From assembly GCA_001051155.2 (NCBI GenBank), contig JYIP02000012.1, forward strand, positions 520,001 to 584,000: DNA of 64,000 nt, in the 5' to 3' direction. Positions within the stretch are counted from its first letter, which is position 1. Every line of letters begins with the position of its first letter. The notes under the pieces were generated by a model, which saw nothing but the letters and a program-made list of their open reading frames with translations, was not told the DNA's origin and did not search any database. The position numbers were made by a program, and so were the translations under genes. Source of the DNA: Chrysoporthe austroafricana. Lineage: Eukaryota; Ascomycota; Sordariomycetes; Diaporthales; Cryphonectriaceae. Shown piece after piece: positions 1 to 64,000 of this stretch.

Positions 1-2
1 GC

Positions 3-344
3 ACTACGGCATTTGGCACATATGATGCATTTTCTCCGTCCTCATACCCTTCCACGTCACCCTTGCTTCCGCCGCCGCCGCCGACCATCGCCGACGAGTT
101 TGATCCTTCCATGGTTATGTTTCCCGGCCCAGGAGCGGTAGACGGAGGCATCAGGATCGTCCCGCCGCATGGTCACGGCGACGGCGAACACGCTCACGTC
201 CACGGAGAAGCCGCGGCTGCCTTCGACCATGCTGGCGACGGCTGGAGAAGACACACCAGGGTGTACGGTGGGGGTGTGTGCCTGGCTTGTGCTGGAGGAG
301 GGGGTTTCTACGGTGAAAGAGTCCGGCCGGAGGACAGACGATGA
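3..344 (+). CDS. 3' end of an unknown protein gene, cut by the window edge
   Basis: An open frame enters from the left edge and runs for 113 codons to a TGA at 342-344. The residues are Pro-, Gly- and His-rich, with a proline run near the start, a His/Gly stretch (HGHGDGEHAHVHG) and a Gly-rich tail containing VCLAC and ending GFYGERVRPEDRR. A Gly-rich tail with one Cys pair and a charged terminus looks like the C-terminus of a real fungal protein, not a chance frame, but I cannot name the family. The 5' part lies outside the window. The opposite strand is also open here (57-395) but has no supporting context. Confidence 0.45.
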   Translation, partial: TTAFGTYDAFSPSSYPSTSPLLPPPPPTIADEFDPSMVMFPGPGAVDGGIRIVPPHGHGDGEHAHVHGEAAAAFDHAGDGWRRHTRVYGGGVCLACAGGGGFYGERVRPEDRR

Positions 345-3300
345 CATGATTTCAACGACGTGGGATCTTTGCCTCCCACGCTCTCCATCGGGCATTTGTC
401 ATTTCCTTGACTTCGTTCTAGGATCGCTATTCTTGCACTATTTCGGACCTTCCTACTGCTCAACCTGAGCGTACGGAGGTTTTCCCACATTGGTGGCGGA
501 CGTTTTTGAAATTATGGTTGAGGCTGTTTGGGGGTCCATTATAAACCTCGGTTTCTTTCCTATCCTCTCCTGCCCGTCTCTCCGCTCGCAATGGCGGATT
601 TGTAATGTATATTCCTTCTCATTTCAAATTCCGACTTCTCGGATGATGTTGGCAGACCGCATATTTTGATGACGACTATTGGGTATCTTGTACAACGCGA
701 GTCGGGTGGCGTAAACATGGGTTTACAGACCCAACGATTTACGTGTTGCATGATGGGCTTCTCAGCCCGTACCGCTCTGCCTGCATGCCAGGTTGATATC
801 ATAGATACCCCGAGGCAAACTGCAGTTTGAAGCATTGCTGAGTAAGGTGGTCATCAGATAATAGAATTATTTCAACATATGATGCTGAAAGAAGTGGCCT
901 TGCCCACCACTCATAGAATGTGTCAACATCTCGCGCTCCCCACCATAGAAAGCTCAGCATCTGTGCAAGAAAGCGTCTGGTCGCTCTGGATCACCATATC
1001 ATCCCGGGGCCTTCTACTTGATTCTCTGTTTTCTCTGTGCCCCTCTAAGACTGTCAAGATGAGCTGCTTGTGCTGCTGAGTGTGCGTACTCCGGATACAG
1101 CTCACAGCATCTAGTACATACGGTTTCTTGTGCGATCTTGCCTTGTAGACGGCTTGTTAGCGCCCCTGAAGCCATTTTTGGCCTGCCCACAGGGGCATCA
1201 ATACCGAGGTGTACGTAGGAGGCGGCCGCTTAGTGTTCCTGACTCCTTCGGTCTCGCTGGCTGTCACCGCTCGAGATCCGAGAGTGGCGTGGCTTAATCA
1301 AGGATCGTATTACGACAGACGCTGTGCAACAATCGACTAAAGAAGCAACTTTCACCGCGCAACACGTCAGCCTCGAATGCTTCTACGCATCTCCTCACCT
1401 GGGAGGATATAATTTGCCATCTCACCAGGATGCCCTTCCTTGGTCCTGCTTCCTCACCCACCGGGGGGGTTAAATTCTTCGCCACCTCACGAGCACTTCA
1501 GAAATCTAGGAACATCGAATCGGTGCAGACACTCGTTCATAGATTATGAGTTTGGCACTCGTCAACGTCCAGGGCGCCATACGTGTCCCGCGAATGCTGC
1601 TAATGTCCACGACATCTGTGGCGCTGGTGACAATACGTTCCCATCGTCCCCAGGCCCTCAGAACTTCCGAGAGGAGCAATGGGCATACTCTTCACCCTGC
1701 CACCATGCCACTTCAGGTCCGAAAATTCGTCTACGATCCGAACGTTTCTGATTCCTCAGCATCGGTCAGCAATCTAGCTCGAAGGGCTGAAATTGCAGCA
1801 TCAACCAAAATTGGTGAGCGCCATGGCCGAATTCCTTCTAATTACTTAGAAATTCGAGATCAGCTAGAGGCTGTGCTTTGAAGCGATCTCCCGGTATACA
1901 CATCTAAAACTCCGCCACCACCTTGTCTCCACGGCCTTGGAAGGGCGTGGCGCTGGACAACTCACATGCATCGAGACGACGTTCGTGGGTCTAGCTAGGA
2001 AAAGGCCCCCAATAGGGCCTCGCGGAGATCCCAGTAATCAGTTGTGTACTTACAATTTGAGTTGTCCCCTGAGCAGGCACCGGCGGACGAGACTGGCGAT
2101 GGACGCGTACAAGCAAGGAAACCTTCGAACGTCTCAGATATGCCGTCAGGCCGTCATAGAGCTTACGACAATGGGAGTGCCAACGCAGTCACAGATTCAA
2201 GGGGAGTCGGAGACTAATGGGGATGTGTGAGCGTCACATTTTCTCCATACCTCTGAGTCGACCGAACATCTGTAGCAGGGACAAGGGCGACAGATTAATT
2301 GTACGAAACCAAGTGGAATAACGAGCTGTTTCACTTGTTCATGGAGTGGTTGAGATTGTACAGGGTGCTAATATCAATGGAGTGATAGATAAAGTCGCCG
2401 GAGACATGGCAGAGCAATCTCAAGACACAAAGGCTGTGGCTAGGGGAGGAGAGAAATTAGGAACAGGAAGTTTGAGAGAGACAATCCGTAGAAGCCGTCC
2501 TTGTTTGGAAATTCAGGACCGTCTCGTCTCTAGGATAACCTGGCTCAAGATGAATTCGGAATACTACGTATCACATGTTGGCAGAGACTTACAGGAACAT
2601 AACAGCTTCTCTAGTAATTACGACGCACCTTGCAATGACAGCATAAATAGCACCGCACAATCTCTAGACTGGAGAGAACTGTACATGAGCCATGGGCAGC
2701 AGAAGGGCCTAGGATGAGCGGTCGAGAGTTGTGCCATAGGGAGACTTTCTCTCTTCATCGCCATGTCTTTTAGCCTAGATTTCCTGTGCTCCACTTCCCA
2801 GCTTCAAGATTGAGCAGCGCCTCAGTTCTTAGTCTATTACTGTAATTATTACTGGTAATTTGAACAATTAAGTTCTCACATAGTGTGTGCCATGATACCT
2901 ATCGCTAAACTCAACGAGATTTGCCAAATAAGCGGAAGTTTGTCTAAGCTAAAAATATTATCTCGCTTCAAGATCTCAGTGCACCTTCAACATTATCATG
3001 GCACGTTTTCCCTTATACGGGTGGCTGATCTCGTCACTCCACGCGAAAATGGACAACTGTCCAATAGGCGCCCGGTTCTAGTGAATCCAGCTTGCCTACA
3101 ATTATTCCGAAACAAATTATAATTGTGACACGGCTTGATGCCGGACAGCTATGTGCCTGAGTCTACCGGATCAAGGAGCTCGAGGCCTGGAGCGCAACTG
3201 ACGGGCTACGGGCCGTATCCTCCTTGCGAACTCTGCCTCAGAGCATCGGCTGTCCCGGGTGTGTCTCATTTCTGTAGGCTGCACAGGTCTGAGATCCACG

Positions 3301-6300
3301 CCCTAATTCTCTCCATCCGTTGTGTCGATATCGGTCTGCCTCCTCGCCTTCTGCGGTTGGAAATGATCCCGAGGGGTCCGAAGACGTAATTCGCACAGTA
3401 AAGCACTCGCAAGCTTTCTGTTGAATAGTCATGACCGCACATAGCAGTACCGATGGGGAGTCACCAGTCCCGAGGCGGACGAGAGTACGAGAGCTAGAGC
3501 TCATGAGCCTAGATGAACGGGACTACATGAATACGTTATAGACACCGAGACATCCCTCGAGGCACATGATGTGGCGAACATGTGTCCGTCCAGTAGTACG
3601 CTCGGCGGCTGCACTTTCTGGCACGATATAGCGGACTGCATCTAAGCACGGTCTTTACAGAGCAGGTTAAAGATCCGACTTTATCATCCGCGTCCATATC
3701 GTCCCCGCTACGCGCGATGACGAGACGAGAGCTCCGAGACCTCTGCGAAAGACCGAGTCTCCATAGAATGATACAAAGGAACACGTGCAGGAGAGCTCTT
3801 GAAGACCACCATCCCAGACACCGCCATACAGAGAAGACGAGCCGTAGGCAATGCGGGACCACTTTTCTGAACCGTCGCCCAGGAAGGGGAAACAAGAAAC
3901 CAAACAAAATAAACTCACCGACTCAGGATCTCGCGTGGCGAGCGCATGAGCAGCCCTATCAAGGGTGCTTCCAAGTATAGCCAGAGACGGGGGGTGACCG
4001 CAATGCCTTGACATACCTGGGTAGGACAAGATACGGGCCCTTCCGAAGAAACCGATCCCAACCTGCCGGGATGGCCTTCGGATCACGGAGCGGCGTGACT
4101 AGCCAGGAGGTGCATCGGATCCAGGCCGCCGGGCGGGCCCAGCATGACCCCTTAGAAGGCCCGGTGCAATACTCCGTAGTGAACGGGCGCCGGTTCCCGT
4201 CTCTGCAAGGACTGTACGACGTTGAAGCGTGCCCTGGGCACAAGATCCTGCCAAGCTTCGCTTCAGAACTTGGGCGATATTGGGCCGAAGGCGACCAGGG
4301 GATACTTCGTAGGGTGGACAATAAGCCCTGGCAGTCATCAGTCATCTAGATGGCAGAGGTGACAGGGATAACAGATGCTGTGTTTCAAGTCCGGAGGGTT
4401 CTTAGCCGGGGAGTCATTGAATACGAAGGGTTTACGACGTGCTGTCGCCTCGATGGCTGGCCGTAGGGGTAAGCGGGCGGGTCCCACGCCCTGACCTGTC
4501 AAGCAGCCGAGGGAAATGCCGCCGGACGTTTGGCGAAACTATCGCCCCGAGCCTTCTGAGCGTGTCCCGAGGGCAGGGGGGAGGTTGAAACGGGCGAGCG
4601 CTCCTGCAGCCTTGCGGGTACTCTTCACCAGGCGGGCACAGATGCGGCACGACCTGGACCTAGACCTGGACCTGGCGTGCCTGGGTCCCCCGATTGACAG
4701 GCAGGACGTGTTCCAGCAGTGGAGCACAGACGGAGGATGGGACGAGGCAGCGCGGAGTGCAGACAGGCGATGGCACGGACCTGGGGCCATCCTCGGAGGG
4801 GGAGGGAGTAGGTTTGAAACCGCGGGGGATGCAGGGGCTGGAGGGCGCGCGCACACACGCACATACAGCACTGCGCAGCACGCATGTACGTGGCCTTGCT
4901 GTGTACTATGGTAGACACGCACAGGCTGTTCGTCATCTGCGGTGATATATCCGATAGATCTCGCGGAGCTGGCCCGGCGATCTGCCTGACCGAGCCGGTC
5001 TGACGCGCAAGCCACTCGAACACACCGGAGACGCAGGTGACATGAAAGGGTGAAGGGTGAAGCGGAGGGTGCAGAGGTGACCTGCGGAGGTGTGGAGTCG
5101 GGCGTAGAGTTGGGTCTATACCACAGTAGCTCGTCGCTAGCCTGCTGTCTATTGCTGGGAACTGCTCAGCCGGCCACTTTCTGCTGTCATGCGAGCCCGT
5201 GCCGGCATCACGATCTGGAGAGACGTGGCATAAAGGGGTTCGGGTCGGTCTACCGCGGGGGCCCAGATGCAGCGCCACCCGGAGTGGCTTAGTCACTGCC
5301 TGCTCGGAGGAGGAGGATCGTACGCAATACTATAGAGTACCTACAGTTAATGCAGGGCTGCAATAGGGCATCAGCCCGGCGGGATTGTCTCTGATCGGGG
5401 ACGAGCCACGTGCGGATGGGGCGGGCAGGCATCCTGCAATTACACACAGTAAGACAGCCGTCGACGCCGAGACGCGAGGCGCCGTGCTGTGCCGTGCATG
5501 TCTCTGCTGGCTGTCCGCACGGAGGGGCTGGGCTGGTGACGGGCCGTTCAGAGAGATGAGATGAGGTGAGGCGCGACCCTGCCAAGGCTGTCGCACCGTG
5601 GTCTTGCCCTAGCCGGAGAGTCTCTGCCGTCTCTGCCTGTCCCGCTCCCGGCCTGCGGTCCTGCGAAGGTGTGTTCAAGGTGTGTGTGTGTTACGGCGCG
5701 CCTGTCTGGGGCTGGAGTGGTGGCTTCATCTCGATAGTCATGCCTGTACTGACATGATCGTGTACCATTGTGGAGACCCCTGCGCGCGCGCTGCTACATC
5801 GTACAGCAAATGAGGAGGGGGACGGGCAGGGCTGGGCGGATGGACACAGGGGGAGCCTCGGTATCGCACACGATACGGCCGACGATCTAGGCCGCATCGA
5901 GGGGGGAGAGGCAGGTGGGTGACAGACCCGTGAACCGCAAGGGCAAACACGGCAGGGGTCTTGACATCTGAGACGGGCCAAAAAAAGAACCCCTAGCATG
6001 GCATGCAGCAAACCCAAGACCACGTAACGGCGCCACCAGCCAAGAGGGGAGAGAACAAAGAGGAGGGTTCCAGACGGCCCCGCCCCCTCCCTCAGGCAGA
6101 AGGGACCAGATCGGACAGAAGCGACAGGGCGGGACGGAAACAGACAGGCAGACAGGCAGGACACAGAGAGAGAGGGGGGAGGTATTGGAAGAGGACGAAA
6201 AAATCGGATTGATTGGCGGTGGACCTACCATGTGGTCAGGCCAAGTCATCGCGTGTGGTTTCGAAACAACCAATGCTGGGCAGCATGTTGCCGCTGGAAC

Positions 6301-8572
6301 TGCCAAGACCTGCAGCCATCAATTGACCGTCTTTTTCGGTTTCCCCCATCCTGCCGCCTTGGGGCGCTGTGATTCGCGAGGCCCGGGTGGGGACCCCTGG
6401 GAAGCTTGGGGCGTGGCTGCATCCCTCGCCCGGGCCCTGGGGAGGGGAAGCAGTCAATCAGCGCCCGCCCTGGGGGGAACTGCCCAGCGCGGTCCAGGTC
6501 TGCCCAGGTCTGCCGCTGCGGTGGGGTGGTGGTGTCCTGGGGCCCTGGGGCCCTGGGGCCCTGTCCTCCTCCTCCTCAGGGGTTAGCCCCCGGGCCCGCT
6601 CAGCCTGCGCGGCGGTCCGTTTAATATCATAGTAGTAGCGTACCATGGTGTGTCGTAGTGCTACTATCATCGTATGTATGTACGGCGCCCTACCATATAG
6701 AGAGTAGTATGTGCTGCCGTGCTGTAGTGCTGGGTGGCACTATGGGCATCGAAACATCGCAGCCCAGATTGGATCGTGGCGTGCGTGTGGCGTGGTACAT
6801 CGCATGGCGTGGCACGGCGTGGCACCGCACCGCACTGCAACCCTCGTTGCGCCCCCTCGTCAACTGACCACCCATCACCTTCAACGCCCGCGGCGCCAGG
6901 GCCGCCACTAACATCACTTCCTCTCCTGTTCGCGACCGCACATCATCGTCCTCGTCCTAGGCCTGCCGTTGTCCATTGTCCTGTGCTGTCGTCCTCTCCA
7001 CTTCCGGGCCTGTACTGAGTGCCCAGCCGTGCCAGACCATCCCAGCCGTGTCTTGAGATTAAACAAGAACAACAAAGAACCCTGATACGTGAGCGTTACG
7101 GGGGCCCGTCGACCGGGACGACGGGACGAAGGCACCCCGATCTGAGGAGGCTCCCAGCCCAACTGCACTATCACGTTGCCTGTTTCTGAGATCTGAGATC
7201 AGTGAGTCTCGTGTGTACATATACGTACTCGCCTCTGCTTCCTCGTGTGCACTGGCACCCCATCGTATGCGCTTCCGCGCTCTCCCTAGTCAACTGGCCC
7301 CCGCCTGCTCAGTACGTCCACCCCAGCATACGACGGGTTCGGCTACCTACAGAAAGCCCACAGCCGGCGGCCGGTGGTCTGAGCCTGGTCCGGAAGAGGC
7401 CCGGCAGAGGGGAGACGTACTGGGTGTAGAGGCCAAAGTGCACAAGCCTACCCCCGCCCTCCCTGGACAAAGACGACAGAAGGCCGATCTTTTCTGGCGG
7501 GTGCTTCGCTTCGTCCTGCTGGGCGCTGGCCAGTGCTGCGGCCGCTGGGGTTAACTCCAGCGGCTTCAGGGGGCGTGCAGGTGCACTCCGCACCTGTAGG
7601 CTGCATGCAGGTGGTGGGATCCACCCGGACAACAACCCCTGCAGCACGAACCCCAGCACCTCCACCTGGAACCGATTCGACAGAAAAGCCCCGGACCTGC
7701 TGCAGACCACAGAGTCAGGCAGCTTACAGTATCTACCAGAAAGGCCACCTGGGCACGTCGTGCTGCTGAGAGTACCGTGCTATAGTACCTGCACAGTAGT
7801 ACCAGCCTACTGTGCCGCGCTATAGAAGTACGCGGTAGCCCGCCCTCATTACGATCGCCCACCCTGGCCCCCCAATCTCTGGGCCTGATTTTTTTCCTCG
7901 CCTTCCTTCTAGTTCCTACACCCAGGCCCACCTCTGTCCCCATCGAGACTAGACCGGGCGTCGAACCCTCGAGTCGCGGCTCTTTGCTTGCTTGCTTGCA
8001 TGCCTGCCTGCCCTGCCTGCCTGCCTGTCCTTTTTCTCCCTCTCCCTCTCTATTTCTGTGTCTCTCACACACCCGCACAACCACAACAACGCACTCTTCC
8101 TCTCCCTTCCACCTTCCCTTCCCTTCCACCTCGGCCTCGACCTGCGACTTGCGACTCGCCACCTTTTTTCTGATTTCGACCTGGGGAGGATAGCATCGCG
8201 ACTGCTTCACTTGCCGTTCATTTGTTCCCAATCGATCGATCGATCCGCGATACACACCTTAGCAACGAGGTGTTTTTAATTCTTGCAGCTTCCCATCTGC
8301 CTGTCATTTCCTCGCTCCTATCAACACCATCTCAACCCTCCCGGCACAAACATCCAGCAACCCGAGTCAGGCCAGGTCCATCATCAGTTTCTAGACGCCC
8401 CCTCCAAGAAGACTGGATACAACACAGGAGAGGGGAGGACAACAGCTACGGCGCTTAATTCACCCACCTTCAGCACCCCCAGCATCGTCTAGATCCAGTT
8501 GCCGTCAGCATCACCGTTGCCATTTTCAGACAACACCAGCCCGCCACAACCAGACTCAACAGCTTCAAAAGA
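345..8572. other. Long gene-poor interval (about 8.2 kb)
   Basis: I find no frame that looks like a known protein and no pair of frames joined by plausible splice sites. Open frames are short (mostly under 160 codons), overlap on both strands and have no Kozak-like start. The first 4 kb is near-balanced in composition. From about 4.4 kb the DNA is GC-rich with simple repeats: (GACCTG)n-like at about 4648-4675, GGCCCTGGG units near 6538-6560, and CTTG/TGCC tetranucleotides at 7985-8030. The right end is CT-rich and is probably promoter and leader of the gene at 9032. No tRNA was recognised. Confidence 0.5.
7985..8030. repeat. CTTG / TGCC tetranucleotide microsatellite
   Basis: Consecutive CTTG units pass into TGCC/CTGCC units. 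This is a simple repeat in the presumed upstream region of the Gln-rich protein gene. Confidence 0.8.
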
Positions 8573-8779
8573 GTAAGTACAGCATCACACCGTGCTGCCC
8601 TTATCCCCTTCTAGGAGGCGGCTCCTGCTCCGCCTTCCCTCTCCACTCAACCCGGCAATAGCATCGCGTTTGCTACTCGCCCCCCCCCCCCCAAAAAAAA
8701 AAAAGGATTCAAGATCTGGATCGCGCCGACGGCGCTGAGGCGTCGACCACCTGCTGACGCCCTCTCTCGAACCCTGCAG
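8573..8779 (+). other. Probable 5'-UTR intron of the Gln-rich protein gene
   Basis: A strong donor (GTAAGT at 8573) is preceded by CT/CA-rich leader sequence. A CTGCAG acceptor ends at 8779. The interval contains a C13-A12 homopolymer junction at 8680-8704. No coding frame crosses it, so if it is spliced it lies in the leader of the gene starting at 9032. Confidence 0.45.
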
Positions 8780-9031
8780 ATTCGATTAATTGACATCGTC
8801 CCGATTCGATTGTTGGGCACGATTGATACCATTCACCGTCCACCATCACCTATTTGATTGTAATTTATTTCACTACACAACTCGCCTGTTCCGATCCGCG
8901 ACCCGCGCCTCAATCGATTTCGACTCGAATCGGCTGCACTGCCCCTTCGTGCGAGTCCTACTTGATTGACTTCCCCCTTTCTCCGCATCATCTCGAGCAC
9001 GCGACACCGGCGGTCTCCTGCTCAGCCCGAA

Positions 9032-10717
9032 ATGGCTCAACACACCTTTGCCCCCTTGTCAAACCCCTTCAGCATGTCGTCTTCCGGCCTTGCCTCGAGG
9101 CGTGGTGGCCAGCCCGTCAAGCCCCTGTCTGTCGAGGCCCTCAAGTCACCCTCCGCCGACGCCAAGGAGAACTCGATTCCTACGCCCAGGACCAGCCGCG
9201 GTCATCTCCTCGCCGGCCTGCGGACCGCGCCCAAGACTGCCACCGGCTCCACCTTTGCCAACAACGTCTCGTCCGACAGCACTGCTAAGAGCAGGTCCCT
9301 GCTGTACGGCATCCACGAGGGTGCTCTCAACAATGGTCCCAAGACCTCTCTGCCCGGCTACGGGTCCGCTGCTTCTCAACACGGCTTCGCCAACGCGATG
9401 AGCTACGGGCAGCAGCAGGCGCTCCCGCCCCAGCAGCAGTACACCCCCGAGCAGATCCTCGCCCCTCCGGAGATCCACATCGACGACCAGGATGGTGTCG
9501 ACGCCCAGATGGACCCGGACCTGTACGCCAGGTTGCTCCAGCAGAACATGCAGCTGGCCCAGCAGCGACAGATGCTGCAGCAGCAGCTCTACAACCTGAC
9601 CCAGGCCCAGCAGCAGCTCGACGCCATGAACCTCAACGGGAACCAGGGCTACCAGAACATCTACCAGCAGCAGCTCCTGCAGCAGCAGCAGGCCGCCCTG
9701 GCCGCCCAGCAGCCCACCATCTACACCTACATCGATCCTGCCACCGGCCAGCAGGCCTACTACATCGACCAGTCTGGCCAGCTGTCCAACCAGTACCTGG
9801 ACCAGGCACAGCTCAACGGCGCCTACCAGCAGCGGCAGCAGCAGCAGCCGGGCAGCGCCGCCCCGCGGCTCGAGGTCTCCCCCCCGAGGGAGTCTGCCCA
9901 CCCGTTCCGTCATGCCACGCCGCCCCGGCGCAACGAGTCGCCTCTCGTCGAGAACCCGGCCCCTCTGCCCCCGCCTTCTGCTAACGCCTTCCGCCGTGGA
10001 CATAAGAAGTCTTCCTCCCTGATGCTCGCAGGCATCAACAATGCCAACCTGGCGGCCGGTCAGGACCCTCCCAAGTCGGCTGGCCCTAGGACTGCCAACT
10101 TCCCCCTCACGCCCATGACCGGAGGTTACGGACCTGGCCAGGCGCGTGCTGGCGAGCACCCGGTTCGTCAGCCCCGCGGTCCCCCCTCCATCGAGGAGCT
10201 CAAGGCCAAGCCCACCTCCAAGCACGAGGGTTCCAAGAACTTCTCCGCCCGCACACGCCGCTCCGCCGTCAACAACCTCAAGCGTGCCGGCCTGGAGCGC
10301 CATAAGGTCAGCGGTACCGGCAGCTCCGGATCCATCAGCCCCATCTCCGAGACGGCTGAGGAGGCTCAGAGCCCTCTCACCGACAACGAGTCGGAGTCTG
10401 GTCGGTCTGGCTCTGGCAGCCTGAACGGCGAGGAGGTGGAGCCCAGCGTCCCCAGCTCGCGGACGAGCACTGGCAGCTGGGGTGCGATAGGGTCGGATCG
10501 GCCTAGCTCTCGGCAGAAGGCCCGCAAGAGCGCCGACAGCGTCAGCAGCGGCTCGGGCGACGAGACTGCCAGCAACGGTAGTTTTGCCAGCGTCTTCAAG
10601 CGCACCGGGCGGAACGGTGGCAGGTCTTCGGTGGGCCCCGACAGCCCTGGTCAGCGCAAGGCTCCCATGATGGTTCTCACCAGCGCTGAGAAGCGCAAGA
10701 ACGGCATCCTCGCCTAG
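9032..10717 (+). CDS. Gln-rich, low-complexity conserved fungal protein
   Basis: Intronless frame of 561 codons. I chose ATG 9032 (context CCCGAAATGGC), not the upstream in-frame codon at 8966, because the 22 extra residues do not resemble the rest. The N-terminus is Ser/Pro/Lys-rich. Residues about 135-290 are Gln-rich, with QQQ runs and Leu/Met heptad-like spacing that suggests a short coiled coil. A repeated tyrosine/Gln motif follows (YIDPATGQQAYYIDQSGQ). The C-terminal half is basic and Ser-rich and ends KRKNGILA. There is no enzyme domain, signal peptide or membrane segment. Composition resembles prion-like or RNA-associated scaffold proteins, but that is inference. A 612-codon antisense frame covers the same DNA and is a shadow caused by GC-rich codon use. 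Confidence 0.85.
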   Translation: MAQHTFAPLSNPFSMSSSGLASRRGGQPVKPLSVEALKSPSADAKENSIPTPRTSRGHLLAGLRTAPKTATGSTFANNVSSDSTAKSRSLLYGIHEGALNNGPKTSLPGYGSAASQHGFANAMSYGQQQALPPQQQYTPEQILAPPEIHIDDQDGVDAQMDPDLYARLLQQNMQLAQQRQMLQQQLYNLTQAQQQLDAMNLNGNQGYQNIYQQQLLQQQQAALAAQQPTIYTYIDPATGQQAYYIDQSGQLSNQYLDQAQLNGAYQQRQQQQPGSAAPRLEVSPPRESAHPFRHATPPRRNESPLVENPAPLPPPSANAFRRGHKKSSSLMLAGINNANLAAGQDPPKSAGPRTANFPLTPMTGGYGPGQARAGEHPVRQPRGPPSIEELKAKPTSKHEGSKNFSARTRRSAVNNLKRAGLERHKVSGTGSSGSISPISETAEEAQSPLTDNESESGRSGSGSLNGEEVEPSVPSSRTSTGSWGAIGSDRPSSRQKARKSADSVSSGSGDETASNGSFASVFKRTGRNGGRSSVGPDSPGQRKAPMMVLTSAEKRKNGILA

Positions 10718-12409
10718 ATCCGATTTGCTCGACCCGACTTTCTCTTCGTATCCCTCCTTTGGGTTCTTACGTAATAACGATGATGGCCCCGATTTTCTAC
10801 TTGCGACATAAACAAGCCTGCTCCGGCAGAGGCTGCCGAGGTCGATCCTCCCTGTTGAGATGCCTGGATGCAGACAGATCACGAAACGGAATGGTGACAA
10901 TGGACGGCGGACATGAAATTTCTCACTCTCTTCGAATTCTATTCTCTTCCCCTCTCGTCGTTCTGCACATTTGAATAGTAACATGGCCCAGATGCCTTGT
11001 TTCGTCGACGTGATGGGGGACGGGGCAGATTTGTGTTTTTATTTTCCTTGTTTTTCCCGGGTGGCTTGCAGTTCTTGGACTGGAATGCATGTACAGGTAC
11101 CTCTGGAAGAGGGTACGGCAGGGCTGGGCGCTGAAACGAGGCCTCTGCCGATGTTGCTCGAGGCCGAGACCCAGCCGCGCTGAAATATGGATGGGTGGTG
11201 AAGCGGACACTCACAGCAGTTGGACCCGGTGACGCGGCAGAGGCGTGACGTTCCCTCGTTTTGCCCCACCCCCATTCTGCGGAAAGCTACACATTTAGGT
11301 AGAAATCAGGAATCCAGGGCATATCTTGCGCCAACCCCCGGAACATATGCTCTGTGAATGTGACTTCGTGTATTATTGGTTGTCTGTGGTTGAGATATAT
11401 CAGGCCTTGGGCGGTGAGCCAGCGACCTCCGGGCCATGTCTTACAGTTGGCCCCGTGATACGAACCGTCCTGTGTGGGAATGGCACTTCCGAACCATCGA
11501 CCGGCTCACTCTACTCCGGCAGACCCAATGTCCTATCACACACATTTCCTCCCAAGCGGACGTCCTCGACTCGTCTCACCCTCCTTCCTGTAGCTCCCCC
11601 CGGCCAAGGTCGCCGCACGCCGCCTTCTCACGAGACTGGACAGGGATGGCTATTCCCACCCAAGACCCCAACCAAGGCGTGCGTGAGAGGCGCCGGCACG
11701 TAGAAGCCCCGTCTCAGCCTCGCCGCCCCCGCAAGCCCAGGCCAGGATGAGCTTGACTGCCCGCCACAGGGCGATCGGTGTGGGCGTAGCCGGGCCTGTA
11801 GCCCTCAGGTAGGTGGGTGGGTGGGCACAACGGCGAGGCGTTGCGGCCGCTGTACGACCCCAAGACCGCCGCGTCTGTGCGGTTGAGGCAATGCACGGCG
11901 ACGTTGTGCCCATCTCCTGCTGTGACACGTCGACCCTGCCGGCCCGGCCCGGTATGGGCAATCTACCCATGGCCAACAGGATGCAGCTCGCGTGCATGCA
12001 CGAGTTGCGCTGACCCTCCGGGTCCGAGTAGCACACGCAGCTCGACACGAGGCGACAGACTTGGTAGTTGGGGCTGTGTCCGGGGGCGAGACGAGAGGGA
12101 GGACGAAGAGGAGCTGCTCGCTAATTCGTCCTCCATCCCTTTGCCCTCCCCTCCTGGTCTTGAATACTGCCCTGTAGATACCTCTCCTAGGACATTTTGC
12201 TCAACCTGGTCCGGAACCTGGTTATTTTTTTCTTTTTCCCGGCCGGGGGGGGGGGGGGTTGGGGTTGGGGTTAGGGTTGCTGCCTGACTTCATGTCGCGT
12301 CTCTGCCTCCGCGACGCGATGCAGTGACTTAGCCGTTTCTCACCTCGAGCCGGCAGATGACCAGCAAGACGACGTCACCAACACTCAATCTCGATTCCCA
12401 TTGCCCATC
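10718..12409. other. Intergenic region between Gln-rich protein and dynactin p25
   Basis: No supported gene. It holds the 3' region of the upstream gene and the promoter of the p25 gene. It includes a G-rich, telomere-like tract at 12245-12278. Confidence 0.5.
12245..12278 (+). repeat. G-tract followed by telomere-like TTGGGG/TTAGGG units
   Basis: Fourteen G residues are followed by TTGGGG, TTGGGG and TTAGGG, then TT. It is a short interstitial telomere-like tract about 130 bp upstream of the dynactin p25 start. It may be a promoter element, a repair scar or chance. Confidence 0.6.
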
Positions 12410-13176
12410 ATGTCGAGACGAGCGCCCAGAGGAGAGTACATCGAGACGGTATGCCCCCTTCCCCTTTGAGAGTCGAGATATGATCCTCTCTGACCGCTGT
12501 CTCTCCAACCCTGCAGGATACGGGCAACAAGGTCGCCCGAAAGGCGACTTTGGTCGGCACGCAGAACATCATGTTGGGCGGCAAGACGGTCATCATGCAG
12601 GATGCCATGATCAGGGGGGACCTCGCCCGCACCGCCCTCTCCGCCAGCTCCGGCGCCAGCTCCGGTGCTGCCCCGGCCAACAACACCGTCGTCGCCATCG
12701 GCCGCTACTGCTTCCTCAGCAGAGGCTGCTGTCTGCGCCCGCCCGGCCGCATGTACAAGGGGTGAGTGTGCTCTGTGGCCCTATCCATACCGGAGTCAAA
12801 GACGAGGCGGGAGGGCAGGAGGCTGACCGTTTGTAACCTGCCGCGTCTATTATCCAGCGTCTTCACCTACATGCCCCTCCGGATGGGCGACCACGTCTTT
12901 GTCGGCGAGGGCACCGTCGTCCAGGCCGCCACCATCGGCTCCCACGTCTACATCGGCAACAACGCCGTCATCGACGAGTTCGCTATCGTCAAGGACTACG
13001 TGCGCATCCTCGACGGTACCGTCGTGCCCCCCAACATGGTCATCCCCAGCTTCACGATCGTCGCTGGCCAGCCCGCCCGCGTCGTCGGCGAGATCCCGGA
13101 GGGCGACCACGACCAGTTCGAGCTCAGGGAGCTCTACAAGACCGTCGGGAACAACCCCCAACCCCTTCCTGTCTGA
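12410..13176 (+). CDS. DCTN5: Dynactin subunit p25 (DCTN5 / Neurospora RO-12 type)
   Basis: Three exons (12410-12448, 12517-12761, 12858-13176) give 200 residues. The introns have GTATGC/GTGAGT donors and CAG acceptors, and phases match exactly. The start reads MSRRAPRGEYIET, and the body is a left-handed beta-helix of hexapeptide repeats (for example IGNNAVIDEFAIV and VGEGTVVQAATIG). The order of motifs, GEYIET then GNKVARKA, IIRGDLA-like, RPP-x-KG, then ILDGTVVPPNMVIPSFTI, matches human DCTN5. p25 sits in the pointed-end complex of dynactin and helps target cargo, notably early endosomes, to dynein. One oddity is a Ser/Gly/Ala-rich insert (SASSGASSGAAPANN) after RGDLART, where the animal protein is continuous. 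Confidence 0.95.
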
Positions 13177-14274
13177 AGGGCAGCCCTGCCATGCGGACAT
13201 TCGATGGCGGATGCGAACGATGACACTGTTGACACCGAGACGAAGCGTCACCTGGGTGGAGAGGAGTGCGTCGTTGAGCTTGTCGTCCAATTCCTCTCTT
13301 CCCTGGCTGATTCGCGCCATGTCCACTGGGCGACAATAGCCACTCTTTCCTAGGCGTGCAGACCGACTGCAGATCCAATTTTTGCACGCATTATGCCATG
13401 GTGCTTGGTGAGGAGGCGGTGAAACATAAGCACAGGCGAATCTGTGCTACACAACTCACCATCCATGGAGCGTCTCGTGCAGTTTGCAAACTTCAGTTGG
13501 CCGAGGTTTGCCTCTGTGTCTAGATCCTGAGCTGGACCGTTTTGGCATTCTGCTCGCGGCTTGAGGATTCTGCAGTGAGCCCACATTCTCAGATGTCTAA
13601 TTTGCTACCTGGCCGCGTCAGATCAGAACAGCTTCTCATCTGACCAGGTGCTGCAGGCCCTCTCGCGCTGCTACAGTCTGGTTTCTCAAGCGGTCTGTCA
13701 CCGAGCACTTTCCCCAAACATCCGCTCGTATGTCTTTTACGTACGGGACAGGCTACCTGTATACTTTCCGGAGATGTTGATGATGAAGCTTGTGGTGGGC
13801 CGACGCTGGATGAAGCTGATATGGCCTTGGAGGAGCCGATCGAGAAGTCGTCTGAGCCCTTGTTGATTATACTCAATGATACCGATGAAGGGGACCTTGG
13901 TATGACGCTGACCCAGTGGTTGAGAAGGATTGTGGTTTAAGGCAGATGTTGCTATCGGCCATTCGTACACACCAATGCTCACGACATGGGGTGATCCCTG
14001 TGGGAGACTCTCGAGCCAGGTCTCCAGGGACCTTGTTCAATGGATTTCGCTCGACGATCACCTATGGCACAATCGTCATCTCCGTCGCAAGTGTTGAAAG
14101 AGACCTTTTTTAATATAGGCCCTACCGAGATAGGAAGACTATAGTTGCATTCAAATGTGCATCGTGAACACTGAGAAATCCTCCCGTCCTCGACATCAAG
14201 CTCTGGAGGACCGGATTTTTTTATGTGGCCGCACGCTCAGAGCTGATGCGGTCAAACATCGATACCTAGTGGCC
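13177..14274. other. Intergenic region, convergent side
   Basis: This lies downstream of dynactin p25 (+) and of the MetE-like gene (-). An acidic open stretch on the plus strand at about 13735-13939 reads like degraded coding sequence, but it has no start and no family match, so it is not called. Confidence 0.4.
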
Positions 14275-15789
14275 TCAAGGTTCGCCAGGCCAGATGGAGT
14301 CGGCCAGCTCCCTCACTAGCTTCAACTTGGCGATCATGTCGTCCCTCGTCACGCTGTTCCCTAGATGGTGGCTGGCAAACCCACACTGCGGGCTCACGCC
14401 GATCCTCTTGAGGGCCTCCTCCCTGGTCTGGCCTGCCCCCTGGGCCACGAAGTCGGCCGCCTGGAAGACCCTCTCGCGCATCTTCGCGAGGTCCTCCAGC
14501 TCGGGAAACTTGGACGTGATGACCCCGAGGACCACGTTTTTGTACGGCGGCAGCTCCTTGAGCGGCTCGAAGCCGCCCGCGCGCTCCGTGTCGTACTCGA
14601 GGAAGTACGTGTCGGCCTCGATCTCGCTGAACAGCTTGCGCGCGATCCGGTCGTAGCCGCCCTCGCTGAAGTGGCGGCTGTAGGCGAAGTTGCCCCGGCA
14701 CAGGTGGATGCCGAGGTGCATGTCGTCCGGGCGCGACGAGATGCAGTCGTTGTACAGCTTGATGTACGAGTCCAGGAGCGCGTCCGAGTCCTCGCCTTGA
14801 GATGCTGGAGTTAGCCAGTTGCGTAGGAAAGACTGGGGCGCGGGTCTCGAGGCAAGCGCAAGAGTACCATGTTGCCTCTCGACTATCGCGTCTCGGAATC
14901 CGAAGGCCTCAACAACAAAGACCAGCCGTACGACTCCCCATAAATTACATACCGGCGTCCTTGAAGCCCTGAAGCATCTTCTCGGAGCAGAAATCTGGTC
15001 ATTCGTCAGAGATATCCTCTGCGGAAATCGCCTGCGCCTCCTCGGCTGGACTCACAGGCAAGGTTGGGGTCATCGATGGTCACATTGCGGCAGCCAGCGT
15101 CGTAGAGGACCTTGAGCTCGGCGTGGTACGCCTTGGCAATATCGGCAAAGTACTCTTCATCGTTGGCATACACGTCTTTGGGATAGGCCTTTCCCGTCTG
15201 GTACCTGAGGTGGTACCATTCAGGCGCAGGCAGGGTAAGCTTCGCCTCCTTGACATACTCGGGCGGAAGTAGCTTCTTGAGATAGTTCCACTGGTCCACG
15301 TAGGTGCTCCCGACGTGCTTGATCTTACCCACGCACACGATGGACTCCCCGGGTTTGTGACCGGCCTCGGCTGGACGGAATGGTCAGCTCGGTTCTCATC
15401 GAGACGCGGCCGGGACGCCGCCCCCCCCCCCCTCGGGGATTTTTCATCTCACTGAAGGCAGCCAAGTCCGGCACGTAGAGCCGGAACATGTCCAGGGGCG
15501 GGTCTTCGATCTCCTCCATGCCTTCGAGGGCGGGGAAGAAGGTGCCCCAGAACTGGTGGCGGCGGTACTCGCCGTCGTTGACGGCGTGGAAGCCCAGGTC
15601 CAGCTGCAGCTTCACGACCTCGTTGATGGCCTCGTCCTCGATGGCGTGGAGCTCTTTGTCGCTGGCGATGACGACGGCCTTCTGGCCGTCCAGGGCGACC
15701 CGCTTGTCGACCAGCTTCTGCGGCCGCAGGAGGGACCCGAGGTGCTCGGCGCGGAAGGGCGGCCGCTGGTGGTTCTTCTTGGCGACCAT
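14275..15789 (-). CDS. Short MetE-like (cobalamin-independent methionine synthase C-terminal fold) protein
   Basis: Four exons on the minus strand (15789-15453, 15370-15056, 14994-14953, 14795-14275) give 404 residues, with all phases consistent. It matches the C-terminal barrel of MetE. The N-terminus reads FRAEHLGSLLRP, followed by NDGEYRR, TIDDPNLAYFCSEKM and GIHLCRGN. The end reads GVSPQCGFASHHLGN. The zinc ligands of MetE (His and Cys of HLC, a Glu in the following segment, Cys of PQCGF) all appear kept, so it can probably bind zinc and activate a thiol. The N-terminal folate-binding half of full MetE (about 760 residues) is absent, so the methyl donor is unknown. Such stand-alone 'UROD/MetE-like' proteins are common in fungi and are not the housekeeping synthase. 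Confidence 0.88.
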
Positions 15790-17379
15790 GCTGAAAGGTG
15801 CTCACGTCTGGTGGCTACGGCGGTGTTTGGTTACGACAGGGCAAGATGGACGATGGCGGTCCTTGACGAGGTTTAGTACCTTGAGACGTCGGCCCCGCGG
15901 AGGAGGAGGGGCAGCAGGCAGGTAAATATATATATATGGTACGATGCTAAGTATGTACGTACTGGTTCATACGACCTTGCTCCATTTTTTATACGTCACG
16001 TCTCCGCCAAACCTGAACTCAATAGCTTCCCCTCACTCATCGGCCCATCGCGCCGTGCCGCAGGGGCTAATGAGAGGCTACACTTGTCGCTAAAGTGAGG
16101 GATCAGGTGGGAGAAAGCTTGCTCTCGGACTCCGTGGACTCGGCCGGGAGCTAGGAATATCCCCGGGGGCGGACAGCCTCTCCTCCCCCTCACTTCGACT
16201 ACGACGGCCAAGGGGGAGGATGCGGCAGACTGTTGGCGAGAGGAAAGCATCCACTGCATACGGGATGCATGCCGAGGTCTCGAGAATACTGAACAACACC
16301 AGTGCGGCGAGACGCACCGGGTGGATCGCGATGCAATGAGTAAGGTATGACTACTGCCCCCTCCTCCCCTGGCGAGGCAAGGCGGCCACTCACCCCACAT
16401 CGAGCGAGCTGCAGTGTCGACCAATATAATGGCGGGTGCGTGGGGAACCCGTGGGGGAGGAACCCGGCTGCGCGGAGAAGGAAGCACGACATCTCAGACG
16501 CTCGAAGGTCAAGTGACAGCTAGAGCGGGCCTTGCTAAGGTAATGCGAATATGAGACTAGACACGTCATTTATAGCTATCATGGCCCTAAATCTGGGCTC
16601 TTAGGATGACCACCTCCATGGGGTATGCAAGCCTGAGGCGTGCGAAGCTGCCAGGAAGATTCAAGAAAGTACAAGAAACATTAAGGAGACGGTCGACCTT
16701 GCAGTGAATGAATCCAGTAGTAGAGAGCCATCTCGACGTGCGGACTGCGGACCTGAATGCTGACCCATTTCACTCATGTAGGGGTATGTTCTCGACCAAA
16801 CGCCCAGACCGCCTTCTCGTATCCCGTCGATTAATATCGCGCTGGATACATTCGTCAAGCTCCATCGCCGGTTTTGCCCATGTTGTCACACCACAGATCG
16901 CGGCAATATATCCATATCCGACTTGTTTATTTATAGAACCGGCCCTAGTGGGTACTGTTGTCGTCGAGCTGACATCGTGGTGTCGGTGAATAGGCGACGT
17001 TCATATTGTTATCAGATGAGCACGAGGAGCAGTCAAAGAGGTTGGGGTTCAGCCCGTTAATATTGTTCTACCTGCCTCTCATTATTTCTCTGCTTCTCGG
17101 CACGGCTAGGTGGCCCGCGCCTTTGTGGCTTACCTGGGCACCCGGTAGTTGGACGAAACACTTCGCACGTATGAGCTTCTACGCCTCATTCCCGAGGCTA
17201 ATACCGGACCATCGTAGGACGAAGTATCTAGCAGAAGACCTCATCGTAATTATAAATCGTTGATGGCTGGCCATCGGAGGCTGTCTTCTCTAAATGTTGT
17301 TAGCCAAGCATCGCACACTCACTTTTACATCCAACTTGCAAAGCCACTCTCTTTTATCTAACTACTTACGACGTTCACT
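15790..17379. other. Intergenic region between MetE-like gene and secreted-protein gene
   Basis: The divergent promoters of the MetE-like gene (-) and the small secreted protein gene (+) lie here. An AT dinucleotide run occurs at about 15927-15936. No supported coding sequence or RNA gene was seen. Confidence 0.5.
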
Positions 17380-18084
17380 ATGCGGCATTCTCTTATGAAA
17401 GCGATCGTCTTGACTGCGTGGGCCTTTGGTCTCGTCGCAGCAGGTCCGATCGGGCAATCTTCCGTGGAAGTCATCGCGACTCGAGCGTCTGACAAGCCTA
17501 GCCTCCACGATCGATCTCTCGACCGCCGAAACGGGGAGCTGTATTGCGGAAACTTTGCCAGTCTGTCCCCCGAACGCCATCATATTTTCTGCCGTGCCCC
17601 GAGACGAACAAGGCTGACGGATGAGTATCAGGTGGCAACGGTGCGATGGCAAATGAACTTGTTGCCGAGGTCAGGAACAACAACGGGCACACTATAGCCG
17701 CACACGGATGTCTCCGTGTCAAGTGTAGAGACACGACCGGTGTTTACGCCTGCAATGTGCGAAGAACCTAAAATTTGAGGTTATAGCTTTCAAGCCATGC
17801 TGACATCAAATCAGGACAACTCCCATGCCATTACCGTTACGGGGAACGACATCGAACTGCACGCAATGAACATCCTGCAGCGTTGCTGTATACACAGTAA
17901 CACCGGAGCCATGCTGTACGGATCTTCTATGGCCGGTCAGCAGTTCACCGACGCCAACGGTGGCAACTGGAACGTCATCGTCGGATACGCCGACTGCAAT
18001 CACCCCGACACGGAGAAGCCCTCTGTCCTCGGCGGCTGGGGGGTCAATACATCCTGCAGGCAGATGAACGAGTATATTGGTTAA
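17380..18084 (+). CDS. Small secreted cysteine-rich protein, candidate effector
   Basis: Three exons (17380-17560, 17632-17756, 17815-18084) give 191 residues. Both introns are short (71 and 58 bp) with GCTGAC branch sites, but the donors are weak (GTCTGT, GTGCGA). The phases fit perfectly, which is why I accept them. The N-terminus (MRHSLMKAIVLTAWAFGLVAA) is a clear signal peptide. It is followed by a short charged segment ending in RR at about residue 50, a likely Kex2 site. The mature part has eight Cys, including HGC, KC, YAC and an adjacent CC pair, plus a Trp/Asn-rich patch (GGNWNVIVGY). There is no membrane segment or GPI signal. I do not recognise the family. Size, secretion and paired Cys suit an apoplastic effector or antimicrobial-type protein, which is inference. 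Confidence 0.72.
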
Positions 18085-19266
18085 GACACCGGGTTTGCGT
18101 ACACTTAAGTGTGTGTCTGCTTAGGTGTCGACTCCCCGAGACCGACCACCCTTCCACCGGCAACGGAGCCTTGGACACTGCTACTTCCCTTCTTTGCAGA
18201 TATCTCTATCTTCTATTCATTAGTAGCCGTGTCACAACACGGCGAACTCGGTGAGCGTCGGAATACGGGCTCCGTCGTTCGCTGATTTTGATATATTTAG
18301 CAAGGCCTGTCTAGGTCTTCTCGCTACTTTGTAGCCCGAAATTTACTCATATCTTCTATCGATCATTACTTGTCCGGATAATTAGGCCTTGAGGTTACTT
18401 CAGATTCAGGCGGGCTGCTCGGTCGATGATGGTTCGCGCTCAATCCTCGTGTAGGCCAACGAGTGACTACTTTACTTACGAGATAGTAATTCTCGGCTTA
18501 TGAGACGAACTCTGTTATCATCTGGTAACGAAATGATGAAATGTGGGCATAGCGTCAGCCCGGCAATCACTTCAGCCGGTAGACTACAGCCCTACTTATA
18601 CGGCCAGTTGTTTTTCTTGGAAGATATACTCATGCCTGGTGTGTTCTCACCGAATCAATCACATTATGTTCCTGCATTTCACTAAGGGTGACCTCCGCTC
18701 TTGTTCCCGCTCATGCTCATCCGAGCTCTTGTCAATGCGGTCCTCTGGAGATGTCCCACTTCACCTGTACCTGGGGTTACCTAGATACCTAGGTGGGTTC
18801 TCGTACCCATGTTCGGCTTCTCGAAGGAATGGATGATTCTTTTGTCTTACACACTCTCTCTTTCTCTCTTTTTTCCTTGGGGGAGACAAAAAAAGGAATG
18901 GCCATCGAGATAAAGTGTAGGCTTTCCATGTTATCTCAAGTCTGCCTTCTCATCCCTTAATGTCCCCATCCCCTCAGATCTGTCCACGTCGGTCTCGATC
19001 GTGAATAGAAGACGGACGGGATAAACGGCTCCGCCCCCGCGTTCATGCCATGCAGCATCCCGGGGGGACCCTGGGCTTGTCACATCTGATTGATCAGCAC
19101 GGTGCTAAGTCTCCGGGATTAGACTCGGATCCCCCACTGCCGCTGGCGTCGGCTCACGATACCCGGCCGACCTCATCCCCCCGACTCCTGCTCTGCTCCA
19201 GCGCCGAGATGCAGACATCCCCAGGAGAATGAAATGCTCATAGCTAGTATAGTATAGTCCGTCTAG
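18085..19266. other. Intergenic region before the F-box gene
   Basis: Nothing coding is supported. It contains a CT-rich stretch near 18850-18880 and then the promoter of the F-box gene. Confidence 0.5.
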
Positions 19267-20652
19267 ATGGCGACGGACACCGGCTCTGACGAGATGGCGC
19301 CCACGACGATCGAATCTCTGCCGGCGGAGCTGCTGTTCCACGTCCTCGGGTTCCTGGACCGGCCTGCGCCCTCGGATCTGCGACTCCACGACCAGCCCCA
19401 TGCAGATATGCTGACGGAGCCGGACCCAGGGTCGCGCACCCTGAAGAGCGCCTCTCTCGTCGACAGGCGGTGGCGCGCCACCGTCCTGCCTCTCCTGTTC
19501 CGCAACGCCGTCTGGTACCTCGACCGCCTCGATCTGCTGCAGGCCGACCGCCTCGAGGACCCCGCCGCGGCCGTCCCGCCGCTGCTCTTCATCCGCGCCA
19601 ACCGTCTGGCGCCCTACGTCCGGAGCCTGACCTTGGTTGTCAGGGGCACGCCCGCCGCCGGGAGCGGCGAGGTCGGCCTCTACCGCCGGGGAGACAGCAG
19701 CGGCCACTACGGCTACAGCCCGGACCCGCTGCCGCCCTCGCCGGTGCGCCGCGGCGGGGGGAGGGACCTGACCTTCAACGAGGACAGCAACTGGCTCTGG
19801 AGGCTGGTCTTCGGCACCATCAGCCCTCTGCGCTTTACCATCATTGCCTCCCCGCGCGTGTTGGCGTCCCTGCTGGCCAGGATGCTCTTCCTGGGCGACG
19901 AGTGGAGCTTCAACCAGTCCCACCACATCCTGTCGCTGTCCATGGATGGTCCGGGGAGAACCGCAGCCGTGCAGCCGCCGAGGGACGAGGCAGACGCTGC
20001 AGGGCAGCACACGGAGCCCCCACAGCCCTCGTTGCCCTCCCCCGGTGCCCCCTCCGGAAGCCCCTCCTCCGCCGGCTCTCTCGCGCGGCCGACCAGCCGC
20101 GTCCCCTGCGAGCTCTTCACCATCCGGCCCTGGACGAAGCTGCTGCTCAACGAGGGCTCCTCGACCCCCGTGTACAAGACGTACGAGTACTTCCACATGC
20201 GCCCCCCGTCGACGCTGGGCGCGCTGCTCGGCGCTGGGGCGTTCCCCAACGACGAGGCGCTGGTCCCGCCGACCGTGCGCGACCTCAGCTACGTCGGCAT
20301 CTTCCCGCTCGCGCGCCACTTCAACACGCTCGTCCGCTTCCTGCCGCGCGTCGACCGCCTGTTCGTCCAGCTGGTGCCGCGCAACGACCTGCTCAACGAC
20401 CGGCGCGAGATGGCCCACCTCGACATGGACGACCTGTGGGCCGAGCGCAACACCGCGTACGCCAGGATCATGCCCATGCTCTTCGACCGCTCCAGCTCCG
20501 CGGGCAACTGGAGGTACCTCCAGGAGTTCGAGAGCGGGGACGCCGCGGACCTCGAGAGCTGGGAGATGGCCGTCGACTATGTGGGGGCCAGGGAGCACTT
20601 CGCTGAGTGGAGGGTCGAGAGGCAAGGCTTGTTTGTTAAGCGGCGTTCATAG
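19267..20652 (+). CDS. F-box domain protein
   Basis: Intronless, 461 residues. Residues about 14-60 form an F-box: the sequence TIESLPAELLFHVLGFLD is followed, after a short insert, by LKSASLVDRRWRATVLPLLF. F-box proteins connect substrates to SCF (Skp1-Cullin-F-box) ubiquitin ligases. The C-terminal 400 residues have no recognisable WD40, LRR or Kelch repeats. A Pro/Ser/Ala-rich linker lies at about residues 238-280, and a Trp/Tyr/Arg-rich, structured end follows. The start could also be Met10. An almost full-length antisense frame and an alternative + frame exist here but only reflect high GC. Confidence 0.85.
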   Translation: MATDTGSDEMAPTTIESLPAELLFHVLGFLDRPAPSDLRLHDQPHADMLTEPDPGSRTLKSASLVDRRWRATVLPLLFRNAVWYLDRLDLLQADRLEDPAAAVPPLLFIRANRLAPYVRSLTLVVRGTPAAGSGEVGLYRRGDSSGHYGYSPDPLPPSPVRRGGGRDLTFNEDSNWLWRLVFGTISPLRFTIIASPRVLASLLARMLFLGDEWSFNQSHHILSLSMDGPGRTAAVQPPRDEADAAGQHTEPPQPSLPSPGAPSGSPSSAGSLARPTSRVPCELFTIRPWTKLLLNEGSSTPVYKTYEYFHMRPPSTLGALLGAGAFPNDEALVPPTVRDLSYVGIFPLARHFNTLVRFLPRVDRLFVQLVPRNDLLNDRREMAHLDMDDLWAERNTAYARIMPMLFDRSSSAGNWRYLQEFESGDAADLESWEMAVDYVGAREHFAEWRVERQGLFVKRRS

Positions 20653-21211
20653 AAATACGATGCATCCCTCGTCCACCACGATGCCTGGCCCTCTTGGGCG
20701 CTCCCCGTCGGGTAATTATCTCTCCCAAGCCTTCTTCGGCCCCACGTTGAGGAGAACATGGCAAGCGGCCGATCCCAAATGTATATAGAAACCTCCCTCC
20801 GTTTTCTCCATTTTCTACATGTCCACTATGTGACGGGCTGTGGTGTTAGATGGGCCCCGCTCCTCTACTAAACCAATAATATCCTGAGCGCCTAACTCCG
20901 CGACCAGAATGCGCGACCATATCCTTCGAACATGCCAGAGGGTATCGCCCGTGTCTGCACTCATGACTCTATCAAGGCACCAGCCTCCAGACCTAACCAA
21001 CCGGGCCCCACCTCACGCCAACAAGCCAGATTCCCGTGCTGTCTGTCGGCTCCATGTACATCGGGGCGACGTTAGGAGCCAGAATTCTGGCCACTTTACA
21101 TACCAGTGTAACGCCATGTCTATATATGAACGCCTGTCCGTGCCAGTTCAAACAAGAATCCAAAATTGATTTCCGGTCCCTACGTGGGACGGGCTGGGGG
21201 CCCACAAGCTC
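20653..21211. other. Intergenic region, convergent 3' ends
   Basis: Downstream regions of the F-box gene (+) and the DMT transporter gene (-). No feature was recognised. Confidence 0.5.
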
Positions 21212-22765
21212 CTAGTCGCCGTGGCTGCTGGCCTTGTCACTCACGTCGCCATCGTCACTGCCGTTGTCATCGGCATCAACGTCGCCCTCGTCGATGTTCA
21301 GCTCCCTCCGGCGCTCCTCCTCTGCCATCTCCCGCCACGTGCTTACGGACAGCATCACGAATGCTACGATGATCATGAGGCCGCCCACGATGGCAGCCAG
21401 GCTGAGAGGCTGCCCAGTCAGGAACCAGTCGCTCACAGCGACGATGAAGATGGTAAGAAGCGATGCGACGGAGCTGAGGACGGGGGACGTCAGGCTGATG
21501 AGGACGAGAAAGGAGCCCGCGAAAGTCGCGTTCATGACGACGGACAGGAAGAGCCACCAGGCTGTGGCGCCAGTGGGAATGGCGAACTTCTCGATCCCCG
21601 TGATGTGCAAGATCGGTAAGGGGAACCATAATACCAAGAGGGTGAAGCATCCGATCAGACTGCCGACCAGGTTGGCGAAGATCATGCCCCGCCCCGGACT
21701 GCAGCCTTCGGGTGGACAGGCAAGCCTCTTGTAGAGGACTTCGTAGAGACCGTAGAGAACGGAGCCGCAACCGATAACAATATTGCCCAAGAACCGGTTC
21801 CCGTCATCTCCGGCCCCACTAGTGGACGGGTCGGGCGATTCTCCGGCAGGGTTCTGTTTTGTGTCTCCGTAGGCCACGACGACGACACCGACGATAGCGA
21901 CGACGACGGCGAAGCACTTGTCGAGGCGGAAGGGCTCCTTGAGCAGGGGAATGGAGAAGGCGTAGGCGAAGAAGGCGGAGCAGTTGTAGATGGCGGTCAG
22001 GTCGGAAGGGGTGGTAAGGTCGACCGCGATGTACCAGCTCAGGCCGGCGACGGTAAGGGCGCTAGTGATGAAGGCGGTGGTCCTGAGCATGTAGCGTACA
22101 GGGCTCTTTGCCTGGTGGTAGTGTGGGACCTCGAGGGTGCGGCCATGGACCATCTGGGCGGTAGTACGGCAGAGCCAGACGTGCTTCTTCCAGAAGACGG
22201 GCCACGGCATGTCGCGCTTCTGCAGACGGAGGATGAGGAGCTGCGTGGGCCACAGCAGCGCCCAGCTGCCGTGGGTCAGGTACAGCATGCAGTATGCCTT
22301 GTTCCACCCGAGGTCGTGCTGGACGTAGGCGGCCAGCTCGGTCTGGACGCAGAAGGAGACCAGGGATATGACGAGGAAGACAGCCGCATAGGTATACTTC
22401 TTGCGAGCAGCGAGGCGCGCATTCGTCGCGGGCGAGCGGCTGCGAAGGGTGCTCCTCCGGGAGAAGGCAGGGCGGCGCGGAGTGCCGGATGCGCTGACGG
22501 AGGCATTCGTGTGCCTGGAGACGGGCCGCGAGCCCGAGTTAGGTGGGAGGGGAGACGGCCGGCGGTTGGGAAGGCCGGAGTAGTAGCTGTTCTGATAGGA
22601 GCGGCCGCGGCCGAGCTGCTCGTGATCGGGGTCGAAGTCATGGTCAACGTCGGGATCGAAGTCGTCAGGGGCGGGGAGGTCGGAGTCGCGGTGCTTGTGC
22701 TTCTTCTGAAGCAGTGGCTTCCCGGAGGGTGTGTCGTCACGCAGCGAAGACTTGCGGTCTCCCAT
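21212..22765 (-). CDS. DMT-superfamily transporter (EamA / SLC35F-like, YML018C/THI74 type)
   Basis: Intronless, 517 residues, with about ten hydrophobic segments. The first 130 residues are hydrophilic and rich in Asp, His, Ser and Pro (cytosolic tail). Ten membrane segments follow from about residue 132. The diagnostic stretch LTTPSDLTAIYNCSAFFAY, then SIPLLKEPFRLDK and VVVAYGD, matches the yeast vacuolar proteins YML018C and THI74. The C-terminus is acidic (Asp/Glu/Ser-rich). The substrate of this subgroup is not established, and location in the vacuolar membrane is inferred from the yeast relatives. The start at 22765 is the first in-frame Met. Confidence 0.9.
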   Translation of the reverse strand: MGDRKSSLRDDTPSGKPLLQKKHKHRDSDLPAPDDFDPDVDHDFDPDHEQLGRGRSYQNSYYSGLPNRRPSPLPPNSGSRPVSRHTNASVSASGTPRRPAFSRRSTLRSRSPATNARLAARKKYTYAAVFLVISLVSFCVQTELAAYVQHDLGWNKAYCMLYLTHGSWALLWPTQLLILRLQKRDMPWPVFWKKHVWLCRTTAQMVHGRTLEVPHYHQAKSPVRYMLRTTAFITSALTVAGLSWYIAVDLTTPSDLTAIYNCSAFFAYAFSIPLLKEPFRLDKCFAVVVAIVGVVVVAYGDTKQNPAGESPDPSTSGAGDDGNRFLGNIVIGCGSVLYGLYEVLYKRLACPPEGCSPGRGMIFANLVGSLIGCFTLLVLWFPLPILHITGIEKFAIPTGATAWWLFLSVVMNATFAGSFLVLISLTSPVLSSVASLLTIFIVAVSDWFLTGQPLSLAAIVGGLMIIVAFVMLSVSTWREMAEEERRRELNIDEGDVDADDNGSDDGDVSDKASSHGD

Positions 22766-24060
22766 GGCTGTAGGCGTGGCTGCTATCTATCTCAAGGATA
22801 GGAAGGGGGATCTCGACACGGCGTCAGACCGGACGCGACGGGAGAGGACAGGACAGGCCTGGGTAGGTCGCCCTGTGGTATCGGGAGGCAGAGACTGGGT
22901 TCGACGGGGCATAGGAGTCGAGAGATCGGGGCGCGGTCCTGTTCGAGACGGAGAGTTGCCGTCGTCGTCGTTGGGAGAGGCGAAGGAGAAGATGAGATGG
23001 ATCAAAGTCGAGACTCGGGGCTTCGTAGGAGCGAGTATAAGCAAGGAGGCTGAGGTCGAAGTAAGGGACTGGGCCGCGCCATGTGGCCACTTCTGCCAGA
23101 GGATACGCCAAGAATAGAATGAAGTCTGTTGTGCAGATACTCGGGCTGACTACAGCGTGACACAGGTATAGCACTAGGAGACAGAATGTCTCAATGTCTT
23201 GATAAGGGTGATGTTGGATGGGATCGATGGATGAGTGGATGGTTGGCAGATTGAGTTCAAGGGTGCAGCAGGGCAGAAGAAGATTGGGTCGGGACGTAAT
23301 ACTACAGTAGATAGAGATGAGCAATCACATGCCCCAAGAACAGCGTTTGCGTGATGGCCTATCCACTATCTCCCAGCACCCTGGAACACCCTGGGGCCGC
23401 TGGGGAAGGGGGGCGGCTCAGTGTCCATCTTCAGGGTCTAGAGGTGCAGTAGCAGCAGTAGGTAGCTATCAATAATGGGGCCTGAGGCCCCTAATCGGTT
23501 GCTATAGGTATGAACGTACCAATGCCACGGCTCGTTACATACCACCTAGCGTGGCATACAGGGATGTACCTGTGGAGCCCTGCTGTACAACATCAACCTG
23601 TACCCATCCGTGCCGTCACACGCAACACTTGGTCACTTGTCACTATCACTCTCCCCCCAACAATCTCGTGAACACTCCTCAGATGCTGGTGGTTCCGACC
23701 CCACTTTGTCACGTAAGACGATATGACACGTAGGATGGCTGCGCCGAAGAGGTGCACACAGATAGGCGACAGGTGGGACCGGTAGCACACACCCGACGAG
23801 AGACAGCATGCCCAAGCCAGGTCAGGACAGAAGCAGAAGCACGACTGACCATCAGCCCATCTGGGCGAGCATCTGATGATGGACAATTTTCCCTAGGAGG
23901 CCATCCGCAGCCTGGAAACATGATGATCCACCGGCCCCTCTACGGAACTCGGCTCCAGGACTCAATAAGCGAAGTACAGCTGCTGACATCTCATGCGAGT
24001 CTCATGTGGGTATTTGAACTCAGATACAATACAATACATGAGGGCCTGTAATAGCCCTCT
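22766..24060. other. Intergenic region upstream of the DMT transporter
   Basis: Promoter and leader of the DMT gene (minus strand, purine-rich on the plus strand) plus the 3' side of the AAAP transporter. No coding feature was supported. Confidence 0.5.
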
Positions 24061-25612
24061 CTATGCGTCGCTGGCACAGGTCCAGGGCTTTGACGAGCTG
24101 CTGCCCGCGATGCTGACCACTGTGCTCCACAGCCCGAGCACGCAGAACATGAGGCCGATGATGACCAGGCCGATGTTCGCCACGAGCCCGACACGCCGCT
24201 GCGAGTATTCTCTCCTGTACAGGAACAGCCACATCAGCCCGGGGATGCCGTATGAGAACCAGCTCACAAAGAGCGCCGCCACCAGGCTCAACAGGCTGTT
24301 GAAGATCGGGATCGACTCGGCAATCACAAAGGCGAACACCCAGACCCCGAGCATCATCCCGATCCACACTGCCGTCCCGAGCCGCGTCCGCCTCGCCACG
24401 TGTTTTGTGCCCCCGAACAGGCGCTCGAACATGAAGGTTCCGGCCACGTGAGCTGTGATGTGTCAGAAGACTGCCCAGAAGCATGAAGTGCGGAAAAGAG
24501 GGTGTGGGAGGGGGAGGAGCGGTTGAGGGGGGCTTACCATAGATGACACCCGCGATCACGATGGTCGGCAGGGCGATTCCCCAGATCACCTTCCGGACCA
24601 CGGTGTTGCTGGCCGCGGACAGCGCAGGAGACGGCACATCCGGCCCGACGTACACATAGATCACGATGGCCGAGACCAGGTACAGCGACGTGTCCAGGAC
24701 CTGCAGCGCGAGCAGGGCCTTGGGCCAGTCCTCCTTGTTCTTCAGCTCGCTCATCACCGAGAAGAAGCACGAGTGCGCGCAGAAGGCGATGGCGATGTTC
24801 GTCGCCGCGAGGAACCCCGTCGTGAACCCGAGCTGCCGGGAGATGTCGATGGTCGTGCTGCCGATCGGCTTCTCGATCGCGACGTCGACGATCGTCACCA
24901 GCACCGCCGAGAGGATGGACAGCGACGACGCGATGCTCATGTAGGACGTGTACTGGAGCGTCCGCCCCAGGTTGAAGAGGAAGAAGACCACCAGCCCCAC
25001 GCCGGCCCACATCACCGTGCACTGCGAGCTGTCCGTCAGGTTGTTGAGGGCGATCGTCCACGTGAGGAGGTGGCTGCCCATCACGAAGACCATGAAGATG
25101 GTCTGGCCCCAGCCCATGATCAGGAAGCAGATGCGGCCTGCCGCCGGTCCCCAGAGTGCCTCTCCCATCACCCCGCCCGCATCGCCGAAAGATCGGATGT
25201 TGGGGTACTGTTGGCAGAACTTCCCAAAGACCAGGCCCGAGTATCCCGATATGACGGCGATGATGATGATGACGATGATCCCGGGCACGAGCCCCAGGGT
25301 GGCCATGACCGAGGGCAGCGAGAGAATTCCCAGGGACACGGTCTCTGCGACAAGCACCACAGCCGCGCGCCTGTTTTCATGTCAGATATGCGTGTTCCAT
25401 CTCTCCTCCCGCCGGGTGGATCCCTAGACTTACCACCACGACAGCGTGTGATAGTTGATCTCCTCGCCCTCCTCCCGCGCTAGGCTGGAGGTCGTTGCGG
25501 CGTACTCGGGTGGGCTCGAGTCCCCGGACTTCTTGCCCGGCGCTCCGGACAGATCCGACCCTTCCTCGAGGTCTAGCGACCTGGCAGGCTTCTCCCGCAT
25601 GGTGGCCGCCAT
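24061..25612 (-). CDS. Amino-acid transporter, AAAP family (Aa_trans)
   Basis: Three exons on the minus strand (25612-25434, 25370-24538, 24452-24061) give 467 residues, with phases consistent. Residues 1-58 are hydrophilic. The transporter domain starts at SWWRAAVVLVAETVSLGILSLPS, a typical opening for fungal AAAP members (compare Neurospora mtr and Aspergillus neutral amino-acid permeases). About eleven membrane segments follow, including AFCAHSCFFSVMSELKNKEDWPKAL. The second intron interrupts at VIYG/AHVAG, a place where introns are common in this family. It is expected to import neutral or aromatic amino acids at the plasma membrane; substrate preference cannot be read from sequence. Confidence 0.92.
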
Positions 25613-27525
25613 CCTGTCCCGGATGCAAGGTGTTGTGAGGTGGCCGAGAGGGCGGGGCCGTGTCCGTCTGGCGTCTTCCCGCAGATGTTACCAGAATGTT
25701 TACTTGCAGTGCCACGGGGACAAGAAGCAGGAGGTAGAGAGAATGTACGTGGAAGATCTTCGCCCCTTGTGCATTTCACGAAAGGGTCCAACAGATATAG
25801 CAACAAAACAAGGTACTGCTCTCATAACTATGGCTAATCCTGATCAACGCCGAGGCCGCGATCGGATGGGCCAGGCGATGGCAAAAAAGGAAAAAAATAG
25901 AACCGCCTGACTCTTCCTCACCAACCTTGCCCACCGGTCCAGGTCGCATTGCTCGTCTATCCACAAAAAGTCCGGGCTACGTGCGCCGGTCTTGGCCCGG
26001 CCGGGGGCACCGAGACAACTCGGGGAGGCCACTCAAAACTTGTGTGAGGCAGCCGTCTCGAGGCTGGACTAGCCCGGAGGGAAGCCTGGCGCACCCACGG
26101 GCTTTATATCTGCTCTTCTCGATCACGATGATTGAACCTCATGAGCCTTAAGCCGTCGCTTTCCTTCTTCTCCACGGGCCAAGAGACTCACTGATCAGCT
26201 TGAAGTCAAGACCCAGGTGGTCGGACGTTGCGACCCAGGTGGAATGCTTTGGCCGATTTTGTAAATTTTACGTGATTTTACGTGATGGGTAAAAAGCTTG
26301 GTTGGGGCCCGGATCCGCTCCCGAGATCTTCAAAGTCGGTCAGGCCGAGCCGTGCCTCGGACATATCTATCTACGTTGCGGCGCGCTCCGGATTCGACAA
26401 GCAGCTGCTCCTCACCGGTGTGGGCGGACACAGAGCTCTGTCTCGCGTACGCGCGCGGGGCACCAGCGCTGCGAGATGCGTTCGTGAGATGCGACGCGCC
26501 CCTCCCTCTCTCGTCGAGGACTCGACTTGCTCCGTACAGCGCGTGCATCCGGTGAGCTAGCGCGGTCGTCCGGAACCGTTCCGGGCCCAAGTACCGCGAC
26601 CGAAGAGCCGCAAAAGTGGATTCCTTTGTTCGGTTGCTACCTACTGTGCTTAATTTTTCTTCTAGCGCCGCCTCGGATCGTGGACCCTACATGCCGGGCG
26701 ACGTCCTTCCGCTCTACCGAATACGGAGAGTGACGCGAATTCGCCATCGTCAAGTACTGAGTGTCCTGCGCCAAGTCGAGGCCAAGCGATTTCGGGCCGT
26801 CCCTCTTGAGACACGAGAGGCACGCGTGGCACGATACGGTGGTGCACGCTATGTGGATGCCAGTGAGTCTGGGCCAGTCTCTCCTGGCGGGCCAGAGCCC
26901 ACACAGGAGCCCCATGGGGTCGTACGTGCGCTGCATCAGCGCAATCTTGATCGCTCTTATTGGGTTCTGGCGATGGCGATAACAGCAACGTTGCCCTTCC
27001 GGCGTGCCTTCGTGAACACCTGGCCGCAGCATGCAGCTGCTGCTCGAGGCGAGGACCGTGATCGATACGGAGGCTCTCTTGCGCCATCACCCCAGACAGC
27101 AAATCTTGCGAGTGCTTAGCAGACGTCGTCGAACCGGAACATCCATCTGAGACTGCATTCAGCCTGATTCTGTGACTCATAGACAGGAGTGGATCGGGGG
27201 CCTAAGGACTGTTGATCGATGCTAGCCTGGTGGTGGCAGGACGACAGCTTTCGCGTCTCCAGTGCTGATACTGACAACATTCTATATCACTTTGATAGCA
27301 TGTTCGGGAGGCTTGTGTCGGCCTGAACATTCTAACTTGTCTGTGGGATTCTATCTCGGTCGAGATCGGCTACGACTACCACTCCTGCTATGAGTCCGTA
27401 ACCAAGTTGAACTGAGCCGCCTCGCCGCGGCGTGGCCTGATCTGATCCGTACTGTCTATCCTCTAGTTGGGCAGAGAGCGGCCCTTTCTCGTCAACCTGA
27501 GTCCCATATTCCCTTACTATGGTTC
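25613..27525. other. Intergenic region with unassigned small frames
   Basis: Promoter of the AAAP gene at its left end; 3' side of the IlvD gene at its right end. Frames of 70-170 codons occur at 26282-27180 on both strands, but none has a recognisable motif, start context or splice support. Confidence 0.45.
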
Positions 27526-29638
27526 TTATGTGGAAGAGCCGTTGTACTCGGCGCCTGCAGCTGTCAGAAAATCGAAATCCACGCCATCTTCTGCCTGATT
27601 CACATGACGTTCGTAGAGGCCCCGGTAGCCCCGGACCGGCTTTCTTCTCCTCTCACTCGGGCCACGGCTCTCCTTCTTCCCGTCCAGCCTGTCTCTCCTC
27701 TCTGCTATCCTGCGGCTGATCTGGTCCGTGCTCAACTCAACCTCCAGGAGCCGCCGCTCGACATCACACACGATCATGTCCCCGTCTTTGATGATGCCCA
27801 GAACGCTCTCGGGAAGCGCTGCCTCAGGTGAGATGTGCAGGACGATGCTCCCACCTGCAGTTCCCGACATGCGGCCGTCTGAGAGGCGCAGCATGTCCTG
27901 GACGCCCTGGACAGCAAGCTTTCTGGGGATGGGGACAAGGCCGGCCTCCGGCATTCCCGGGTTCAGAAAGCCTATAGGACCGATACCCTGCAATACCAGG
28001 ACAGAGTCCTTGTCTACCGAGAGATCGGGATCGTCTATGCGCGCAGCCAGGTCCGCTGGCCCGGCGAAGGCGACCGCCCTCCCGCGGTGCGAGAGGAGGT
28101 GTCGGTATTTGCTAGCGCTGGCCTTGATGACAGCCCCATTGGGGGCTAGGTTCCCCCTCAGAACGATCAGCGACGAGGATTCGTAGACCGGGTCACCGAG
28201 CGGGCGAATGATAGCGCGGGAGAGCGCAAACGTCCTGAAGGGGGTCGAGTCCAAGACTTCTCCAACCGTCTGGCCTGTCAGCGTCCTCGCCTCGAGCCGT
28301 AACAGCGGGCGCAGCGTGTGTAGCAGGGCCAGCATGCCCCCGGCGTTATGCAGGTCGGTCATGTAGTTATCGCCGCTCGGCTTTAGGTCCACGAGCAGAG
28401 GCGTCCGGCGCCCTATATCGTCGACGGTCTGTAGGGTGATCCTGCCCGCGACGCCCGGGTGGCGGTTTGCGATGGCGAGCAGGTGCACAATGCCGTTCGT
28501 GGAGCCGCCTATGGCCTGGAGAACAGTAATCGCGTTGTGGAACGAGGCTTCGCTCAGGACCGTAGTCAGGGAGAGCGGGCTTCCGACCCCGTCCGTGACG
28601 GACTGCGCTGCCTTGACAGCATTCTTGCCCGTGTCCTCGGCCACGCAGAGGCGCGCGCTCGACACGGCGGGCGCTGTTCTGCTCGTTCTGCTTTAGCATA
28701 TTGTGTGTGTGCATTATAGGAAGTGGACGAGCCACGGAAACCAGGCTAGGCTAGACAGACAACAAGGCCCGTGGGGGATAGAATGCACAATGACTAGAGA
28801 ACCCCCGCGTACTTACGCTCCAGCCCTCAGATCCATCAGCCCTAATGCGGCGGTGATGCACGCCATGGTAGAGGCGGTGCCCATGACTCCGCAGCTCCCG
28901 GCGGTAGGTGCGAGCTCCTCGTTGAGCTCCGAGATGTCTTCGACGTCGAGCTCGTCGCCGCGGTACGCGGCCCAGTTGTTCCGGCAGTCAGTGCAGGCGC
29001 CGATTCGTTGGCCCCTGAAGCTGCCGGGCATCATCGGGCCTGTGATCAAGGGCAGGACGGGCTTGCCGGAGGAGATCCCTCCCATGATCTGGGCAGGGAC
29101 TGTCTTGTCACATCCTGTACGGTTCCATACGTGAGCTCTCGAGGGCCATGCGGACAGGACGGCGTCGGGACTCACCTCCTATGACGATACAGGCATCCAC
29201 CGGCTGCGCCTTGATCATCTCCTCCGTATCCATGCTCATCAGATTCCGCAGGAACATGCTCGTCGGTGAGGAGAACGACTCGTGGATGCTGATGGTGGGG
29301 AACTCCATCGCCAGGCCGCCGCTCAGCTGCACGCCTCTCTTGGCCGCCTCGACGAGCTGCGGCACGTTGGCATGGCACGGGTTGAAGGCGGAATACGTAT
29401 TGACGATGCCGACGATGGGCCGCGAGAGGGCGTCCTCACTGTAGCCGAGGGCCTTGATGAAGGCCTTCCGGAGGAACAGCGCGAAGTGCGGGTCGCCATA
29501 GTTGGGCAGTCCTTGTCTCAAGCCCCGGATGGGCTGGATGGGGCGATTGAGGTCGTAGTCCGCGAGGTGGCCTGGCACGGCTGTCTTTCCCAGCCCATCT
29601 TCACGCCGGGAGGTTGGTTCGCGGCCGAGGTCTGTCAT
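27526..29638 (-). CDS. IlvD/Edd-family dehydratase (sugar-acid / dihydroxy-acid dehydratase type)
   Basis: Three exons on the minus strand (29638-29176, 29114-28817, 28687-27526) give 640 residues. Introns are 61 and 129 bp with matching phases. Family hallmarks are NTYSAFNPCHANVPQL, then IGGCDKTVPA (Fe-S Cys and carbamylated-Lys region), PTAGSCGVMGTASTMAC (Fe-S Cys), TAPAVSSARL, and the C-terminal SDGRMSGTAGGSIVLHISPE. The enzyme removes water from 2,3-dihydroxy acids using an Fe-S cluster and Mg2+. The NTYSAFNPCH and GGLAMEFPT wording, the ending YERHVNQAEDGVDFDFL and the neighbours favour a sugar-acid (aldonate) dehydratase over the mitochondrial Ilv3 of branched-chain synthesis. No mitochondrial presequence is evident. 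ATG 29638 is the first true Met. Confidence 0.92.
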
Positions 29639-30115
29639 GGTACCTGGAGGTCGCAAGCTTCAGCGGAAAGCAGAGCCAGCACGGCAGAGCGACGCGCATG
29701 TCAATGCCGCCTGAGAAGGTATCCCCGACGGCATTCCGCGTGGACCCTTTCGTCGATGGCGTGCTGTGGGGGAGCGGGCGGGCTAGCAAGATAGTCGCTG
29801 GCCGGATATAAACAAAGGTGAACCCCATCTCCGACCTTCCTTGACGACCAGCCTGAGGATGAGTACGAGGATCGGTCTTGAGGTCTGTATTTTTCTTTTC
29901 TCCCCCCCCCCACCTTAGTCTTCTTCTTTTCTTTCTGTCTTTTTTGTTATTGTTGGTTTCTTTTTTCTTCGCCCTGTCCGGCGGAACCCGGGACACGTCG
30001 TATATCTTCGCTACCGAGTATCAATACTACGCACACATCGTTCCCAAACGACGTTACAACGAAATTGCCAAAGTCTATCTGAGTGTTACTGTCCCTATCA
30101 GAGCACAGACTCTAG
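29639..30115. other. Short promoter region with polypyrimidine tract
   Basis: Between the IlvD gene start and the Ldh2 gene end, both on the minus strand. A long C/T-rich tract lies at about 29887-29970. Confidence 0.5.
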
Positions 30116-31325
30116 TCATGCTAGTGGGTCAACTCCGGCTGCCTCTGCCTCCCGGTTCAGCACCTCGATCTCTGCCTTTGCATATGGGATACCCGACCTG
30201 AGCCTCTCCTCCCTGCGCTCGGCCTCGATCTCGCCTGGGAAGTAGATACGGTCGACCCCCTCCATCTTCTCGGAGCCGACCACGCGCTGGTAGAGATGGT
30301 TCATCCTGGCCCTGAAGTCTTCCGTGCTCATGAAGAGATTAGGCCGCATGACCACGATGAAATGGCCCACATCCCCCGGCCTCGAGGGGTCGTAGGGGCC
30401 CGCGACGTGGCCGGCATACGCGGAGCCCGACAGGACGCCGGAGAACACGTCCATCATGATGGCCAGCGCGGAGCCCTTGGGGCCGCCCACGGGCAGCATG
30501 ACGCCGCCATCCAGAGCCTCTGCCGGGTCCGTAGTGCGCGCGCCGTGCCTGTTGAGGGCCCAGTCGTCCGGGATGGGATCGCCTCGCCGCAGCGCCTTGT
30601 AGATCTTGCCCCTGGCCGCTACGGAGGGGGCCATGTCCAGGATGAAGGGGATGGGCTCCCCTGGGGCGCCGCAGGCGATGGGGCTGACGCCTAGGAGCTG
30701 CTCCCGGGCCCCCCAGGCGGGCAAGGCGGGCGAGCTGTTCGTGAAGACGAGCGACATGAGGCCCGCGTCAAGCGCCTGCTGCACGACCCACGCCGACATG
30801 CCAAAGTGGTTGCTGTGCTTGCAGGCTACCATGCCGATGCCGTATGTGGCGGCCATGTCCACTGCAGCCGTGACAGCCATCCTGGCGACGACGGCCCCGA
30901 AGGCATTGTGACCGTCGATATCTGTTCTCGACACGCGGCAGTCAGCCAGTCAGTCAGAGATGGCCTGAGCATTGCATCGGGAATGCGCCCCAGGCATCCC
31001 GCCTGAGTGGCTGGAACCCCGACGCGCCGAGCTGGGCCATGCGGCCCTAGATATCACATCACATACGAGCAACTACAGGCGTGACCTGCTCGAGCGTCGG
31101 GCGGGCCCTGGGGTCTAGAACGTGCTGGCGCACGCGCTCCAGATACGAGGGCAGCCGGTTGATGCCGTGCGAGTCGACGCCGCGGAGGTCGGCCGAGACG
31201 AGATTGTCGGCGACGACCGCTGCATCTTCTGGCGATACCGAGTGGGCCTCGAGGATCCGCCGGGTGAAGCTCAGGGCGGCACCATGCGGAACGCTGGTGT
31301 AGTCTGGGCCCTCCTCCGCAGGCAT
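30116..31325 (-). CDS. Ldh2-family malate/L-lactate-type NAD(P)-dependent oxidoreductase
   Basis: Two exons on the minus strand (31325-31067, 30921-30116) are joined across a 145-bp intron with a GTATGT donor. They give 354 residues, the usual family length. Motifs are ADLRGVDSHGINRLPSYLERV near residue 45 and IDGHNAFGAVVA. KHSNHFGMSAWVVQQA carries the catalytic His, and GGPKGSALAIMMDVFSGVLSG lies further on. Members reduce or oxidise 2-keto/2-hydroxy acids such as malate, ureidoglycolate, 2,3-diketogulonate or cyclic imino acids with NAD(P)H. The position directly upstream of the IlvD-type dehydratase suggests a role in sugar-acid or keto-acid breakdown, which is inference. It shares a 1.6-kb divergent promoter region with the permease at 32934. 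Confidence 0.92.
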
Positions 31326-32933
31326 GACGTGGCTTCGCGTGCAACCCTCTGGCGGCCGAAGGGAAGGGAGGGTGTGAGACTGACTAGCGACTACAGATCC
31401 GTACTGAGCAGGCCGCGCTGGTGGTGTTGAGAGGCAGACGCGCCCGGTGATGGGACGGAGAGAGGGGGGGCAGATCTCACGACGAAGTCTTGGCCGTCCG
31501 GAGGACAGCAGGCACGGGGATGAGGACGGGGACGAGCCCGGCTTGCGGGCTCGGTCGAGGCGACCACTTGGTATTAGGTTCGCCGAGACCACCTCGAGGA
31601 CTGGGGCTTACTCGCCAGTGCTTGCCTCCATCCGTCCATAGCGTGCGCAGCGGGCGTGTCGAATCACGGGGCGGGTAATAAGAGGGATGGGGAGCGGAGG
31701 ATGTGGGTGGATACTGGCTGGCGTGCGACTCTGGCGCCGAGCAGCGCTGGGTAGGATTACCAACAGCGCACGTGTGCTTCGCTAAGTACGCCTGCAGTGG
31801 CCTGCGAGCCCAGCGTGCTGAGCCGTACTTCCGCACCATGTAACGTGCCGTGTATGGTGGTCAGGGTGTACCAAAGTACTAGTATCGCGCGACAGCCCGC
31901 CTCCGACGTCGGCGGGGGCCCAGCAAACAGGTACGCAGGCCTGATGACGCCACGCTAGCGGCTATCGCCCACCCCAGAGCCAAGAAAGCCAAGGAGACCC
32001 CGGATCGCTTTTCCCTAGAGCCGCCCGCCCCCAGACGACGACCCCAGATCTTTTTGCGACCCCGTGCCAGTCTCTCGGGACCCACCGGACCACCGCAAGT
32101 CCACAGCTCCTCAACGTCGCGCGACAGCGTTGAACGGTCCTTACCTGGGGGCCGAGGCCCTAGGGCGAGCTTAGGTTGAGCTTAGGCTGAGCTTATGTCT
32201 AGCCATGTCAGCTTTAGCTCGCGCGGTGCGCGCTGCGGACACTACGGGTTCGGGCCTGTACACACCTGCTTCCCCCGCCGGGAGGATGAAGGCGGGCAGC
32301 CCGTCCGTCTGGGCAGGGCAGACGGGGCGCGCCCAGAAAGCCCAGACGGCTGGCGGGTCGAGCAGCGCGGAAGCCCGGGTGGCGCACCGACGTCACCTGC
32401 TGCTGTGCGATGTGCAGTGCGCGATGTGGAATATGTGCGGCGCGGTGGGCGTACAGCAGCAGCAGCGGCAGGAGGAGGAGCTCAGGGCATGGCCTGCCAC
32501 CCGCATCCTTGTTGACGTGCCGCGCAGCTGCAGATCATTGGCCTGAGCTGGGCCAATGGCCGAGGCCCCCCTCCTCCGCCGCCGCTGTCGTGAAGGATGG
32601 ACACGGATGGGGGTGGTGACAGGCTAGAGCCTGCTAAACCCCAGATTGTCGCCCCGCGTCCCCAGAAATTCACCGAAGCATCACCGCTGGTGGGGAGGGG
32701 GTGGAGGGCGCCCGTCAGCATGAAAGCCGTGTTGGGACAAAGGAGCAAGATGGAGGGCACCCGTTCGGATGAAGCGGCCCATTTTCGATAAAGGGATCGA
32801 TCGCCTCGCACCTCTCTGTTCCTTCCGGGTTGCCTGTCTGATACCGCTTCATCCTGTTGGTCTGTCAGCCCTGTCCCCCCCTGCCTAGGCCATCGTAGCG
32901 GCAGACTTGTGTGCTTCACAGCGAGCAGAGAAA
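31326..32933. promoter_or_regulatory. Divergent promoter region of Ldh2-type gene and ACS permease
   Basis: A 1.6-kb region without a supported gene. It contains three tandem 11-bp units starting GAGCTTA at 32167, 32178 and 32189 (a small direct repeat). Shared control of the two flanking genes is inferred from arrangement only. Confidence 0.4.
32167..32199 (+). repeat. Three tandem 11-bp GAGCTTA(G/T)G(T/C)(T/C) units
   Basis: Three back-to-back units with one to three differences between them lie about 740 bp upstream of the ACS permease start. Confidence 0.6.
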
Positions 32934-34555
32934 ATGGTGGCATCATCTCCGGATCACGGCCAGACCCTGGCCAAGCCTGACCTGTACGAGGTCGAGAGGG
33001 CCGAGAAGAAGCTCGATGGCGAGGATCTAGTGTCCCCCACCGAGGCCGAGAAGGCCGCCTACATCCGCAAGCTGGACTGGCACCTGATGCCCATCATCTT
33101 CGTCATCTACATGCTCTCCGTCCTGGACCGCTCCAACCTGGGCAACGCCCACCAGGCCGGCCTGGATGAGGGCATCGGGCTCGTCGGCATCCAGTACAAC
33201 CTGCTCGGCACCATTTTCTACATCGGATGTAAGTACTGTCAGCGGCCGGGTCTCCCGGCACGGCATCCTCCAACCTCGTCCGCTTCGGGTGCACAAAGGC
33301 TGACCACCGCGCCTCGCGATGCAGACATCTGCTCCATGTGGACTGTCGCTGGCTGGAAGCAGTTCCCCGCCCACATCTGGGCCGCCTGTGTCGTCTTCGC
33401 ATGGGCCACCCTCTCTTCCCTCCAGTCGTCGGTCCACAACTTCTCGGGCCTCGCCGCGATCCGCTTCTTCCTCGGCGTCTTCGAGGCCATGTACGCCGGC
33501 GTGCCCGTCTACCTGTCCTTCTTCTACCCGCGTGAGAAGCTCGGCTTCCGGCAGGGCATCTTCATCTCCGGCAGCGCCCTCGCGAACGCCTACGGTGGCG
33601 CGCTGGGCTACGCCATCCTGCTGATCAAGAGCAACGTCGCCTCGTGGAGGATCCTCTTCCTCATTGAGGGCCTGCCCACCCTTCTCATGTGCTTCGTTGC
33701 GTTCTTCTTCCTCCCGGACAGCATCCGCGACGCGCGCTTCCTCACCGATCGCGAGAAGGAGGTCGCCTCCTACTGCGTCAACCAGGGCCAGGTCGCCGAC
33801 ACCGACGAGGGGCAGCATGTAGGGCTGCGCATCCAGGAGTTGAAGGCCGGTCTGAGGGATTGGCGCAGTTTTGTTACCGGAATCATCTACTTCGGCTGCA
33901 ACGTAAGCTCAAGTCTTTCCCAGGCTGAAGACGCTCTCACCGCTGACAGAGCCCCCTTTTGCAGGTCTCATTCGCAAGCCTTCCTCTTTTCGTCCCCAGC
34001 ATCATCGGCGAAATCGGTATTTTCACCACCCTCCAGTCGAATGGCCTGTCGGCGCCTCCTTATCTCTTCTGCTTCTTCGTCATCCTGGTGGTCAACTTCA
34101 CTGCGGATAAGCTGCGCATCAGGGGCCCCTTCATCAGCTTTTTCGGCCTCGTTGCCGCTGTCGGCTTCATCCTGCTTGCCACGACCAAGGATCCCGTTCC
34201 GCGCTACCTCGGCGTCTACCTTGCTATCCTGATCTTCGTCTCCGTCTCCCTTATGATGTCGTGGGTCTCGAACATGCACAGCACCGAGAGCAAACGTACC
34301 GGCGGCTGGGCCATCTTCCAGACCCTGGGCCAGTGCGGGCCCTTGTTGGGTACGAACGTCTTCCCAGCCAGCGAGAAGCCATATTACGTTAAGGGATCAT
34401 GGATATCAACTGCATTCTGCCTGCTTGTTTGTGTAGTCTCCGCCGGCCTGAGCTTCTCGCTCTGGAGGGAAAATAAGAAGCTGGACAGGATCTTCAACGA
34501 GAACGAGGATGAAGATCTGCCAGAAGCTGCTAGAGGATTCAGATATATCATTTGA
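32934..34555 (+). CDS. MFS permease, anion:cation symporter (ACS) family, Dal5/Tna1-like
   Basis: Three exons (32934-33228, 33325-33902, 33965-34555) give 487 residues. The first intron (96 bp) is a multiple of three without a stop, so the frame reads through it. The join restores the family motif FYIGYICSMW. The sequence KLDWHLMPIIFVIYMLSVLDRSNLGNA, the segment GWKQFPAHIW and twelve membrane segments are typical of fungal ACS carriers (allantoate, nicotinate, biotin, pantothenate and sugar-acid transporters). Residues 1-45 form a charged cytosolic tail. Placed next to an IlvD-type dehydratase and an Ldh2-type dehydrogenase, it likely imports the organic acid they use. The substrate is inferred. 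Confidence 0.93.
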
Positions 34556-35270
34556 AGGGCTGGTCACTTTGGATGTCTGAAGGCAATGAATGGGTACACA
34601 TCTGAAATTGTTCGCAGTGCAAAGTGTGCCTTCGTCAGAGAGATAGAATAGCGAATCCCAATACTTGGTCACAAATCATCGACGACTTTGGAGACATTCA
34701 ATTGGGGAGCAAACCTGGTGCTAAGAAATAGGCCTAAACCATCCTCCCGCCCCGCGTCCAAATTAGAAGCAAAGTTACAACGTCGCGCGTGGCCTTCTCT
34801 GCATGAGTTCTGACTGTACCGGGCCGGTTCTACTTCCCTTAGCCTAGCCGGACTTCAGTCTAACCCTATTCTTGTAACCTAATTTGGGACGAAAACTCTA
34901 TCACCCTACATTGCGACTGTTCCTAGTAACTCCGCAAGGGATGATAATGATGCCACCCAACGCGGTCTTTCCGTTGTGGTAAGCATTGTGCCCATGTCGA
35001 ACTCGGAGCAGCTTGCAGGCATTTACTGGCCTATGGATCGGACCCATGGACCGTCGATATCGGCAGTCTCTCCCAGGCGGGCTTAGGTGGATTCATGAGG
35101 ATAAGCGATTCATAATAATGAAATAATTGTTCTCTGGCTGTCTAAAGGGGCACGTGAGGGGGTATCTTTGAAGTTCGGATGGCCCCCACAAAAAGGTCCA
35201 TCGTAAACGAGATCTACGCGGATGACGCCGCGACTCCAGTAAATGCGCTTGTAACGGAATTGGATTCAGC
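34556..35270. other. Convergent 3' region between two MFS genes
   Basis: Nothing recognised. It is AT-richer than the flanking coding DNA. Confidence 0.5.
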
Positions 35271-37422
35271 CTAATACACGCTGCCCTTGCTCCACTTGCT
35301 CGATGCCCTAATTTTCCTGCCAAACACGTAGAAGATGAAAGGAACCGGGATCATCAGTGTGGCGAATCCAGCGAATATTGACTGCCCGGGGCCCACACCA
35401 AGGTTCGCGTACAGAGGAGTAATAGCCACTTTTCCCCGGTTAGCATTATGGAGACGGAGGGTATTGAGAGATGCAGCAGGGTATCTCGGAAGACAGGTGT
35501 CTCATTGGAGAAACATGCCACCTCCCAAGATGTCCTCTGAGGGCGCAATGTAAATGTTACGACGTGGGAAGTGACTCACAAGGGAAACCAGCCGCAAAGA
35601 CACTGCGAAGAAATGTGTTTGCAGCTACCGCGCTAGCTACGGAGACAATTAGTATTTTGCATTAAGTCATCACCTTCGTGAAGGTAGGGCGCCTCGTTGT
35701 TGAACTTACCTGCGTACATTCTGAAGGTGTCGACGAGGTAGTTCAGAGCAGCCTGGAAGATGGTATTGAACCCGCATCCCATCAGGTACAATCCAAGGAC
35801 CGGTGCGATCCACGGTGCATTCTCCGGCTCGGCCGTCCACGCCGTGATGAATTGGCCTGCAGCGAAAAGAATCGAACCCAACATCATGGGAGGTAGCCTC
35901 TTCTCCGGGATGGCACGATCTCCCGCGGCATGATACGCCTTGTTGTAGGCAAGCTGGTTCAGAGTGTTCAGCGCAGCGCCCGTGATGCTCCCCAGGCAGA
36001 TGGCAAGAAACGGCAGCTCGCTCTGGAGCAGGTTCCACCCGCGAAGCTGCCCAAAGATGATAGGCACTGCACCGAGCTGCATATAGAGAATCCCGTAGCA
36101 GAATGAGGCGTAGAGGGCCATCAAGAAGCAGATTGGGGTGCATAGCAGCTGGAGCGGCCTGACGAGGAACTTCCGACAGAGTTCAGATATGGTTGGTTCC
36201 CATTCCTCGAACTTGGCATGAAGTGCATAGTTGCCGCTATCGTGACGCAACCTGCGCGCCTTAGCCACGAGCAGGACAGGTGGATACGTCTCGTCGATGA
36301 AGATGATGGCGTTGAGCAGCACAAACGACTGCAAGATTCCTGTGAGATATTCGGTCCAGCGCCACCCAAGATACGGCACTTGCACGACAGCCGCAGAGAC
36401 GATCGGGCCTAGGGTAGGGCCGCCAACAACTGCCAGAGCGTAGCCAGCCATGGCAATGCCACGATGCGCCGGCGAGAAGAGCTAGAACTTTCTATTAGCA
36501 TAAGAACCCCCAAAACATGCCTTGGAAATTCTGAAAGAAAATGGAGATTAAGGGCAGGAAAGGGACGTACATCACCAAGGACGCCGCCTGTGTTCGTGAC
36601 GGGTGCTGACGCGAAGAAGGCGCCAAAGAAGCGGGTGATCATGATGGTTTGTAGATCTTTGGCAGTGGCCGTTGCGAAGGAGAAACAAATGGCGACAAAC
36701 ATGGGAGTGAGCACAGCAACTCGACGGCCAAACACTTCAGATAGGGGCGCCCAAAGTAGCGGGCCGAGGCCAAAGCCGAGGAGGAAGAGTGTCGTCCCAA
36801 GGGTGGCAACCTCAGTGCTGATGTTGAACTGGGACGCGATCTGGTCTGTTCCTGCGGAGTAGGAAGATGAGGCCCATGTTGCCGTCATTGTGACGAGGCC
36901 GTAGAGGAGCGTGGTAGTGACTTTTTTGTGAGTCGACCAGTTCAACGGGCGATAAGGGTCGTCGGGACCGTCAAAATCCACGAGTTCAGCAACTGTTGTT
37001 CGCTGATGTGACAACGGATGGGTGAATTGAGGGACAGGTCGACTCCGCAGCCTCGACAGAACGGTTTCTCTCCGCGATATAGTACGGTTGAGCGACAGAC
37101 CGCTGACGTTGGCCTGACTGCCTCTCCGGCTGCGCGGGCGTGACCAGGTTGGCCGTGTCTCGAGGCCACAGGGGCGGTGGCCATCGTGATGATCGTTCTC
37201 GTTGGGGTCCCGGCAATCCTCGTCTTCATCACCGCTGTGATAAGTTTCTGCGTCTGACATATGAATACCGGATTCGATGTCTTCGTCTGGCCTGGGGTGA
37301 TAGTGGTGAGGATCGTGGTTGTGTGAGAGCAATTGCGGCTCCGAAAACTCTGCACTCGAGTCACTCAGCTTTTCAACAGTTTTCTCCCATGACGGGGTTG
37401 CAGATTTGTCTTCTTGGCCCAT
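35271..37422 (-). CDS. MFS transporter, DHA1 (drug:H+ antiporter-1) family
   Basis: Four exons on the minus strand (37422-36571, 36481-35710, 35636-35580, 35428-35271) give 612 residues. Introns have CTAAT/GCTAAC branch sites, and the phases fit. A hydrophilic N-terminus of about 165 residues is rich in His, Asp and Ser. It is followed by DGPDDPYRPLNWSTHKK, the usual DHA1 opening, then twelve membrane segments. PLLWAPLSEVFGRR is the MFS signature and GWRWTEYLTGI is a family motif. The spliced end reads AGFPLAITPLYANLGVG and closes with a short basic tail. Relatives export polyamines, fungicides or their own metabolites. The terminal two small exons are easy to miss: without them the protein lacks its last membrane segments. 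Confidence 0.92.
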
Positions 37423-39093
37423 TTCCCTAATTAAATAAAGTTCGGAGAGGAAGAGAATGAAGCTTCGGAGTTGTTGTTCTTGCCTTCGCCCTCAAGCACT
37501 GCGCTCTGGGGCCAAAAGCAACTAGAGACTGATTACAATGTATGTGAGGGCGGTTCTGAGAGGTCAAGCACAGTATACGAAGATTTGATATATATAGACA
37601 GACATCTCGTCTTTCCACATGGCCATAAGCCACGCATGGCGCCGTGGGAGAAAACAATGTCGTGGTTCCGTGGTTTTGAAGGCGGAAGTCGGCACCCAAT
37701 GGACCTCTACATGCACCTGACGTCACCTCGGTCCGTCGCGTCACGCACCGCAGCGTTGAATCGACCTTAATTCCGGAACCGAACTCCACCGACGAGCCAT
37801 AAGGCCGTGACCCTCACGTGGCTCTCTGTCCGGGTCGGCTTATTCTGCTTGCTGTGTACGGGGCTCCTTCCCGTCGAAAACCTTATCAATATTGGTGTTG
37901 GTGGGCCGGCGGATGTGTAACAGTTAGTAGGTTGCATAGGACATAGTACTATGATAATATACATAGGGATCAGTCGTAGCTGGCTCGGACGTTCCGACGC
38001 ATTGCCGAAGAGAATCTTCCGAGCCCACTCTTCCTTATCCTGTTCATCTGCGTACCTTGCCATCCTGTGTTCTTAAAGGGCACCAATCGAGACTAGGCGG
38101 TGAACTTTATACCACCAATCCATACTCGGACGCCTCCAGCGCTCTTTGCGTTCAGATTGCCTAGCAGATATGCTTCACACCAGAGTCCCTTGCGGCCTGT
38201 CCCTCCTTCACTGCGCTCTCAGCTGGGCCGCTCCCACATTCAGCACGCAATGCTATCTTTGGTATCTCTCCGCTCCGGATGTCAAATTTCTAAGATATGA
38301 GGGTAATGGATAAGACTGGGCCTTGATACTGACCTCGGAGGCGCCCACTGTCCCTCGGCTGAAACTGCCGGACCTGGTCTTAGGACAGCTGTTCGATAAA
38401 GGACGGGACAGTGGCGTTCCTGGCGAGCACCACCAAGTGATCACCAGCCTGGACAGGCTGACTGTGGCTGACCAAGGTCAATGGGGGATGAGCCCAGGCC
38501 CCCAAAGTCGGGCAGAGTAGAAGAAGGCTAGCGCCGATATGGCCAGAGATAAGGTCCCTGGACCGTCGCCCTCGCCGCCGTCCTGATTGGCCTGACCGCG
38601 CCGTGATAAAACGTCCCGGCGCCTCCTAATAAGATACATGCCCACTCGCTTGCTAATCTGGGCCGGCCAAGACAAGGAAAATAAGTACCGCGCGACATCT
38701 ATCTGAGGTCTTACGTCGCCTGGGACAAGGCGCGCTCTTCGTGCCATGACTCGAAATGCTGAGATAACCTGAGGTCGACTCTTGTGGCGGTAGTGGTATA
38801 TGTAAGACGGGCCTCGACCGGACTCGTCTCCAGCCTCGACAGCCCACACTGCGTGCCGGCCTCTGGATCCTATCGACAAGGGAGATCCGATATCGTTCGA
38901 TTTGCTACCAGGTTAGGTATCAAGTTGCCGTACGCCTTAAAGACCAGAAGCTCCCTCGCGTGCTCTTTCGAGTTCTGGGAGATATCGGCTGCAGCACGCC
39001 TGGTATTCACAGTTCAACAAGAGCGCGGCTATTGCTTACCCCCGCTCCGAGTCTCGTTTCCTTCGACATCGACCGCAGGGGCAGCGAGTTCCG
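37423..39093. promoter_or_regulatory. Divergent promoter region of DHA1 transporter and APC permease
   Basis: A 1.67-kb region without a supported gene, between two divergently transcribed transporters. It contains a perfect CRE-type palindrome (37718-37725) and a CGGTCCG inverted repeat (37729-37735), about 300 bp upstream of the DHA1 start. Confidence 0.5.
37718..37735. promoter_or_regulatory. CRE-type palindrome TGACGTCA followed by CGGTCCG
   Basis: TGACGTCA (bZIP-type site) at 37718-37725 is followed 3 bp later by CGGTCCG, an inverted CGG repeat as bound by Zn2Cys6 regulators. It lies about 300 bp upstream of the DHA1 transporter. Function is inferred from motif type alone. Confidence 0.4.
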
Positions 39094-41231
39094 ATGGCTG
39101 AGCCGGCGATAGAACGCCGGGCCTCTCACACGGCGCAGGAGCACGATGAGGACCGCCTGGCGCAGTTTGGATACAAGCAAGAGTTGAAGAGAGACTGGGG
39201 TCTGGCTCACAACTTCGGCGTTTCCTTCAGCATCATCAGTGTCATCACGGGTATCACCACCTTGTTCAGCTATGGCCTTAACACCGGCGGCCCGGGTGTC
39301 ATGAGCGTCGGATGGATCCTCGTCTCCTTCTTCACCATGCTCGTCGCCATCGCCATGGCTGAGATCGTCTCGGCCATTCCTACTAGTGGAGGGCCATACT
39401 TTTGGGCTGCGATGCTCGCCCCGCCCCGCTGGAGCCCCTTTGCTGCGTGGTAGGTGGAATTACGGCCGAATTCGTGTGGTGAGCAGGGCAGTCAATGGTC
39501 TGACGTCTCTAGGTTGACGGGCTGGTTTAACCTGCTTGGCCAGGTGGCCGTGACTACCGGCATTAGCTTTGGCCTGGCCGGCTTGATCGCAACAGCGGCC
39601 AAAGTCAAGAACCCGGACTTCGAGGGAAATGCATCCCAGACCATCGGTATTTACGCCGCCGTCCTTATCTCTCATGCAAGTGCCCCTTTCTTGTCTCTGT
39701 GACGACACCCCGTGTCTCCGCATTAAACTTCCAACATATAACACTTTAGGCTCCGAATGTGGACTCTAACACATCGCAGGGTCTTGTGAATACCTTCGGA
39801 GTGCACTTACTCAAGTACCTCAACAACTTCTCGATTTTCCTGCATAGCGCAGGAGTAACCGCCATCGTATGTACCCTTGAAGTCCCTTACCATCCCGGGG
39901 GCCATAATTTTGAAAACATACTGGAGGAGCCCTTTGAACACTTGGAGCACCTTTCCGGGACATCACCGGCGAATGCTGACGTAGAATTGATCAGGCCATT
40001 GCTGTCTTAGCGAAGGCACCAATACACCAGAATGCGAAGTTTGTGTAAGTGAATTATCCACAGGTTCCCACCCCATGTCTTACAGCTCAAGAAGTATCTA
40101 CATCCTTCTCTCCTGGCAATGGCTAACTCCCCAACCTAAAGATTCGCTACATTCTACGACGGCACGGGCGTCGACGGGATCGGCTGGAGTATACGGGCCA
40201 GCCCTGCATACGTAGCGATGTGTGGAGCTCTGATGTCCCAATATACCCTCACGGGATTCGATGCGTCTGCCCACCTTTCCGAGGAGACCCGAGATGCCGA
40301 TTGGAGTGCTCCAATCGGCGTTGTCTCGAGTGTCGGCTTCAGTGCCATCTTTGGCTTTTTTGTCCTGATGGCCTTCCTCTTCTCCATCCAGAACTTCGCC
40401 GATACTTTGGACAATCAGTATTCCCAACCTGTTCTGAAGATCTTGGTGGATGTGTTCGGAGAAAATGGGGCTTTGGCTGTGTTTTCCATCATCATGAGTA
40501 AGTGTTGTCGCTCTGCCGTCCCCTTCCTGTGACTTTCGCCCTCCTGGCTACCTCCAATCCCACTCTAGCAAAGTTTGCTATCTGCTAACCGCATAAAAGT
40601 CTGTGTCTGGCATTGTGGCCTTTTCTCCATGACCTCCAACTCTCGGATGATGTTCGCTTTCTCTCGAGATCACGGTATTCCCGGATTCTTCCACAAGGTC
40701 GATGAACGCTTCCGATCACCCATCCGCACGATCTGGCTAGCTGCTACTCTGTCCTTCATATTGGCTCTGCCATCCCTCGGCTCAACCGTCGCCTTCTCTG
40801 CTGCCACCTCTATTGCCACCATCGGCCTGTACATCTCGTATGGCCTCCCTATTCTCATCGGCATGATCTGGCACCGCAACTTCACGGCTATGAAGGGCCC
40901 CTTCAACCTCAGAGGGATGTCTCGGTTTATTGCAGCCGGCGCGTGTGCCTGGATTGCATGTATAACCGTGGTGTTTTGTCTCCCTGAAGCAAACCCTGTC
41001 ACCAGCCAAACTTTGAACTACACGGTAGTTGCGGTGGGTATTATTGGGATTTTTGCCATCGGCTCGTGGGTCCTCTGGGCACATCGCTGGTTCACCGGAC
41101 CAGCGGAAGAGGTAGCTGAGGCTATGCGGCTTGGTATCGACCCGAGCGAGCCGGGTGCGCTGGAGCAGAAGGAGGCGGAGGCAATGGGTCACAACAAGGG
41201 CCTGCATGCCTCTGAACAGGCGACACAATAA
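39094..41231 (+). CDS. APC-superfamily permease (amino acid / GABA / choline type)
   Basis: Six exons (39094-39449, 39513-39675, 39780-39866, 39995-40044, 40142-40497, 40600-41231) give 547 residues with every phase consistent. The opening ELKRDWGLAHNFGVSFSIISVITG, the segment AEIVSAIPTSGGPYFWAA, the motif TLTGFDASAHLSEET and SNSRMMFAFSRDHGIPGFF define the fungal ACT group, which includes yeast Uga4 and Hnm1. About twelve membrane segments are present. The second intron begins GCAAGT, not GT: a GC-AG intron. Splicing there is required, because the only frame that restores SHGLVNTFGV uses it. The protein should import a small amine or amino acid across the plasma membrane. Confidence 0.92.
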
Positions 41232-42173
41232 GCCTCCAAAATATCGGTGTGCCACAATGCATGGTTTCTGCACATTCCCTTAATGGGAAGACGCTCAGAA
41301 AGCGGGCTGGGGAAAAAAAAAGACCAAAGACACGATGGGTCACTCAGTCAGTTTCCGTGTTGTCAGCTGAGTTTCTTACGGGTTGAAAAGGTGTGCTGCA
41401 TAATCGCAGCCCCAAAGTGGTAGCTGCCCCCAGCTGACTGGACACACCGCAATAGAGCCTGACCTGGCACATGCGTTAAATTCTCCCTATGAAAAAGCTG
41501 TCTTTGGTCAGCCGTAATACCATTTGGCCCCATCTGCTTACATGTGTTCTGCACATTGCCTTGTGCACAAATTATTGACTGCTGCCTGCTCTCATATCCT
41601 TCCCTTACTCCGCCTGACACTTCCAACAATCATGATCTGACGGTCTGTATAACCTCACGTCCGAATGCGGCGGTCTGCCCAAAGCGGCGTGCGCTGACAG
41701 GGCAGATGGTCCGCTGCAGTGTCACCTAGATATACGCCTGGTTGCAGAACGGCACCCTCTAAAGATCCCGTGGTTTGCTCAAAATGGCCCGTCAATTTTT
41801 GATCTTCCGCGGCTCGTCAGACCGAAGAAAAGCGCCCCAGCTACTAACTGAGGCGATGCGATTGTCCAACGTCGGGCTGAGAGGACCCATTTGACGTTAC
41901 TATTCGTCTGTCTTTGGCTTCGAGGATGAATATCGTTTCACTATTGAATTGAAGGCAGAGCTGAAGAGGCTGGCAGAGTTGAAGCGGATCCAGCTGCGTG
42001 GCGGCGGGGACATCGGCCAAAGTTCCATCTACCGGTAGCTAACCCCCCGGTTCGTCTTCGATTCTGGACAAGGGCATTCTCATCCCTGGAGCCCGCGTCT
42101 CACGCCGTGAAACTACTTCAGCGCGAGTGTACGCCGCTGGATTCGTCTATTCACAACACCACCAGTCAGCATC
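41232..42173. other. Intergenic region between APC permease and DUF829 gene
   Basis: 3' side of the permease and promoter of the DUF829 gene. No feature was recognised. Confidence 0.5.
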
Positions 42174-43193
42174 ATGTCGCGTCAAGACTTCCACAACCTC
42201 GGCAATGGTATTTTCCTATACGAGCCGCTTGACCAAGGAGGCAAAAGACGTGATGATCCACACAGCGAGATCGAAACCCCGCCAGGCGATCAACCCGCGC
42301 TCATCATTCTTTGTACCTGGCTGGGCGGCGCAACGGCCAAACGAATTCAGAAATACACGGAGGGCTACCACAGAACGTGGCCTAAGTCAAGTATCCTGCT
42401 CATTCGGACTGTCGTGAGTGAGTACGCTTTCCTGACCGACAACGCTGTCATCCGGAAACTGCGGCCGGCACAATACGAGATCAGAAGGATACTCCTCCAG
42501 GCAAACGCCCGTCACCGGACATCTCCATCAGCAGTCGATCCACCAGCAGGCAGAGGGCCTGGAGTACTCCTGCATATGTTCTCGAACGGCGGGGCGAACA
42601 TTGCAATTCAGCTGCTCACATCCATGAACAACATCCTGGCGACAGTTGGCGAAGACACTCCCCTCGCTTTACGGCAGATCGTGCTTGACAGCTGCCCTGG
42701 TGACTTGAGCGTCAAGAACACATATCTCGCCGCCTCGCTCTCTGTACCGCCGCACCCTCTTCGACCTCTTGTCTGTGCTGGCCTCTATCTCGTCGTGGCC
42801 GGCATCGCTGGCCTCGAGGCTCTCGGAGTACGAAAACATTTGGCCAAGACCATGAGGGAGCAGCTCAACGATCCAGATATATTTTCGTCAGAGGCGATCA
42901 GATTATACCTCACATCGAAAGGTGATGGTATTATTGACATGCATAATGTCAGAACCCACCAGCAACACGCTTCAGCTAAGGGATTGAGGACGGAGTTGGT
43001 TGCTTTTGACAAGGCTGGGCACTGTAGCCTCATTGTGGAGGACGAAACGCGCTACTGGAATAGTATAGTATCTTGTTGGGATGGGAATCAGTCACCAAAC
43101 CAGGGGCTTGAAGACTCAACACATAGCAAAACGCGCACTCCAGATGTCGAGAATATGTATAGCACAATACCCCCGGGGAGAAGTCGGCTCTAA
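42174..43193 (+). CDS. DUF829 (TMEM53 / PaxU-like) alpha/beta-hydrolase-fold protein
   Basis: Intronless, 339 residues. The fold is recognised from PALIILCTWLGGATAKRIQKYTEGY (first strand and loop), VLLHMFSNGGANIAIQLL with the nucleophile-elbow-like FSNGG, LDSCPGD, and the late KGDGIIDMHNVRTH and DKAGHCS segments. This is the DUF829 family, which includes PaxU from the paxilline cluster and animal TMEM53. The nucleophile position reads S-N-G-G, so a serine is available, but catalysis has not been established for the family. It lies between transport and oxidoreductase genes. The start ATG 42174 has a good context (ATCATGTC). Confidence 0.88.
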   Translation: MSRQDFHNLGNGIFLYEPLDQGGKRRDDPHSEIETPPGDQPALIILCTWLGGATAKRIQKYTEGYHRTWPKSSILLIRTVVSEYAFLTDNAVIRKLRPAQYEIRRILLQANARHRTSPSAVDPPAGRGPGVLLHMFSNGGANIAIQLLTSMNNILATVGEDTPLALRQIVLDSCPGDLSVKNTYLAASLSVPPHPLRPLVCAGLYLVVAGIAGLEALGVRKHLAKTMREQLNDPDIFSSEAIRLYLTSKGDGIIDMHNVRTHQQHASAKGLRTELVAFDKAGHCSLIVEDETRYWNSIVSCWDGNQSPNQGLEDSTHSKTRTPDVENMYSTIPPGRSRL

Positions 43194-43556
43194 CCTAGCC
43201 TGATCAGCATAGCATATGCTTAATTTTTGGACTTGAATTATGTAGGCGCTAAGAATCTAAAAGCTAAGACCTCTCAAGTAATAATTTGAAGAGCCGAAGA
43301 GCTAAGGAGAGAAGCCGTCAGACCTAATGGCTATAAGAGGCTAGCTAGTTGTGAGGCATCAATAGGTGGTAGACTTCGACAAAGAAACTTATGAGAGCTA
43401 GCTTAGAAGCTATGGATTCAAATCAAGATTGTAGATTAGTGCTAGCTGTTATATAGAACCTCCTTGCCAAAGTGAGGCATTCAAATGGCCAGGCTCTGCA
43501 TGTGTACTCACAGATTCCCTTCGATGTGGTCGAGGCTGAGTTCCCGGCAAAGTTAT
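43194..43556. other. Convergent 3' region
   Basis: An AT-rich stretch with several GCTAG/CTAAG words between the DUF829 and alcohol dehydrogenase genes. Nothing coding. Confidence 0.5.
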
Positions 43557-44727
43557 CTAGGCCTCACGGTCTTTAATATCCTCACCAAAGGCCTTGTCGA
43601 AACCAGTTAAACAAAATCGGTAGCGCACATCACTCCTGGCGCATCTCTCCAAAGCCATCTTCAGCCCTTCCTCGTTAATGTCAACTGTCTCGACCCAGGT
43701 AGCGATATTCTTGTCCGCAGCCAGCTGTAACATCTCCAGAGCCTCTTTCCGTGAGCCCAGATGCGATGCTCCTATGAGACAGCCGTTCTCAATCTGCGTC
43801 CACGTCGAGATTTCAGTGCCTTTGTCATCCTTGGCGGGCATGCTGACAGAGATCCAACGCCCATGTACGTCAAGAAGTGGGAGATACGGGGCGGCATTGA
43901 CCGAAGAACTTGCGCTGTTGAGGATCAAGTCGAAGCTCCGCCTGTGCGGTTTATCCCAGTTCTTGTCTGACATGACGACAGTACCCGTGGCCCCTAGAGC
44001 AAATGCGTCACCATCCAATTTGTGGTCAAGCATAAAGGCCCACACCTCGGCGCCCATTGCCCTCGCGAACATCACAGCCAGGTGGCCCAGCCCTCCCACA
44101 CCCACGACGCCGACTTTCGCACCGGGTCGGCAGCCATTTCTCTTCAACGGCGAGAAGACTGTGAGCCCTGCGCACATCATAGGCGCTGCAACGTTGGTCG
44201 GAAGAGCTTCGGGCACTGGAAAGCAGTAGTGCTCGTGGATGCGGATGTGGGAGGAATAACCGCCCTTGGTGACATAGCCGGTGTCAGGCCATTTGGCACC
44301 ATATGTGTCGAGTTGATGCTCGCAGTACTGTTCGTTGTCCTTCTTGCACTGGCGACAATCTAGGCAAGCCCATGATGAGGCTCCCACCCCAACACGGTCA
44401 CCGACCTTGTGCAGCGTCACTTTTGAGCCGATGTGGATGACATTGCCGACGATTTCTGAACAACTCAGCAATGAGAACTGGTACTCTGGGATTCTGCGCG
44501 GGAGAGAGACCTGGCTTACCGTGACCAGCGACGAAGGGGTAATATTGCTCTCCCCATCCCCCACATAGCGTATGGACATCACTGCCGCAAATTCCGCAAG
44601 CAAGAATCTGGATAGTCACATCGTAGTCACTCTGAGGTTTCAATTTGTGGACGCGCTTGTGGAAGGTTGACCAGGTGTCAGGCGTATCTACCTCAAAGCC
44701 TACAGCTTCATCTCTGGTCAGTGGCAT
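43557..44727 (-). CDS. Zinc-dependent alcohol dehydrogenase, CAD/Adh6-type (NADP-dependent)
   Basis: Two exons on the minus strand (44727-44520, 44455-43557) give 368 residues. The 64-bp intron interrupts the motif AGHEIVG and the join restores it. Catalytic-zinc residues are seen in CGICGSDVHTL, GHE and CAGLTVFSPL. The structural-zinc cluster is CLDCRQCKKDNEQYC, and the nucleotide-binding loop is GVGGLGHLAVMFARAMG. Relatives reduce cinnamyl, medium-chain or aromatic aldehydes with NADPH in the cytosol. It has no linked partner that reveals its substrate. It could belong to the secondary-metabolite block to the right, but it lacks the CGG(A/T)CCG promoter motif found there. Confidence 0.92.
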
Positions 44728-46137
44728 CTTGCAATTGATATGCGCCGAGACAAAGAATTTATAAATGGATGTGGTTCAAGAACGAATCTTTGAGTCGCCG
44801 AGTGAATGGGCCTGATGATTCCGGCTTGGATGTAGACCTCACGTCGTGGCTCAACCGTCTTATATGTTTTTAGCAACGCCATCGTGGTCTCCCCATCTAT
44901 TGCCTTGTATCACACTATTTGATATGCTATAGAGAATGGAAGAGGTATCGAAGACGAGTCGACCGTCGGGACTATCTGCTCGATCATGCCATCCGCCGTG
45001 TAGGTTCAAGGAAGAATTTCCTCGACCGGTGCCACTATGAGAAACCGATTTTCCACCTATTGAAACGCTGTGAGACGAGCAAGAGCCTTTCTGCCTTAGT
45101 CTCGTTACGAATCACAAAATTTTCCTCGCTGTCATGCTGCCTCTCTGATGTTCCGGAGACATGGTGTGACTGTGGAGCCACTGAAGAAGGATCACGCTAC
45201 GATACTAGCTGGAACACCGCTACCTAGACAAGAGTGTGAGCTGAGCCCGAAATGCCGGCGGGCAGCCTCCGCCGAGTGAACGAAAACTCGAGAATGAGAA
45301 CAGTGTTTTATTTCGATGATGGTGATGAAGAGTCGGATGAGGAATCGTCTCTATAAGTAATAGTCATAGACGAGGACACCGTTTTCCATATTAACGACAA
45401 AGTGACACGCATAATAATTATTTGTTTCACACCAACTCCCACAGTATTCGGTGAGCTGATCACTAGGTGCTCTTCACAAGTCCGAAGTAAGGCATAAGTA
45501 GAAGATAGCATCAGACCACAAGTTCCTATAAAATATATTCCGCGTTCCCGGCGACCTCGGGACCTGGTTGATATCGCAGTGCCCCCCCCCCCAAAACTTT
45601 CCTGAAGCGCGATGCATAGATTTAAATGGGGAATAGATAGGACCACGATCGACAAGAAAGCCAATAACAGAATATTTGTCTGCTTGGAGAGTCCCTTGAG
45701 ACAGACAGGCATGGGATGCCCAAATGCCTATATTATGCGAGCAAGGAGGACCACGCCTTTCAGGGTGCTACTCGCCACCTACTTAGGTAGGTAGGCGCCA
45801 CTTTCAATGTTTGGATTTGGCTGGGGATTACAAAATAATTTCTTAAATTGCGACGACACTTAAAACACAGAAATGACGTTAGATCTGAGGACGGCGTTCA
45901 ACCAGTCTACGGATTCGTCCAGTCTTTTACTGGGCCAAGTTACGTCACGACTGACGCATGGGTATGTGTTTAGGCACGTGGACAGACTCACCTCCCTAGC
46001 TCGCGAAATATAATTGAGGGACGCATTTCGTGCTACTGCCCTGCTACCTATTTAACAAGACAACCGGGGTAGATCCTACACTGATTCCTTTTTTCGAAGC
46101 AAGATACACAGCATCGTACAGACGTGCCGAAGACAAG
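44728..46137. other. Intergenic region between ADH and hydroxyacid oxidase genes
   Basis: Divergent promoters. AT-rich, with short unassigned frames of up to 134 codons (45308-45712) that lack motif or splice support. Confidence 0.5.
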
Positions 46138-47606
46138 ATGTCAGACCCAAAGTCACCTCACATCCAGCGTAGGGATGGTCCGTCCTGGGGTCTTTATCAG
46201 CGCGAGAATTTCTGGAAAATCAATGATGGCCAAGTCCCTCCCTTCAACACGCGTGAGTGCATCTTGGTGCCTGCCATATCACCGTATTCGAGAAGGAGTC
46301 ATTGACAGCGCATTCAGACCCAGATAAGCTAGAAGAACTCGCGAGAGAAAAATTGACCCAAAACGGATGGTATGGTGCTGCCCACAGAGACCCTTTTTTT
46401 TTTCAACAGTTACAGAAAATAAGCTAGTCATACTCATACTTTCAAAGGTACTACGCGTCTTCCAACGCAGGTCTTTCGCATACCCACGTCGCGAACCGCG
46501 AAGCCTTCTTCCGGCGCAAGATCGTGCCTAGGCAGCTCGTCGACACAAACGAGCGCTCGATGCGGACCGAGATATTTGGCCATCAAGTTTCTGCGCCGAT
46601 CGGTATCTCACCCATCGGCATCAATAAGATCTACCATCCTCAAGGAGAATTCCCCGTCGCCAGGGTCGCGGGAGAGCTCGGTATTCCCTACTGTCTGTCT
46701 ACTGCAGGCTCCTGTCCCATCGAGGACGTCGCAAGCTCGAACGATGCGGGCCGTCTAGCTACTCAGGCTAGTAATGATCTTCAGGAGAGGAAGATTCCAC
46801 CGGGACCGCGTTTCTTCCAGCTTTACATGCCGCACGACGATGAGCTTACTATCTCGCTCCTGACAAGGGCCCACGAGTCAGGTTTTACTGCTTGCATACT
46901 CACCACGGACACTTGGCAGTTGGGATGGCGACATGACGACGTAGCCACCTCGAACTATGCATTTTACCGCGGGATCGGAGCCGACCTCGGCTTGACGGAT
47001 CCCGTTTTTCAGAGACGTCTAGCAGAGCAGGGGATTGACCCAAAGAAGTGCCCCGAGAAGGCGGGCGCGCTATGGATCGATAATGTCTGGCATGGACGCG
47101 CGTGGTCTTGGGACAAGGCTGTCTGGGCCAGAGGAAAGTGGCGCGAGATCAGCGGCGGCAAGCCATTCCTCATCAAAGGCATCCAGCGGGTGGACGATGC
47201 CGAGAAAGCTGCTGATCTTGGCTTCGAAGGGATTGTGGTATCCAACCATGCAGGTCGGCAGGTCGACGGGGCGATTGGAAGCCTGGACGCCCTGGAGTCG
47301 ATCGTGCAGAAGGTTGGAGACAGAAAGAATTTCGTGATAACGTTTGATAGCGGCGTCCGGGGTGCCGCCGACGTGGTCAAGGCGATCGCGCTTGGTGCTA
47401 AATTTGTGTTTGTTGGAAGGCTGTGGATATGGGGATTGAGTATCATGGGGGAGACGGGAGTCAGACATGTTCTCAAGGGGTTGCTAGGTGACCTGGACAT
47501 TCTCATGAATTGTGCCGGCTTGAACAGCATCAAGGATATTGACAGGAGCCTGCTTGAGTCTTTGCCGAGGGCATACGGCCTCTTGGCCGAGAAGAGCAAG
47601 CTCTGA
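46138..47606 (+). CDS. FMN-dependent alpha-hydroxyacid oxidase (lactate 2-monooxygenase-like)
   Basis: Three exons (46138-46252, 46318-46369, 46448-47606) give 441 residues. FMN-dependent dehydrogenase signatures are APIGISPIGI, FFQLYMPHDD (Tyr of the active site), ILTTDTWQLGWR, FLIKGIQRVDDA (catalytic Lys region), SNHAGRQVDG (catalytic His/Arg) and FDSGVRGAADVVKAI. The stretch TSNYAFYRG and the DPVFQRRL that follows resemble bacterial L-lactate 2-monooxygenase more than glycolate oxidase or cytochrome b2. An insert of roughly 18 residues lies between SSNDAG and GPRFFQ, where relatives are nearly continuous. It is in frame and may be a loop or an unspliced stretch. No signal peptide and no peroxisomal SKL are present: the C-terminus is EKSKL. 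Confidence 0.92.
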
Positions 47607-48061
47607 GTGAACAGTTCGACCTCTACCGTCCATATACTACAAATAAACCAACGAAGGTAAACAGTTAGATTTGACCTTGGCTGCTGTGGAAATCATGAGC
47701 ACCGAACATGGAATATTATACACCTGGTCCTGGATACACAAGTTGTCCTGAGTAAGATTCCTCTCCTCCGTGAAGACTAACCCTGGCGGATACACGTGCG
47801 AGGAGACTGGTGCCTCGAGCCTTCTCTTGAATTGGACGTTATTGATCACAAAATGAAAGGTACATGATGGTATGAGATCGCCCTACTACGCCGTGATGGT
47901 GCAAAACGATACGTAGACTGGCGCCCCATTTGACAGATTATAGAACTCAAGAGTACTTGTAGCAAGGTCATGGAGTCCTCATTGATAGTATCAGAGACAC
48001 ACTGGCCCTATGGCGGCATGGTGTATGCCTCAAGGTGAGCTGGTAGCGACTGACGAGTTCA
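47607..48061. other. Convergent 3' region
   Basis: No supported feature. Confidence 0.5.
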
Positions 48062-48592
48062 TTAAGTCCATACCATCCCTGCTATCAATGCAGCCACGCC
48101 AATTCTCATCCCCGTATAAGACTGCCTATGTTTTGTGTTCTTTTCTGCCCCAGACGTCGACGATGACGCTGATGGTGATGTTGTGCTCGTATCGGCAGCA
48201 GTAGCAGACGCTGAACTGCTCATAGATGCAGAAGAGTCGGCGGCCGTCGATTTCACTACAGTGGCAGTTGCGTCAGATGTCACCGTCGGGGTCGTCTGGG
48301 CCGCCGTCCCGCCGCTCGCGCTGGGAGAGTCCAAGTTATCTGCACAAATCGCCTTCGGGCATGAGGTGCAGTCAAGAGGGACATCGAGCTCGCATGTCTG
48401 GCTCGAGGGACATGCTGGACAGGTCGGCACGCTATCCCCGCACTCTACGCAGGAAGCACTGCTCTGGCGGGCAAGCATGGCTGGACATCCGATCAGCACT
48501 GCTTCTGATATGGACGTTAAATGTGCAATACCTGAATTATGGGCATGCGCATGGCCGATGAGAAGCCAGACCATTGCATCTAAGGAGCGCAT
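48062..48592 (-). CDS. Ser/Thr-rich, Cys-rich cell-surface protein, probably GPI- or membrane-anchored
   Basis: Single frame of 176 residues. A hydrophobic N-terminal part is followed by a compact Cys cluster of eight Cys in about 40 residues (ASCVECGDSVPTCPACPS, then TCELDVPLDCTSCPKAICAD). A long Ser/Thr/Ala-rich, presumably O-glycosylated stem comes next. The hydrophobic C-terminus (GMRIGVAALIAGMVWT) could serve as a GPI signal or membrane anchor. The Cys spacing recalls the extracellular domain of fungal Opy2 HOG-pathway anchors, but the protein is short and ends at the membrane, so it is not a normal Opy2. The N-terminal 40 residues are uncertain. Confidence 0.6.
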   Translation of the reverse strand: MRSLDAMVWLLIGHAHAHNSGIAHLTSISEAVLIGCPAMLARQSSASCVECGDSVPTCPACPSSQTCELDVPLDCTSCPKAICADNLDSPSASGGTAAQTTPTVTSDATATVVKSTAADSSASMSSSASATAADTSTTSPSASSSTSGAEKNTKHRQSYTGMRIGVAALIAGMVWT

Positions 48593-49389
48593 ATCTAAGA
48601 TTCGGCTAGGTTTCGTCAGAAGGACAAGGGTGAAGCAGGTGCTGGCCAGGGCTCTAGTCGAAGCACACGAATTGCGAGTTTCTAGTGTTGTAATCGGCTA
48701 GAGACGCAAGTGCAGCCGAATTGTTGCCGTCAAATGTCACTTATGAATGGTGGAGGATGCAGTACTGGTGTCAAGAAATCACCCTCTGGAAAAATGAGCC
48801 TACCAACCGTCTTTAAGATGCTGGGTCCTCATTCAGCCCCCAGAACATTTGCATCCATCTGGCAATCCGCCTGGGGCCGTAGGAGTCGACCTCGTGTGCA
48901 GTCCGGCTTGGCTGACCTGAATACGACGTGCCTCATGCAGGGAGGGGCTGGGCAGCAGCCTAATGTATGTGGCACGTCTCGCATTGACGCTAATCACTGC
49001 AGACAATGCTACCACACCTTGTTGCAGCAGCATACACGAGGCGAGAAACTGCACAAGCAGTTCTTCGTCCTGAGTGGACCAGCTTGCAGGAAGTTATATT
49101 CACGGCACTAGAGACGCTGGAGTCTCTTCAGTGCCACTCCACGATGTGCCAAGCGGTGACTGAATGGGATTGTTTCCATCAGAGGAATCGTTTGCTGGGT
49201 ACATTTGGCTGAGAGAAAGGAACATTTCATTTTGATTCCTAAAGGAAGGAAGCGAGTAAGTTTTGCAGCCGACAGCAAGCCACGCCGCCAGGAACGCAGA
49301 TAGGTGCGACGAGCCGCTCGCACCTGACGAAAGGTTTATACTGAATAGTGGTTTGTCCAATTTCGTCCACGAGCAAGTTTTGCTCGTTC
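48593..49389. other. Intergenic region
   Basis: Promoter side of the Cys-rich surface protein gene and 3' side of the GPH-type transporter. No feature was supported. Confidence 0.5.
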
Positions 49390-50959
49390 TTAGCTCTCTT
49401 CCGGTAATTTCTTGATCAACCACGCACCAGCCAAAGCCGACAAGCCGCCAGCTCTCAGTAGCCACACCTCCAAGCCATTGCTTTGCCCAGCCCCGTGGGA
49501 ACCTTGAGAACCAACGAGGAGGAATAAAAGGCTACTCCCCAGAGCTGCAGCAATCTGAGGCGCGCTTATCGCGGCATTGTGAATGCCGACGACTGTGGCG
49601 GCCAGGTCCTCGGCGTCGCCTCCGTCGACCGCCCCCAGCACGTCGCCGTGCGCGCGACGGATATCTCGCGAGATCAATGTGAAAGGAATCCACGTGCCAG
49701 CCACCCAAGGTATTCCCGTCAGAGCTACCAGGACATATGCTGACTCCAGACTGTCGAAGATGAATGTGGACATCATACTGATGCAGAAGATGATCTGGCA
49801 AACCATCCATATACGACGAAGATATCCGAAGCCTTGTCGAAGACACCAGGGACGATGCTGCCGTCGCGATCCGTCTGGAAGCTCTGACGAGGCTGGCGTT
49901 TTGACGAGCCGAGGAAGAATTACAGACGCGGCCAGGGACACTGAAGCGAAAATCAGCATGGCGAAGGAGCCGGCACGGGTCATGTCTCCTTTGTACGAAG
50001 CCAGGCCTCCGACGTTCGAGCGTAAAGCGCTTTCTCTTTGGAGACCTCCGACGTATCTGGCTGTCATGTCAGCTAAAGTCGGGCACACAGGAACTCAGAT
50101 GCTGGTGCTCTCACTTCGCAATATCGTACAGGAAGGGAAACCACGCCAGCCAGCAGAAGACCTGCGCAACGCAGACCCGCCTCACCACAGTCAGCTCTCT
50201 CAAGCGTACGAGAAGAGGTCTTTGAGGCTTCTTAGGCGACAGAAGCGGGGTTGGTCTTCTTTCTTGAACAAGAGAGCAGGTGATCGAAACGCAGATCGCT
50301 AGGTTTATCGACACCAGGCTGCATAAGATCTGAAACTGAGAGTGACCAAGAAAAGGTAGCTTTCCGGAAAGATCGGCCGAGCCGATGCCGTACCCAACGA
50401 GACTGCCCATCAAGTTCAGCCTTGCTATCCACGCCTGCGCTTGTGCTTGCTGGTGCATTGGAACAAGATCAGTAGCCATGGCGCGGAGGCCTAGTTGCAC
50501 AGGCTGTATGGCAAAGTTCGCAACCAGAATGCTTGCCGTCACGAGAGCAGACAGACCCCAAGACGAGGCATGGCGGTGTTGCTCCTTGGCGCTTATTTCC
50601 CACCTCGGAGCCGGTGAAAAGGCAGTGGTGATTTCCTCGGCCCATGCCAGCGATAGCATAGCGCAGATCAGGACGAGAGAGCCAAAGACAACGAAGGGGC
50701 GCCGTTGGCCCCAGGGATGAGCACAGTTGTCGCTCATGGCGCCGATTAGCGGTTGGAAGAACAGACCGGCGCTGGGGCCGGACAGCCACATGAGAGATAT
50801 CGTGGTGTCGCGAAACCCCAGCGAGGCCAGGTAGAAATAACCGCTTCCGAAGAATACGGTAAATATTTGTTGCAGACCGAACCATCCTGCACTTAAAGTC
50901 AAGATGAATCCCAGGCTCCTGTGTTTTGAGTCTTCCGGGTCATGACGGAGGCGATCCAT
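49390..50959 (-). CDS. GPH/sucrose-transporter-like MFS protein
   Basis: Two exons on the minus strand (50959-50115, 50056-49390) give 503 residues. The intron is 58 bp with a GCTGAC branch site. Motifs are LTLSAGWFGLQQIFTVFFGSG, then WLSGPSAGLFFQPLIGAMSD and the basic loop WGQRRPFVV, with later FCWLAWFPFLYDIAK. These are typical of the glycoside-pentoside-hexuronide/SUT1 group, with about twelve membrane segments. Relatives include fungal sucrose and maltose uptake carriers. It borders the RiPP-like block, but its promoter has no CGG(A/T)CCG motif, so I place it just outside. A role in exporting a cluster product cannot be excluded. Confidence 0.9.
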
Positions 50960-51571
50960 CTTTTGTGGATTCAGATTACGCCTCGAGTTCTCCTCGGGTC
51001 CTCACTCTTTAGGAAAGCACGTATTGGTGATCCGTCGGCTTTCGCAGGTGTGACGGACTCAACGGAGTCCCCGAAGGTCAAACGAGGCTGGATGGTCAGG
51101 TGTTTGCTCACCAGTAGAATCACTGGTAGTCGCACGTCTTGGGTCGCAGCAGGCCTGGAAGTCAGAGAAATATCAACAATACGGTGGAAAGGAGCCCGTG
51201 TGCCGCACCACTCCAAATCATCTCGAGGATTCTTCGCGCTTCATTTGGCACGGGCTCGATGAGGTCGAGTCCATGTGGCAAAATCAACACTTGACCAAGG
51301 TAGCCATGCAACACTTTACTATCATTTGACTCTGTCCCTCTATTCATTCGTGTAAAATATCGTGTACGTCCTCAATCCACAGGTTGGTACCTTACTTTTG
51401 TGTGTGAAGCCAACCGAAAAGGGGGTCCATGTGGCACAGTACCGAGCCACCCGGAGGGGGGGGGGTTGTTCAAGCCGCAGCGGAGTCCAGCAACAATCTA
51501 GAAGTGTTAAGAGTCCGAGGGTACGCATTAGAGCGGAAAGCGGTCGCTCACTGGGGATCCGAGTAAGCTTG

Positions 51572-51579
51572 CGGACCGA
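51572..51579. promoter_or_regulatory. CGG(A/T)CCG operator-like motif upstream of oxidase remnant (1)
   Basis: CGGACCGA. One of two copies upstream of the berberine-bridge-type remnant. Confidence 0.45.
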
Positions 51580-51646
51580 GGCGGTACCTTTGTCGAGGTC
51601 GGAATTGCTTTGCCGCAACTTAGCTTCTTTCTACCTTAGTACCAAA

Positions 51647-51654
51647 CGGACCGG
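51647..51654. promoter_or_regulatory. CGG(A/T)CCG operator-like motif upstream of oxidase remnant (2)
   Basis: CGGACCGG, an extended match to the form found before the precursor and UstY genes. Confidence 0.5.
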
Positions 51655-51729
51655 CGTAAGTTTGTGCAGCAGTCCGGATGCCAGCATTTTCGAGTCGGTG
51701 GGACAATCATACTTATCTCACCTTGTTAA

Positions 51730-52098
51730 TCTACAAGTGCGTGCATAGTCCCTGCGGAGAGCTCGGTGCTCTTCTTGAACTACTGGAAGGAGAAGAGTGA
51801 CGACAAGATCCTTACGGTGGTGAGGGACACATTAGAAGCCACCCGTGCTCAGGCCGTGCAGAAGGACAGTCTCGTGGACTTCGTCTACCTCCCTAACGCG
51901 GCTAAGTTCCAAGACTCGATTTCCTCGTACGATTCCGAGAACAAGCAGAAGCTACAGGCAGTGAGTAGAAAGTACGATCCAGACGGGCTTTTTCAGGAGG
52001 GTGTCCCGGGTGGGTTCACGCTGTTCTATAGATTTAAGACCTTGGGATTCGCTTTGCACTATGACTACCGCATCAGTATTCAGTATACAAAACAATAG
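51730..52098 (+). pseudogene. C-terminal remnant of a berberine-bridge-type FAD oxidoreductase
   Basis: An open stretch of about 115 residues ending at 52098 matches the extreme C-terminus of fungal BBE-like FAD oxidases: a VLFLNYWKEKSDD segment, then VYLPNAAKFQDSISSY and KLQAVSRKYDPDGLFQ, closing with PGGF. There is no FAD-binding domain (about 350 residues) in any frame upstream; the preceding 750 bp hold no PCMH-type sequence. A stop lies just before the open part at 51727. It is therefore a 5'-truncated gene. BBE-like oxidases are frequent tailoring enzymes in fungal clusters, and two cluster-type promoter motifs remain upstream, so it may be a lost member of this cluster. Confidence 0.7.
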
Positions 52099-52303
52099 AT
52101 GGGCGGATTCTCGTAGTTGATATACGACTTTGGTAGAAATGGTCAGTACGAACGGCAGACGTGGCATGGAGCGGCTAACCCGAGACTATTCGGGCAGGTC
52201 TAAGAGAAAACAGGGTGTCATAAAGCAGTCTTACCAATTCTTTTTGCTAGATAAGATAGTCACAAGATAAACCTCAATGCTCTTTCATGCCGAGCCAATG
52301 CGA

Positions 52304-53006
52304 TCACCAAGTAGTCCTGTGGCAACGGTAGAAGCCAAGCACGACCTCCTGGCCAAGCCCGGTCTGGGGCTCCCGCCCTTCCTGCAGCGCGTCTGCACAA
52401 TGCTTCGAGTGCGGGTAATTGGCCGTCTTGGTGTCGATGTACTTCATTTTCTTCTCGAAGGCGTACTGCAGCTTTCTCCACTGAAAAAGGCAGTGTTCGT
52501 CGTGGTACCTAGCGGGCCGGCGAGTCAGCACGAAACCTTCCATGAGGCGAAAGCTGTAGTCCTTACCGCATTGTGTAGACCCTCGGGAACTCTCCGTTGT
52601 ACAATTGCTCCACTGTGATCTCCTGGGTCATGTTGACGTCGCTGTAGTACTGTCGGTTCTCGAAAATTGGCGGCAGCGACGATGTGAGCTCGTGGAAGTA
52701 GCACTGCGGGGGCATCCATGAGTTGAGCGGCGGGTCCATCACACAACCAAGCTCCATGGCCTCGCGGCTGGAATGGCCGCAATTGTTCCACTCTTGCGCC
52801 TCGAGCTCCTCGGCTGTCTTGGGGCGATGGAGCGATCTTGCCGTCAGAAAGAGGATGCTCGTGATCAGAGCCGCCGTCACGCATCCCACGCCAAATGAGG
52901 CAAGATTCCACCGCCATCGCCGCCGCGGACTTGGCGTTGTGTTGGTGTCTTCACCCGGCAGCGTCTCGTACTCGACATCTTTAAATGCTTCTGGTTCGTT
53001 CTTCAT
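52304..53006 (-). CDS. UstYa-like (DUF3328) oxidase, copy 1
   Basis: Two exons on the minus strand (53006-52567, 52508-52304) give 214 residues, with a 58-bp intron and consistent phases. ATG 53006 is chosen over the upstream non-ATG start. One membrane segment at about residues 36-57 follows a basic stretch (PRRRWRW), the usual type II topology. The two family motifs are present in variant form: HDEHC (about 149-153) and HSKHC (about 180-184). UstYa-family proteins are oxidases that form the ether or C-C cross-link of dikaritin peptides, with the HxxHC pairs as the likely metal site. It lies directly downstream of the precursor gene on the same strand. TCGGACCGG lies 224 bp upstream of the start. 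Confidence 0.88.
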
Positions 53007-53731
53007 AATTAGACCTAGAAGCAGCAAGCTTGCGGAGACGTGAAGGCGTGCTGTGTCGAGATGAATGAGTTATGAGGTTTAACCGTGATATAGCCTCCGA
53101 AGACTGAAAGAGCCATCAAGATCAAGGCGCTGGTTGAAGAAGCTCTCCGAGTCACACGACGATGTCTGGCTGCAAAGCTGATAACTAGAGGGAACTCGGG
53201 AATGTGGGGGCGAAAGCCCGGTTATCTGCTCGGACCGGACGGGGAGCTAGACTACTTGCCAGAAGGGGCTGTCTCGTAAAGACTTAGACTAGTGCGTCCT
53301 CGTCTAATCCTGATATCAGATAGGCCTATTCGTCTTCCTACTAGTCGCCTCATGACACCGTATAGGTTTTCCGTTAAGAGAAACAGGCACTCCTGAGATC
53401 TGTGGAAATCGTACAACTATGCTCGAAACGCACACAGCTCTTCGCATTTTCGGGGGAATGCATTGACAAGATGCACTACGGTATATGCCAATCCAAATAG
53501 TGGTGTTCGAAGTCAAGTTTTTTAATTTTTTTTTACGCGACACGGAAAGAAGCATAGCGTGGTGTGCGGGAGCTTTGGTATTTGCTAAAAGAGCCTTGGG
53601 TAAAGGGGCATCAAAGGTCTCTTAGAGAGGTACTTGCTGCACAACAGCTATTTATCATCCCCAGCTCCCTATAACATCTCTCCGCCTCTCTGCCTACAAA
53701 CACCCGCCAAGAGTCACCATTGAATACCTAT
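53007..53731. promoter_or_regulatory. Promoter region of UstY copy 1 and 3' side of the precursor gene
   Basis: Contains the operator-like TCGGACCGG at 53230-53238. No coding sequence. Confidence 0.5.
53230..53238. promoter_or_regulatory. CGG(A/T)CCG operator-like motif (UstY copy 1)
   Basis: TCGGACCGG, 224 bp upstream of the start of the gene ending at 52304. Identical to the copy before the precursor gene. Confidence 0.6.
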
Positions 53732-53910
53732 TTACTTGGTCTCGGCAACGAGGGTGTATTTGGTGCCGTCAGCGGCGATGAGCGTGTCGCCAGCATTGGC
53801 GCGTCTCTCCAGAGTGCTGGGCTCCTCGTCGGCGCTGACAATGAGGTAGGAGCGTTCCTTGACAGTGCTGGGCTCCTCGTCGGCGCTGACGATGAGGTAA
53901 GAGCGTTCAG
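53731..53910. repeat. Direct repeat unit A of the precursor gene
   Basis: About 180 bp matching 53982-54161 at a fixed offset of 251 bp. Over the best 156 bp I count five differences. It covers most of exon 3 of the precursor gene, including two core copies. Confidence 0.85.
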
Positions 53911-54331
53911 CCAGATCACGGCGAGCTTTGCTAATCACTAGGTTAGATTCCCCCCTAGCAGGAATAGGACCGAGGAAAACATTTACGTAGTCTCGGGAAC
54001 GAGGCTGTATTTGGTGCCGTCAGCGGCGATGAGCGTGTCGCCAGCACTGGCGCGTCTCTCCAGAGTGCTGGGCTCCTCGTCGGCGCTGACAATGAGGTAG
54101 GAGCGTTCCTTGACAGTGCTGGGCTCCTCATCGGCGCTGACAATGAGGTATGAGCGGTCAGCGAGCTCCGTAGGGGCGATGGCGCTGGACACGAGTATTG
54201 TTAGCTGTACCGGCCATTATGGGCACCAGCCACCGACTCAGGAATATGTGTTCTCACCGCTCGTCCACGGGGAGAGCAAGGCCGGGGGCGGCCATAGCAA
54301 TGGCGAAAGCCAGGTACTTAGCGAACTGCAT
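53732..54331 (-). CDS. Secreted RiPP precursor with four YLIV repeat units (dikaritin / KEX2-processed repeat type)
   Basis: Three exons on the minus strand (54331-54258, 54184-53987, 53930-53732) give 156 residues. Residues 1-20 are a signal peptide. A 13-residue repeat starting SYLIVSADEE occurs four times with identical sequence, at residues 36, 53, 101 and 118. Each copy follows an Arg (ADR, KER, AER, KER). A second conserved unit of about 22 residues rich in Gly/Ala/Asp follows an RR pair after each repeat pair. Secreted precursors with tandem copies of a Tyr-x-Ile-x core are the hallmark of ustiloxin- and phomopsin-type RiPPs, whose Tyr and Ile are cross-linked by UstY oxidases; six such genes surround this one. 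The flanks are monobasic, so processing may not be classical Kex2. If the second intron (56 bp) is retained, a stop follows the first two copies. Confidence 0.85.
53982..54161. repeat. Direct repeat unit B of the precursor gene
   Basis: Partner of 53731-53910. It covers most of exon 2 of the precursor gene. The end that is a splice donor here (AC/GTAAAT) corresponds to the terminal AAG-TAA stop in unit A. Confidence 0.85.
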
Positions 54332-54496
54332 TGTAAATGGTGTGTTTGAGATCAAAGACTCAAAGTGGTAAATAGACTAGGAATCTGAGCTCTAGCTACT
54401 GAGGGATGGCGAGAGACAGAAAATTCAAGGTTCCTAGCAGGCAGTCTGGCCTTTAAACACTGGGCTGAGATTGGGTGCCGGTGGCATACTGTTTTT

Positions 54497-54505
54497 TCGG
54501 ACCGG
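54497..54505. promoter_or_regulatory. CGG(A/T)CCG operator-like motif (precursor side)
   Basis: TCGGACCGG, 166 bp upstream of the precursor start codon. Confidence 0.65.
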
Positions 54506-54662
54506 CTAGGAAATCCCACCCGTTGATCAGCGGCGTAGATGCTGAAAACGCCCGGCCGCCAAAGGAGTAGCGCTCATGTGTACTCCGTACGAGTGGGCCA
54601 TCTTGTCTCTAGCCAGAGTATCTCACTGGTAAGCTGGAGACCGAAAGGAGAGTGTTCGTCTT

Positions 54663-54671
54663 CCGGTCCGA
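54663..54671. promoter_or_regulatory. CGG(A/T)CCG operator-like motif (UstY copy 2 side)
   Basis: CCGGTCCGA, the exact reverse complement of the precursor-side copy, 301 bp upstream of the gene at 54972. Confidence 0.65.
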
Positions 54672-54971
54672 TGGTTTTAGAACCAACTACCTCATCAAGT
54701 ATAGTCTCGGTCTCCACGCATTAGCAGACTATCTTTCGGTCCATAATCCCCTCCATACCATAGACGAGGGCTGATCCTAAAAAAGTCCCAAAGCTTGGCT
54801 TCGTTGTTGCTCAGTTGGCTCGATAGGAGGTGACAGCTATACGAATGACTGTTTACTTTCCTCGGCTAGCAGTGTTACAACACTTCAAAGATCAATCACA
54901 ACGCCCTCCATTCTGCCTTATTGGAAGTTAGTAGCCGTATAATTAGCCAGCCAACGAGTAAAGCCGCCTAA

Positions 54972-55898
54972 ATGCCATCAAACTCCATAGCCAGCAACCC
55001 GCTGCTGCCGGGGGGGCACTCGACGCCTTCGGCGAGGCTCCGCAGAAAGGGCTGTACGATACAAAAAAGCGTTACCCGTGGTCTCTCATCCGGCCGAGAA
55101 CACGTGGTTTTGACTATCGTCCTCATTATGACCATCGTGCAGTGGGCCCTCGTCGTGTCGTTCTGGCGAGCAGGTCCGTCGGAACAGCTGCTTGGCGAAG
55201 CTCATGGCTTGGTGCCAGACTGTATGTAACAACTCACACGCAAGAAGAATGCATATCTCCCTGCTAACTAAGACGATCCGCGCAGTTGGCACTACGGTCG
55301 TCCGTTTCAACTCTACCAGAGAAGATGGGGCGCGTGCCATGGACGTTTCGGACCCGGCATGGACAAATCTGATGCCTGGTAAGTGTAGAATTTCTGCGCC
55401 TCAAGACTACGTGATTATGATGCTCGTTTCAACTAACTCATCTCATCACAATAAGTGGGAAGTGGATTCGTGGTTGTCGATGGGTGGGACAAATTTACAG
55501 ATACTTTGCCACCGCCAATACGGTTGAACGGCGACGATATCTTTTCAGTGTCCGTCTTTCATCAACTGCATTGTCTTCATTATATCTTGAAGGAGTTCAA
55601 CAAGTTATTGCATCCGAACGAGACAAGCCACCAAAATCATAACCACACAGCAGAGCAGGGACACGATCACAGCGGGGAGAGCGAGGAAGAGGCGCTCAAG
55701 CATGTCGGGCACTGCTTCGACTACGTGCGGAACTCGCTGATGTGCTGCGGGGACGTTGCCTTCGAAGGCCAGGGGAGTGATATCGAAGACCCAGGGACTC
55801 TCGGGGAGGCCTCATATCATGTGTGCAAAAACTACGACGCGATCAAGGCTTGGGCTCAAGCTTCGCGTGCCACGAACATGAAAGGCTTCAGTGACTAG
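54972..55898 (+). CDS. UstYa-like (DUF3328) oxidase, copy 2
   Basis: Three exons (54972-55221, 55286-55378, 55456-55898) give 261 residues. Introns are 64 and 77 bp with CTAAC branch sites. A cytosolic N-terminus of about 43 residues is followed by one membrane segment at about 44-66 and a lumenal domain. The canonical motifs HQLHC (about 150-154) and HVGHC (about 197-201) are intact, with the usual companion Cys (SLMCCGDV) after the second. The linker between them is unusually His-rich (about eight His within 25 residues). It is divergent from the precursor gene, as expected for the main tailoring oxidase of such a pathway. It likely acts in the secretory pathway on the precursor after signal-peptide removal. 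Confidence 0.92.
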
Positions 55899-56222
55899 AT
55901 GAATTTGAGTAACTTCTCCGTGAGCCGTAGCTTTATGCATGATTCTATGCAAAACTGAAGGAGCACTGTATACATCAACATTAGAGTATTCATGTGGTTC
56001 TTGGTCAAGTAATCGATTATGACGGGGAGCTATGGGCCCTGATTCATGCAAAGATCTGATTCCACTCCTAAAGCCGCGTAAAGTCGGCTGACAGTCTTCT
56101 TGTCCAAAGCAACGCCACACGTAATCTGCTTCACCTGGTTGACAAGGTACAGGGATAAAGCGGCTGGGGTGATGAGATATTGTAGGATGTTTGCCTTGCT
56201 CGAGCCGAGCAGACATTCTCCT
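55899..56222. other. Region downstream of UstY copy 2 and of the TM fragment
   Basis: Minus-strand frames continue through this stretch but contain no HxxHC motif, so they do not complete the fragment at 56223-56492 into a normal UstY protein. Confidence 0.5.
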
Positions 56223-56492
56223 TCAAGCGAGAAGAGGCCGGTTCCAGGCGCGCCAGACAATGCTCATGCAGGCTACCCAGCTAGACGCGTACAAGCTAAA
56301 GACAACGATGTAGATGCAGGTCCAAAGCCGCGAAAGAGGTGGTTGACGCCATAAAACCGGCCCGACCTTGGATGCGACGGTCAGGGTATCATCGCTGCTA
56401 TCCGTATCGCTCAACCCATCCAGGTCGAATGCATCGTATGGGGTGATCTTTTTGTACTGAGTCTGGGATTCGGCGTCTTTATCGAGTGGCAT
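56223..56492 (-). CDS. Small one-TM protein, possible truncated UstY N-terminus
   Basis: An open frame of 89 residues from ATG 56492. An acidic, Ser/Asp-rich cytosolic part (DLDGLSDTDSSDDT) is followed by a single membrane segment (LWTCIYIVVFSLYASSWVACM) and then a stop. This is the layout of a UstY N-terminus, but the lumenal domain with HxxHC motifs is missing. I see no splice that would add one from the downstream 320 bp. It shares a divergent promoter region with UstY copy 4 and two cluster-type motifs. It may be a decayed UstY gene or a genuine small membrane protein of the cluster. Confidence 0.45.
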   Translation of the reverse strand: MPLDKDAESQTQYKKITPYDAFDLDGLSDTDSSDDTLTVASKVGPVLWRQPPLSRLWTCIYIVVFSLYASSWVACMSIVWRAWNRPLLA

Positions 56493-57018
56493 CGTAACTG
56501 GGACAATGGCTAAAGAGCGATAAACATCGCTACGTAGCCAGCCGAACGACCGAAACCCGCGACAGTGTGAAGGCGACGCTTTGGGCTTCTGGGAGGGCAA
56601 TGCAAGGTGCATTCCGCCTATTTTGAGATTACTGGCTGGCCCAAGAAAACAAGCACACTCGCAGTCTCTCTCGGGACTATAACCTGAAGTTTTCGCGCAG
56701 GCAGTGAGCTTACCTGGTCCGGGAGCCGGACATGTTCTCTTACCCGGTGCGAGCACTCGGACCGAGCTGGGCCAGATCCGGACCAGACAACTCCCTCGCA
56801 GGCGGCCCCCAGTGCGGATGCCTTGGGCTTTCGGAATTGAACCATGTTCCCGAAGGGAAATAGCGAGCCGTCAGATTAGGTTCCTGGCGGGCATCTTTCA
56901 ACTACTCGATGATCACTGCTCGTTGTAAACCGCCGCTCTATTTCGTCTCTCGGCCATCTTTCGTTCCGTCGAACAGCCGGAGTATTTGCTAGGTCGCTTC
57001 ATAGCCCAGACTACAAGG
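56493..57018. promoter_or_regulatory. Divergent promoter region: TM fragment (-) and UstY copy 4 (+)
   Basis: Contains TCGGACCGA (56757-56765) and TCCGGACC (56777-56784), plus a GGTCCGG at 56717-56723. Confidence 0.6.
56757..56765. promoter_or_regulatory. CGG(A/T)CCG operator-like motif (UstY copy 4)
   Basis: TCGGACCGA, 254 bp upstream of the gene at 57019. A second related half-copy begins 12 bp further on. Confidence 0.6.
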
Positions 57019-58075
57019 ATGGACAGACCCAACGCTGACGACGAGGTCGACCTCCTCAAGCGGTACTCGCATGATTCGGGGAGCCTAGAGAGCTCCGAAA
57101 TCGACCGGCGCCACTACACCGCTCAACAACAGCATCTGTCGAAACGTCGACGACTACATATTGTCAGAATTGGCTTGGATCTGGTTGTTCTGGCGTGCTT
57201 AGGCGTGGCCATCTACTTCCTGGTCCAGATCCAGGCGCAGACAGCCCACAAGCATTCCGATTGCGCTGCCGGCTCCGTCATGCACCGGGCGCCGGCTGGA
57301 TCGGATCTCAGCGGGGTGGTGCCGTTGGGTGAGTAAAAAACATGGGACTCAGATTGAAGGCCTTCATATTGCAACAGCCAAGAGAAGCTGACGAATCAAC
57401 CCTGTGTTCCTCAGGCGAGGTAGGCGGAAGGACGAAGTACAAATCCTGGATGCCACGCAAAGGCTTGTGGGTAACTCCGCATGACTTCCGCGAAGCGACG
57501 GCGTTGAATGGGACGCTCAAAGCCTGGGAACGAGTCATCAAGCGTAAGCAGGAACCATTACGCTCCGCAGACTTCCTCCTGGTCCGACCAGTTCATGGCT
57601 GACTTGCTCGTGGCAGCCTTTGTTAAAGCCGATGACTCCTGGGACCATCGAGGACCCGAGATTCCGCTTATTTACGACCTATTTGAGGTGTCCGCATTCC
57701 ATCAGGTCCATTGTCTGGTGGGTCTTATTTGGTCTCTTGGCAGGATATTGCCTGGTTCACTGACACTTTCACAAGGCCGGCATTCTGGAGGATTTCAGTT
57801 ACATGGCCATGGGAATCCCTCAGGCCAAGCTCCCCAGCGTTACCAGACTGGAACGTCTCGACTGGGCGGAGCACAATGCGCACTGCTTCAATTATGTTCT
57901 CGAGGCAATCATGTGCTTCGCCGACACCACCACTGAGGGAGCGACTCCGGGGAACCCCCCTGCTGTGCACAAGGAGGCGACGCACGTCTGCAATGACTGG
58001 GATGCTCTTTTCGAATGGTCCGAGAAGCCGGAGCATAGAATGCCTGAGGTCGACGGGCTCCGGGCTGTGAATTAA
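57019..58075 (+). CDS. UstYa-like (DUF3328) oxidase, copy 4
   Basis: Four exons (57019-57328, 57415-57543, 57617-57717, 57776-58075) give 279 residues. The third exon start was chosen at 57617 because only that acceptor keeps phase. It restores a K-PFVKADDSW join, and a GCTGAC branch site lies just upstream. A cytosolic tail with basic KRRR is followed by one membrane segment at about 54-72. Motifs HQVHC (about 175-179) and HNAHC (about 213-217) are intact, followed by NYVLEAIMCFADTTTEG. ATG 57019 was preferred to an upstream non-ATG codon. It is expected to be an oxidative cyclase or desaturase of the precursor peptide. Which reaction each UstY copy performs cannot be told from sequence. Confidence 0.88.
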
Positions 58076-58589
58076 ATGGGGATTCTACGTACTTGAAGCT
58101 GGCTTTTCTTCCGACCAAACCATCGAGCACCTCGTTTGCATGGGCGCTATGGATTTCGTGTGCATATACATGTCCGCAGCCCTATGTGTAACTAACTGAT
58201 GCTAAAATAATCAAGTATTATGATTCCAAATAGTAGCTTGGCTGCAACCAAGAAGGCTGTGCTTGGAATAGTTGAGATATTCGACAAGGAGACCAATACT
58301 TTAGATACGAGAGCTTGTATGTACTAGCATCACCGAAGAATCCAGTCCTTGTTAAAGCATTCGACATCTCCCAAGCATTTTACTGAATATTAACACAAGT
58401 GTGTAGGCTAAGGTAGGTAGATACATACTAATTAATTACTATGTATTCTTCCCCTAACATGGCGCATCGCCACAACACAAGCTCTAGTCTCGTTAGAGGA
58501 GCATGAATACTATGCTCAAGGCAAGTCCTTAGTACAATTACTCCCATTTCTTGTCTACCTCTACTTGATTAAGGCTTCGGGGTAATTAT
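58076..58589. other. Convergent 3' region between UstY copies 4 and 5
   Basis: AT-rich, no supported gene and no operator-like motif, as expected between convergent genes. Confidence 0.5.
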
Positions 58590-59328
58590 TTACTTCAGCC
58601 CCTTGAGCTGCTCTGGGAAGTAGTCATTTGCCGCGGCATACTTCATCACCACATCCCAGTTGCGACACAGATGCTCTACCCCTAAGCCGTCGCTTCTGGT
58701 GTAGCCTGGACCCAAGGGCTCAACAGTCGCGTCTGCCGCACAAAGAATGTCCTGCTTTCGATCAGCGTCTCTGAACAAGAAGAGTGAGGCTGGAGGCACG
58801 CACCCCGCGGATGAAGTCAAAACAATGCTGGATGTGCATTCTGCGGGTGATGGACTCTGCCGTCTTGCCGTTGAAGAACACCCGTCGGTCCTTGTCCGTA
58901 GCCATCATCGTGAACTCCTCCCGGATGGAGACCAGGCAGTGTAGCTTATGGAGCATGTCGATGCCCTGCGTTAGGCGGGCGCCGCTCAGGTCTCTCCATT
59001 CCATGCTCCACCAATGGTCCCGGCCCCATGGGAGCCAGACGTCCGACGTCTCTTGGTCGAACGGACGCATCTCTGGGTGGTCGGTGAAGGTGTACTGCAG
59101 CGGGGGGAGGTCGATGGGACCACCCGAGATGCCACGAGACCACCGCATGTTGAAGGAGACGGCGGATGCGGCAAGCAGGAGGGTGCAGACCAAGGGCAAC
59201 CACGGCCAGGTCGTCTTCTGCTTCTTCTCGAAGAACAGAGGCAGAGAGCCTTCGTCCTTGTCTTCCGTTTTCAGGGCCTGCATGCCTCTATACTTCCACG
59301 GCCAAGCATTCATCTTCATCGTCGACAT
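58590..59328 (-). CDS. UstYa-like (DUF3328) oxidase, copy 5
   Basis: Two exons on the minus strand (59328-58804, 58751-58590) give 228 residues. The 52-bp intron has a GTGCGT donor. The join restores the family phrase FDFIRGDILCAADAT. One membrane segment lies at about residues 41-61 after a Lys-rich stretch. HKLHC (about 127-131) and HIQHC (about 165-169) are intact. The N-terminus could start at any of three early Met codons; the first, ATG 59328, was used. It shares a 327-bp divergent promoter region with the degenerate copy 6. A long antisense-looking frame on the same strand (up to 60309) only arises by reading through the promoter. Confidence 0.88.
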
Positions 59329-59655
59329 CGGATGCTTGAACGAAAAGGTTGGGGAAATGTTTGGCGTGCTCCGTCGGCAGCGATATCGACGGACTGGACT
59401 GCAAACTAGGCTTTGGTTGAGGGAGGGGCCTGTCTGCACACCCGCGTCTAGGCGTAAGATCTCGACAGTCTCGGAGCGCCGTGCGTCGCTGCACGCCCGG
59501 CCGGTCCGAAGCGCCACCTCGGAAAACGGCCGCCCCACGCCTCCATCCGGCCATGCAGTTCCCCTCCAGAAGGCCGGTTTCCTGGCTCGATTGCCAACAT
59601 GGTCCTGTGATAGAATCGAACTGTCTCGACAGCCCTCAGCATCCACACAATCATC
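59329..59655. promoter_or_regulatory. Divergent promoter region of UstY copies 5 and 6
   Basis: 327 bp with a single CCGGTCCGA at 59501-59509, near the middle. Confidence 0.6.
59501..59509. promoter_or_regulatory. CGG(A/T)CCG operator-like motif (UstY copies 5/6)
   Basis: CCGGTCCGA, 147 bp before the copy 6 start and 173 bp before the copy 5 start. It is well placed to control both. Confidence 0.65.
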
Positions 59656-60264
59656 ATGGTCTCCTTCGGTCTTGTCTACGCGAGCGTCGCCGTCGTGGCA
59701 AGCGTCGTCCTCATCGGGCTCCCCTTCGCGGGGAGAGCCTCTCCGCCCGTCGTCCGTGGAACAAATCTCCCCGACCAGACCGTCTTCGACGAGATGCACA
59801 TGGACAACGCGTCCTACACGTCCTGGAGCGAGGAGGCCGATCGTCTCTGGGACGGCCTGCTCCCGGACAACGGCGGTTCCGTGCTCGCCACCAACCTCAC
59901 CAGCGGGTACCACTTTTGGGGGAGGGTGTCCATGTTCCACCAGCTGCAGTGCCTGAGAGACATCCGTAAACAGCTCAAGGCCATGTCCGGCTCGTGGGAC
60001 GCGTCTCGGGCCTTGATGGGCAACAGAGGCTGGGGCTCCGACTACGAGCAGTTTGGGTTCTGTTTCGACTACCTTCGGCAGGGCATCCTGTGCCACGCCG
60101 ACACTACGCTGAACCCGGTTGCTTTCAACAGCGAGTGGGCCGACGGCAAAGTGGTGGACGGCAACATCCTCTGGCACAAATGCAAAGACAGGAATGTGTT
60201 GTACGGCTGGGCCGAATTGTCTGGTTTGCCTCGTAACGTAGGTCTCCCTGAAACCCGCGGCTAG
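59656..60264 (+). CDS. UstYa-like (DUF3328) protein with degenerate motifs, copy 6
   Basis: Intronless, 202 residues. The fold is kept: a hydrophobic N-terminal anchor or signal (residues 1-27), then FWGRVSMFHQLQCLRDIRKQ and FGFCFDYLRQGILCHADTTLNP, typical UstY phrasing. The first motif reads HQLQC, not HxxHC. The second region reads QFGFC, so three of the four motif His are replaced while both Cys remain. The frame is clean and the promoter carries the shared motif, so the gene looks maintained, not decayed. It may be a non-catalytic partner of an active UstY; UstYa and UstYb act together in ustiloxin synthesis, so paired function is reasonable. It lacks the cytosolic tail of the other copies. 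Confidence 0.85.
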   Translation: MVSFGLVYASVAVVASVVLIGLPFAGRASPPVVRGTNLPDQTVFDEMHMDNASYTSWSEEADRLWDGLLPDNGGSVLATNLTSGYHFWGRVSMFHQLQCLRDIRKQLKAMSGSWDASRALMGNRGWGSDYEQFGFCFDYLRQGILCHADTTLNPVAFNSEWADGKVVDGNILWHKCKDRNVLYGWAELSGLPRNVGLPETRG

Positions 60265-60973
60265 TTGACTACCAATTCGCGGACAAAACTTGCTAATCCG
60301 GCCATGCATCAGTCTCCCCTCATCAAGGAACAGCTGATCGAACAGTAACGACGTTGGTAATAGATGGGGGACTACAAGAGCATCAGGACTGCCAACTGAT
60401 TAGAATATCTGTGTTGCAATCGCTAGGCTTTAGTTCTCAAGTATAGTACTTGGGGTAACTAGCAGAGAAAACGAAAGAGCATCCATGTTTTGGGACTTGC
60501 AAGCATTTATCTACCCCCCTTCCCCCCCTTTTTTTTTTCTGTGTGTGTTTTGTTTCCTCTGCTCAGCAGTTTAAATTCTACCTGGTGAGGAGCCTGGACT
60601 GGGGGAACACCCTTGCATTCTAAATGTGAGTGGAAGTGAACGGAAGAAAGGAAATCCAATCACGGCCCAATAATCTTTGACGAACGTAGCCTCTGGGAAG
60701 AGCGTCCTTACAGCCACCGGTCCGGAAAGAGATCGGATCTGGAGGTCTAGATGTATAGTACTAGTCGGAATTATGTGGGTGTTAGTGGCGTAGAATAAGC
60801 CAGTCGGTAATTAGTGCCTCTGGCCTCGCCGCAAGGGTCCGAGAAACCCCTACCCGCCGGACGCATGATAGCACAGGCCCCTGGACTCGTACTGTACTGA
60901 CCCAAGACGCCTGGCAGTCGTGCATCACTCAGGTTCTCTCCTCCCAACGGTGGGATCGAGAAGAGCGTCCAGC
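60265..60973. promoter_or_regulatory. Promoter region of UstY copy 7
   Basis: 3' side of copy 6, a C/T homopolymer-rich stretch at 60515-60540, and CCGGTCCGG at 60717-60725. Confidence 0.55.
60717..60725. promoter_or_regulatory. CGG(A/T)CCG operator-like motif (UstY copy 7)
   Basis: CCGGTCCGG, 249 bp upstream of the gene at 60974. Confidence 0.6.
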
Positions 60974-62123
60974 ATGTCTCGACGGGCATCGAGCAGCGAA
61001 GAGGCGGCACCTTTTCTTGATGACCCGGAAGCGCCGTCGCCGGTTTGTCACAAAGAAGCAGCTGCACTCGGCTCGCTCAAACATAAACTCTTCGTGCGCT
61101 GCGTCGCCGTCTCCAAACCAGTCCTGTGGCTTAACATTCTCCTCTTGATCGCGAACGCCGCATGGAGCATTGCCAACCTTCAGCCGAGACATGGCTCTGG
61201 ATCGAGCTCAGGCCGCCCGCGCGGAGGCATATATGGTGAGTCTTCAAGCGCAAAAGAGACTCTTAGAGGGACAAGCGTATATACTAAATGAGGCTATTCG
61301 CTATAGAGGCGGCGGGAGCGCCGATGTCGTTAGTGAACTCAACATGGAACCTTCCCATCGGCACTCGATCGCCTTTTACCGACTTGGATCCAGCTGTGGC
61401 GGATGCGGCCTGGGCGACGGTAAACATGGGAGGCAAGCGTAAGCTTCTGGTTTGAGCTGGGCACAGTGCTGTTGTGATGCTGATCCGGGATGCGACTTAC
61501 AGAGGGCTGGCTCAAGGTGCCTAAGGCCAAGGTGGATCTCATGGATCAAAGCTCGATCGAGTTCGCCGACGGCTCCGGTTACTTGTTTGGCCTGGATGTG
61601 TTCCATCAGCTGCACTGCCTGGACTTTCTCCGCAAGAAGACCGTCCTGTACCACCCCTTCTACCCCGTGGTTGAAGAAGACGAAGATATACCAGTGGCGT
61701 ATCACATCGGTGAGTAGACCATATTTCAGCCACGAGTCGCCTTGAAATTGTGCCTCGAGAGCTCAGACATCCTTGGAAGAGAAATGCCTTGGGCAGATCA
61801 GCTAATTCGAAATGCGGCACACAGCTCACTGCATAGACTCTATCCGCCTCTCTCTCCAATGCCACGCGGACCTGACGTTGATCCCACAGCGCTGGGCCGA
61901 TGGATGGATCGAGCCCTGGGCCGTCTGGACAAACCGCCATCAATGCCGCGATTTCGACTCGGTAGCCCTCTGGGCTCGTGATAACTTCCCGAATTTGGGA
62001 GGCACCTTGGTGCACCCGGAGCTGGGAGTTTTTGTTTCGGGGCATTTGAACCACTCGGCATTGCCCATTTGGGAAGAACCACATGATGACCTCCCCGACT
62101 TTTTAAATAAGGTACCTACGTAG
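60974..62123 (+). CDS. UstYa-like (DUF3328) oxidase, copy 7
   Basis: Four exons (60974-61235, 61307-61438, 61503-61709, 61825-62123) give 299 residues, with phases consistent at all three joins. Exon 2 yields the family segment GTRSPFTDLDPAVADAAWATV. Exon 3 carries HQLHC (about 166-170). The last acceptor (61824) was chosen because the frame upstream of it is closed by a stop, and it completes the second motif as HIAHC (about 199-203), followed by IDSIRLSLQCHADLTLIPQRW. One membrane segment lies at about 50-68. It is the most complete UstYa-like member here, with a long conserved tail after the second motif. It is transcribed toward the peptidase-fold gene at 62598. Confidence 0.9.
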
Positions 62124-62597
62124 GCAGGTAGTCGAGCCAGGAGATAGAATAGAGTCAAGCAAACTCGGAAAAGTCGAATCTCTCGGCTCGTGAATGCACA
62201 TCGTGATCTAGTCTCCGGCATCATATTTTGCTTAGCTCAACTAAGCTAAGTTGCATCGCAGCACCAGGTGCGAATGGTTATTGCACAATAACACAAGCCA
62301 GCCATCCTCCGTCTATGTGGTTGACAGAGACCAACGAGCATCCTGCCTGCAGGATGACACGCCGGACAGGAGCTGAGATGCTCCTCTTGTGTTCCGGACC
62401 GGGTTTCTTTTCCTTCCATTTTCGATCCGAACAACCAGCCAATCGGTGACTAGACGCGGTCGACGCTAGGACTAGATAGAGGGTGTACCTATACTTGAAC
62501 AGAATAGGGAACACACCTCGTCTGAAGCAGCACAACTTTGCACACGAGCCATCTTCGGACGGGACAATGTTTTCAAGAGGCCCGTCGTGACTTCATT
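62124..62597. promoter_or_regulatory. Promoter region of the eqolisin-fold gene
   Basis: Contains CCGGACCGG at 62394-62402. No coding sequence. Confidence 0.55.
62394..62402. promoter_or_regulatory. CGG(A/T)CCG operator-like motif (eqolisin-fold gene)
   Basis: CCGGACCGG, 196 bp upstream of the proposed start at 62598. Confidence 0.6.
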
Positions 62598-63646
62598 ATG
62601 GATCGCCTGAGCCGCCACTTGCGAGAGTCTTGGCCATATGTAGGTCCTCCGTCTCGTCCAGACCTTCCCTTTGTGTGTCACTGACACGTGGGTGAGCTTA
62701 GAGAGCTATTATCAACCACAGACTACGATACGAGGCCATCCCGCCACCGCCGCTCAGCGCGGATTGCGGCCACGGTGCCGACCAGAAATATTCCGCGGCG
62801 GGAACCTCCACAGTCGTCGCACCCCACAAGAGGAAAGTGATCATTTCATTCCTACTCGGCTTCGCATTCGCCTCTGCTATCGCTGGGGTGCTAGCTTTCG
62901 TTGTGGCAACCAATGCACAGGTTGCGGGCCGACAAGACGTCCAGCCAGGTCCCTCCAACTCCCGGTTCACGTTCACGCCCGACTGGGCCGGCGTCGTCCT
63001 GTCTACGCCACCCCCGAACCAGCGATTCGCCGCAGCCAAAGCCAGCTTGACGATACCGCACACGACAGCTGCGGAGGAGAGCAGCGGGCTTGCAGAAGCG
63101 CAAGCGGTCTCGGTGTGGCTAGGGATCGACGCTAACAGCAGAGGCTCTCCGGGCCTGCGAACAGGCCTCACGCTCAGAGCATTGCCCGACGGGGAGACGA
63201 TGCTTGAGGCTATGTATCAATGGGGCTCGGACGGCCCGCACACCTACGCCAAGCTGGGCCCCCTATCGCCGGGCGACGCGCTGCAGCTGGAAGTAGTCAT
63301 GTTCAACGAGACATTCGCCAAGGCCGAGATGCAGAACATGGCGACGGGCAGCAAGGCGACCAAGTACTGGGCACAGCCGCCGCAGCCCCAGGCGGCGCTC
63401 TCTGGCCAGAGCGTTGGGTGGATCCTGGAGGACGCCTCGTCACGTCCGGGGACGGACCGGATGGGCAAGAGCAGCTCCCTCCTAGACTTTGGGCGCGTGG
63501 TCCTGGAGCACTGCATCGTATGGACGGACAAAGATGAGCTGCTGACGGCCGATCAGGGCGACGTGTACAGGATCCGCCAGAGCGGCGTGGCACGCACTGG
63601 TGTCCACGTCGAGGAGGAGGCGGTCTTCTTCACCTTCATCGAATGA
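62598..63646 (+). CDS. Membrane-anchored eqolisin-fold (peptidase G1/A4-like) protein, catalytic residues apparently lost
   Basis: The main exon (62702-63646) is joined to a 42-bp first exon (62598-62639) through a 62-bp intron with a CTGAC branch site, giving 328 residues. The first exon is a prediction, made because the main frame has no usable Met. A Pro-rich cytosolic tail is followed by one membrane segment (about 60-83) after KRK. The lumenal domain then runs DWAGVV, AVSVWLGID, MLEAMYQWG, GDALQLEVVMFNETF, GWILED and LLDFGRV, the order of fungal glutamic peptidases. The catalytic Gln sits in an L-Q-x-G context in active enzymes but reads LRTG here (about residue 167). The catalytic Glu of the E-W-I motif reads G-W-I (about 253). 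It may be a pseudoenzyme, binding rather than cutting the peptide. Confidence 0.78.
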
Positions 63647-63705
63647 ACAACCGACGGCACGAAAGCGGCGAGGAGGCGCGTAGCTGCTCAGCTCGGCCGT
63701 GAGGT

Positions 63706-63936
63706 CTACACTACACTCTTGTGGGCCCTGACAGCTATGTCGACCAGCTCGGTAACGCGGTCGAAGAAGTCGATCGTGGGCAGCACCGACGACATTCGCG
63801 CGAAGAAGCCATGCGCGACGGCCAGCACGGCTCGCGCGTCTTCGAAATTGGCAGTTCCGTGCGTCGAGACTTGTGTGGCCATTTTGCACAGACTGAGCGA
63901 CGGCAGAAACAGAAGAATCCTATTGTTTTTGTCCAT
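63706..63936 (-). CDS. Short minus-strand frame at the right edge, possibly the last exon of a gene beyond the window
   Basis: An open frame of 76 codons ends at 63706. Its residues look structured and helical (NFEDARAVLAVAHGFFARM, then DFFDRVTELVDIAVRAH). An in-frame stop lies just upstream, but a GAG acceptor-like site precedes the first Met and CTAAG lies about 20 bp before it. It could therefore be the terminal exon of a gene whose body is outside the window. The family is not recognised. A regulatory protein is one possibility but nothing here proves it. Confidence 0.35.
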   Translation of the reverse strand: MDKNNRILLFLPSLSLCKMATQVSTHGTANFEDARAVLAVAHGFFARMSSVLPTIDFFDRVTELVDIAVRAHKSVV

Positions 63937-64000
63937 CAGGGCTCGTCAGTCACGTGTCGCTTAGTAAATAGCTAGCAGTATGTGAAGTAATTAGAGCAGC

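Follow-up and report, generated by a model that had tools for sequence, protein, structure and literature searches.

The newer definition of dikaritins takes UstYa (DUF3328, PF11807) as the class-defining enzyme, whereas an older one included a tyrosinase, which is not universal, together with a methyltransferase, transporter or peptidase (PMC12048977). PMC12435403 describes DUF3328 proteins as binuclear copper enzymes that form dimers. A 2022 review counts only five reported dikaritins (PMC10512285), and the KEP survey lists 1758 precursors with UstYa genes nearby (PMC7329392). Ustiloxin and phomopsin cores follow a Y-x-I-x pattern (PMC7329392), and an EDYxI context has been described for their repeats (PMC6339444). 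Dikaritins other than these two also deviate from that context.

The locus described here lies in a 64,000-nucleotide stretch of Chrysoporthe austroafricana DNA (the window). It resembles the phomopsin cluster (phom, YVIP core), with which it shares a repeat precursor, five UstYa genes and Tyr-x-Ile spacing (PMC7329392, PMC10880069). Phomopsins need a tyrosinase, however, and none of the 18 PF00264 stretches in the genome lies on our contig (C4); the precursor sequences also differ, EDYxI is missing here, and our cluster has an extra eqolisin-fold protein and an HxxHC protein that Pfam does not recognise. The ustiloxin cluster (ust, YAIG/YVIG core) likewise has a secreted repeat precursor, UstYa proteins and a Y-x-I core, but carries two UstYa genes plus a tyrosinase (PMC7329392), and our precursor has four repeats plus two diverged ones where that of ustiloxin B has 16 (PMC10512285). 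The asperipin-2a cluster (apr), described in PMC12048977 as lacking a peptidase gene, is comparable in that UstYa-type cyclisation is predicted here too, but has one UstYa gene (PMC7329392) versus five (one degenerate) plus gene A in the present cluster.

A preliminary description had called the cluster apparently undescribed. That stands within the literature matches listed, where no title or abstract opening concerns the SYLIV core or this gene set; the supplementary tables of PMC7329392, which fall outside this scope, could still include the Cryphonectria parasitica protein discussed below. The available text of PMC11267912 and PMC9632046 holds nothing on the cluster, and that of PMC10372822, which mentions C. 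parasitica and ustiloxin, is about A. flavus ustiloxin and mycoviruses.

Gene content and a shared promoter element

Nine genes make up the cluster (52304-63646): that of the precursor (P), five whose products carry two HxxHC motifs, and one each for a degenerate UstYa, a one-TM fragment and an eqolisin-fold protein. Its features and neighbours are as follows.

49390-51001: MFS gene, outside the shared-promoter set
51730..52098, +: BBE-type oxidase C-terminal fragment (PF08031 15.7 bits, below the cut-off of 20.6)
52304..53006, -: gene A, UstYa-like, 214 aa, 2 exons, HDEHC and HSKHC, one hydrophobic stretch, unrecognised by Pfam
53230..53238: YCGGWCCGR site (motif scan), 224 bp upstream of A
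53732..54331, -: gene P, precursor, 156 aa, 3 exons (54331-54258, 54184-53987, 53930-53732), hydrophobic leader and repeats
54497..54505: YCGGWCCGR site 1 between P and C (motif scan)
54663..54671: YCGGWCCGR site 2 between P and C (motif scan)
54972..55898, +: gene C, UstYa family (PF11807 5.8e-24), 261 aa, 3 exons, HQLHC and HVGHC
56223..56492, -: gene D, 89 aa, one hydrophobic stretch, no HxxHC, no Pfam match; promoter region in common with E
56757..56765: YCGGWCCGR site between D and E (motif scan)
57019..58075, +: gene E, UstYa family (PF11807 2.2e-18), 279 aa, 4 exons, HQVHC and HNAHC
58590..59328, -: gene F, UstYa family (PF11807 5.5e-19), 228 aa, 2 exons, HKLHC and HIQHC
59501..59509: YCGGWCCGR site between F and G (motif scan)
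59656..60264, +: gene G, UstYa family (PF11807 1.2e-15), 202 aa, HQLQC and QFGFC, frame intact
60717..60725: YCGGWCCGR site upstream of H (motif scan)
60974..62123, +: gene H, UstYa family (PF11807 5.8e-38), 299 aa, 4 exons, HQLHC and HIAHC
62394..62402: YCGGWCCGR site upstream of I (motif scan)
62598..63646, +: gene I, 328 aa, 2 exons, hydrophobic stretch near the N-terminus, eqolisin (Peptidase_A4) domain (PF01828 3.2e-30)
63706..64000, -: Zn2Cys6 regulator gene, 3' end; its start lies beyond the window, at a window coordinate of about 66.7 kb (L009:2755)

Much of the preliminary gene list holds: a secreted repeat precursor (P), five UstYa-like genes with both HxxHC motifs (A, C, E, F and H, out of seven candidates), one degenerate UstY (G), a one-TM fragment (D) and an eqolisin-fold protein (I). 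Other parts need qualifying. PF11807 is found by Pfam search in five of the seven candidates (C, E, F, G and H) and not in A or D; D is possibly a truncated UstY, judging from its position and TM. The arrangement in "nearly all divergent pairs" applies to P/C, D/E and F/G but not to A, H or I, and the supposed BBE-oxidase remnant is a weak match (E 0.015). Partial decay is seen in D, G and this remnant.

A genome search for PF11807 returned at least 50 stretches in 48.15 Mb, six of which, from five genes, fall within about 6.5 kb (window 55530-61985); this clustering is more than chance. Searches for known folds gave little: PDB sequences against a profile of six of the UstY-like proteins yielded two meaningless matches (best E 0.86), and a Foldseek search of the PDB with the predicted structure of the UstYa relative P0004 (42 rows, pLDDT 69.8) gave 19 matches, none at E 0.001 or better.

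What ties these genes together is a palindrome, YCGGWCCGR, found 155-332 bp before the ATG of all nine cluster genes. Seven sites lie in the 3402 bp of cluster intergenic regions, where the genome-wide rate (1342 in 48.15 Mb) predicts 0.095; only one other occurs in the surrounding 84 kb, and two turn up in the 100 kb of sequence that surrounds ten further UstYa loci. The shorter CGGWCCG is present in all six cluster intergenic regions (seven sites vs 0.38 expected; 0/2000 simulations), and of 832 gapped palindromes CGG-N-CCG alone has this distribution. Immediately downstream, the adjoining gene (its extent a by-eye model) encodes a Zn2Cys6 protein (PF00172 3.5e-8 on the spliced N-terminus). 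Since the element precedes all nine genes and a Zn2Cys6 gene is adjacent, the nine look like one regulon. YCGGWCCGR is absent before the regulator gene itself. Neither this gene nor the common motif featured in the preliminary description.

The promoter element offers a testable cluster boundary. Candidate members encoding MFS, SDR, FMN dehydrogenase and GTP cyclohydrolase II proteins were excluded because they have no YCGGWCCGR nearby. The BBE fragment, with no such site upstream and just a pair of CGGWCCG cores (51572, 51647), reads as a decayed neighbour outside the shared-promoter set.

The precursor and its relatives

P has four SYLIVSADEEP copies and two diverged copies, GDTLIAADGTKY[ST]LV, behind a leader judged by eye and hydropathy to be a signal peptide. 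Tyr is present in all six repeats, and the two duplicated units have 8 differences in 170 bases. A tandem repeat finder did not report the array; a genome search found no second P locus. Tyr-Leu-Ile-Val, proposed earlier as the core, is plausible from the repeat sequence: it agrees with the Y-x-I-x cores of ustiloxin and phomopsin, but the repeats read RSYLI in place of the EDYxI context, which slightly lowers our confidence in a dikaritin-like reading. The KEP survey required at least three repeats between dibasic sites (PMC7329392), and P falls outside this rule because it has only three dibasic pairs (counting KR, KK, RK and RR, the Kex2 sites).

An orthologue in C. parasitica (P0001, 88% identical) has five such pairs, two of which are not dibasic in P. 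The 19 differences between the two precursors are unevenly spread, with none in residues 1-33, two in the 44 core residues and 17 in the other 79. The H orthologue of that species (P0003, 92% over 202 aligned columns) lies on a scaffold whose length equals that of the P0001 scaffold (5,118,729); the annotated protein departs from our H model before the second HxxHC, probably through a wrong splice. Matches to P exon 1 (P0002, 22/25 residues, E only 0.3) and A exon 1 (P0015, 78%) are also on contigs of the same length (19,899). Equal-sized contigs thus support linkage of P to H and to A in two other genomes, and the C. parasitica orthologue provides a second place to test the cluster. In Diaporthe australafricana, one gene model (P0081) fuses a piece of H with most of I.

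Profile searches found no close orthologues of C, E, F or G. Sorted by best match, the 84 hits comprise 58 for H, 17 for A, seven for C (24.5-32% identity), one for E (34%) and one for I, with none for F or G.

Class assignment, predicted pathway and alternatives

That this is a UstY-rich RiPP-type cluster, as first proposed, is well supported by P and the PF11807 genes, the linkage of P to A and to H in two other genomes, the shared promoter element and the C. parasitica precursor. The narrower dikaritin-type label fits in part: five genes exceed the PF11807 cut-off and P combines an N-terminal signal with a repeated core, but the contig carries no tyrosinase and P few dibasic sites. As to the other enzymes of the older definition, the MFS gene is outside the shared-promoter set, and I has a peptidase fold but not the usual Gln. 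C4 carries no S41 peptidase (the one PF03572 stretch in the genome is on C12) and no Methyltransf_25 among the best 50 of 97 candidates, and among 92 of 255 P450 candidates none comes closer than C4:481510, which is 38 kb ahead of the window.

We consider it probable that the locus is a dikaritin-like RiPP cluster in which P is cut at dibasic sites, UstYa oxidases modify the peptide and a Zn2Cys6 protein exerts control; the chemistry of the product we infer. P would enter the secretory path and be cut at dibasic sites by Kex2-type proteases, giving peptides with SYLIV(S/A)ADEEP. In the organelle lumen, membrane-anchored binuclear-copper UstYa oxidases (C, E, F, H and probably A) would cross-link or desaturate these peptides. 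The most likely cross-link would be a Tyr-to-Ile side-chain bond, because the two residues are spaced as in the Y-x-I part of ustiloxin and phomopsin cores. F is a possible partner of G, I may bind the peptide instead of cleaving it with the usual dyad, and a Zn2Cys6 regulator, probably the adjacent one, would switch the nine genes through YCGGWCCGR.

Alternatively, P could give linear, unmodified secreted peptides, signal- or pheromone-like, while the UstYa genes act on something else. UstYa is among the 15 closest genes in only 22% of Kex2-processed repeat proteins (PMC7329392), the cross-link is a prediction, and P lacks the EDYxI context of known cyclised cores. We nevertheless think this unlikely, given that P has a promoter region and YCGGWCCGR in common with UstYa genes, is linked to A and H elsewhere and keeps Tyr in every repeat. 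It is similarly improbable that the cluster is decaying and its product no longer made in the present species. Gene D is fragmentary or a short frame, G has lost three of four motif His, the BBE remnant lies alongside, and the two pairs that are dibasic in C. parasitica but not in P point the same way; however, the splice models of A, P, C, E, F, G, H and I all keep open frames, none of the nine genes lacks its promoter site, and the identity of P and H to their C. parasitica orthologues is high, with the core little changed. That the UstYa genes serve a non-ribosomal or other substrate, with P a mere neighbour, is very improbable: UstYa proteins do act in other pathways, such as that of cyclochlorotine (PMC12435403), but none of 38 Condensation-domain (PF00668) stretches is on C4, and P is inside the shared-promoter set.

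Genes A, G and I

Within the dikaritin-like reading, three proteins stand out. At E 1 no Pfam family matches gene A, and at E 0.1 none matches its relatives P0015, P0057 and P0079. The product of A has a TM (by hydropathy) followed by HxxHC(x)nHxxHC, and A and its relatives form an HxEHC...HxxHC family with both motifs in all 12 aligned members; relatives such as P0079 align across the splice junction, in support of the two-exon model. Profile comparison aligned the motif region with a probability of only 33%. In a predicted structure (A3, 12 rows) the two motifs are on two helices, which weakly favours UstYa likeness; at a mean pLDDT of 61.6 the model was too poor for a fold search. On its sequence, A is probably a UstYa-like copper oxidase, raising the question of an unrecognised copper-enzyme family.

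An active UstYa would carry four motif His and two Cys; G keeps one His and both Cys (HQLQC and QFGFC). I resembles eqolisins (G1 glutamic peptidases) across the domain, which aligns with scytalidopepsin B (1s2b, E 7e-7) and aspergillopepsin II (1y43, E 2.7e-9). It differs from them in its N-terminal hydrophobic anchor and in the catalytic dyad, which we take to be Gln53 and Glu136 of scytalidopepsin B: Gln is replaced by Arg and Glu kept in all seven members of its family found, whereas both residues are kept in all six eqolisin loci examined, of seven others in the genome. Lacking the Gln that goes with Glu in active eqolisins, I, like G, looks like a non-catalytic helper. G thus raises the question of what a UstYa does without most copper ligands, and I that of an eqolisin fold without its Gln.

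A further reading, which we consider less likely than not, is that catalytically dead relatives are working parts of a fungal RiPP branch: a UstYa without copper ligands (G) paired with an active one, and a membrane-anchored eqolisin-fold protein (I) holding or presenting the peptide, alongside an HxEHC copper-enzyme family unseen by Pfam. If such a family is real, UstYa-type chemistry in fungi is undercounted.

The nine-gene cluster and its shared promoter element

Splice modelling with GT-AG introns yields nine genes at window positions 52304-63646, eight with open frames and the ninth, D, a short frame.

Features of the cluster and its flanks
A, minus strand: UstYa-like HxxHC protein, no Pfam family
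P, minus strand: repeat precursor; in Pfam only four matches, all below their cut-offs
C, plus strand: PF11807 (UstYa)
D, minus strand: short frame of 89 aa, no Pfam family
E, plus strand: PF11807 (UstYa)
F, minus strand: PF11807 (UstYa)
G, plus strand: PF11807 (UstYa)
H, plus strand: PF11807 (UstYa)
I, plus strand: PF01828 (Peptidase_A4)
51730-52098: berberine-bridge oxidase (BBE) remnant, Pfam score below cut-off
About L009:2755 (a stretch running past the window end) back to window 63706: Zn2Cys6 gene, directly downstream of the cluster, from PF00172 and reading frames

The six intergenic regions of the cluster were scanned for every trinucleotide palindrome with a gap between 0 and 12, 832 in total; CGG-N-CCG alone was present in 6/6. 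CGGWCCG occurs there at seven sites against 0.38 expected, a count reached in none of 2000 first-order Markov simulations. Extended by its flanks to YCGGWCCGR, the motif is found eight times in 84 kb, seven of them inside the cluster intergenic regions, and 1342 times genome-wide; the Poisson chance of at least seven in 3402 bp is 1.3e-11, uncorrected for the motif having been chosen after looking. It lies 155-332 bp before the ATG of all nine cluster genes (C has a second site at 475), and seven sites suffice because each of the pairs P/C, D/E and F/G has its sites in common. Across ten other 10-kb UstYa regions, two copies were counted in total, and thus the motif is not general to UstYa genes. 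Taken together, the shared YCGGWCCGR suggests that the nine genes form one regulon. As Zn2Cys6 proteins usually target inverted CGG half-sites, the product of the adjacent Zn2Cys6 gene is the first candidate for its predicted binding. YCGGWCCGR is missing upstream of this regulator gene, the MFS gene and the BBE remnant. Upstream of the MFS_2-type transporter gene (49390-51001), which adjoins the cluster, are two CGGWCCG cores (51572 and 51647) that lack the bases flanking the motif in the cluster.

The precursor and relatives in other genomes

The P leader is hydrophobic by eye and by hydropathy, and is followed by two near-identical units, one per exon (8 of 170 bases differ), each carrying SYLIVSADEEPST in two copies, with a third that has diverged to GDTLIAADGTKY[ST]LV. 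A genome search found no second P locus, its three stretches being P's own three exons. In a protein search, two of 89 candidates matched at E up to 1. The Cryphonectria parasitica EP155 protein P0001 is 156 aa long and 88% identical (E 7e-77); P0002 aligns with P exon 1 alone (22/25 residues, E 0.3). The 19 differences between P and P0001 are unevenly placed: residues 1-33 have none, the four SYLIVxADEEP cores (44 residues together) two, and the remaining 79 residues 17. P has three dibasic pairs compared with five in P0001.

Judging shared contigs in other genomes by equal contig size, P0001 and the H orthologue P0003 (92% over 202 aligned columns) are both on a contig of 5,118,729, and P0002 and the A exon 1 relative P0015 (78%) on one of 19,899. 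P0081 (Diaporthe australafricana Daus18300_002483) is one gene model in which a mid-H segment (89% over 81) runs on into I (88% over 314), as neighbouring genes would give; it is probably a UstYa piece and an adjoining eqolisin-fold gene fused in annotation. A Hypoxylon protein, P0014, is an A-like sequence fused with a UstYa domain. The public model of P0003 (C. parasitica M406DRAFT_350927) departs from H after AYHI, leaving its second HxxHC incomplete; beyond this point it matches another reading frame of the H exon here, and it is probably wrongly spliced. A six-row profile search (E 1e-5) gave 84 matches, with best matches to H (58), A (17), C (7), E (1) and I (1) and none to F or G; no orthologues of C, E, F or G were among them, which is weak evidence of absence given the word filter.

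UstYa-like and eqolisin-fold proteins

The UstY-like genes of the preliminary description matched PF11807 (DUF3328) for C, E, F, G and H, but not for A and D, which fall in no family; three relatives of A likewise have none. Both HxxHC motifs are present in all 12 rows of the A family alignment, the first as HxEHC in 12/12. Compared by profile with 24 UstYa proteins, both motif pairs align with a probability of just 33%, so that homology of A to UstYa proteins is no more than likely. Four further, more distant A-like copies occur in this genome (27-31%). One, C16:257862-258233 (HxxHC pair, 31% to A), lies inside a UstYa region (C16:257172-261774, within C16:254000-263999); close to the remaining three there is none of the PF11807 stretches listed for the genome. 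Another group of UstYa stretches (C4:55502-60760) is near the other end of the window's own 673 kb contig, C4.

Aligned with scytalidopepsin B, I has Arg in place of the catalytic Gln53 and retains the catalytic Glu136. All seven I-family members found, at identities down to 52%, carry Arg and Glu, whereas both Gln and Glu are retained at the six further eqolisin loci compared in this genome, those besides C1:2859055. A conserved active-site change, rather than decay, fits best.

G retains an open frame and its PF11807 match with one of four motif histidines. CctR works as a dimer and loses all activity when its motif His and Cys are mutated to alanine (PMC12435403); G is therefore not expected to be a CctR-type enzyme, and a role as partner subunit is a guess.

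Proposed product chemistry and novelty

CctR, ApnU and AprY are described as UstYa-type dimers that depend on copper and oxygen and whose catalytic portion lies in the lumen of the organelle (PMC12435403). Ustiloxin and phomopsin cores follow a Y-x-I-x rule in which Tyr is joined to Ile (PMC7329392); the YLIV core of P obeys it, but lacks their EDYxI context (PMC6339444). Three phomopsin UstYa proteins carry out residue desaturation (PMC10880069). From this fit and these desaturations, our tentative best guess is a Tyr-Ile cross-link plus at least one desaturation: UstYa enzymes would join Tyr to Ile in the P core and desaturate one or more core residues.

Literature was searched on the core letters, Cryphonectria with RiPP, UstYa with RiPP and UstYa with eqolisin; among the matches listed, neither a title nor the opening of an abstract dealt with this cluster. 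Since the KEP survey reports 1758 precursors with UstYa genes nearby (PMC7329392), the P family may stand unnamed in its tables. The cluster appears to be a fresh example of a known fungal peptide pathway type, with parts apparently undescribed for that type among these literature matches.

As for companion genes, C4 carries none of the 18 tyrosinase, 38 Condensation domain or single S41 peptidase stretches found genome-wide, and no Methyltransf_25 among the best 50 of 97 candidates. Among the 92 of 255 P450 candidates that were scored, one is on C4, outside the window at C4:481510.
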